From: Zetaproteobacteria bacterium
Lineage (GTDB): Bacteria; Pseudomonadota; Zetaproteobacteria; Mariprofundales; Mariprofundaceae
Direction of reading: 5' to 3'
Length of the DNA: 36,333 nucleotides
Assembly (NCBI GenBank): GCA_002746295.2
Contig: NVWS02000024.1
Location: forward strand, 1 to 36,333
Part shown: in pieces, positions 1-36,333 of the stretch
Numbering within the stretch: position 1 is the stretch's first letter
Layout of the letters: each line of letters begins with the position of its first letter
The notes under the pieces: generated by a model
The model's input: only the letters and a program-made list of their open reading frames with translations
Databases searched by the model: none
What the model was told of the DNA's origin: nothing
Translations under genes and position numbers: made by a program

Positions 1-126
1 CGATTCAAGCGTATTTATTGGAAAGGCGTACTTTGATCACCATCCTATTTTGCAGCTTCATGCGGCGGTGCGCCAATTGAGATTGTGAAGCAATACATCA
101 AACAGCAAAATACGCCTGACCAGTGA
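1..126 (+). pseudogene. 3' remnant of an IS200/IS605-type tnpA transposase
   Basis: Frame 1 from the window edge reads as the C-terminal tail of an IS200/IS605 TnpA (Y1 HUH transposase), with the family-typical SPSYFAASCGGAP block followed by IVKQYIKQQ and a TGA stop at 124-126. Within this tail, codon 34-36 is TGA where the family normally has Trp (VLW-SPSYF), so the reading frame is interrupted. Only the tail lies in the window, so the state of the rest of the gene is unknown. An IS200/IS605-type end follows directly downstream. The family assignment rests on my recognition of the tail motif. It could still be an active copy if the TGA were a sequencing error. Confidence 0.65.
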
Positions 127-130
127 AGAT

Positions 131-181
131 GCACCTTATATCCTCGACCTGAAGGACGAGGTTTTACGGTGCGGTGGATAA
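131..181 (+). mobile_element. IS200/IS605-type terminal hairpin, copy A
   Basis: Just after the tnpA remnant is an imperfect hairpin with CCTCG at 142-146 and CGAGG at 157-161, followed by a T-rich TTTTACGG tract, as is common at the tnpA-side end of IS200/IS605 elements. A close copy lies at 1561-1608 in the same orientation. The first 26 bases from 133 are identical and 36 of 38 aligned bases match. The stop codon of nrtS (164-166, minus strand) lies inside this element end. Confidence 0.65.
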
Positions 182-391
182 ATAAGCACTGATGCTGGAG
201 AGTGTAGAAACGGTATAAGGCACAAACATTGTGAGAGCGGATTTTAACCAGTCAGATGTTGTCATCTCTCCTGCTAAAATGGTATCACCGTGGTTAATGA
301 CAACCAATATAGGGCCAACAATCAGCGCAAATTTACTGGCTGTGCGCATGACAGACGGTTGTCGCGCAATGGCAATGCGTTTTTTAATCAT
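164..391 (-). CDS. nrtS: NrtS-like nitrate/nitrite transporter, small membrane protein
   Basis: This 75-residue protein has two predicted hydrophobic segments (about residues 18-34 and 50-70). It matches the NrtS pattern I know: a basic N-terminus, an [15 protein letters not shown] block, then [14 protein letters not shown]. NrtS proteins are implicated in nitrate/nitrite transport in some bacteria; that role is family knowledge. The start ATG (389-391) overlaps the 3' end of ispH by 8 bases, so translation is probably coupled to ispH. The last codons and the TAA stop fall inside an IS200/IS605-type end, so the C-terminus appears to have been supplied or reshaped by the insertion. The transmembrane core is intact. 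A different small membrane protein family is possible. Confidence 0.72.
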
Positions 392-1367
392 CTGATTTCA
401 AATCATTTTCACGCAACTCGACTGGTAAACTAAAAGATACATTTTCATTCACTGTTTTGAGGTGGTGGACTTGGCTATTATTTTTATTCTTCATTTTTAT
501 AAAATTAACAACTTGTTGAACCAACTCTTCAGGTGCTGATGCGCCTGCAGTGATGCCAATATGCTGTTTTCCTTCTAACCACTGTACATCAATATCATGT
601 TCATCATCAATCAAATAAGCAGGAGTTTGACAGCGTTCCGCAACTTCACGCAAGCGATTGCTATTGGATGAATTTTTAGAACCAATCACAAAGACAAGGT
701 CGCTTTTTTCTACCAAAGCTTTGACTGCTGTTTGCCGATTGCTTGTGGCATAACAAATATCTTCGCGTTTGGGGGCTGAAATGTTAGGGAAGCGCTGCTG
801 TAAAGCTACAATCACATCCTTGGTGTCATCGATGCTGAGTGTGGTTTGGGTCACAAACGCAAGTTTATCAGGGTTTGTGACGGTTAAATTCGCAATATCT
901 TGCGTTGTCGAGACCAACAAAACAGCGCCGTCTGGAGCCTGCCCCATGGTGCCTTCGACTTCAGGGTGTCCTGCATGACCAATCAAAATGACCTGATCAC
1001 CAGCAGCATAATGACGAAGCAATTCCAAGTGAACTTTGGTGACCAAAGGGCATGTGGCATCAATGACGCGTAAATCACGGTTCTGTGCCTTTTTTTGCAC
1101 GGCCTTACTCACACCATGTGCCGAAAAAATAAGCAAAGCACCATCAGGAGCATCGCTAACAGCATCAATGAAAATAGCACCTTTGGCTTTTAAGTTATCA
1201 ACAACATGACGATTATGGACGATTTCATGTCGGACATATACGGGTGCGCCATAGACTTCAATAGCCTTTTCCACAATTTCAATGGCGCGATCCACGCCTG
1301 CACAAAAACCTCGGGGTTCGGCTAAAAAAATAGACTGCTGTTGAAATTTTAGGGGTGCTTGCTGCAT
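384..1367 (-). CDS. ispH: 4-hydroxy-3-methylbut-2-enyl diphosphate reductase
   Basis: IspH (LytB) is the last enzyme of the MEP isoprenoid pathway. It is a cytoplasmic iron-sulfur reductase that converts HMBPP to IPP and DMAPP. The 327-residue length is normal. The three cluster-binding cysteines are visible: Cys22 in PRGFCAGV, Cys106 in DATCPLV and Cys205 in [10 protein letters not shown]. The substrate-binding motifs [13 protein letters not shown] and [11 protein letters not shown] are also present. A GAAGGAAGG Shine-Dalgarno stretch lies just upstream of the ATG. nrtS overlaps its 3' end, so the two are probably cotranscribed. The region upstream of its start carries a remnant resembling the TnpB-side end of an IS605 element. 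Confidence 0.97.
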
Positions 1368-1400
1368 AAAAGCCTTCCTTCGGTTACGTTTGGCGCAAGC

Positions 1401-1510
1401 TTGACACTCCTCCAGCTAAAGCAAGAGGATTCTTGGGCTGAGTGTCTAATGACTGCTCATATTTCCACAAGCGTTACTTCCCGTGAGACCCACGGTAGGT
1501 CGTTTAATGA
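1401..1510 (-). ncRNA. Remnant resembling a TnpB-associated guide-RNA scaffold / IS605 end
   Basis: Read on the minus strand, this stretch looks like the 3' end of a TnpB-type IS605 element. A short coding-like tail (PTVGLTGSNACGN, then a stop) is followed by a CCCAAGAATCCTC hairpin with GCTTTAGC in its loop, ending in GGAGTGTCAA at 1401. TnpB guide RNAs (omega/reRNA) span this position and end with a guide taken from the adjacent flank. Here the flank would be the ispH leader. No tnpB body is present. The assignment comes from recalled family appearance and no covariance search was run. Whether it is transcribed is unknown. Confidence 0.42.
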
Positions 1511-1533
1511 CACTGGCAAGTGTGTGAAATATA

Positions 1534-1562
1534 TTGAGACTGTCAAATATTATACGTATTAC
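1534..1562 (+). promoter_or_regulatory. Possible sigma-70 promoter for bcp-coaBC-dut
   Basis: A TTGAGA at 1534-1539 (5 of 6 to consensus) is separated by 17 bases from TATTAC at 1557-1562 (4 of 6). Transcription would start inside the IS-derived end and run into bcp. This is a pattern match only. Confidence 0.35.
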
Positions 1563-1608
1563 CTTATATCCTCGACCTGAAGGACGGGGGTTTACGGTAA
1601 GTTGGATA
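1561..1608 (+). mobile_element. IS200/IS605-type terminal hairpin, copy B
   Basis: This is a near-identical copy of the element end at 131-181, in the same orientation, with the CCTCG/CGGGG stem (one G-U pair) and the TTTACGG tract. No tnpA lies next to it. With the oppositely oriented TnpB-like end at 1401-1510, it forms a remnant of about 210 bp that looks like both ends of a divergent tnpA/tnpB element with the middle lost. The bcp ribosome binding site begins immediately after it. Confidence 0.6.
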
Positions 1609-1623
1609 ACAAAGGAGTCTGTG

Positions 1624-2109
1624 ATGAGCGATTATGATTTGAATGTGGGCGATGATGTCCCCGAAATAGTGTTACCAACATGGCCTGAAGGTGAACTGGC
1701 ACTGTCAGCTTACAAAGGTGAGTGGGTGATTGTTTATTTTTACCCCAAAGATAGTACATCAGGCTGCACGACTGAATCATGTGAATTTCGTGATGCTCTA
1801 CCTGATTTTGCGGGCGCTGATGCAAAAATCGTGGGTGTGAGCCGTGATTCAGTGAAGTCACACAGCAACTTTACCAACAAACAAAGTCTGAATTTCCCTT
1901 TGATTTCCGATGTGGAAGAAGCCTTATGCAAAGCCTTTGATGTATTGCAACTCAAAAAGAATTATGGCAAAGAATATATGGGCATTGAACGCTCAACATT
2001 TATCATTAACCCCGAGGGTAAAGTCGCATATATTTGGCGGAAAGTTCGGGTAAAAGAGCATGTGGCGAATGTATTGGAAACACTCAAAGCCTTGCAAGAA
2101 AAAGCATAA
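1624..2109 (+). CDS. bcp: Thioredoxin-dependent peroxiredoxin, Bcp/PrxQ family
   Basis: This is a cytoplasmic peroxidase that reduces hydrogen and organic peroxides using thioredoxin. The 161-residue protein has the Bcp active site FYPKDSTSGCTTESC, with the peroxidatic Cys48 and the resolving Cys53 five residues later. The downstream GVSRDSVKSHSNF and RSTFIINPEGKV blocks fit the AhpC/TSA fold. The ATG at 1624 was chosen because an AAGGAG sequence ends seven bases before it. A longer in-frame extension reaches back into IS-derived sequence and is unlikely to be translated. coaBC begins at the base after its stop, so the two are likely one operon. Confidence 0.93.
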   Translation: MSDYDLNVGDDVPEIVLPTWPEGELALSAYKGEWVIVYFYPKDSTSGCTTESCEFRDALPDFAGADAKIVGVSRDSVKSHSNFTNKQSLNFPLISDVEEALCKAFDVLQLKKNYGKEYMGIERSTFIINPEGKVAYIWRKVRVKEHVANVLETLKALQEKA

Positions 2110-3285
2110 ATGCTGAAAGGGAAAAAAGTTTTATTGGGTGTGACTGGCGGCATTGCGGTTTATCGCGTAGCAGAGTTGGCACGTATGCTCATCAAACAGG
2201 GGGCAAAGGTTCGTTGCGTGATGACAAATGCGGCTTGTCAATTTGTGACCCCCTTAACATTTGAAGCTTTGACGGGTGAAAAAGTCCACACGGCATTGTT
2301 TAACCTCACGGATGAACGAGAAATGGGGCATATTCAATTGGCACGCTGGGCAGATGTGGTGGTGCTTGCACCTGCCACATCCAATATTTTGGCGAAATTA
2401 GCGCATGGTATCGCCGATGATTTATTGACCACCATGATGCAGGTATGTGAGCAGCCTATATTGATTGCTCCTGCAATGAATGTTTCGATGTGGCAATCAG
2501 CATCCACACAAAAGAATGTGGCATATTTGAAGCAGAAAAATATGCAAATCTTACCACCCGTACCCGGTATATTGGCATGTGGAGAACAGGGAGCGGGTCG
2601 TTTGCCTGATTTGAATGTGATCGTGGATGCGCTTTTACCTTTATTGCACTCACCCTGTTTACAAGGGCAACGATGGGTGATCAATGCTGGGCCAACCGTG
2701 GAATCATGGGATGCCGTGCGTACATTAAGCAATCGTGCATCGGGAACGTTGGGGGCTTATTTGGCAAGGTGGGCAGAAGCATGGGGCGCTGATGTCTGTT
2801 TGATTGCAGGTGTCGGCACGCCAGAGACACCTGCTGGTGTACAACGTGTCAATGTTGAAACAGGTTTAGAGATGTTGGTAGCATGTGAAAAAGCAGCGCA
2901 AGATAGCGATGTGTTTATAGCGACGGCGGCAGTCAGTGACTTTCGTTTTGCAGTATCTCCAAAGGAAAAAATCAAGCGACAAAATATATCATCCATGATG
3001 GTTGAGATGGTTTCAAATCCTGATGTCGTCGCGCATATTGCCATGATGCCACATCGACCCAAAACAGTGGTTGCCTTTGCGGCAGAAAGTCAGAATCACA
3101 TCGGCTATGCCAAAGATAAGCTGCAACGTAAAGCTGTGGATGCCATTGTTGCCAACGATGTGAGCAATATGGGGCTGTCTAGATCATCGGGTTGGTGGGT
3201 TACAGCGGATCAAACCGTGGCACTTAAAGCCGCACATAAATCTCAATTTGCCCAGCAAATCATTCAGAAGGTGATGGCGTTATGA
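2110..3285 (+). CDS. coaBC: Bifunctional phosphopantothenoylcysteine decarboxylase/phosphopantothenate-cysteine ligase
   Basis: CoaBC (Dfp) carries out two consecutive steps of coenzyme A synthesis: CTP-dependent joining of cysteine to phosphopantothenate, then FMN-dependent decarboxylation. The N-terminal CoaC flavoprotein domain (about 1-180) has GVTGGIAVYR, catalytic His74 in MGHIQLARWAD, the PAMNVSMW motif and the substrate-clamp Cys157 in GILACGEQGAGR. The C-terminal CoaB domain (about 187-391) has INAGPTVESWDAVR, LSNRASG and the AAVSDFR/KIKR nucleotide-binding region. Its stop overlaps the dut start in an ATGA arrangement. The coaBC-dut order is common in proteobacteria. Confidence 0.96.
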   Translation: MLKGKKVLLGVTGGIAVYRVAELARMLIKQGAKVRCVMTNAACQFVTPLTFEALTGEKVHTALFNLTDEREMGHIQLARWADVVVLAPATSNILAKLAHGIADDLLTTMMQVCEQPILIAPAMNVSMWQSASTQKNVAYLKQKNMQILPPVPGILACGEQGAGRLPDLNVIVDALLPLLHSPCLQGQRWVINAGPTVESWDAVRTLSNRASGTLGAYLARWAEAWGADVCLIAGVGTPETPAGVQRVNVETGLEMLVACEKAAQDSDVFIATAAVSDFRFAVSPKEKIKRQNISSMMVEMVSNPDVVAHIAMMPHRPKTVVAFAAESQNHIGYAKDKLQRKAVDAIVANDVSNMGLSRSSGWWVTADQTVALKAAHKSQFAQQIIQKVMAL

Positions 3286-3746
3286 TGAAACAAAATCAAC
3301 GTACAATCGTGGACATTCAGATTTTGCCACACGGGGAAGGCTTGGACATTCCTTTTTATGCCAGCGCGCTGGCAGCAGGTGCAGATCTTCGCGCTGCCAT
3401 TGAGCAAGATGTTGTCCTTGAAGCGGGTGAGTACCAATTGATTCCGACAGGTTTTGCGATGGCTTTGTCGGTGGGATTTGAGGCACAAATCCGTCCGCGT
3501 TCGGGTTTGGCATTCAAACATGGTATAACAGTCTTAAATAGCCCTGGTACCATTGATGCGGACTACCGTGGTGAGGTCGGTGTGATCCTTATAAATCATG
3601 GTTGCAAGCCGTTTGTGGTTCAGCGGGGTGATCGTATTGCTCAAATGGTGATTGCAAGCTTTGTGCAAGCTGATTTTCAGACTGTCAATACATTGGATGA
3701 AACACAACGCGGTGTGGGTGGTTTTGGTAGTTCGGGTAAGCGTTGA
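3282..3746 (+). CDS. dut: dUTP diphosphatase
   Basis: Dut hydrolyses dUTP to dUMP and pyrophosphate, which keeps uracil out of DNA and supplies thymidylate synthesis. The 154-residue protein has the trimeric dUTPase motifs in order: ASALAAGADLRA (motif 1), IRPRSGLAFKHGI (2), GTIDADYRGE with the catalytic Asp (3), RGDRIAQMVI (4) and the flexible C-terminal RGVGGFGSSGKR (5). The start overlaps the coaBC stop. A second in-frame ATG three bases on (3285) is equally possible. The gene ends 16 bases before the convergent HD-GYP gene, with no visible terminator between them. Confidence 0.96.
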   Translation: MMKQNQRTIVDIQILPHGEGLDIPFYASALAAGADLRAAIEQDVVLEAGEYQLIPTGFAMALSVGFEAQIRPRSGLAFKHGITVLNSPGTIDADYRGEVGVILINHGCKPFVVQRGDRIAQMVIASFVQADFQTVNTLDETQRGVGGFGSSGKR

Positions 3747-3762
3747 CCTGAATTCAAGTGTG

Positions 3763-4974
3763 TTATTCATGCTGTTTGTTGGATAACGCCAAGGTTGTCT
3801 CTTCGTACATGCAGCGTTCAACCGTGAGGTTGGGTTGGGTGGTTAAATCGATTTTGCGTGGTGGTATGGGATTGCCGTGTCGATCCATACGAATTTCAAC
3901 CACGGGGCGCAAAGGTCGATAGGGGTGAATATGGGTGACCAAACCAATTTCACCTGTGTTGAGTTGGCTATAAGTGCCGATGGGGTACAATGAAATGGAT
4001 TCAATCAACGCTTTTAGCATATCAGGGTCAAAGGATTTCTTATGGTTTTTGACCATTTCACGGATGGCATCCCGAGGTAATAGGCGGTTGCGATAAGGAC
4101 GGTAGTGAATCAATGCCTCAAACATGGAAAGTACACCCGTGAGTCGAGCACTCCATGCAATGTTTGATCCCGACAAGCCTGTGGCACCACTTCCATCATA
4201 ACGTTCATTGGCGAACAAACAGGCATCTAAAATAATATTATCATCAATATTGGATGTTTTTAAATATTCAAACCCAAGCCTAGGAGCCTGATGGATTTCT
4301 TTGAGTTCTTTTTTCGTCAGCCGCTCTTTCTTGTTACGAATTTCCTTGGGAATTTGCGCCATGCCAATGTGGTGTAACATGGCTGCAAAGGTATGAATAT
4401 GTAAGTCAGTGGTGGATAATTTTAAACGTTGCCCTGTTTTGATGGTGTAAAGCATCATGAGAATGGACTTCTGGATCAGCCCACCCAAGCTGCTATGGCG
4501 TTCTCGGATGTGTTGGGTCTGTTGAGAGATATTGAGCTCTAAGCTATCCATAATTTGTTGTTCATGATCGTTTTGAAGTTGGGATAATAAATGTTGAATA
4601 TGTTGGGATAAAGCTGAAAAATCACATGCCTGGTTTTGTTCGGCGCGTTCAAAAACGGATTGAATATGTCGAATACATTGGCGTAACCATGGTGTATTTT
4701 TGAAGTGATGGGTTTGATGTTCAGCTTCTGTGTGGCTCGAAACATCTGTGCTTGGCTTGGAATGGGTTGCTTTGGTACTTGGATTCAAGTTTTCTTCGTC
4801 AATCAAGTCCTTGAACTCATGGCTGAGAAAAGGCGTTTCGATGATGACATCATCGCATGTTTCATCGGGTAGGTTAAGATTGACATCTTCACGGTTGGGT
4901 GTGAGCAAAGGGGCAGAGGCGTTTGGGTTTGATGATTGGCGGTGGGCGCGTAGTAAATCAATGTATTTGGTCAT
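3763..4974 (-). CDS. Degenerate HD-GYP-domain protein, probably non-catalytic
   Basis: This 403-residue cytoplasmic protein has a polar, low-complexity N-terminus (about 1-95), a helical middle and an HD-GYP-type domain (about 165-330), followed by a roughly 70-residue beta-rich tail. HD-GYP domains are normally c-di-GMP phosphodiesterases. Here several hallmark residues are altered: the HD pair reads His201-His202 (HHIGM instead of HDIGK), HHExxDGxGYP reads ANERYDGSGATG (255-266), and only the middle His228 and the DGSG core are conserved. Hydrolysis is therefore doubtful, and ligand binding or regulation is an alternative. The ATG at 4974 was chosen because it lies one base after the stop of the upstream ATPase, implying coupling. 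An earlier in-frame start at 5049 would overlap that gene by 74 bases. Confidence 0.8.
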   Translation of the reverse strand: MTKYIDLLRAHRQSSNPNASAPLLTPNREDVNLNLPDETCDDVIIETPFLSHEFKDLIDEENLNPSTKATHSKPSTDVSSHTEAEHQTHHFKNTPWLRQCIRHIQSVFERAEQNQACDFSALSQHIQHLLSQLQNDHEQQIMDSLELNISQQTQHIRERHSSLGGLIQKSILMMLYTIKTGQRLKLSTTDLHIHTFAAMLHHIGMAQIPKEIRNKKERLTKKELKEIHQAPRLGFEYLKTSNIDDNIILDACLFANERYDGSGATGLSGSNIAWSARLTGVLSMFEALIHYRPYRNRLLPRDAIREMVKNHKKSFDPDMLKALIESISLYPIGTYSQLNTGEIGLVTHIHPYRPLRPVVEIRMDRHGNPIPPRKIDLTTQPNLTVERCMYEETTLALSNKQHE

Positions 4975-4975
4975 T

Positions 4976-5776
4976 TTAAGATGGATACCTTTGAATGACA
5001 GCGGAAATAAGTTGGCTGTTGATGAGTTTGCATTGGTTGCGCATGCCAATCAATAAGCAGCGATCCATGAGGTGGTTGATTCGGCGTGGAATGCCTTGGG
5101 TGTGTTTGTGAACAAGAACAACCGCTTGTCGCGTCAGTATAGGTCGCTTCGATCCTGCTGCGCGCAAACGATGCAAAACGTAGCGCATACTATCTTCGGG
5201 GCTCATCTGCCCAATGCTCAAATTTAGGGCGATGCGTTGCTGGAGTTGTGGGAGCTTGGCAATTTTACGTTGCAGTTCAGGTTGTCCAACAAAGACCAAA
5301 GTCATGAGGAAATGTCCACCCAGTTGGAAGTTAAGCAACAGGCGTAATTCTTCAAATGTTGCCAGAGATGGAATACTTTGAGCTTCATCGATGCATACAA
5401 CGGTGTGTTTTTCTGTCTTTGCATTGTGTGCAAGGTGGGCTTGTAGACTGCGTAAAAGGTTGTTTCTATCTTGTCGTTCGGTGGCAATATCCAGTTGCTG
5501 ACAAACCTCCAACAGCATTTCGACAGGTGTGAGTCGTGAATAGGTAATGAGGGCAATATCGAAACGGTCTTCAGGAAGGGCAAGTAAGACACGCTGGGTG
5601 ATGGTAGATTTGCCGCAGCCGATGCCACCCGTGAGTGCAATGGCACCTTTTTGACGACTGATTGCATCATGCAAATCTTCCAATAAAATACGATGTGCTT
5701 GTGATTCAAAGAAAAAATGTTCATTGGGAACATTTTCAAAAGGAAATTGACTTAGATTCCAATGTTTAAGGTACAT
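4976..5776 (-). CDS. ExeA/GspA-like AAA+ ATPase
   Basis: This 266-residue P-loop ATPase has Walker A GGIGCGKST (50-58), Walker B VVCIDEAQ (126-133), a sensor-like VFVGQPEL stretch and a C-terminal GIPRRINHLMDRCLL helix, typical of the ExeA/GspA/TniB-like group. Related ATPases occur in type II secretion (ExeA) and near exopolysaccharide/exosortase loci. There is no peptidoglycan-binding tail or transmembrane segment, so it looks cytoplasmic and shorter than ExeA. It is the first gene of a two-gene unit with the HD-GYP-like protein and is divergent from the polysaccharide export operon, so a regulatory or energising role there is an inference. Confidence 0.82.
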   Translation of the reverse strand: MYLKHWNLSQFPFENVPNEHFFFESQAHRILLEDLHDAISRQKGAIALTGGIGCGKSTITQRVLLALPEDRFDIALITYSRLTPVEMLLEVCQQLDIATERQDRNNLLRSLQAHLAHNAKTEKHTVVCIDEAQSIPSLATFEELRLLLNFQLGGHFLMTLVFVGQPELQRKIAKLPQLQQRIALNLSIGQMSPEDSMRYVLHRLRAAGSKRPILTRQAVVLVHKHTQGIPRRINHLMDRCLLIGMRNQCKLINSQLISAVIQRYPS

Positions 5777-5981
5777 GATTAGCTATGCTTAATGCTTAAT
5801 GATAAAGGATAAAGTGAAAGTATGAATTGATGTTCAATGTCATCGTCCCCTTTATCTATTTAGCGTGCGTGTTGCTATGTTGAATTGAGTCAAAGTACCA
5901 TGCTAACGCGAGAGCTTAACATGAAATAATAGCTTGGGTAAGCTTCCATTGCGGCGGTATGAAAGCTTTGATTAAAAGAAG

Positions 5982-8609
5982 ATGAAAAATAAAGCGATGA
6001 ATTTGACAAAGCTGATGGAAAACATTCTAGTGCATGGTATGAATGGTTTTATGCGATATATACTGACGCTATTGTTATTACTGGGGATGCTAAGCTCTTC
6101 AGGGTGCCGTACTGTGGTTCCAATGCCGACCATGCCACTTTCATCTCATGATGTAAGTTTACCTCATTATCAGTTGCATAATGTTGGTCCCCAGCGCATT
6201 GTAGAATCACGCGCTATTCATTGGGTTGATTTAAATCAAGATGGTTTTTTGGATTTGTTGGTGGGTGGGCGTAAATCTGTGGATGGATTTCATGTCGAGT
6301 GGGGCGATGGTGCAGGGCATTGGCGGGTTGAAGATGGCCCCATGAGTAGCATGCAACCGCGAGATTTTGCGGTGGGCGATGTGAATGATAATGGGCAACT
6401 TGATGTGTTAATCGGTGGGGAAGGCGATCAAAAAGGCTTGCAGATTTGGGAAATGAATGTTAAAAAACATACATGGACATTGTTGGCATCGCCTGTGATT
6501 TCAGGTTTATTTCATGCAGTATCTTTGGTGGATCTTAACCATGACGGCTGGTTGGATATCGTTGCTGCAAAATTCGATAGTGAAAAAGATGGTGGAATCT
6601 ATGTGTTACTTAACGATGCGCGAGGTGGCTGGTTTGATGCAGTGGGGCCTATGGTGTCGGGTTATTTTACAGGTGTGACGGTTGCGGATGTGAATGGTGA
6701 TGGTGATATGGATATTATTGCGTCACGTCGTGGCGGTTTGGGGGCCTCGGTCGATGGTGGTCAAGATTGGATAGAGTCGGGTGGTGTGCAGATTTGGTAT
6801 GGTGATGGGGCAGCACGCTGGGAGCCCAAAGCTCTGCCTGCAGAAGCGGATGCAGAAAGTGTGACGGTTGCGGATGTGAATGGGGATGGGCAGTTGGATA
6901 TTGTGGCGGGTCTTTATCAACAAGGTATCCGTTTATGGCTTGGCAATCATGGTGATTGGGAGCGTGAGTCCATCACATCTACGGGAACTTGGGGTGATGT
7001 TCGTGTCGGTGATTTTGATGGTGATGGGTCGAGGGAATTGTTTGCTTCATCCCGTGATGGGCAAGGCTTGGGCGTATGGCATTGGCGTTTTGGTTCGTTT
7101 TTGCAACAAAAAGGTTTGGTTCCGAACTATGGTGTTTATTATGGCTTAGATTTGGGTGATATGCGTCATGATGGTACTTTGGCGATTGCTGCCGTTCGAG
7201 CCGATGGTGGTGCCGAAGTTTGGTCAGCGAAAAAAGTAAAGCGGCGACCTGTTAAAACCTTTCAAGGTGAAAAAACAGGCGATAAACATATTATTTTCTT
7301 TGATTCAGGGCAGGCGAAACTCAATGTCATGGCATTGGATGATTTGAGAGCATGGCAGAAAAAACTGGGTGATATGTCAGGTTTTCACTTTGAATTGGCA
7401 GGGCGTGCTGATATTCGCCCCATTCATTCGGAGGTCTATCCAAATAACCGAGCTTTGTCGCAAGCGCGTGCTGAATCTGTGGTCGGGTGGTTGCATACGC
7501 AAGGTGTACCCTTGGCGGCAGCTTCGATTCAAGTTTTGGGAGCCGATCATCCATTGCGTCAGGGTGATTCGCCTGAGGTCTTGAAGGAGAATCGCAGTGT
7601 GTCTATCCAAGCTTATCGGATTCATCAGGTTCGTTTGCCCCAATCTCAACATGGTGAACAGCAGAGTGATTTGTTTCATGTGGATGAAAATAAAGTGTTT
7701 CGCACGATTGATGGCTCGCCTGAATATCGGGTTGGCAATGGTGATCAATTATCCATTACTTTTTGGCAGGGCGCCAAAAGCAAAGAGTACAAAGTTACGG
7801 TGCAAGTGGATGGGACGGTATCGTTACCCTATCAAGCTGCTTTAAAGGTTGCTGGGCTGACACCACGTGAAGTGGATGCGAACGTGACAGAAATGTTGAA
7901 AAGATTTGAACGTAAACCGCGTGTGGATGTCATGGTTTTGAAAGCACGAAGTAAAGTTGTGAGTATTTTTGGCGAAGTGCAAAATTTGACACGTCAACCC
8001 ACAGGTCCAGGTACTTACTTTCTAAAAGGTAAAGAAACATTGGTGAATTTTCTTTCAAGAGCTGGAGGACCTGGAAAAGATGCGGATTTAACCAAAGTAC
8101 AAATTTTACGTGATGGTAAAACAGTGGTTCTAAACTTAGACAAAGCGATTAAGCAGGGTGACTGGAAGGAAAATGCGGTGTTGGATGATGGTGATACTAT
8201 TTTTGTGCCGTCATTGGCACAATCCAAACGCCGCGTTTTTGTATTGGGAGCAGTCAGGAAACCAGGTATTGTTGAGTTTGTGGGGGACATAAATTTTTTA
8301 GAGGCATTATCCAAAAGTGGCGGCAGTACAGCGGGTGCTTATTTATCGGATATTCGTGTATTACGAGCCAATCGTGATAAACCACTTATTTTACCCATCA
8401 ACTTTACCCGTTTTTTGGAAAAGGGTGATTTATCACAAAATTTAAGCTTACGTGATAAAGATGTGATTTTAATTCCAACACGCAGAATGGTGAATTGGAA
8501 TGTTTTTATCAGAGATTTGTTGCCTACATTTAGTTTATTGGCACAGCCTTCATATGCTATTCAAAGTTTTCAAACTTTATCGAACCTTGTGAAAACAGGT
8601 AAACCTTAA
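5982..8609 (+). CDS. Fusion lipoprotein: FG-GAP/VCBS propeller, OmpA-like domain, Wza-like polysaccharide export
   Basis: This 875-residue protein has several parts, numbered from the ATG at 5982. A lipoprotein signal ends at Cys42 (LSSSGC). Seven Asp-rich FG-GAP/VCBS-type repeats lie at about 80-410 (for example VDLNQDGFLD, GDVNDNGQLD, ADVNGDGDMD), enough for a seven-bladed propeller. An OmpA-like peptidoglycan-binding domain lies at about 433-548 (IIFFDSGQAKL, LAGRADIRP, ENRSVSI). A Poly_export domain (about 580-658) and two SLBB domains (about 659-742 and 751-832) follow. The last part is the Wza/OPX outer-membrane export family. The whole is more than twice the usual OPX length. An ATG at 6051 would put the lipid-modified Cys at position 19 and may be the real start. 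The Wzz-kinase gene overlaps its stop by one base. Confidence 0.88.
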   Translation: MKNKAMNLTKLMENILVHGMNGFMRYILTLLLLLGMLSSSGCRTVVPMPTMPLSSHDVSLPHYQLHNVGPQRIVESRAIHWVDLNQDGFLDLLVGGRKSVDGFHVEWGDGAGHWRVEDGPMSSMQPRDFAVGDVNDNGQLDVLIGGEGDQKGLQIWEMNVKKHTWTLLASPVISGLFHAVSLVDLNHDGWLDIVAAKFDSEKDGGIYVLLNDARGGWFDAVGPMVSGYFTGVTVADVNGDGDMDIIASRRGGLGASVDGGQDWIESGGVQIWYGDGAARWEPKALPAEADAESVTVADVNGDGQLDIVAGLYQQGIRLWLGNHGDWERESITSTGTWGDVRVGDFDGDGSRELFASSRDGQGLGVWHWRFGSFLQQKGLVPNYGVYYGLDLGDMRHDGTLAIAAVRADGGAEVWSAKKVKRRPVKTFQGEKTGDKHIIFFDSGQAKLNVMALDDLRAWQKKLGDMSGFHFELAGRADIRPIHSEVYPNNRALSQARAESVVGWLHTQGVPLAAASIQVLGADHPLRQGDSPEVLKENRSVSIQAYRIHQVRLPQSQHGEQQSDLFHVDENKVFRTIDGSPEYRVGNGDQLSITFWQGAKSKEYKVTVQVDGTVSLPYQAALKVAGLTPREVDANVTEMLKRFERKPRVDVMVLKARSKVVSIFGEVQNLTRQPTGPGTYFLKGKETLVNFLSRAGGPGKDADLTKVQILRDGKTVVLNLDKAIKQGDWKENAVLDDGDTIFVPSLAQSKRRVFVLGAVRKPGIVEFVGDINFLEALSKSGGSTAGAYLSDIRVLRANRDKPLILPINFTRFLEKGDLSQNLSLRDKDVILIPTRRMVNWNVFIRDLLPTFSLLAQPSYAIQSFQTLSNLVKTGKP

Positions 8610-10897
8610 TGGCTCAAATCAACACCACACAAAGTTATGAGTTGAATCTTGAAGAATACTGGCAGGTTATTCTTCGCCGACGTTGGATTATTATATTTTG
8701 TTCTTTGTCCATCGGCGTGTTTAGTGCATTGTTTACATGGATGAATCAACCGCCAGCGTTGTATAGTTCCAGCGCATCCATCAAAATTGAACCCACCTTA
8801 AATGTTGCGGCATTTTTTGCAGGTGGTAATTCCCATCAAAGATTGAATGACATGAAGACACAATTGGTGTTGTTGCAATCGTATGCTTTGATGGAGCGGG
8901 TTGCGCAACGTATCGGCATGATTCCGAAAGCATTGACCAGTGAAGAGATTCGTGCCAATGCGGACTATGTGGATGATGTCTTGGATTTGAAAGACAGTGT
9001 GAGCGCCTCGCAAGATGGAGATACAGGCATTATTCAAATTTCGGTAACATCGGTAAGTGCTGTATATGCTCGGGATTTGGCCCAAGCTGTGGCCGATGAG
9101 TTTCAAACTTTTAATATTGAGGACAAAAATAAAAAAGTCTTTGAAGCGAAGAAGTTTATTGAACAGCAATTGGTGGTGGTTGGGGATCGCTTGAGAAATG
9201 CTGAAGAATCGGCGAGAAATTATCGACAAAAACACCATTTAACTGCATCCAGTATGAATAGTACGGTGATGTCCCGAATTATTGGTGATTTGGATCAAGA
9301 ATATCGCCAATCGACAGCTCATTTGAGTGATTTAAAATTTGCCTTAAAACAGCTGAACATTCGAGTGGGTCAGGGTGAATGGGATTATAAGGCTGTGTCT
9401 GTTTCAGGGAATGTGAGTGCATACTTTGATGAGTTGAACAAACGTTTGGTTGAAATGGCTCTAAAACATACGGAACTCTCAACCAATTACACCGATGAAC
9501 ACCCTCAAATTCAAGAGTTACGGCTACAAGCCAAAGATATTTTATCCAGTATGCTCGATGAGCTTGCCAAGCAATTGGAGTTAACACAGCAACGTATTCA
9601 AGATATTCAAGATAGTATTGTGTCAACCAAAAAAAAATATGAGGGTGTGCCAGGACAAGGGTTGGATCTCATGCGTTTGCAACGCGGCGTGAAAACCAAT
9701 GAAGAATTGTTTTCGATGTTGGAGAAAAAGTATCAGGAGGTGTTGATTAAAGAGTCGGAAAAGATTCAAGAAGTCTCTTTGGTTCGCCCTGCGATGGTAT
9801 CCCAAGTTCGTATCAACCCTGTTAAAATTTCTCAAACTGCGATAGCGGGTGTGATTCTTGGTCTGGTACTGGGTTTGGTGGTCTCTTTGGTGCGTGAATC
9901 CATGGATAGTTCGGTGGGTACGATTGAAGAAGTGGAGGCTTTTCTTGATGTATCGGTGATTGGTTTTGTGCCGCATATTGAGCATGATGAAGCCATTGAG
10001 TTGTTTTCAGGCGTGGAAGGTTTGATGACGAGTGGAGCGGCACTGGAGCGGCAGTTGCGTTTGGTGAGTCATTTTTCACCGCCCTCGACGATTGCCGAGG
10101 CTTATCGAAGCTTGCGTACCAATTTGTTATTTTCCCAAACAGGGCAGCAGCGGGTGATTCTGGTGACCAGCTCAACCGTGAAAGAAGGTAAAAGTACAAT
10201 TGCGGCCAATCTAAGTGTGGTGGTTGCGCAACAAGGCGCACGGGTTTTGTTGATTGATGCTGATTTACGTAAACCCATGCAGCATCATACCTTTGGTTTA
10301 AAACGTGTGCCAGGATTGAGCGAAGCCTTGTTGGGGCAATTAAGTTGGCAAGAAGCCACCAATCGTTTCTCAGATGTGATGTTGGGTGATATGGGGATTG
10401 ATCAAGCACTGATGACACCTGGCTTGGATCAACTGGATATTCTGGCATGTGGCCATGTGAATGCAAACCCGCCTGATTTACTTGGTTCCCCCATGATGGA
10501 TACGATTTTAAATGAAGCACGTGAAGAATATGATATGGTGATTATTGATATGCCGCCATTGTTACATACCACCGATGCCACGGTGATTGCCTCAAAAGTG
10601 GATGGTGTTTTGTTGGTCTATCATATTGGCTCTGTGGTGCGTGGCGCGCTTAAACGTGTGAAAATGAATATTGAGAATGTGGGTGGAAGTGTCATAGGCG
10701 TCGTATTGAACGGTGTGCGAGGTGATTTATCACCCGATTATGCGACGTATAAAATGGATCGTTACTATGCTTATGCTTATGGTGAGCATGAACAAGGACA
10801 GCGTAGTATTTGGCTTCGCTATCAATCGAAGGTCAAGCAATGGGGGCAAAATGTATGGTTGATGCTGTCAAAAATATTGCATAAAGGGGATGATTGA
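8609..10897 (+). CDS. Polysaccharide co-polymerase with BY-kinase domain (Wzc-like)
   Basis: This 762-residue inner-membrane protein has an N-terminal Wzz domain with transmembrane segments at about 27-45 and 411-428 around a long periplasmic coiled coil. A cytoplasmic tyrosine-kinase domain follows, with Walker A SSTVKEGKST (521-530), Walker A' VLLIDADLRKP (546-556) and Walker B MVIIDMPP (643-650). A C-terminal tyrosine cluster (Tyr711, 714, 719, 720, 722, 724) is the likely autophosphorylation site. Proteins of this kind control chain length and export of capsule or exopolysaccharide together with a Wza-type partner, which is the gene immediately upstream (TAATG overlap). About 40 residues continue past the tyrosine cluster, longer than usual. 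Confidence 0.94.
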   Translation: MAQINTTQSYELNLEEYWQVILRRRWIIIFCSLSIGVFSALFTWMNQPPALYSSSASIKIEPTLNVAAFFAGGNSHQRLNDMKTQLVLLQSYALMERVAQRIGMIPKALTSEEIRANADYVDDVLDLKDSVSASQDGDTGIIQISVTSVSAVYARDLAQAVADEFQTFNIEDKNKKVFEAKKFIEQQLVVVGDRLRNAEESARNYRQKHHLTASSMNSTVMSRIIGDLDQEYRQSTAHLSDLKFALKQLNIRVGQGEWDYKAVSVSGNVSAYFDELNKRLVEMALKHTELSTNYTDEHPQIQELRLQAKDILSSMLDELAKQLELTQQRIQDIQDSIVSTKKKYEGVPGQGLDLMRLQRGVKTNEELFSMLEKKYQEVLIKESEKIQEVSLVRPAMVSQVRINPVKISQTAIAGVILGLVLGLVVSLVRESMDSSVGTIEEVEAFLDVSVIGFVPHIEHDEAIELFSGVEGLMTSGAALERQLRLVSHFSPPSTIAEAYRSLRTNLLFSQTGQQRVILVTSSTVKEGKSTIAANLSVVVAQQGARVLLIDADLRKPMQHHTFGLKRVPGLSEALLGQLSWQEATNRFSDVMLGDMGIDQALMTPGLDQLDILACGHVNANPPDLLGSPMMDTILNEAREEYDMVIIDMPPLLHTTDATVIASKVDGVLLVYHIGSVVRGALKRVKMNIENVGGSVIGVVLNGVRGDLSPDYATYKMDRYYAYAYGEHEQGQRSIWLRYQSKVKQWGQNVWLMLSKILHKGDD

Positions 10898-11091
10898 TGC
10901 CGAAGAAATATCAGCGTTCCCAACGCAGAAAAGCAGTCCTTCGCCAAATATTGGTCTTGTTTGTTTTATGCTTGCTCATTGCTTTGGGTTTGGTCTTGGT
11001 GCGTAGTTGTTCTGCGAATATGAAGCCAACATACAATGATAGTTACCAACCGATGGATACGCACCGCATAAAGTCTGGGAGTGAGAACTGA
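10897..11091 (+). CDS. Small single-pass membrane protein in the export operon
   Basis: This 64-residue protein has a very basic N-terminus (PKKYQRSQRRK), one strong hydrophobic segment (about 17-37) and a polar tail, which predicts a cytoplasmic N-terminus. The ATG overlaps the stop of the Wzc-like gene by one base, and AAAGGGGA sits about six bases upstream. I recognise no family. Its place between the co-polymerase and the polymerase/ligase suggests an accessory role in the same envelope complex, by context only. Confidence 0.75.
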   Translation: MPKKYQRSQRRKAVLRQILVLFVLCLLIALGLVLVRSCSANMKPTYNDSYQPMDTHRIKSGSEN

Positions 11092-11102
11092 GCCTAGGAA
11101 CG

Positions 11103-12518
11103 ATGAAGGTCCCCTTTCCACCAGTGGTGGTGCTGACACTATTGCTCAGTATTTTATTGTTGGCAGCAGCCTATATGTTTGATCCAAGTTTGGTGAAAGG
11201 TCCCATGATGTTATTGGGTGCTGCCATGATGCTTGTGGTCTCATTTACCAGTGTCGAGTTGACACTGTATTTGCTTGTTTTATCCACCTTATTATCGCCA
11301 GAATTGACCTTTGGTGGGCATAGTGAAGCTGATTTGGCTATGGGTAAGGTGGATACGACAGAATCTCGCGGTGTAACCTTGAGACTGGATGACATCCTGC
11401 TTACATTGGTCTGTTTGACATGGATGTTTCGTATGGCATTGAGAAAAGAGGTGGGTATTGTACGAGAAACGCCCATCAATCAAGCCATGATGTGGTACTG
11501 GTTCGTCACTTTTTTTTCAACATTGTTGGCGATGTTCTCAGGGAAAGTTGGGATGTATGGCTTGTTTTTTGTTATCAAATATCTCGAATATTTTGTCTTG
11601 TTCTTTATGATTATCAATCATGTTCATGATAAAGATACCATCAAACGCTTTTTATGGGTGATGTTGATTACATGTATCATCGCCAGTTTGGCTGGTATTG
11701 CCCAAATTCCAGGTGGTGGTCGTGTTTCCGCACCTTTTGAGGGGGAAATGGGAGAACCGAATACCTTTGGTGGATATTTGGTGCTGATGTTTTCAGTGAC
11801 TTTGGGTATATTTTTATATACGGCAAGGGGGCGACGCTGGTATTGGCTGTTGATTTCGATGGGGATTATGTTGGTGCCACTGGCTTTTACAGAGTCGCGA
11901 AGTTCTTACTTGTCGTTTGTGGTGGCTATTTTTGCATTTTTAGTCATTTCAAAAAAGAAACGCTTTCTTATGGTAGCTTGTATGACGGGTATCATGTTAT
12001 TACCTTTTGTATTACCCAAAAGTATTATTAACCGTGTGATGTTTACGTTTAATCAAGCCCATCAGCAAGGTCAGCTTGCGGTGGGCGGAATGAACATTGA
12101 TACATCAACCACAGAGCGTTTGCGATCATGGCAAAATGTGATAACCCGTTATTTTCCAGAACATCCATTCTTGGGTGTCGGGGTGACAGGTGGGCCTTTC
12201 CTCGATGCGCAGTATCCCCGTGTACTACTGGAAACGGGGATGGTGGGTTTGGTTTTGTTCCTTTGGCTCTTGCGGCGTATTTGGGTATTATTGCGTCAAG
12301 GTTATGAACAGATTGAGGATGAAGTGCTGAAAGGTGCCTCCCTAGGCACATTATGTGGTTTTGCGGGTTTATTGGTCCATGCAATTGGTGCCAATACCTT
12401 TATTATTGTTCGTATTATGGAGCCGCTGATGATTTTATTGGCCTTATTGATGGCAGCTTTATTGTTAGAAAGAAACCGCACGGAACAAAAATCAAATGTT
12501 GTACATGCACGCAGCTAA
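11103..12518 (+). CDS. O-antigen ligase/polymerase-like membrane protein (Wzy_C)
   Basis: This 471-residue polytopic membrane protein has about 11-12 hydrophobic segments. It has the O-antigen ligase/Wzy_C signature region: a periplasmic loop with TTERLRSWQNVITRYFPEHPFLGVGVTGG, followed by a Pro/Arg stretch and membrane helices. EPNTFGGYLV and TESRSSYLSF in the preceding helices are also typical. Family members either polymerise polysaccharide repeat units or ligate them to an acceptor; which one cannot be told from sequence. Its position after the Wza-like and Wzc-like genes favours exopolysaccharide polymerisation. No glycosyltransferase or flippase genes are in the window. Confidence 0.86.
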   Translation: MKVPFPPVVVLTLLLSILLLAAAYMFDPSLVKGPMMLLGAAMMLVVSFTSVELTLYLLVLSTLLSPELTFGGHSEADLAMGKVDTTESRGVTLRLDDILLTLVCLTWMFRMALRKEVGIVRETPINQAMMWYWFVTFFSTLLAMFSGKVGMYGLFFVIKYLEYFVLFFMIINHVHDKDTIKRFLWVMLITCIIASLAGIAQIPGGGRVSAPFEGEMGEPNTFGGYLVLMFSVTLGIFLYTARGRRWYWLLISMGIMLVPLAFTESRSSYLSFVVAIFAFLVISKKKRFLMVACMTGIMLLPFVLPKSIINRVMFTFNQAHQQGQLAVGGMNIDTSTTERLRSWQNVITRYFPEHPFLGVGVTGGPFLDAQYPRVLLETGMVGLVLFLWLLRRIWVLLRQGYEQIEDEVLKGASLGTLCGFAGLLVHAIGANTFIIVRIMEPLMILLALLMAALLLERNRTEQKSNVVHARS

Positions 12519-12539
12519 GATGTCAGACGGGGGTATGGG

Positions 12540-13697
12540 ATGAGATATATGGGTGGTATATTGTTATTGCTAACCACCTTGCTGCTGCCAGTGCAGTCAT
12601 GGGCGGCGAGTGTGAAGGTTGTGCGAATATCGGATACGGCGGAAAAAAGCCGTGTTGTTTTTGAGTTAAGTCGCAGCGTGACCTACACTATTTTTCGTAT
12701 GCACAAGCCAGAGCGTGTGGTGATTGATATGCAGCATACGCAATGGCGCAAGCATGCCATGAAGATTGTGTTGCCCAACCCTGTGGTGAAAAGTGTGAGG
12801 CACGGTATGCACAAAGGTGTGTTGCGCGTGGTGTTGGATTTGAATCGTAAAGGTTTGGCTATGCGCTCATTTTTATTGAAAAAAATGCAGGGTAAGCCAC
12901 CACGTTTGGTGGTTGATTTGATACGACAATCAGGAAATCATGAAGCCAATGTTTCTCATTCACACCAGCATGAATTGGTCATTGCTGTGGATGCAGGGCA
13001 TGGGGGTGAAGATCCAGGTGCGATAGGCCCGCATGGTTTGCAGGAAAAGAAGGTAACTTTGGCAATTGCCAAGAAATTGGTGGCGATGATTAACAAACAG
13101 CATGGCATGCGGGCTGTGTTGACACGAAAAAATGATTATTTTGTTCCCTTAAAAAAACGTGTTCGTTTGGTGCGCCAATCGCATGCTGATGTGATGATTA
13201 GTATTCACGCGGATGCGGTGAGAGAGCGGGAAGTGAAAGGCTCCAGTGTGTATACCTTGGCGGAGCGTGGGGCAACCCCAGATCGCGTTGCCATTGCTTT
13301 GGCGGCCAAGGAAAATGCTGCCGATGAAATGGGTGGCGTACACCACGCACACAATGAAGTCGAAGATCCGATGGTGCGTAATATTTTGGGCGATATGGCG
13401 AAGCGTGATAGCTTGAATAGCTCGCAAATTTTGGCGGAAACGATGATCACATCCTTAAGGAAAATTGGTAAGGTTAAATATGAGGTACCCAAACGGGCGC
13501 GCTTTGTGGTGTTGGGTGCGTTAGAAATCCCCAGTGTATTGGTGGAAGTGGACTTTATCTCCAATCCTAAGCAAGAACGTAAGTTGAGAACATCGCGTTA
13601 TCAGCAGAAGTTGGCGGCTGCGCTATTTCAAGCCAGCCAACATTTCTTACGACGTATGGGTATGCTTGCCAATCGGAACAGTAAGAAAACATCTTAA
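12540..13697 (+). CDS. amiC: N-acetylmuramoyl-L-alanine amidase with AMIN domain (AmiC-type)
   Basis: This periplasmic zinc amidase cleaves the bond between MurNAc and the stem peptide in peptidoglycan. The 385-residue protein has a Sec signal peptide (about 1-22, ending SWA), an AMIN envelope-targeting domain (about 24-125) and an Amidase_3 domain (about 147-375). Zinc/catalytic residues are visible: His154 in DAGHGGEDPGA, Glu169, His223 in SIHADA and Glu336 in VLVEVDFISN. It lacks a LysM tail. It sits inside the polysaccharide export operon, whose first protein carries a peptidoglycan-binding OmpA-like domain, so a role in making room in the wall for a trans-envelope complex is conceivable but inferred. 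Confidence 0.93.
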   Translation: MRYMGGILLLLTTLLLPVQSWAASVKVVRISDTAEKSRVVFELSRSVTYTIFRMHKPERVVIDMQHTQWRKHAMKIVLPNPVVKSVRHGMHKGVLRVVLDLNRKGLAMRSFLLKKMQGKPPRLVVDLIRQSGNHEANVSHSHQHELVIAVDAGHGGEDPGAIGPHGLQEKKVTLAIAKKLVAMINKQHGMRAVLTRKNDYFVPLKKRVRLVRQSHADVMISIHADAVREREVKGSSVYTLAERGATPDRVAIALAAKENAADEMGGVHHAHNEVEDPMVRNILGDMAKRDSLNSSQILAETMITSLRKIGKVKYEVPKRARFVVLGALEIPSVLVEVDFISNPKQERKLRTSRYQQKLAAALFQASQHFLRRMGMLANRNSKKTS

Positions 13698-13712
13698 ACA
13701 AAAAGGTTCTCC

Positions 13713-15443
13713 ATGTTATACAAACGTTTATTGAAATTTTTAAAGCCATATTCAACACGGCTTGGCATTGCTATGGTATGCATGGTGATTTTAGCGGCTT
13801 GCACGGCAGGTATGGCATGGTTGCTGCAACCTGCATTGGATCAGGCTTTATCGGGTAAAAGCCCTGAATATGTGTATATGATTCCATTGGGTGTTATTTT
13901 ATTGTACCTCGTCAAAGGCTCGGCGTATTTTGGACAATCGTATTTGATGGGGTGGATTGGTCAGCGCGTTATTTATGATTTGAGAGACCAAATTTATACG
14001 GTTTTAAGCAACCAATCCTTAAGCTTTTTTGCCCATCGTAAAACAGGCGAAGTGCTAACGCGCATCAGTTATGATGTCACCTTGGTGCAATCAGCCGTGA
14101 GTACATCGGTGACCGCATTGATGCGTGATACCATGTCGATTATTTTCTTGGTAGCTGTGGTGTTTTATCAAGACTGGTTGTTGGCATTGATTGTCATCGC
14201 TGTCTTTCCCGTGGTGGTTTACCCTATTTTACGTTTTGGGCGAAAAATGCGCTCCGCAAGCTATGATGGGCAAGTGGTGATGGGGAAAATGTCGAGCCTT
14301 GTTGAAGAAACAGTGGGTGGTATTCGTGTGGTGAAAGCCTTTGGTATGGAAAATTATGAACGTCGGCGTTTTCGTGATTTGATTGGTGAGTTTATGCACC
14401 ATCAAATGCAGGTATTGCGTGTCAATGCGATGTCGTTTCCTGTGATGGAGTTGGTGGCTGGTTTTGGTATTGCAGGGGTGCTTTATTATGGTGGTTTGCG
14501 TGTGGCTTCAGGCGAAGCAACGGCGGGTACGTTGATGTCCTTTTTAGCTGCAACCTTGATGTTGTATGAACCTGTCAAACGCTTATCCGCAGCCAACAAT
14601 CAAATTCAACAAGGCTTGGCAGCGGCCGAACGCATTTTTGATATTTTGGATGAAAAAAATGATGTTGAAGATGCTGAAGATGCTAAAAAAATCGAACAAT
14701 TTCAACATGGTATTTGCTTGGAAAATGTGGCTTTACAATATGCCAATACAGACAAAGCAGTGATGTCCCATATCAATTTAGAAGTGAAACACGGGCAAGT
14801 GGTGGCATTGGTGGGGCGCAGTGGCGCGGGTAAAAGTACACTGGCAAACCTTGTGCCGCGTTTTATGGATGTGACAGAAGGACGTGTGCTGATTGATGGC
14901 ATGGATGTGCGTGATGTGACACAAAAATCATTGCGGCAACACATGGCATTGGTCACACAAGATGTGGTGCTGTTCAATGATACAGTGCGTAATAATATTG
15001 CCTACGGCTATGAAGATATGAATCAAGAACGTGTGGAAAATATTGCCAAAGCTGCCAATGCCCATGATTTCATCATGAAATTACCCGATGGTTATGACAC
15101 CATGGTGGGTGAACGGGGGGTGATTTTATCGGGGGGGCAGCGTCAGCGTTTGTCCTTGGCGCGAGCTTTGTTAAAAGATGCACCGATTTTAATTTTGGAT
15201 GAAGCCACCAGTAGTTTGGATACAGAGTCGGAACATTTGGTGCAACAAGCTATTGAACGCTTGATGAAAGGGCGCACGGTGATTGTCATTGCCCATCGCC
15301 TTTCGACGATTCGCCATGCAGATATGATTGTGGTTTTGGATGATGGTAGTATTTTACAACAGGGTAATCATGAGTCTTTGCTGGCTGAAGGTGGTTTATA
15401 CGCGGAGCTGTATCACATGCAATTTGAGGATCAAGACACATGA
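13713..15443 (+). CDS. msbA: Lipid A export ABC transporter, MsbA-like
   Basis: This 576-residue half-transporter has an N-terminal six-helix transmembrane domain (about 1-310) fused to an ATPase domain: Walker A GRSGAGKST (368-376), signature LSGGQRQR (472-479), Walker B ILILDEATS (492-500) and the H-loop IAHRLST. Length and sequence pattern (FFAHRKTGEVLTRIS, VKAFGMENYE) fit MsbA, which flips lipid A-core across the inner membrane. AAGG precedes the ATG by about seven bases. Its stop overlaps the next gene, a DUF374 acyltransferase, in an ATGA arrangement. Another lipid or polysaccharide exporter of the same subfamily is possible. Confidence 0.92.
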   Translation: MLYKRLLKFLKPYSTRLGIAMVCMVILAACTAGMAWLLQPALDQALSGKSPEYVYMIPLGVILLYLVKGSAYFGQSYLMGWIGQRVIYDLRDQIYTVLSNQSLSFFAHRKTGEVLTRISYDVTLVQSAVSTSVTALMRDTMSIIFLVAVVFYQDWLLALIVIAVFPVVVYPILRFGRKMRSASYDGQVVMGKMSSLVEETVGGIRVVKAFGMENYERRRFRDLIGEFMHHQMQVLRVNAMSFPVMELVAGFGIAGVLYYGGLRVASGEATAGTLMSFLAATLMLYEPVKRLSAANNQIQQGLAAAERIFDILDEKNDVEDAEDAKKIEQFQHGICLENVALQYANTDKAVMSHINLEVKHGQVVALVGRSGAGKSTLANLVPRFMDVTEGRVLIDGMDVRDVTQKSLRQHMALVTQDVVLFNDTVRNNIAYGYEDMNQERVENIAKAANAHDFIMKLPDGYDTMVGERGVILSGGQRQRLSLARALLKDAPILILDEATSSLDTESEHLVQQAIERLMKGRTVIVIAHRLSTIRHADMIVVLDDGSILQQGNHESLLAEGGLYAELYHMQFEDQDT

Positions 15444-16066
15444 AACAACGTTTTTTAGTTTGGCTGATTCCCCGTATTATTTTTTGTATTCATTATTTTT
15501 TACGTTTCACCGTTCGCTGGACATTTGTGGGTGAAAAATATGATGCAACAACAAGCGCACCGTTTCTGTTGAGCTTTTGGCACGCCCGCATTCTGATGAT
15601 GCCTTACGCTGTGCATGGTTGGCAAGGGCCGATGCTGATTTCAGAACATCGCGATGGTGCCTTTATTGCCGATGCGGTGGCATTGATGGGGATTGAATCC
15701 TCACGCGGCTCATCGACCAAGGGTGGGGCAAGGGCTTTTTTGAAAATGATTCGTTTGGCGCGTGATGGTCATACCTTGGGCATTACCCCCGATGGACCGA
15801 AAGGTCCTGCGCAAGTCGTACAAATGGGTACGGTGAAAATTGCCATGAAATCGGGTTTACCCATACGTTCGGTGTGTTATGCTAGTCAACGTTATTGGCG
15901 CGCCAAATCATGGGATAAGTTTTATGTACCAAAACCGTTTGCGCGTGGTGTCTTTATCATGGGCGAACCTGTCTATGCGACCAATGATGCGCAAGAAACT
16001 TTGACACTCTTTCAACAAGCTATGGATGATGTGCAACAACAAGCGGATACTTATTTTTTAGATTGA
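15440..16066 (+). CDS. DUF374 lysophospholipid-acyltransferase-like protein
   Basis: This 208-residue protein has an N-terminal hydrophobic segment (about 7-25), then the DUF374 version of the LPLAT fold: LLSFWHARILMMPY, ISEHRDGAFIADAV with the H-x3-4-D-type acyltransferase pair, a glycine-rich SSRGSSTKGGARAF block and TPDGPKGPAQVVQMG. The family is predicted to acylate lipids at the inner membrane and is often found beside msbA and lipid A genes, as here; the exact substrate is unknown. The final 16 bases overlap the convergent ppx/gppA gene, so the two transcripts share antisense 3' ends. Confidence 0.9.
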   Translation: MKQRFLVWLIPRIIFCIHYFLRFTVRWTFVGEKYDATTSAPFLLSFWHARILMMPYAVHGWQGPMLISEHRDGAFIADAVALMGIESSRGSSTKGGARAFLKMIRLARDGHTLGITPDGPKGPAQVVQMGTVKIAMKSGLPIRSVCYASQRYWRAKSWDKFYVPKPFARGVFIMGEPVYATNDAQETLTLFQQAMDDVQQQADTYFLD

Positions 16067-17022
16067 AACCTATGCTTGATGATAAGCCAAGCACCTTCCA
16101 ATAAACCTGCATCGACAACGTTGATATTTTGGTATCCCCAATGCTTAAATATATTGTCCATGATGGCGATGCCAGCAATCATCAAATCGGCACGCCCTGC
16201 TTCGATGCTAGGCATGGCTTGACGTTCTTGCTGCGTCATCGCCAATAGCTTCTGTTTGAGCTGTAAGAAACGTGGGTATGAGATGCTATGATTGTTGATG
16301 AGGTTGGCATCATAATCGTGCATATCCAAATCAATGGCAGCTAAGGTGGTGATCGTACCAGCTGTTCCCACCAATGCTGCTGGTGGTGTTTGATGCCCTT
16401 GGGATGCCAACCAGTGTGCTTCCACGGCTTCAAGATGTTGTTGGCAGGTTTGGCACATCACATCGTAATCAACAGTCGATGGGGGGTCACTTTTCAGATG
16501 TGCTTCCACCAAGCGAACCACCCCCAGTTTTCGACTGATCGCATCCAAACATTGCCCTTGTTTGGCGCGTACAAACTCTGTACTTCCCCCGCCAATATCA
16601 AACAATAGAAAGTTCTCTTGGATGTCAGAAGGTAACACCGCACAACTTCCCAATAAAGACATGCTGGCCTCAGCATCACCTTGAATGATGTGGATTTGAA
16701 TACCCGTTTCTTCAAGCACTTGTTGGCAAAATGTTTGCCCATTATCAGCTTCCCGCATAGCGGCAGTAGCAACGGCATAAGTATGTCCCGCATCCACACC
16801 ATGCTGATTCAAGATATCTGCAAACGCACGGAAAGCATCCAAAGCACGCAACATCGCAGCTTCACACAAGCGACCACTTTGATGGAGACCTTCACCCAAA
16901 CGAACAATACGGTGCGTATACGCTTGAATATGCCAAGGGGTGATATGATTGACGGGTGCAGGTTTGGCAATCATCAAACGAAACGTATTCGAGCCAATAT
17001 CAATGGCAGCAAAAGTGGACAT
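16051..17022 (-). CDS. Ppx/GppA-family exopolyphosphatase
   Basis: This 323-residue protein consists of the Ppx/GppA domain alone (ASKHA fold): AAIDIGSNTFRLMIA (phosphate-1 loop), ATAAMREADNG, LLFDIGGGSTEFV (phosphate-2 loop) and ALVGTAGTITTLAAI. It hydrolyses polyphosphate or pppGpp, and short single-domain members can have either activity. The ATG at 17022 was chosen because the family starts directly at the first beta strand and AGGTG lies about six bases upstream. It begins two bases after the stop of the gamma carbonic anhydrase gene and is the last gene of the argC operon. Confidence 0.93.
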   Translation of the reverse strand: MSTFAAIDIGSNTFRLMIAKPAPVNHITPWHIQAYTHRIVRLGEGLHQSGRLCEAAMLRALDAFRAFADILNQHGVDAGHTYAVATAAMREADNGQTFCQQVLEETGIQIHIIQGDAEASMSLLGSCAVLPSDIQENFLLFDIGGGSTEFVRAKQGQCLDAISRKLGVVRLVEAHLKSDPPSTVDYDVMCQTCQQHLEAVEAHWLASQGHQTPPAALVGTAGTITTLAAIDLDMHDYDANLINNHSISYPRFLQLKQKLLAMTQQERQAMPSIEAGRADLMIAGIAIMDNIFKHWGYQNINVVDAGLLEGAWLIIKHRFQSKK

Positions 17023-17024
17023 CT

Positions 17025-17528
17025 TCAACACCTATGGGAGCGTGCTAGCTCAACATAATGTTGGGCAGAATGCTTTAAAAAGGCTTGTTCCTTCTCTGTG
17101 AGTGGGCGGCGTTCTCTTGCAGGACTACCAGCGTAAAGAAAGCCACCTTTTAAAATCTTACGTTCAGGCACCAAAGAACCCGCAGCCAACAAACAACCTT
17201 CTTCCAATACAGCGTCATCCATGACAATGGAACCCATACCCACCAAGCAAAGGTTTTGAATGTTACAGCCATGCAAAATAACGCGGTGCCCGACTGTCAC
17301 ATCATCACCAATCACGCAGGGTTTTCCCGCACTATTATGCAAGGTGCAGTGGTCTTGAATATTACTGCGTTCACCAATATGTATCTCATCGACATCACCA
17401 CGAAGGACAGTTTGATACCAAATACTTGAATCTTTGCCAATGGTGACGCGCCCAATAATATCAGAGGATGCCGCTAACCAAGCCGAGCGATCAACTTGGG
17501 GCAGCCAGTGTTGATAAGCAGATATCAT
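17025..17528 (-). CDS. Gamma-carbonic-anhydrase-like hexapeptide-repeat protein
   Basis: This 167-residue left-handed beta-helix protein of the YrdA/PaaY/gamma-CA family has hexapeptide repeats spanning about residues 10-130. Metal-ligand histidines fit the pattern: His64 in NIQDHCTLH, His81 in TVGH and His86 in ILHGC. The family forms zinc or iron trimers, some with carbonic anhydrase activity and many uncharacterised. The start overlaps the bactofilin stop in an ATGA arrangement. The C-terminal helix ends with an Ala/His-rich stretch as usual. Confidence 0.92.
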   Translation of the reverse strand: MISAYQHWLPQVDRSAWLAASSDIIGRVTIGKDSSIWYQTVLRGDVDEIHIGERSNIQDHCTLHNSAGKPCVIGDDVTVGHRVILHGCNIQNLCLVGMGSIVMDDAVLEEGCLLAAGSLVPERKILKGGFLYAGSPARERRPLTEKEQAFLKHSAQHYVELARSHRC

Positions 17529-17965
17529 ACTTCTTGAAGTTTCTGATTTTTTTGCTGACGTACAGGGGATTGTTTGTTTGGGTTGGAGGCTTGTTTGACG
17601 GTGTCATTGATGCGATTACATCGTCCATTGATGGCAGAGCCTTCAGCCAAAGACAATACTTTATATTGAACATCCCCGTTTAGCTGACCGGTTGAACCAA
17701 GCTTGAGGCTTTCAGTGGTATGCACATTGCCTTCAATGGTGCCATGTAAAATAAGACTGGGTACATGGACTTCCCCTTGAATGGTTGCACCTTCACTGAC
17801 AATCAATGTACCATCTTTATCAGCGTGAATATTGCCATTAAATCGCCCGTCAATACGAACCGCACCTTCAAAAGACAGTTCACCTGTGATGACGGAGTGT
17901 ACACCAATCAAGGTATCAATTTGCTGGGGATCATTATTGACTTTTTTTTCACGTTTTCTTAGCAT
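17525..17965 (-). CDS. Bactofilin-type polymer-forming cytoskeletal protein
   Basis: This 146-residue protein has a bactofilin (DUF583) core at about 17-115, made of short beta-helix repeats (DTLIGVHSVITGELSFEG, VRIDGRFNGNI, LILHGTIEGNV, LKLGSTGQLNGDV) between a short basic head and a Gln/Lys/Asn-rich disordered tail. Bactofilins polymerise without nucleotide and act as scaffolds for cell shape, stalks and wall enzymes. The start follows directly after the stop of the upstream DUF6776-like membrane protein (TAAATG), and that pairing is seen in other proteobacteria, so the two probably work together. Confidence 0.93.
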   Translation of the reverse strand: MLRKREKKVNNDPQQIDTLIGVHSVITGELSFEGAVRIDGRFNGNIHADKDGTLIVSEGATIQGEVHVPSLILHGTIEGNVHTTESLKLGSTGQLNGDVQYKVLSLAEGSAINGRCNRINDTVKQASNPNKQSPVRQQKNQKLQEV

Positions 17966-18703
17966 TTATATCTCAAATTTGCAGGCTTTGCGCATGACTT
18001 CTGTTCCTTTTTTATTGTAAAGAACCAAGTCAATACGTGGGTGTAGGGGGAGAGGGATAAGTCCCGCTGCATGAATTTCCCCTTGCACAAAGGTATGGGT
18101 TTCCATCTTGTATGGCAATTTCTCTTTGCCATTCTTAAAATGTAAGGGGTAATGGTTGCCTTGCATATCGTGATAGATGAATTGTAAATAACCTTGAGTA
18201 TGACGAGGATAATTACCACCTTTGACCAAAGTTATGTGAAAAAACAAGCTGTGAGGTGACAGGGATTGAAGCGTTGCTTGAATGATTTGAATATGATGAC
18301 CTTTGCGGGCTTGTAAAAGACTGTTGAATATTTGGATGCGTTGTTGCAAATGTGAAATGTTTTCTTGTTGTTGTTGAAGCACATCTTTTAGGCTGTCAAT
18401 TTGAGCTTTTTTAAGATCATTTTCAGCATTGGATGCAATAAGTTGGGTGCGAACGGTGGTGAATTGTTGCTGTAACTTGTGCAGGATGAGTTCCATATCA
18501 TTGTTTTTTTGAGGTGGTGGATTGTTATAAGTCAGTAGCATGCCAAGGAGTAAACTAATGCTTGGAACAATCAGAATGGTGATGGGGCGAATGTGAATGT
18601 TTTTAGCGGGTCGACCGCTACCAGCTTCAACCACCATCAACTGTTTGGGCGTGAACCAAAATTCCAGCAAACGCTGCCAACCTATTTTTTTAACCATACG
18701 CAT
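17966..18703 (-). CDS. DUF6776-like coiled-coil inner-membrane protein
   Basis: This 245-residue protein has a basic N-terminal cytoplasmic part (about 1-40), one transmembrane helix (about 41-60), a long coiled coil (about 70-130, Gln/Leu-rich) and a C-terminal beta-rich domain (about 140-245, SLFFHITLVKGG...LQFIYHDMQGN...). The layout and its position between argC and a bactofilin gene match the DUF6776 proteins of other proteobacteria. The function is unknown. A membrane anchor or periplasmic partner for the bactofilin is the simplest guess. Start and stop abut both neighbours (TAAATG junctions), so translation is coupled. Confidence 0.82.
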   Translation of the reverse strand: MRMVKKIGWQRLLEFWFTPKQLMVVEAGSGRPAKNIHIRPITILIVPSISLLLGMLLTYNNPPPQKNNDMELILHKLQQQFTTVRTQLIASNAENDLKKAQIDSLKDVLQQQQENISHLQQRIQIFNSLLQARKGHHIQIIQATLQSLSPHSLFFHITLVKGGNYPRHTQGYLQFIYHDMQGNHYPLHFKNGKEKLPYKMETHTFVQGEIHAAGLIPLPLHPRIDLVLYNKKGTEVMRKACKFEI

Positions 18704-19735
18704 TTATGGCCATTGGGCGTGAATGGAAAGTCCAGAAGTTTCATCTAAACCCAACATAATATTGGCATTTTGAATCGCTTGCCCTGATGCACCTTTGAGT
18801 AAATTATCAATGCAGCTCACCACCACAGCTTCGGTATCACTCAAGCGACAAAGCCCAATATCACAACGGTTACTGCCTACGACACCCTTGGTGGATGGCA
18901 GGCTTCCTTCAGGGAGAATGCGTACAAAAGGTTCATGTTGATAGGCTTGAAGCAATGTTTGATGCCATGTTGCGGTGTTTTTTCCTGTTAAATGTAAGGT
19001 GGTCAACATGCCGCGAGACATGGGAATCAGGTGAGGCACAAAACGCACCTTGATGGGGTGTTGTCCAAAATTTCCAGCCCACTCTTCCATTTCCCAAGCA
19101 TGGCGGTGACGTGGCAAACCATACGCACTCAAACCTTCATTGACTTCACAGTAAAGCAAACCTGTTTTGGCTGTGCGTCCTGCACCCGATGTACCTGATT
19201 TGGCATCGACAATGATAGCGGAATCATCCAATAACTTGGCTTGCAACAATGGAATCAAGGGCATCAAGGTCGATGTGGGGTAACAACCAGGGTTGGCAAT
19301 CAAGTTTGTGTTGGCAATGTCAGCCCGCGCCCACTCACTTAAGCCATACACGGCATTATTCAATATATGCGGATGGGGATGTGCCAAGCCATAGGCTTGT
19401 TGATAAATATCAGGCGATTGATGGCGAAAATCTGCCGATAAATCCACCACTTTCTTGCCTACATCCAATGCTTTTTTCACACTTTCAGCGGCTGCGCCAT
19501 GTGGTAAAGCCGTGAAGACCAATTGAATATCATCAGCCAATGGGGCATCTGCTTTGGCAAGAGTTAAATCACCCACAGCACCTGCGATACCAGGTAGAAC
19601 ATCGCGGACTTTTTTACCAGCTTGGGAGTGTGCGCCAAGGTGTGTAATCATAAAATCAGGGTGTTGTTCAATCAAACGAATAAGTTCAGCGCCTGTGTAA
19701 CCAGTCGAGCCGAGAATAGCAACATGGATAGTCAT
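18704..19735 (-). CDS. argC: N-acetyl-gamma-glutamyl-phosphate reductase
   Basis: ArgC performs the NADPH-dependent third step of arginine synthesis, reducing N-acetylglutamyl phosphate to the semialdehyde. The 343-residue protein starts with the Rossmann motif ILGSTGYTGAELIRL and has LSADFRH, the catalytic Cys151 in NPGCYPT, GTSGAGR and the C-terminal NLLKGASGQAIQN. The ATG at 19735 was chosen because the family starts at this strand. A 13-codon upstream extension has no support. No strong Shine-Dalgarno is visible. It is the first gene of a five-gene operon with cytoskeletal and metabolic genes. Confidence 0.95.
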   Translation of the reverse strand: MTIHVAILGSTGYTGAELIRLIEQHPDFMITHLGAHSQAGKKVRDVLPGIAGAVGDLTLAKADAPLADDIQLVFTALPHGAAAESVKKALDVGKKVVDLSADFRHQSPDIYQQAYGLAHPHPHILNNAVYGLSEWARADIANTNLIANPGCYPTSTLMPLIPLLQAKLLDDSAIIVDAKSGTSGAGRTAKTGLLYCEVNEGLSAYGLPRHRHAWEMEEWAGNFGQHPIKVRFVPHLIPMSRGMLTTLHLTGKNTATWHQTLLQAYQHEPFVRILPEGSLPSTKGVVGSNRCDIGLCRLSDTEAVVVSCIDNLLKGASGQAIQNANIMLGLDETSGLSIHAQWP

Positions 19736-19893
19736 ATCCGAACAGTACAAACATCCCAGATGAAACGAAAGCATTGTATGTCACGGCAGCCTGTCGCATA
19801 ATGCGCGATTCTTGCATGTATGTAGTGAAAATTGATATGCTTGCAAACTAATTGAAAATGAGGGCTATCGATGCCCGCTAGGGTGTTTTATAG

Positions 19894-21744
19894 ATGTCTT
19901 CTGAAGAAACAGTACAAAAAAAATTTACAGATTTAGGGCTTTCTGAGCCTGTATTGGCAGGTTTGAAGGATGTGGGTTATGAAACCCCATCACCGATTCA
20001 GGCCGAAATGATTCCTTATGTATTGGATGGTCGCGATGTGTTGGGTCAAGCCCAAACAGGTACAGGAAAAACGGCTGCATTTGCTTTGCCAATTTTGTCT
20101 AAAATTGATTTAAACCAGCGCACGCCTCAAGTTTTGGTGTTAGCGCCAACGCGTGAATTGGCGATTCAAGTGGCGGAAGCTTTTCAAACTTATGCGCATC
20201 ATTTGAAGGGTTTTCATGTGTTGCCGATTTACGGTGGACAAAGCTATGACACGCAATTACGCGCATTGAAACGCGGCGTACATGTGGTGGTCGGCACGCC
20301 TGGACGTGTGATGGATCATATGCGCCGCAAAACATTGAAACTTGATGGTTTGAAGACCTTGGTCTTGGATGAAGCCGATGAAATGTTGCGTATGGGCTTT
20401 ATTGATGATGTTGAATGGGTGTTGGAACAAACGCCTAGCACACGTCAAATTGCCTTATTTTCTGCCACCATGCCCGCCGTTATTCGGAAAATTACCGATC
20501 GTTATTTAACCAATCCCAAGCATGTGACCATTAAGAATAAAACCAGTACGGTGGAAACCATTCGCCAACGCTATTGGTCGGTCAGTGGTCGTCATAAAAT
20601 GGATGCGTTGACACGTATTCTTGAAGCTGAAGATTTTGATGCGATGATTATTTTTGTGCGTACCCGTGGTGCTACGGTTGAAGTGGCTGAAAAACTTGAA
20701 GCGCGTGGTTTTGGTGCAGCAGCACTCAATGGTGAAATTGCACAAAAACAACGCGAACAAATCGTCAATCGCTTGAAAAATGGGCATTTGGATATCTTGG
20801 TGGCAACGGATGTGGTGGCGCGTGGCTTGGATATTCAGCGTATCTCCCATGTGATTAACTATGATATTCCTGGTGATACAGAATCTTATGTACATCGTAT
20901 TGGACGGACAGGTCGTGCAGGTCGTCAAGGTGATGCGATTTTATTTGTCGCACCGCGTGAACGTCGCATGTTGTATTCCATTGAACGTGCCACACGTCAA
21001 AAAGTGGCAGAATATCAAATGCCATCGACCGCTGATATCAATGATAAACGTGTTGATGCGTTCAAACAGCGTATTCAAGCGACGCTGGCAGAAGAAGGCT
21101 TGGATTTTTTCGCCAAAATCATCGAGCAATATGAGGCGGAACACCAAGTGCCAGCCCAAGAAATTGCTGCGGCATTGGCGAAGATGGTGCAAGGTGATAA
21201 GCCGATGTTGTTGGCTGAATCCAAACGTTCTGAACGTAAACCTCGTGTTGAGAATCGTTCTGAAAGAACATCTGAAGCTACAGATCATTCAAAACGCGAA
21301 CGCCGCCCTGCCAATCCAAGAACACGCTCACTTCCCCGTTTAGAACGTGGTATGGAACGCTTTCGTTTGGATGTAGGCTCTGATCATGATGCTCAAAAGG
21401 GTAATATTGTGGGCGCAGTTGCCAATGAATCGGGTATTGAGAATGAATTTATCGGTCATATTGAAATTTATGATCAATACACCACCATTGATTTACCTGA
21501 AGGCATGCCAAATCATATTTTGCAAACCTTGCAAGAAGCCCGTGTGATGGGGCGTAAGATGAAAATGTCGCGTGAAGAACAAGAGGATTTATCCCATGAT
21601 AAAGAACGTATTCAGCGGGGACGTCGTTCTTCTGGAGACCAAAGTCATGAAGGGAAACGCGGTGGAGATGGACATCGTGGTGGTGGTCGCGGCGCCCCCC
21701 GATCTCGTTCGGGTGGTCGAACGCCGCCGAAACGTCGTTCATAA
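19894..21744 (+). CDS. deaD: DEAD-box RNA helicase, DeaD/CsdA type
   Basis: This 616-residue ATP-dependent RNA helicase has a Q motif (GYETPSPIQ), motif I AQTGTGKT (53-60), PTRELA, TPGR, DEAD (159-162), SAT, and the second RecA domain with ARGLDIQ and HRIGRTGR. A DbpA-type RNA-binding domain follows (about 483-560) and then a basic Arg/Gly/Ser tail (about 565-616). This layout fits DeaD/CsdA, which remodels structured RNA in ribosome assembly and mRNA decay, especially in the cold. The gene is monocistronic, with a strong terminator after it. A 158-base leader region separates it from the divergent argC, and the Shine-Dalgarno (AGGG, about 11 bases before ATG) is weak. Confidence 0.95.
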   Translation: MSSEETVQKKFTDLGLSEPVLAGLKDVGYETPSPIQAEMIPYVLDGRDVLGQAQTGTGKTAAFALPILSKIDLNQRTPQVLVLAPTRELAIQVAEAFQTYAHHLKGFHVLPIYGGQSYDTQLRALKRGVHVVVGTPGRVMDHMRRKTLKLDGLKTLVLDEADEMLRMGFIDDVEWVLEQTPSTRQIALFSATMPAVIRKITDRYLTNPKHVTIKNKTSTVETIRQRYWSVSGRHKMDALTRILEAEDFDAMIIFVRTRGATVEVAEKLEARGFGAAALNGEIAQKQREQIVNRLKNGHLDILVATDVVARGLDIQRISHVINYDIPGDTESYVHRIGRTGRAGRQGDAILFVAPRERRMLYSIERATRQKVAEYQMPSTADINDKRVDAFKQRIQATLAEEGLDFFAKIIEQYEAEHQVPAQEIAAALAKMVQGDKPMLLAESKRSERKPRVENRSERTSEATDHSKRERRPANPRTRSLPRLERGMERFRLDVGSDHDAQKGNIVGAVANESGIENEFIGHIEIYDQYTTIDLPEGMPNHILQTLQEARVMGRKMKMSREEQEDLSHDKERIQRGRRSSGDQSHEGKRGGDGHRGGGRGAPRSRSGGRTPPKRRS

Positions 21745-21762
21745 GCGATAAACGAAGTTGGT

Positions 21763-21793
21763 AAGAGGTGCGGCGAGAGTCGCGCCTCTTTTT
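21763..21793 (+). terminator. Rho-independent terminator of deaD
   Basis: A ten-base-pair stem (AAGAGGTGCG with CGCGCCTCTT, one G-U pair) with an eight-base loop is followed by a run of T, 19 bases after the helicase stop. Confidence 0.85.
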
Positions 21794-21863
21794 AATTGAA
21801 TGCTCGATTGATAATATAAGCCATACAGAGCAGTAACAGCCGTCTGGCTATTAAGTAACTGAC

Positions 21864-21899
21864 AGCCTTTCACCACAAGAAGTGGATGAAATAAAGGCT
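21864..21899. repeat. Two-part hairpin of unknown role
   Basis: An outer inverted repeat AGCCTTT (21864-21870) / AAAGGCT (21893-21899) encloses an inner CCAC (21873-21876) / GTGG (21882-21885). No T-run follows, so it is not an obvious terminator. Confidence 0.45.
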
Positions 21900-22005
21900 T
21901 GATGAGCGCGTTGATCTACATTCCCACGATACAGGCGCATGAAAAAGATCATGTTATCCCATCAACCTATGCTTTCTCGCGCCTCTTCCTAAAAAATCAC
22001 CAACT

Positions 22006-22091
22006 TGTCATTCCTGAAATCTTTAACTGGGGATCTATCGATACATATAAATACGCCCATAGACCCCCGACACAAGCATTCGAGGGTGACG
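22006..22091. repeat. REP-like inverted pair, copy 1
   Basis: A unit beginning GTCATTCCTGAA and ending GGGGATCTAT is followed in opposite orientation by a unit that reads, reversed, CGTCACCCTCGA...GGGGGTCTATG. The arrangement resembles REP/BIME elements. A second inverted pair built from the same two units lies at 25220-25291, in opposite overall orientation. The two share the block CTCGAGGGTGACG or TTCGAGGGTGACG. Confidence 0.55.
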
Positions 22092-22143
22092 TGGTGACAG
22101 ACTCGTGGATGAGCAGGGCGCATGACATATTTCAAGAAAATAC

Positions 22144-22171
22144 GTAACATCAGTTAAGTAACCATTGTTAC
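22144..22171. repeat. GTAAC-ended palindromic element, copy 1
   Basis: GTAACATCAGTTAAGTAAC followed by CATTGTTAC gives an imperfect inverted repeat with GTAAC/GTTAC ends. Its left half closely matches the element at 25174-25203. Confidence 0.5.
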
Positions 22172-22376
22172 AACACCTTCGCCAAAATTTAGCGAGTTTA
22201 TCGTAAAGGAAGCTAGTAACCACACCATTTTAGAATATTGTAGAATATTAAAAATAACATCGTCAAAATCTCGATATGATTTTTAATGTACGCTTTATAA
22301 ATCAATGTGTTACAAGCACTGAATTTTTTCGCTTAGACATAGCCTATAATTGGCGAAGGTATTGTTGTTACGCGTG

Positions 22377-22778
22377 CTATTTAAATAAAAAACCGCTGAT
22401 GGTCATGGGTTTATCATCAATGGGTTTGATAATGGTGACGGTTTCATGGCTGGTACCATGTTCATGAACCACAGACATGACATAAATATAGAAATCACCA
22501 CCAAAGCGTGGATCTTTTTGCTGGGAAACCAAATTAAATGCTTGAATTTCACCTTTTTCTTCAATTTGCGCTTTCATTTGTTGTTCCCAATATTTTTTAG
22601 GCATTTGTTTGAAGAATTTTGGATCGAACAGCGCTTCAGCTTGTTCCCATTGATGCTTTTGAATAGATTGATTGAGTTGTTGGAGTATTTTATTGGCTTG
22701 AGGTTGTTGATCGGCCGATGTGATGCAAGATGAAAGTGAAAGTATTGAAAATAGGATGAAAAAAGTGCGAAAGCGCAT
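22377..22778 (-). CDS. Small predicted lipoprotein of unknown function
   Basis: This 133-residue protein has a lipoprotein signal peptide ending in the lipobox LSSC (Cys about 18). It continues with a helical region rich in Gln/Lys (about 25-60) and a beta-rich C-terminal half (KGEIQAFNLVSQQ, GDFYIYVMSVVHEHG, ETVTIIKPIDDKPMTISGF), resembling small NTF2- or DUF4019-like periplasmic domains. I do not recognise a specific family. AAGGAA about five bases before the ATG supports the start. It is divergent from the cytochrome c gene, so the two may share regulation. Confidence 0.8.
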   Translation of the reverse strand: MRFRTFFILFSILSLSSCITSADQQPQANKILQQLNQSIQKHQWEQAEALFDPKFFKQMPKKYWEQQMKAQIEEKGEIQAFNLVSQQKDPRFGGDFYIYVMSVVHEHGTSHETVTIIKPIDDKPMTISGFLFK

Positions 22779-22828
22779 GGAAAGTTCCTTGTTGCAATGT
22801 GGAGTTTGCCGCTGATAATGCCGTCCTT

Positions 22829-23428
22829 ATGAAAGAAGACAATAAAAGACCCAAACAAAAACTAAAAACTGGCGAGAAGTTATTATTTATTGTAGCTGGT
22901 GCATTTGTGGTGTTGGGAGTGATCACATTTGGCATTATGCAATATGTGATGGCAACCAGTGATAAGCCACTTTTTGAACAGCACACTCATTTTGACTTAA
23001 GTAAACTGGGTGAAAAAGGTTCTCAAATTTATCGCCACCAAGCCTGTTCAGAATGTCACCGTGCGATGTCTGAAGGCACCAATATGGGCAATAGCTTGGA
23101 TGGTATTGGATCCCGCTATGGTGTTGCTTGGATTGAAAAATTCCTTACTCATCCAGAAGAAACGTATAATCATCGAACCATGGATCATGGTAAGAAACCA
23201 AAGCAGGCCTATTATGTGGCAGAACTTTCCAAAGAAGATATTCACGCTTTGGCAGTCTTTTTATCGGAATTAAAATCAGATCAAGGTTCATCATCATCAC
23301 CTGTTCCACCGAAAGGCGAATCACCATTTATTGATCAAATGGTAAAAACATGGGCTCCTGATGAGTGGAAACATAAATACACAGATATTCGTGACAAATT
23401 ACCACAAAAAACAGGAGAAGCAGAATGA
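22829..23428 (+). CDS. Membrane-tethered monohaem cytochrome c
   Basis: This 199-residue protein has a basic cytoplasmic N-terminus, one transmembrane anchor (about 17-38) and a periplasmic class I cytochrome c domain with one haem-binding motif CSECH (73-77). A Pro/Ser linker and a charged tail (about 155-199) follow. Methionines in the HRTMDHG region or nearby could give the distal haem ligand. The topology resembles CcoO but the sequence around the haem does not. The ATG at 22829 has no clear Shine-Dalgarno, and a GTG ten codons upstream (22799) is an alternative. Its stop overlaps the next gene (ATGA), a half-CcoN homologue, so the two are likely translated together and may form one complex. 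Confidence 0.87.
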   Translation: MKEDNKRPKQKLKTGEKLLFIVAGAFVVLGVITFGIMQYVMATSDKPLFEQHTHFDLSKLGEKGSQIYRHQACSECHRAMSEGTNMGNSLDGIGSRYGVAWIEKFLTHPEETYNHRTMDHGKKPKQAYYVAELSKEDIHALAVFLSELKSDQGSSSSPVPPKGESPFIDQMVKTWAPDEWKHKYTDIRDKLPQKTGEAE

Positions 23429-23937
23429 CGGAGCAACCGTGGGAAGATGAAGAGTATGTTAAATATATCTTATGGTTTGTATTTGCCTGTGTTATTTATA
23501 GTATGATTGGTTTTTCTTGGGGAGCCTTGATGGGTGGTATCTCAGATTTTCGCCATTTTGTGGATCACCGGATGCATGGTAACTTGATTGTGCGTGCGCA
23601 TACGCATATCAACCTATTGGGCTGGGTGGAAATGGCTATTTTTGCTGCGGTTTATTATATTGTACCTCGCTTGGTGAAACGTCCTATTTATAGTATGAAA
23701 CTCGTGAAATGGCATTTTTGGGTGCATAACTTGGGTTTGATTGGCATGGTGGTGTTTTTCACAGTGGCTGGCGTGGCGGGTGGTATTGCCAGTGAACATG
23801 TGTCGCCAGAAGAAGTCGAAGCGATTGTGAAGCCTTGGTTAGCAGTGATGGGTATTTTTGGCACTTTGGTGTTGATTGCTAACTTTATTTGGGCATACAA
23901 TATTTTTCGTACCTGCCAAGGTTGGAGGAAGTCGTAA
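23425..23937 (+). CDS. CcoN-like half-subunit: C-terminal haem-copper oxidase module without CuB site
   Basis: This 170-residue protein has four transmembrane segments (about 11-38, 53-80, 95-120, 139-162). From residue 56 it aligns by eye with the last part of cbb3 subunit CcoN. RAHTHINLLGW matches VAHAHLALLGF, AAVYYIVPRLVKRPIYS matches AAVYYGMQTMLRRKLYS, KWHFWVH matches NFHFWML, and the last helix ends NFIWAYNIFRT versus NIVWLYNMYMT. His59 and His61 correspond to the two haem-ligand histidines of CcoN. The CuB histidines and cross-linked Tyr have no counterpart. It is unlikely to be a fragment of a broken gene: it has its own first helix and overlaps the genes on both sides. The function is unknown; a haem b electron-transfer or sensing subunit is an inference. 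Confidence 0.85.
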   Translation: MTEQPWEDEEYVKYILWFVFACVIYSMIGFSWGALMGGISDFRHFVDHRMHGNLIVRAHTHINLLGWVEMAIFAAVYYIVPRLVKRPIYSMKLVKWHFWVHNLGLIGMVVFFTVAGVAGGIASEHVSPEEVEAIVKPWLAVMGIFGTLVLIANFIWAYNIFRTCQGWRKS

Positions 23938-24464
23938 TGTCACGTTTGCTTGGGATACTGATTCTTTTTGTCGTACCTTCTATTTTTATGGCGGGGTGTG
24001 ATGGTAACTTTAGCATGGGTGGTGGTGGCGTGTTTAAGATTGGACAGGAAGTTACACCTGTGAAGACCAAGACACTTGCAGATGTGAATGGTGATATGTC
24101 GAAGTTGACCAGTTATCGCTATCCTGATCCTCGGATGTATCAACTATCTTTTGATAAGGCACTTAAAGCAGGTAAGCCGATTGTGCTTGAATTTGCCACG
24201 CCAGGTCACTGCACCCAGTGTGATCAGCAGTTACAATTGCTTAAAGTCATGCTAGATAAATATGGTGATAAAGTAAATTTTCTCCATATGGATCAATATT
24301 ATAATCCCGAAGCTTATGATGTTTTTCAAGTGCGTGGCGAACCTTGGACATTCTTGATTACCAAAGATGGAAAAGTGAATTATATAGCACCTGGTCGCGT
24401 GCTTTATCAAGAGATTGACCCTGCGATTCAACAGCTGTTGGATGTTGGAAAAAAACATGGCTAA
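23937..24464 (+). CDS. Thioredoxin-fold lipoprotein with CTQC motif
   Basis: This 175-residue protein has a lipoprotein-type signal peptide (FMAGC, Cys21), a Gly-rich linker and a thioredoxin-like domain (about 65-175) with LEFATPGHCTQC. The CXXC lies at 92-95, followed by a cis-Pro candidate in VRGEPWTFLI. It should act on the periplasmic side of a membrane as a disulfide reductase or a metal/haem-apocytochrome handling factor, as TlpA/ResA/Sco-type proteins do. The ATG at 23937 overlaps the previous stop (TAATG) and follows GGAGGAA by six bases, so the longer upstream frame is rejected. Its place in the cluster suggests it matures the neighbouring cytochrome or oxidase, by context. Confidence 0.87.
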   Translation: MSRLLGILILFVVPSIFMAGCDGNFSMGGGGVFKIGQEVTPVKTKTLADVNGDMSKLTSYRYPDPRMYQLSFDKALKAGKPIVLEFATPGHCTQCDQQLQLLKVMLDKYGDKVNFLHMDQYYNPEAYDVFQVRGEPWTFLITKDGKVNYIAPGRVLYQEIDPAIQQLLDVGKKHG

Positions 24465-24918
24465 ATCTTGGCGTGAAGTGAAGTGTGAACTAAATTCAGA
24501 TAAATCGGGTGTGATTTGGGATTTGATTCTTTATGTGCCAACAGTGGGGTTTTTGTTGTTGATAGGCTTGCGCTATTGGTACACAGATGAATCGAGCATG
24601 TTGGGTGAAGGCTTGATGTTTTTGGGTTTTTTCTTTTTCATCGTGGCGGCGAATCGTATTTCTAGGCGTTTGTTGCTGATGCCTTCTTCGCCTGTGGGTT
24701 TGGATATTCGAAAAGAACATATTGCGATGATTTTGAAAAATGGTGAAAAACGCTTGTTGATGCGTGATATTCGTTTTTTTTCAGATAAAGCGGGCAAGTC
24801 CTTTGGTTTAACAGGCATGGATGAACGTGGATCCAAGCAGCAATATGTCTTTCATAAAGGACAGTTTTCTACAGATGACTTTGATAAAATCGGTAAGGCG
24901 CTGGCTTTTTATAAGTAA
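24457..24918 (+). CDS. Membrane protein with PH-like C-terminal domain, unknown function
   Basis: This 153-residue protein has two hydrophobic helices (about 20-36 and 45-65) forming a hairpin. A cytoplasmic beta-rich domain follows (about 80-153, GLDIRKEHIAMILKNGEKRLLMRDIRFF...), reminiscent of bacterial PH-like domains. I do not recognise a named family. The ATG at 24457 overlaps the end of the thioredoxin-like gene by eight bases. An upstream in-frame start at 24415 would overlap more and has no better ribosome site. It is the last gene of the half-CcoN cluster. Its stop codon lies within a GTAACTGAGTTAC palindrome. Confidence 0.78.
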   Translation: MAKSWREVKCELNSDKSGVIWDLILYVPTVGFLLLIGLRYWYTDESSMLGEGLMFLGFFFFIVAANRISRRLLLMPSSPVGLDIRKEHIAMILKNGEKRLLMRDIRFFSDKAGKSFGLTGMDERGSKQQYVFHKGQFSTDDFDKIGKALAFYK

Positions 24919-24927
24919 CTGAGTTAC
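24915..24927. repeat. GTAACT-N-AGTTAC palindrome, copy 2
   Basis: A perfect 6-bp inverted repeat around one base, followed by GCG. The same core occurs at 25189-25201. The 5' part overlaps the stop of the last gene in the half-CcoN cluster. Confidence 0.5.
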
Positions 24928-25031
24928 GCGAAAGAAACAACCAGAGAGTCACAGAGGCACAAAGAAAAGCATTTAAAGTTGTGAGCCAATTTAGTTCGCA
25001 TGCTTCTCTGTGGGAATAGTTTTTAGGTATA

Positions 25032-25057
25032 CATTCCCACCGAGGACGGTGGGAATG
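25032..25057. repeat. Perfect hairpin CATTCCCACC/GGTGGGAATG
   Basis: A ten-base-pair perfect stem with a six-base loop, of the TTCCCAC type found in dispersed palindromic repeats. No T-run follows, so it is not called a terminator. Confidence 0.6.
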
Positions 25058-25173
25058 AGAAGAAACTTAACCTCTTATGTGTCTAATGTGGTGAAAAAAG
25101 AAGTCAACGCTAGTTCCCATGCTCCTGCGAGGGGATTCGTACCTTTGAAAATAACGCCTATTCTTCATTAAGT

Positions 25174-25203
25174 GCGTAACATCAGTAAGTAACTAAGTTA
25201 CGC
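25174..25203. repeat. GCGTAAC/GTTACGC palindromic element, copy 3
   Basis: GCGTAAC at 25174-25180 pairs with GTTACGC at 25197-25203 around a core that itself contains GTAACTAAGTTAC. The left half repeats the element at 22144-22171 almost exactly. Confidence 0.55.
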
Positions 25204-25219
25204 GCTTGACTGAATAAAT

Positions 25220-25291
25220 CGTCACCCTCGAGCGTTTGTGTTGGGGGGGGCTCTATGCCTAGATGATCGATACAAGATTTCGAGCAGGACG
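25220..25291. repeat. REP-like inverted pair, copy 2
   Basis: CGTCACCCTCGAGCGTTTGTG...CTCTATG is followed by a diverged partner unit in opposite orientation (ending TTTCGAGCAGGACGAGG). This is the same pair of units as at 22006-22091, inverted as a whole. A run of eight G lies inside it. Confidence 0.5.
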
Positions 25292-25341
25292 AGGTAACTT
25301 GATACTTAAACGCTTACATCTCACCCATTGACTATTTATAT

Positions 25342-25366
25342 ATGCCCGATTTCTATGGTTGGGCAT
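25342..25366. terminator. Hairpin, possible terminator of the 70-residue minus-strand gene
   Basis: ATGCCCGA and TTGGGCAT form an eight-base-pair stem (one G-U) with a nine-base loop, 33 bases past the stop of the minus-strand gene. The tail on either strand is only mildly T-rich, so terminator function is uncertain. Confidence 0.35.
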
Positions 25367-25399
25367 TGTTTAAAGCGTGTGAATGCATCAATGAATATG

Positions 25400-25612
25400 C
25401 TATTTTCTTTGATTGAGACGGGTTTTAAGGATGTCTCTGACCATCCATCCAATGGCACAGATAGCGATGCCAACAACAATACTCATGATTAGGTACTCAG
25501 TTTCTTCACTGACCAAGCCGCCAATAAAAATATGCACAGTATAAGAAAGCATGAATAGTGAAACGCAGGCGCTAAAGCCATAAATGAGAGATTCTCGCAT
25601 GGCGGACATCAT
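25400..25612 (-). CDS. Small two-helix membrane protein next to the cbb3 locus
   Basis: This 70-residue protein has two hydrophobic helices (about 8-32 and 40-61) and a basic C-terminal end (KTRLNQRK). I recognise no family. The start is uncertain: Met1, Met2 and Met5 are all possible and no Shine-Dalgarno is evident. It is divergent from the oxidase cluster, whose own accessory proteins are also tiny membrane proteins, so an oxidase-related function is possible but unproven. Confidence 0.55.
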   Translation of the reverse strand: MMSAMRESLIYGFSACVSLFMLSYTVHIFIGGLVSEETEYLIMSIVVGIAICAIGWMVRDILKTRLNQRK

Positions 25613-25675
25613 GCGCGGAGGTTATTTTGAATGCAAGTATGTTGTTAGAGAGATGGATATTCATGATTTATGGGC

Positions 25676-25703
25676 TTGACATGAATTTGAATCTTCATAA
25701 TGT
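25676..25703 (+). promoter_or_regulatory. Possible promoter of the cbb3 locus
   Basis: A perfect TTGACA (25676-25681) is followed after 16 bases by TAATGT, a weak -10. It lies about 47 bases before the first gene of the locus. No FNR/Anr-type TTGAT-N4-ATCAA box was seen. Confidence 0.35.
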
Positions 25704-25749
25704 TGCGGAAGATTAAAATAGCTTCATATAATTTTAACAAGGAGGGAGT

Positions 25750-26013
25750 ATGAAAAATTCAGTATGGCTAATCATTGTCGCTGGCTTTGTTACAGGTATG
25801 GGTAATGGATCAGTGTTTACAATTGCTACACAGCTTGCGATAGGTCGTGGACCTTTTGCAGAAGCGGGCATTTGGGGTATGGATGCGTATTCACCATTTA
25901 CGATGGAAGGTTTTGGTAACTGGGTCATGATTGTATTTGGTATCGCTTTTGTATTAATTTTGGGTTATGCATTAAAACTTCACGGTGTCATCGAAGGTTT
26001 GCAGGAAGACTAA
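25750..26013 (+). CDS. Small membrane protein, first gene of the cbb3 locus
   Basis: This 87-residue protein has two hydrophobic helices (about 4-24 and 57-77) joined by a Gly-rich loop that probably faces the periplasm (IGRGPFAEAGIWGMDAYSPFTMEGFGN). A very strong Shine-Dalgarno (AAGGAGGG) lies a few bases before the ATG. The next small gene starts 19 bases later and ccoN follows. I do not recognise the family. Being first in an oxidase operon with such a strong ribosome site suggests a stoichiometric accessory subunit or assembly factor, by context. Confidence 0.8.
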   Translation: MKNSVWLIIVAGFVTGMGNGSVFTIATQLAIGRGPFAEAGIWGMDAYSPFTMEGFGNWVMIVFGIAFVLILGYALKLHGVIEGLQED

Positions 26014-26032
26014 TAGGGTAAGGGAGAATATT

Positions 26033-26128
26033 ATGGCGGCAGTTGCATCTGTGTTGGGCATTGTTTTGGCGTTTTCGAGCATGTGGTTTGCTTGGTATCT
26101 TTTGATGCCTGGTCAGCATGACGATTAA
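26033..26128 (+). CDS. 31-residue single-helix membrane protein in the cbb3 locus
   Basis: This very small gene encodes MAAVASVLGIVLAFSSMW followed by FAWYLLMPGQHDD. It is one hydrophobic helix (about 3-25) with a short acidic tail. An AGGGAG ribosome site lies six bases before the ATG and the reading frame is clean to TAA. The size and build resemble the single-helix small subunits known from terminal oxidases (CcoQ, CcoM, CydX), though I cannot assign it to any of those families. It lies 63 bases before ccoN. Confidence 0.75.
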   Translation: MAAVASVLGIVLAFSSMWFAWYLLMPGQHDD

Positions 26129-26191
26129 ATCAAACGAATAAAGTTTGAAGATGAAAAGTTTTGAATTATTTAAAGGAAAGGAGTGCAGAAA

Positions 26192-27598
26192 ATGATTAAG
26201 TATATGTTTTCGAAAGAAGAAGATATTCCAGGCGGCACAGCCTCGATTTTCTTCGGGTTTTCGTGTTTAATGTGGTTTATTGTAGGTACAGGAATTGGTT
26301 CGTTTAATGCGGCGAAGTTGGCGTTCCCTGATTTCTTCACGCATTATTATGCGTTGCAATTTGGTCATATGCGTCAAGTGCATGTGCATACTGTAATTTT
26401 TGGTTGGATTGTGGGCGCATTTGCTGCATCAGCATTGTATATTGTTCCAGCCTTGGGTAATACCAAGTTGTGGTCTGAAAAATTGGGCGTTTGGAACTGC
26501 ATGGCTTGGAATGTTGGCTTAATGTTGGCATTGTCGACATTGTGGTTCGGCATGACATCAGGTCGTGAGTATTCAGACTTTATGTGGCCGATTGATTTGT
26601 ATATTGCATTCTGCATGGTAACACCGCTGTTTATCAATATCTTTATGTCGATTTTAAACCGTCGTACGCAGGGTATTTATACCACAAACTGGTTCTTTGC
26701 GGGTTCATTCTTTATGTTGATTATTGTGTTCTTGGTGGGTAATGCGCCAGAATTTTTTCATCTGACGGGTTTGAATGAAGCATATATGACTTGGTGGTTT
26801 GCGCATAACGTATTGGGCTTGTTGATTACACCCGTTGCGGCAGCGATCACTTATTACATCATACCGAAAGTAACGGGTAATCCATTGTACTCCCATCGTG
26901 TGGGTCATTTGCATTTTTGGTCTATCGTGGTTTTCTATTCCACACCTGCAGCGCATCACTTGATGAGTTCGCCATTGCCTGAATGGTTGAAATCATTCGC
27001 ATCGGTGGAAGGTGTATTGATTCTTGTGCCTGCGGTGGCTTATGTATGTAATATCTTGTTAACCATGCAGGGTCGTTGGTCGATGTTTGTGGAAAATATT
27101 GAAATTAAATACACCATTACAGGTGTGTTGCTTGCCATTCCATTGAATATGCAAGGTGGTTTCCAACAAACGCGTGCGATTAACTGGTATGTTCATGGTA
27201 CTGGTTGGATTGTAGCACATGCCCACTTGGCATTGCTTGGTTTCTCAACGTTCGCTGAAGCAGCCGCAGTGTATTATGGTATGCAAACCATGTTACGTCG
27301 TAAACTATATTCGTTGAGCTTGGCTAACTTCCACTTTTGGATGTTGTTGATTGGCTTCTCTTTGTACTGGGTTTCCATGACCATCGCTGGTTTGATTCAA
27401 GGCGCAGGTAAAATCTATGAAGTACCATATTTGGATATCGTGATTGCAGAGCATCCTTATATGATCGTTCGTTGGTTGGGTGGTACCATGGTCTTCTTGG
27501 GTAACATTGTTTGGTTGTACAATATGTACATGACAGTGAAAAAAGGTGAGAAATTAGAACATGGTGTTCTTCCGCACGAAGTAGCCTACGTACGTTAA
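26192..27598 (+). CDS. ccoN: cbb3-type cytochrome c oxidase subunit I
   Basis: This is the catalytic subunit of the high-affinity oxygen-reducing proton pump of the inner membrane. The 468-residue protein has about 12 helices. The ligand set is complete: a haem b histidine in VHVHTVIFGW (His64 or His66), CuB ligands His205 (WWFAHN) and His255-His256 (AAHHL), Tyr249 (VVFYSTP) for the cross-link, and haem ligands His343 and His345 in VAHAHLALLGF. The ATG at 26192 was chosen because AGGAG ends eight bases before it. A GTG at 26183 overlaps that ribosome site. ccoO follows after an 84-base gap that holds a strong hairpin. Confidence 0.96.
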   Translation: MIKYMFSKEEDIPGGTASIFFGFSCLMWFIVGTGIGSFNAAKLAFPDFFTHYYALQFGHMRQVHVHTVIFGWIVGAFAASALYIVPALGNTKLWSEKLGVWNCMAWNVGLMLALSTLWFGMTSGREYSDFMWPIDLYIAFCMVTPLFINIFMSILNRRTQGIYTTNWFFAGSFFMLIIVFLVGNAPEFFHLTGLNEAYMTWWFAHNVLGLLITPVAAAITYYIIPKVTGNPLYSHRVGHLHFWSIVVFYSTPAAHHLMSSPLPEWLKSFASVEGVLILVPAVAYVCNILLTMQGRWSMFVENIEIKYTITGVLLAIPLNMQGGFQQTRAINWYVHGTGWIVAHAHLALLGFSTFAEAAAVYYGMQTMLRRKLYSLSLANFHFWMLLIGFSLYWVSMTIAGLIQGAGKIYEVPYLDIVIAEHPYMIVRWLGGTMVFLGNIVWLYNMYMTVKKGEKLEHGVLPHEVAYVR

Positions 27599-27603
27599 GT
27601 GAA

Positions 27604-27637
27604 GAGCTGGAATCATGTGAAAGCATGATTCCAGCTT
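27604..27637 (+). promoter_or_regulatory. Intercistronic hairpin between ccoN and ccoO
   Basis: AGCTGGAATCATG (27605-27617) and CATGATTCCAGCT (27624-27636) form a perfect 13-base-pair stem with a six-base TGAAAG loop, directly after the ccoN stop. No T-run follows, so it is more likely an RNA-stability or processing element than a terminator. It could set different amounts of CcoN and CcoO. Confidence 0.65.
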
Positions 27638-27682
27638 AATAACTCTAAGGGACAATAAAAAAATATAGGGAGGACGGTTAGA

Positions 27683-28627
27683 ATGGGATTTCGTGAATAT
27701 CGAATTGGTTCGATTATGTTTGGCGTAGCATTGGCTACATCCATGGTAGTGACTGTTTATATGCCAGGTTTGGATATTTCGAACACAACAGCAACAGCAA
27801 CAGCATTAGAAAAGCAATTGACCTATGGTAAGGTCGCAGGCTTTGATTATGGTGATCCATTTTTACATGGTGATGATAAGCCGATCAAGGTGATCTTGAA
27901 AAAAGATCCGAAAACAGGCGCAGCGATTGATGAAACAGTCGCGTATGTGTTTAAACCGGGGACTTCATTGCCCAGTGGTTTGGTTCATGATCATATCAAT
28001 GGTGCGGCGATTCAAGCATTGAGCGTGAGTTTGGGTAAAACCGACCAGGTCAGTGTGGAAGCAGGTGGCGTTTATTTGGTTGTAAAATCTGTCAAAAATG
28101 GTGTGGAAACACCGTATATTGAATTGGCAAGTGCAACCCGTGGTTGGACCATTGATGCGACATTGAAAGCCGCTGATCAAGAAATCTTGGCGGGTGCTGG
28201 TAAGGTGATGTTTATTCGTGAAGGTTGCTGGTGGTGCCATACCTTGTTACCAGAGCAAACGCATGATTGGCAATCGTTTGGTCGCCCTCCAATGTTGGGT
28301 GATTTTAATGGTGAATCTCCAACTACCTTTGGTTCGGATCGTAAAGCACCTGATTTGTTGCATGTGGGTTCTCGTAATTCCTCCAAAGAGTGGATGATGA
28401 TGCATTTCTTTAACCCTCGCTTGGTTCAACCGCATTCTATTATGCCACGTTATGATTATTTGTGGGGTGGTGTTGATAAAAAAGGTAATAACATTGATCT
28501 AGCCAAGTGGGATGAAGAGTTTGATGCGTACCGTGAGGGCTCTCGTGTGTATCCGCCTGAGGTGCCTGAATATGCTGATAATTCAGAAATTCGTTACTTG
28601 ATTGACTATGTTCTAGACTTGAAATAA
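27683..28627 (+). CDS. ccoO: cbb3-type oxidase subunit II (CcoO) with a long insertion
   Basis: This 314-residue membrane-anchored monohaem cytochrome c passes electrons to CcoN. It has an N-terminal anchor helix (about 8-28), then a roughly 110-residue region with no place in ordinary CcoO (about 45-165). The familiar haem domain follows: FIREGCWWCHTL with CWWCH at 182-186, SDRKAPDLLHVG, NPRLVQPHSIMPRYDYL with the Met ligand, and a C-terminal helix. Typical CcoO is about 200 residues. The insertion contains beta-strand-like segments (VEAGGVYLVVKSVKNG). GGGAGGA lies about nine bases before the ATG. Confidence 0.93.
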   Translation: MGFREYRIGSIMFGVALATSMVVTVYMPGLDISNTTATATALEKQLTYGKVAGFDYGDPFLHGDDKPIKVILKKDPKTGAAIDETVAYVFKPGTSLPSGLVHDHINGAAIQALSVSLGKTDQVSVEAGGVYLVVKSVKNGVETPYIELASATRGWTIDATLKAADQEILAGAGKVMFIREGCWWCHTLLPEQTHDWQSFGRPPMLGDFNGESPTTFGSDRKAPDLLHVGSRNSSKEWMMMHFFNPRLVQPHSIMPRYDYLWGGVDKKGNNIDLAKWDEEFDAYREGSRVYPPEVPEYADNSEIRYLIDYVLDLK

Positions 28628-28638
28628 GGAGGATTGAA

Positions 28639-29355
28639 ATGTCTAAATTTTTACCATTACTGGATGGTTTGAAGCTAAGTCATCCACTTAAAACCATGTC
28701 GGATGATCGTAAGGTTCAAGAAGCACAGTATATTTGGGAACATGAAAGTTTGGGTGGGATTGCCGAAAATAACAATCCTTTGCCGCGCCCCGTGGTGGGA
28801 TTGTTGATCTTAACATTTATCACAGCGATTGCTTGGACGTTTCCGTTGTTTGGGCAACGCCCCAACGCTGCTATTTATGCGGATTATATCACCTTGATGC
28901 ATTCAGCACCTGTACAGCAGGTTATGAATGATAAAACACTGACGACATCGGCACGTGATGAAAAAGCGATGAAGATGATTGTGGGTGCTTTGGCTGATTC
29001 TGATTCTCCTTATGAGTTTCAACGCATTCAACATCCTATTTCGATGAATGATTTGCGTATCATGGAGCCTGGAATTATTGAGCTTCAAAATCAACATGCA
29101 GATTTGCGAGAGTATTCCATCATTGGTAATGATGTGGCGTTGGCGAACTTTGAGGGGAATTGGAAAACAGATGCGAATGGTAACTTTTTAAAGGGTCCAG
29201 ATGGCAAGAAAGTTCGTGAGCGTTTGCAACCTTGGTGGGATAAAGGTTACATGACATCGGTGTACTACTTCTTTGGTTTTTGTTTTCTTGTGATTATCAC
29301 AGTAAAACGCTTGCCTCCCATTACTTGGAAACCAGATCACAGCATTGCTCATTAA
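28639..29355 (+). CDS. CcoP-like subunit lacking haem c motifs
   Basis: This 238-residue protein follows ccoO after an AAGGAGG ribosome site. Its N-terminal third looks like CcoP: a charged segment, then GIAENNNPLPRPVVG leading into a transmembrane helix (about 52-70), as in the GIxExNNPLP motif of diheme CcoP. The rest differs. There is no CXXCH anywhere and only one cysteine (in the second helix). About 130 residues of probably periplasmic sequence are followed by a second helix (about 207-226). It is therefore not a cytochrome c and cannot do the normal CcoP electron transfer. A structural subunit replacing CcoP is the inference. Confidence 0.8.
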   Translation: MSKFLPLLDGLKLSHPLKTMSDDRKVQEAQYIWEHESLGGIAENNNPLPRPVVGLLILTFITAIAWTFPLFGQRPNAAIYADYITLMHSAPVQQVMNDKTLTTSARDEKAMKMIVGALADSDSPYEFQRIQHPISMNDLRIMEPGIIELQNQHADLREYSIIGNDVALANFEGNWKTDANGNFLKGPDGKKVRERLQPWWDKGYMTSVYYFFGFCFLVIITVKRLPPITWKPDHSIAH

Positions 29356-29376
29356 GATGACTCAAGGAGATTTAAT

Positions 29377-29514
29377 ATGATTGATATGGATAATGTTCAG
29401 TTTGCTGGCTTGTTGCTTATTTCGCTTGCTCTTGTGATACCTGTTCTTTATAGTTTTTTTGTAGATAACCATAAAAAAGGAACACCTGATCCACGTGATA
29501 ATGAACATCAATAA
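29377..29514 (+). CDS. CcoQ-like single-helix protein
   Basis: This 45-residue protein has a short acidic N-terminus (IDMDN), one hydrophobic helix (about 8-29) and a charged tail (DNHKKGTPDPRDNEHQ), the typical layout of CcoQ/FixQ, the small stabilising subunit of cbb3 oxidases. AAGGAGA lies about eight bases before the ATG. It is the last gene before the terminator. CcoQ sequences are too short and variable for certainty. Confidence 0.75.
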   Translation: MIDMDNVQFAGLLLISLALVIPVLYSFFVDNHKKGTPDPRDNEHQ

Positions 29515-29534
29515 GATTTGATGGTGTAAGTATG

Positions 29535-29564
29535 AAAAGGTCGCTCTTTGAGCGGCCTTTTTTG
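29535..29564 (+). terminator. Rho-independent terminator of the cbb3 operon
   Basis: AAAGGTCGCT (29536-29545) pairs with AGCGGCCTTT (29551-29560), with one G-U pair and a five-base loop. A T-rich tail follows, 21 bases after the ccoQ-like stop. Confidence 0.88.
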
Positions 29565-29630
29565 TTTTTGTATCTTTGTACTGTGTTGTTTTAAATAGAC
29601 TTGCCATGAATTAACATGCCGTTAGTGTGC

Positions 29631-29647
29631 GCCTTTCTTTGAAAGGC
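29631..29647. repeat. Short perfect hairpin upstream of tRNA-Val
   Basis: GCCTTTC and GAAAGGC form a seven-base-pair stem around TTT. It lies 27 bases before the tRNA. No T-run follows and its role is unknown. Confidence 0.4.
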
Positions 29648-29673
29648 ACTGTGATAGCTTTCTTGTTCGGTAT

Positions 29674-29748
29674 AGGCTCGTAGCTCAGGGGTAGAGCACC
29701 ACCTTGACATGGTGGGGGTCGGCGGTTCGAAACCGCCCGAGCCTACCA
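29674..29748 (+). tRNA. tRNA-Val (anticodon GAC)
   Basis: A complete 75-base cloverleaf: acceptor AGGCTCG/CGAGCCT, D arm GCTC...GAGC, anticodon arm CCACC-TTGACAT-GGTGG giving anticodon GAC (reads GUC/GUU), T arm GGCGG-TTCGAAA-CCGCC, discriminator A and an encoded CCA. Confidence 0.97.
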
Positions 29749-29826
29749 TTTTCTTATTAATATAGCCTCATTCTGGCTTGCCCGCCCTGCATTGTGTGGG
29801 GTTTGAAGAGGCAGAGGATGATTCTC

Positions 29827-31731
29827 ATGAATATTCAATTACCCGATGGTTCTTCTCGTAGCTTGCCAGATGGTGTAAGTGCATTTGATTTAGCCAAAGA
29901 TATTGGTGAAGGTTTGGCGCGTGCTGTGATTGCAGTGACGGTCAATGATCGTATGTGTGACTTATCAACTGTCTTATCTGATGGTGATAGTGTTGCTTTA
30001 ATCACTGAAAAATCACCCGAAGGTTTGCAAGTCATTCGGCATTCTACATCGCATTTGATGGCGATGGCAGTGCAAGAAGTCTTTCCAACGGCACAAGTCA
30101 CCATTGGTCCTGTGATTGATGATGGTTTTTATTATGATTTCGCTTTTGAACGTGCATTTACACCCGAAGATTTAAAAGTCATTGAAAAGAAAATGAAAGA
30201 AATTGCGCGTCGTAAATTGCCTGTCACACGTGAGGAGTGGGAGCGTAATGATGCGATTTCCCATTTTGAAGACCTGGGTGAAAAGTATAAGGCTTTATTG
30301 ATTGGACGAATCCCTGAAGGGGAAACAGTGAGCCTTTATAAACAAGGTGAATGGTCGGATTTATGTCGTGGTCCGCATGTTCCCAATACGTCGAAACTCA
30401 AGCACTTTAAGTTGATGAAGGTATCGGGTGCATATTGGGAAGGTGACGCGAAGAATGAGCAATTACATCGTATTTATGGAACGGCATGGGCTTCCAAAGA
30501 TGATTTGAAAGCCTATTTATTCCGTTTGGAAGAAGCTGAAAAACGGGATCATCGTAAGCTTGCCAAAACATTGGATTTATTTCATTTGCAAGATGAAGCT
30601 CCGGGCATGATTTTTTGGCACCCGAAGGGCTGGGCAGTTTGGCAAGTCGTCGAAAATGAAATTCGTTCGATTATGCAAGTGAATGGATACAAGGAAATCA
30701 AAACCCCCATGGTGGTGGATCGTAAGTTATGGGAACAATCGGGTCATTGGGAAAAGTTCCGAGATGATATGTTTACCACCCATACAGATAATCGTGATTA
30801 TGCGATCAAACCGATGAATTGCCCATGTCATGTGCAGGTGTACAACCAAGCCTTACATTCCTATCGTGATTTGCCGTTACGCTTGGCTGAATTTGGTTCA
30901 TGTCATCGTAATGAACCATCAGGTACCTTGCATGGTTTGATGCGCTTGCGGAATTTTGTGCAAGATGATGCGCATATTTTTTGTGAAGAGAGCCAAATTC
31001 AAGATGAAGTTAGTGATTTTATTGACTTGGTTTTTTCAACCTATAAAAAATTTGGTTTTGATGATGTGATTATCTTTTTATCCGATCGCCCTGCGCAACG
31101 GGTCGGGACGGATGAACAATGGGATAAGGCTGAATCATCTTTGCATGAGGCTTTGAAGTCCAAAAGCTTGGATTATGGCTTAAATCCCGGTGAAGGAGCC
31201 TTCTATGGTCCTAAGATCGAGTTTTCTTTGAAGGATTGTTTGGGGCGTGTCTGGCAGTGTGGTACGATTCAAGTGGATTTTTCCATGCCAGGTCGTTTGG
31301 GTGCGGAATATATCGCGAAGGATAACAGTAAGAAGACACCCGTGATGCTGCATCGTGCAGTACTGGGTTCATTGGAACGATTTATTGGTATTTTGATTGA
31401 AGAGTTCGAAGGAAAGTTTCCTGTTTGGCTGGCACCTGTGCAGGCTGTGGTGTGTAATATTTCAGATTCTCAATCGGAATATGTGCAAGAAGTGACGCAA
31501 AAAATGTGTGATGCAGGGCTTCGTGTAGAATCGGACTTGCGCAATGAGAAAGTCGGCTATAAAGTGCGCGCCCACACCTTGGATCGCGTGCCTTATATTT
31601 TGGTTGCTGGTGATCGTGAACGAGATGAGCAAACAATCTCAGTACGCACACGCAGTGGTGATAATTTAGGTGTCAAGACAGTGGATGCATGGATTGAAGC
31701 AATGAAAATCATGCAAAAAGAATACAAGTAA
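29827..31731 (+). CDS. thrS: Threonyl-tRNA synthetase
   Basis: This 634-residue class II synthetase charges tRNA-Thr. An N-terminal TGS domain (about 1-60) is followed by the editing domain with [11 protein letters not shown] and DLCRGPHVP. The catalytic core has NCPCHV (zinc-binding Cys), [15 protein letters not shown] (motif 2) and [20 protein letters not shown] (motif 3). The C-terminal anticodon-binding domain (about 530-634) has [21 protein letters not shown]. The ATG at 29827 was chosen because AGAGG ends nine bases upstream and the family begins near this strand. Starts at 29794 and 29818 are less likely. infC follows 18 bases downstream, the usual order. Confidence 0.96.
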
Positions 31732-31749
31732 GACCAGTAGGGGGCTTTC

Positions 31750-32265
31750 ATCGCTAAGAAAGAGCTAGCAGTTAATTATGATATTGAGGCAGCAGAAATG
31801 CGTGTCATTGGTCATGATGGAGAGCAAATTGGTGTTTTGAAGCGTTTGGATGCCATTGCCAGAGCAGAATCCGTTGGGCTCGACCTCATTATGATGTCAC
31901 CCAATGCCAGACCACCTGTATGTAAGGTGATGGATTATGGGAAGTACAAGTACGATCAAAGTAAAAAAGCCAATGAAGCCAAGAAAAAGCAACATATTAT
32001 TCAGGTGAAAGAGGTGAAGGTTCGTGCCAGTACAGAACAGAATGATTTGGATATTAAACTTCGAAACGTAAGAAAGTTTCTTGAAGCTGGTAACAAAGTG
32101 AAAGTTTCACTGCGTTTTCGTGGGCGTGAAATGGCCTATGTGGGACGTGGTAGAGAGCAATTGGAACATATTGCTGAAGAAGTGAAAGACTTGGGTAAGC
32201 CTGATAAAATGCCCAATATGGAAGGTCGACAGATGATTATGATCATCAGTCCCTTGAAGAAATAA
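31750..32265 (+). CDS. infC: Translation initiation factor IF-3, apparent AUC start
   Basis: IF-3 binds the 30S subunit and checks start codon and initiator tRNA. The 171-residue protein includes [22 protein letters not shown] and the C-domain [18 protein letters not shown]. The first ATG in frame (31798) would cut off the conserved N-terminal strand. An in-frame ATC at 31750, five bases after AGGGGG, gives the expected N-terminus ([20 protein letters not shown]). infC is known for using AUU-type starts, through which IF-3 represses its own synthesis, so a non-standard start here fits that autoregulation. The strong ribosome site at the expected spacing decides this start. Confidence 0.93.
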
Positions 32266-32278
32266 AGGTTGGTGATTT

Positions 32279-32476
32279 ATGCCTAAGATGAAGTCAAACA
32301 GTGGTGCTGCAAAACGTTTCTCAAAGACGGGTAGTGGCAAATGGAAGCGTAACAAAGCAAATGCTCAACATATTCTGACCAAAAAATCGCCGAAGCGTAT
32401 TCGTGGATTTCGTGGAACAACGCTTGTTGCCACATCAGATAAAAAAGCTTTGGAACGTTTAATTCCAGGTCGCTAA
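32279..32476 (+). CDS. rpmI: Ribosomal protein bL35
   Basis: This 65-residue, strongly basic large-subunit protein is typical bL35: [39 protein letters not shown] and a C-terminal LERLIPGR. It lies 13 bases after infC, in the usual infC-rpmI-rplT order, with an AGGTTGG ribosome site. Confidence 0.97.
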
Positions 32477-32504
32477 TTCGTAGTTATTGGTTTAGGAGAG
32501 AAAA

Positions 32505-32861
32505 ATGCCTCGCGTAAAATCAGGTGTTCAGGCGCATGCGCGCCACAAGAAAGTTATCAAAGCGGCCAAAGGTTATTACGGTCGTCGTAAAAACTGTTTC
32601 CGTGTTGCAACGCAAGCGGTTGATAAAGCAGGTCAATATGCATACCGTGACCGCAAAAATAAAAAACGCACTTTCCGTGCTTTGTGGATTGTACGTATCA
32701 ATGCTGCGGCACGTTTGAATGATCTAAGCTATTCAAAATTCATGCATGGCTTGATGCAAGCGGGTATTGAATTGGATCGTAAAGTATTGGCTGACATTGC
32801 TGTTCGTGATGCGGATGCATTTGCAAAATTGGCTGAAACAGCGAAAGCAAACATTCAGTAA
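32505..32861 (+). CDS. rplT: Ribosomal protein bL20
   Basis: This 118-residue protein has the bL20 pattern [29 protein letters not shown] at the start and [24 protein letters not shown] in the middle. It binds 23S rRNA early in assembly and in other bacteria represses its own operon. It follows rpmI closely with AGGAGAG upstream, and a terminator follows. Confidence 0.97.
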
Positions 32862-32897
32862 GGAATATCCGAGTTGACTCGGTATTGATGTATAAGG

Positions 32898-32927
32898 TGG
32901 CAGGGCTGTGATGGCTCTGCCATTTTT
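32898..32927 (+). terminator. Rho-independent terminator of thrS-infC-rpmI-rplT
   Basis: TGGCAGGGC (32898-32906) pairs with GCTCTGCCA (32914-32922), with one G-U pair and a seven-base loop, followed by five T. A smaller CCGAG-TTGA-CTCGG hairpin lies just upstream, after the rplT stop. Confidence 0.82.
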
Positions 32928-32991
32928 GTTTGTTTTGAAGAAAGTAGTCGTTCAATGAGTTTGAAATCAATGGTGGAAAGCAAACATTTAC

Positions 32992-33058
32992 CGCGGAGGC
33001 GCGGAGGCGCGGAGAGTGTGATGGTGATTTTTCTTGTGTGTCTTTGTGATTTATAGAG
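32992..33058. repeat. Tandem CGCGGAGG units and CTTGTGTGTCTTTGTG stretch before pheS
   Basis: Three 8-base units (CGCGGAGG, CGCGGAGG, CGCGGAGA) at 32992-33015 are followed by a CTTGTGTGTCTTTGTGATT stretch. The arrangement resembles the dispersed intergenic repeats whose ends read like GGAGGCACAGAG and CTCTGTG. A weaker relative lies near 24943. It ends just before the pheS ribosome site. Confidence 0.4.
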
Positions 33059-33065
33059 GTTAATC

Positions 33066-34133
33066 ATGGGTGAGTTGGGTGCGCTAAAGGCGGAATTACA
33101 CACACTGCAAGAGAAAGCATTGGCTGAGTTTACTAAAGCTGAAAATTTAAATGCGTTGCAAGCTTTGCGTGTAAGCTATTTGGGTAAAAAAGGTGCTTTA
33201 ACGGATGTATTGAAGGGTGTGGGAAAATTGCCAGCTGCGGAACGTCCTGTGATTGGTAAAGAAGTGAATGCGGTAAAAACAGCGTTGGCGGAAGGTTTGA
33301 GTGCTTGTGAAGGCAGCTTGGCAGTCTTAGAAAAGCAACGACGCATCCAATCTGAACGTTTGGATGTTAGCTTGTCTGGTCGTCAATCTGCGTGTGGTTC
33401 TTTGCATCCTGTGCAACAGGGGTTGGATGAAATCACGGCTATTTTTTCACAGATGGGCTTTGAAATTGCCCAAGGTCCTGAAGTTGAAGATGAATTTCAT
33501 AACTTTGATGCTTTAAATATCCCGCCTGAACATCCCGCACGTGCCATGCATGATACTTTTTTTGTGAAAGACACCGATGACGCTGCGATGTTGTTGCGGA
33601 CGCATACATCGCCCGTGCAAATTCGTACGATGAAACGTTTATTGGAAGAAGAACATGCGTTGCCTTTGGCTGTGGTCGCACCAGGGCGTGTGTATCGTTG
33701 TGATTATGATGTCACCCATTCACCGATGTTTCATCAGGTTGAAGTATTTAAGGTGGGCGAAGATATTTCGCTGGCTCACTTGAAAGGTGTATTGCAGCAT
33801 TTTTTATCCACCTATTTTGAAAAAGATGTATCGCTGCGTTTGCGCCCACACTATTTCCCCTTTACAGAGCCATCGGCAGAAGTTGATGTGGGTTGTGTGT
33901 TTTGTGCAGGAAAAGGTTGCCGAATCTGTAAAGGAAGCGGTTGGTTGGAAGTGCTGGGAAGTGGCATGGTTCATCCCAATGTCTTGAAATCTGTGGGTAT
34001 TGATTCCACGGTGTATTCAGGTTTTGCCTTTGGTTTGGGTGTGGAACGTTTGGTGATGTTGAAACACAGTATTCCAGATTTACGACTCTTTTTTGAAAAT
34101 GATGTTCGCTTTTTGCGGAGGATGGGCGCATGA
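33066..34133 (+). CDS. pheS: Phenylalanyl-tRNA synthetase alpha subunit
   Basis: The catalytic subunit of the alpha2-beta2 class II enzyme, 355 residues. An N-terminal coiled coil (about 1-85) binds tRNA. The catalytic domain has FHNFDALNIPPEHPARAMHDTFFV (motif 1 region), LLRTHTSPVQIRTM, VYRCDYDVTHSPMFHQVE (motif 2) and GFAFGLGVERLVMLKHSIPDLR (motif 3). A four-cysteine pattern CVFCAGKGCRIC is present, as in Thermus-type PheS, and may bind zinc. The stop overlaps the pheT start (ATGA). Confidence 0.97.
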   Translation: MGELGALKAELHTLQEKALAEFTKAENLNALQALRVSYLGKKGALTDVLKGVGKLPAAERPVIGKEVNAVKTALAEGLSACEGSLAVLEKQRRIQSERLDVSLSGRQSACGSLHPVQQGLDEITAIFSQMGFEIAQGPEVEDEFHNFDALNIPPEHPARAMHDTFFVKDTDDAAMLLRTHTSPVQIRTMKRLLEEEHALPLAVVAPGRVYRCDYDVTHSPMFHQVEVFKVGEDISLAHLKGVLQHFLSTYFEKDVSLRLRPHYFPFTEPSAEVDVGCVFCAGKGCRICKGSGWLEVLGSGMVHPNVLKSVGIDSTVYSGFAFGLGVERLVMLKHSIPDLRLFFENDVRFLRRMGA

Positions 34134-36333
34134 AACTTTCCTACTCTTGGATTCAGGAATACGCAGATTTTAAGGTGAGTGCCACACAATTATCCGATGA
34201 TTTGGTACGTTTGGGGCATGAAGTGGAATCGGTGGAGCTGCCACGTGAAGCCGTCAAAGGTGTCCGTGTGGGTCAAATTTTGTCCATGATTCCCCATCCT
34301 AATGCAGATAAATTGAAATTATTAAGTATTGATATCAATGAAGCCGAACCTTTGGCGATTGTCTGTGGTGCCAACAATATGGGTGAAGGCGATAAAATTC
34401 CCGTGGCAACGGTTGGCACGTTGTTACCCAATGGCTTGAAAATAAAAAAAGGAAAAATTCGTGGTGAAGTAAGCTTTGGCATGTGTTGCTCAGAAGAAGA
34501 GCTGGGTTTGGCAGAAAAAGCTTTAGGTTTGTTGATTTTGCCAACTGATGCGCCCGTAGGTGCTGAAGTGGGTGAATATTTACAATTGGAAGAAGCTGTT
34601 TTTGACATTTCGATTACTCCGAATCGTGGTGATTGTATGAGTGCGCGTGGTTTGGCGCGTGATTTGGCAGCCGATGCGGGTTTGTCATGGCTTGAGCCTG
34701 AACTGAAAAGCCTCGATGAAGATGCCTGTATGGCGGTGAGTTTGATTGCTTGTGAAGCGGAAGATGATTGTCCGTTGTATATGGTACGCCGTATTGAAGG
34801 CTTGGAGGTGGATGAAGCGCCATTTTGGATGAAACAACGCTTGTTGGCGGCAGGTCAACGTTCGGTGAATGGCGTGGTGGATGTTCTTAATTATATCATG
34901 TTGGATATGGGGCAACCGATGCATGCCTTTGATGCGGACACGCTTAAGGGTGATGTCTGTGTGCGCGGAGCAAAAGAAGGCGAAGATTTTGCGGCACTGG
35001 ATGGACGTGTACTTAAACTGCATGCGGGTGATTTGGTGATTGCAGATGCTGAAAAAGTTGCAGCCTTGGCAGGAATTATGGGTTCAGAAGCGACAGGTGT
35101 GAGTGAAAAAACTACGAATATTTTGCTTGAATCTGCATACTTTAGACCTGCGAGCATCAGCACAACCCGTCGTCAATATGCGATGGTGTCCGAAGCTTCG
35201 ATGCGTTTTGAACGTGGTGTTGATCCTGCGATGGTGGCTGTTGCCATGCAGCGTGCTAGCGCTTTGTTGTTGACATGCTTTGGTGGTACGGCAAGTGCGG
35301 TCAAGGTGTTGGGTGATGTGGATGCATGGTTGAAGCCGCGTAAGTTCACATGCGATATAGCGCATCTTGAATCTCGTTTGGGTGTGGCTATTCCTGCTTC
35401 TTTGGATGATGTATTACGGCGTATGGGTTTTGATTTGGAGCGCAATGAAGGTCAGCTTCACGTTAGCGTGCCTACACATCGCCCCGATGTCAGCATAGCC
35501 GAAGATATGTCAGAAGAATATGCGCGGGTGATTGGTTTTGATGCGATTCCTGCGGAATTGCCTGAATTACCCACCATTCAGCCTATGAAAAAAGATACTT
35601 CTGTGCAAGATGCGGTGCGTCAAGGTTTTGTACAAATTATCAATTATGCATTTATTTCGAGGCAGGAACAGCGTCTTTTTTCAAACCAAGATCAGCAAGA
35701 TATTGTTTTAGAAAATCCAATTTCAGATGCCATGTGCGTGATGCGCCACAGTTTGTTTCCAGGGCTTTTGAATACAGCCAAGTATAATTTAAATCGTCAG
35801 CAAGCGGGTGTTTCATTGGTGGAACATGGACGTATTTATAGCAAATGCGAGGGGCGTTATCATGAAGATAATATCTTGGCGTGGTTGATGACAGGTGAGT
35901 TGCTAACACCCCATTGGTATGCGGCATCCCGTGATGCGGATTTTTATGATATGAAGGGTACTGTGGAAACATGGTTGTCAGCACGCGGTTTGACCGCACG
36001 TTTTATCACCGATGATGAAGTGTTGGGTTTGCAAGCAGGCCAAACAGCAAAAGTTCTGGTGGGTAAAACTGTTTTGGGTCATGTTGGTAAAGTCGATGGC
36101 GACTTGGCAGCTTCTTTTGACTTGGATAAGGCGGTGTTTGTGGCATCGTTGAACTTGGATGTGTTACCCCAAGCAAAGTCAGCGAAATTTGTTGCATTGG
36201 CTGAATTTCCAGCCGTAGAACGTGACTTGGTGTTCTTGTTTGATCAAAAAATACATGCCGATGATGTGTTGCAAGCAGTACGTAAGCCAGCAGGCTCATT
36301 GTTGATGGGTGTGTATGTTTTTGATCGCTATGA
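34130..36333 (+). CDS. pheT: Phenylalanyl-tRNA synthetase beta subunit, cut by the window edge
   Basis: The frame stays open for 734 codons to the right edge, so the 3' end is missing. Typical parts are visible: the N-terminal KLSYSWIQEYADF, an OB-fold tRNA-binding domain (about 40-150, HPNADKLKLL and FGMCCSEEELG), the B3/B4 editing domain (DISITPNRGDCMSARGLARDLAA), the B5 domain and the catalytic-like core (about 400-640). The start of the ferredoxin-fold anticodon-binding domain (FPAVERDLVFLFD) follows. Full-length PheT is about 790-800 residues, so only the last domain is lost. The start overlaps pheS. Confidence 0.96.
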   Translation, partial: MKLSYSWIQEYADFKVSATQLSDDLVRLGHEVESVELPREAVKGVRVGQILSMIPHPNADKLKLLSIDINEAEPLAIVCGANNMGEGDKIPVATVGTLLPNGLKIKKGKIRGEVSFGMCCSEEELGLAEKALGLLILPTDAPVGAEVGEYLQLEEAVFDISITPNRGDCMSARGLARDLAADAGLSWLEPELKSLDEDACMAVSLIACEAEDDCPLYMVRRIEGLEVDEAPFWMKQRLLAAGQRSVNGVVDVLNYIMLDMGQPMHAFDADTLKGDVCVRGAKEGEDFAALDGRVLKLHAGDLVIADAEKVAALAGIMGSEATGVSEKTTNILLESAYFRPASISTTRRQYAMVSEASMRFERGVDPAMVAVAMQRASALLLTCFGGTASAVKVLGDVDAWLKPRKFTCDIAHLESRLGVAIPASLDDVLRRMGFDLERNEGQLHVSVPTHRPDVSIAEDMSEEYARVIGFDAIPAELPELPTIQPMKKDTSVQDAVRQGFVQIINYAFISRQEQRLFSNQDQQDIVLENPISDAMCVMRHSLFPGLLNTAKYNLNRQQAGVSLVEHGRIYSKCEGRYHEDNILAWLMTGELLTPHWYAASRDADFYDMKGTVETWLSARGLTARFITDDEVLGLQAGQTAKVLVGKTVLGHVGKVDGDLAASFDLDKAVFVASLNLDVLPQAKSAKFVALAEFPAVERDLVFLFDQKIHADDVLQAVRKPAGSLLMGVYVFDRY

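Follow-up and report, generated by a model that had tools for sequence, protein, structure and literature searches.

Subunit I of the haem-copper oxidases normally comprises 12 helices and a CuB site, and the 12-helix enzymes are assumed to have evolved from one repeat through internal repetition. In the established structure of CcoN, which is subunit I of the cbb3 oxidases, helix 2 provides H60 and helix 10 provides H347 as the ligands of haem b. Two classes of cbb3 oxidase, proximal and distal, are already known in Zetaproteobacteria (PMC7029218), as is a cytochrome cassette with cyc1 (Field et al. 2015, cited in PMC7029218), and a cyc1/polyferredoxin synteny region has been described as common to Ca. 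Tenderia electrophaga and PV-1 (PMC5371394). Absence of cyc1 is recorded for Ghiorsea, and absence of both cyc1 and cbb3 for strains CP-5 and CP-8 (PMC7029218, PMC5371394, PMC5513912). The passages of the published accounts that deal with the cyc1 cassette region treat cytochromes and the oxidase and do not mention a protein made of a single haem-copper oxidase repeat, and a literature search for a short CcoN-like protein returned nothing relevant.

Such a protein is encoded in the window, by which we mean the whole 36,333-nucleotide stretch of zetaproteobacterial DNA analyzed here. We refer to it as HCO-A (23425..23937, +): a single four-helix repeat of subunit I standing on its own as a 170-aa protein, with an H59-T-H61 motif and no CuB site. 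It belongs to a module of four genes on the same strand, together with a tethered monohaem cytochrome c (cytc; 22829..23428, +), a lipoprotein with a predicted thioredoxin fold (trx; 23937..24464, +) and a two-TM protein whose predicted fold is a PH-like domain, a beta-barrel plus helix (24457..24918, +). The start of HCO-A overlaps the end of cytc by ATGA, the HCO-A/trx junction reads TAATG, and the trx and PH genes overlap by 8 bases; the reading frames and junctions thereby agree to the base with the preliminary description of this DNA. The order cytc–HCO-A–trx–PH is kept, in Zetaproteobacteria and Gammaproteobacteria, in essentially all fetched loci long enough to show all four genes, and neighboring genes mostly overlap or are separated by only a few bases. 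Divergently to the module lies a gene for a 133-aa lipoprotein (22377-22778, −) with a weak DUF3887 match; in many Zetaproteobacteria a homologue of it precedes the module.

HCO-A is related by descent to subunit I of the haem-copper oxidase superfamily. It scores 65.4 bits against the Pfam COX1 profile (PF00115; cut-off 34.8), residues 22–147 aligning with positions 310–435 of 436, and it is 31% identical to the CcoN encoded in the same window over 136 residues (E = 5e-18). In a PDB sequence search, CcoN was matched at 3e-19 to 4e-16 and NorB by profile, whereas the score of 64 bits against the CcoN equivalog TIGR00780 is below the 583-bit cut-off of that family. All three CcoN repeats align with HCO-A, the third (helices 9–12) best and the first and second more weakly, and the protein therefore represents one third of subunit I; of the original proposal that it is half of CcoN, the homology stands and the proportion does not. 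In the AlphaFold2 model (52 rows), four long helices are complemented by a short one within the loop preceding the HxH motif, with a pLDDT of 81.7 overall and below 50 at residues 52–58, just N-terminal to that motif. Foldseek comparison of the model with the PDB placed CcoN chains at the top (probability 1.00, TM-score 0.52–0.59), with E-values of only 6e-3 to 2e-2, and NorB next. H59 and H61 align with H345 and H347 of P. stutzeri CcoN, respectively, and H59 in addition with H60 of repeat 1. As anticipated in the preliminary description, the histidine pair is thus kept, whereas the CuB histidines and the cross-linked tyrosine have no counterpart in HCO-A in the alignment to CcoN, because they belong to the middle repeat, which HCO-A lacks. 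With four helices, HCO-A also departs from functional haem-copper oxidases and NO reductases, which have twelve transmembrane helices in three repeats.

Orthologues of HCO-A at 72–99% identity were found in at least 80 loci in one scan of species genomes, representing Mariprofundus, other Zetaproteobacteria and Gammaproteobacteria, including a Candidatus Tenderia genome, and sampled Gammaproteobacteria added further orthologues down to 58% identity. Approximately 90 of them are intact and 168–184 aa long; R43, H59, H61, E69, H97 and H101 are invariant across 89 zeta- and gammaproteobacterial sequences, and dN/dS relative to close relatives is 0.01–0.05. Between the two classes, the median identity of HCO-A (75%) equals that of CcoN (75%) and exceeds those of the CcoS-like (59%), FGE (54%) and CcoG-like (45%) proteins encoded in the same cluster; among the deep orthologues, HCO-A has diverged more than the accompanying CcoN (58–63% versus 73–76% identity). 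In a tree of the repeats, the HCO-A group falls outside repeat 3 of the neighboring CcoN (R3dist 100/100), so that HCO-A is not a recent ccoN fragment, and its derivation from the neighboring ccoN was rejected on the same grounds; the deeper joins of this tree are unreliable owing to long-branch joining. The best match of HCO-A being CcoN repeat 3, one might suspect a decayed piece of the adjacent ccoN, but this idea has practically no chance of being correct given the purifying selection, the intact lengths, the wide distribution and the position outside the neighbor's repeat 3. The preliminary description, which argued from tight coupling against a broken gene, had named two findings that would speak against its reading, a lack of conserved homologues of this length elsewhere and homologues that are always pseudogene fragments beside a complete ccoN; neither was encountered in the genomes analyzed.

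The 199-aa cytochrome of the module has one N-terminal transmembrane segment, a C73-x-x-C-H77 motif and a Pfam Cytochrom_C match of 42 bits, and a single CxxCH is found in 88 of 88 orthologues. Its distal Met is not conserved, position 118 being Met in only 23 of 83 sequences, whereas H120, 43 residues C-terminal to the haem His, is invariant, which makes a bis-His haem likely. The haem of cytc is thus probably ligated by His77 and His120, or else has an open site, and the protein combines the CxxCH of class I His/Met cytochromes c with the lack of a conserved distal Met. Its assignment to NorC or CcoO was rejected, as there was no curated family match. The 175-aa trx protein carries a lipobox (C21), a C92-T-Q-C95 motif and a Thioredoxin match of 29.5 bits (cut-off 23.5), and H91-C92-T93-x-C95 and P136, at the cis-Pro position, are invariant among its orthologues; profile, CxxC and cis-Pro position together point to a thioredoxin fold. 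A Sco-type copper chaperone was considered and rejected, the motif being CxxC rather than CxxxC and a family match lacking. For the 153-aa product of the last gene, the PH-like label given in the preliminary description is a matter of the predicted fold, and a Pfam search yielded no match: the AlphaFold2 model (pLDDT 88) has two TM helices, seven strands and a C-terminal helix, and its best Foldseek match in the PDB is a tandem PH domain, with a probability of 0.99 but a TM-score of only 0.29. The fold search thus lends this label no more than moderate support.

Downstream of the module the window encodes a divergent cbb3 oxidase, with 1.27 kb between the PH gene and the start of ccoN, in line with the distance of about 1.3 kb reported before. 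The intervening region contains a gene for a small two-TM protein (25403..25612, −), matched in 79 fetched loci and without a family match, followed by an 87-aa two-TM protein (25750..26013, +) that is conserved in the cluster. Also ahead of ccoN is a 31-aa single-TM protein with a SSMWFAWYLLMPG core (26033..26128, +), matched in 68 fetched loci and probably representing an unannotated small oxidase subunit or a CcoQ analogue. The divergent CcoN (26192..27598, +) shares approximately 30% identity with canonical CcoN from relatives and keeps the positions of the CuB histidines, the tyrosine and the haem histidines; we infer that it belongs to the published distal class. CcoO (27683..28627, +) has an enlarged N-terminal region and one CxxCH. 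The CcoP-like subunit (28639..29355, +) has none, and the motif is likewise missing from all its orthologues (0 of 35), so that CcoP of the divergent oxidase has lost its haems and the enzyme departs from canonical cbb3 oxidases with their dihaem CcoP. The gene directly 3′ of ccoP in the window is thrS.

In most relatives, the module lies within a cluster of approximately 17 kb that is common to Zetaproteobacteria and Gammaproteobacteria. The genes for cytc, HCO-A, trx, the PH-like protein, the 87-aa protein, CcoN, CcoO and haemless CcoP are followed by those for a 129-aa TM protein, a CcoS-like protein, a second tethered monohaem cytochrome c, a 180-aa TM protein, an FGE-sulfatase-domain protein, two small TM proteins, a fused MFS/spermidine-synthase-like protein, a CcoG-like polyferredoxin, a FixH-like lipoprotein, and finally HCO-B and its partner. 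The names CcoS-like and FixH-like denote by-eye resemblance without a family match, and only CcoG has family support. A dihaem Cyc1-like gene is located directly upstream of cytc in Gammaproteobacteria, where the order cyc1-cytc-HCO-A-trx-PH-...-ccoNOP is kept, and beside HCO-B in Zetaproteobacteria. Two of these members are conserved from Zeta- to Gammaproteobacteria, namely the FGE-sulfatase-domain protein (L135:9524-10564) and the fused MFS/spermidine-synthase-like protein (L135:11179-13893), and the second cytochrome c (L135:8470-8961) has a canonical-looking distal Met (RMPSY), unlike the cytc of the module. In the genome from which the window derives, the cluster is split, with HCO-B on contig C8, the second cytochrome c on C49 and the Cyc1 homologue on C68. 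HCO-B is a second one-repeat protein of the same kind, 182 aa long with an HAH motif (L114:6390-6938), and its conserved partner of about 175 aa has a weak PF20603 match (L114:6935-7465). The pair occurs in almost every module-bearing genome. HCO-B was found in 14 of 14 module carriers examined, and the positions of H59, H61 and R43 of HCO-A hold in HCO-B as well. A further short HCO-like protein of 179 aa, the third and more distant, is encoded outside the class (L138:6210-6749, −); haem-protein neighbors were not seen among the ORFs examined around it. The cluster with Cyc1, CcoG-like and CcoS-like genes and HCO-B, the haemless CcoP, and the invariant His of cytc without a conserved Met all go beyond the preliminary description.

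The module and the divergent oxidase are distributed together. Among 39 near-complete genomes of Zetaproteobacteria, 24 carry HCO-A as well as the divergent CcoN and the other 15 carry neither (Fisher p=4e-11, a value to be taken only as a guide because the compared genomes share kinship), and all discordant genomes are less than 90% complete. Zetaproteobacteria with canonical CcoN only, or with no CcoN, lack the module. Thus, the functional tie to the nearby oxidase that the preliminary description had considered gains support, with the module in 24 of 24 near-complete zetaproteobacterial genomes that have the divergent CcoN and 0 of 15 that do not. Of the 24 module-bearing genomes, 23 encode the second cytochrome c and 20 a Cyc1 homologue. 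Of the 15 genomes without the module, 14 have neither gene; the remaining one (G082) is a fragmented MAG. Among gammaproteobacterial carriers, the same divergent CcoN (69–80% identity) was found in 19 of 21; in the remaining two, HCO-A is located about 1 kb from the contig start. Physical linkage is not universal: in two genomes (G333 and G480) the module and the oxidase are on separate long contigs and both are retained, and at four loci (L031, L036, L041 and L049) there is no ccoN within more than 5 kb downstream of the module. One gammaproteobacterial MAG (G300, loci L037 and L048) has the module and the divergent ccoN gene in two copies each, which were either co-duplicated or come from two strains binned together.

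These comparisons suggest that, in the iron-oxidising and related marine bacteria that carry it, HCO-A probably serves as a haem-binding accessory to the respiratory system built around the divergent oxidase. More specifically, the likeliest reading is that the module constitutes a dedicated haem b/c unit accessory to the oxidase and to the branch in which Cyc1 is the electron donor, although we judge this reading about evenly poised between right and wrong. HCO-A would be a single-repeat protein of the haem-copper oxidase type without an O2-reducing site. Since H59 and H61 align with CcoN H60/H345 and H347, a repeat-like oligomer would recreate the haem b ligation of CcoN, with one copy contributing H61 and the adjacent copy H59 to a bis-His haem b site; such an oligomer could be a homodimer, a C3-like trimer or, as HCO-B has the same His pair, a mixed assembly of HCO-A and HCO-B. 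The tethered cytc on the periplasmic face would exchange electrons with the haem b of HCO-A, and the whole could link Cyc1 to the oxidase, either as a b–c relay or as a docking subunit. Because CcoP is devoid of haems, the module could carry electrons from Cyc1 towards CcoO. The trx and PH-like proteins might maintain the thiols of the unit and provide for its assembly or anchoring. Several considerations weigh against the accessory unit. The haem, the oligomer, the complex and the electron path are what we infer from sequence and from models of monomers only, the HCO-A model being uncertain at residues 52–58; the haem of cytc could be five-coordinate despite the conserved His; the co-occurrence partly reflects shared inheritance of one cluster, linked in many genomes; and the deep HCO-A orthologues are more diverged than their CcoN. 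A bolder version, in which HCO-A and HCO-B form homo- or hetero-oligomers with the pseudo-threefold layout of subunit I and an interface haem b without CuB and, with the bis-His cytochrome c, a new electron-entry complex, a modern analogue of the ancestral repeat, appears to us rather unlikely.

The main rival, and a serious one given the assembly-type genes around the module, is a role in assembly, which the preliminary description had proposed alongside oxygen-independent electron transfer, a quinol link and sensing. HCO-A might be a haem b (or folding) chaperone that mimics CcoN helices 9–12, with trx and cytc as redox helpers and none of them in the finished enzyme; the CcoG-like, CcoS-like and FixH-like candidates (only the first with family support) and the CxxC of the Trx lipoprotein suit this explanation as well as they suit an accessory unit, and so does the strict co-occurrence with the oxidase. 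Yet canonical cbb3 oxidases assemble without HCO-A, genomes with canonical CcoN only being devoid of the module, and HCO-A is as conserved as catalytic CcoN and far above the CcoG-like protein of the cluster, as well as above the CcoS-like and FGE proteins. A core subunit therefore fits better than an assembly factor, an argument from rates and not a proof, and we regard an assembly role as possible but doubtful.

The pairing of a haem-b-type membrane fold with a tethered cytochrome c would also befit an autonomous quinone-linked oxidoreductase, transferring electrons forward or in reverse between Cyc1 and the quinone pool and merely co-regulated with the oxidase, especially as carriers include chemolithotrophs that need electrons raised to quinone (PMC6443915, PMC5371394). 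However, that job is described as served in Zetaproteobacteria by bc1 and, in some, ACIII (PMC7029218), no quinone-site motif was identified in the module, and its presence tracks one oxidase type, iron oxidisers without that oxidase (PMC5513912) being without the module, all of which renders this function improbable. Even less credence can be given to a sensor or regulatory unit (for gas, redox state or thiols) controlling the oxidase. The cytochrome without a conserved Met and possibly with open coordination, the CxxC protein and the PH-like domain could be read in that sense, but the module contains no output domain or regulator and its level of conservation matches that of a core enzyme part; we consider it highly improbable.

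A conserved putative b/c unit tied to the divergent oxidase is a concrete and testable candidate for the electron path from Cyc1 to the oxidase when CcoP is haemless, and a one-repeat oxidase protein would permit a direct test of how the three-repeat haem-copper oxidase fold could operate in separate pieces. Many marine iron oxidisers have this divergent type as their cbb3 enzyme. In Ca. Tenderia, the complex IV-2 gene set was reported to be among the highest expressed genes in the electrode-growing cell (PMC5371394), and it presumably corresponds to the divergent cbb3 oxidase of HCO-A carriers.

Among known systems, HCO-A most closely resembles the cbb3 subunit CcoN (PF00115, TIGR00780; PDB 3mk7, 9g6b), with which it shares the four-helix repeat, the fold, the HFW motif and an HxH that occupies, on the repeat's second helix, the positions of the haem b/b3 ligands, and from which it differs in having one repeat instead of three and neither CuB histidines nor the cross-linked tyrosine. 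It is similar in length to DUF2871 (PF11070), a short HCO-like family of unknown function that went unmentioned among the top matches of a literature search on it; membership was rejected at 23.6 bits against a 27.4-bit cut-off. As in NorB/NorC nitric oxide reductase, a tethered monohaem cytochrome c gene immediately precedes an HCO-type membrane gene, but HCO-A has no catalytic metal site, and cytc lacks a conserved distal Met and is not recognized as NorC. Like the maturation proteins TlpA, ResA and Sco, trx is a putative membrane-anchored periplasmic thioredoxin-fold protein encoded next to oxidase genes; unlike them, it has a CxxC preceded by His, not the CxxxC of Sco, and matches no equivalog. 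Finally, the HCO-A cluster resembles the published cyc1 cassette and Ca. Tenderia synteny region in having Cyc1, a distal cbb3 oxidase and the polyferredoxin CcoG, and a Candidatus Tenderia genome carries both HCO-A and HCO-B; the published region is very likely the same genomic region as the HCO-A cluster.
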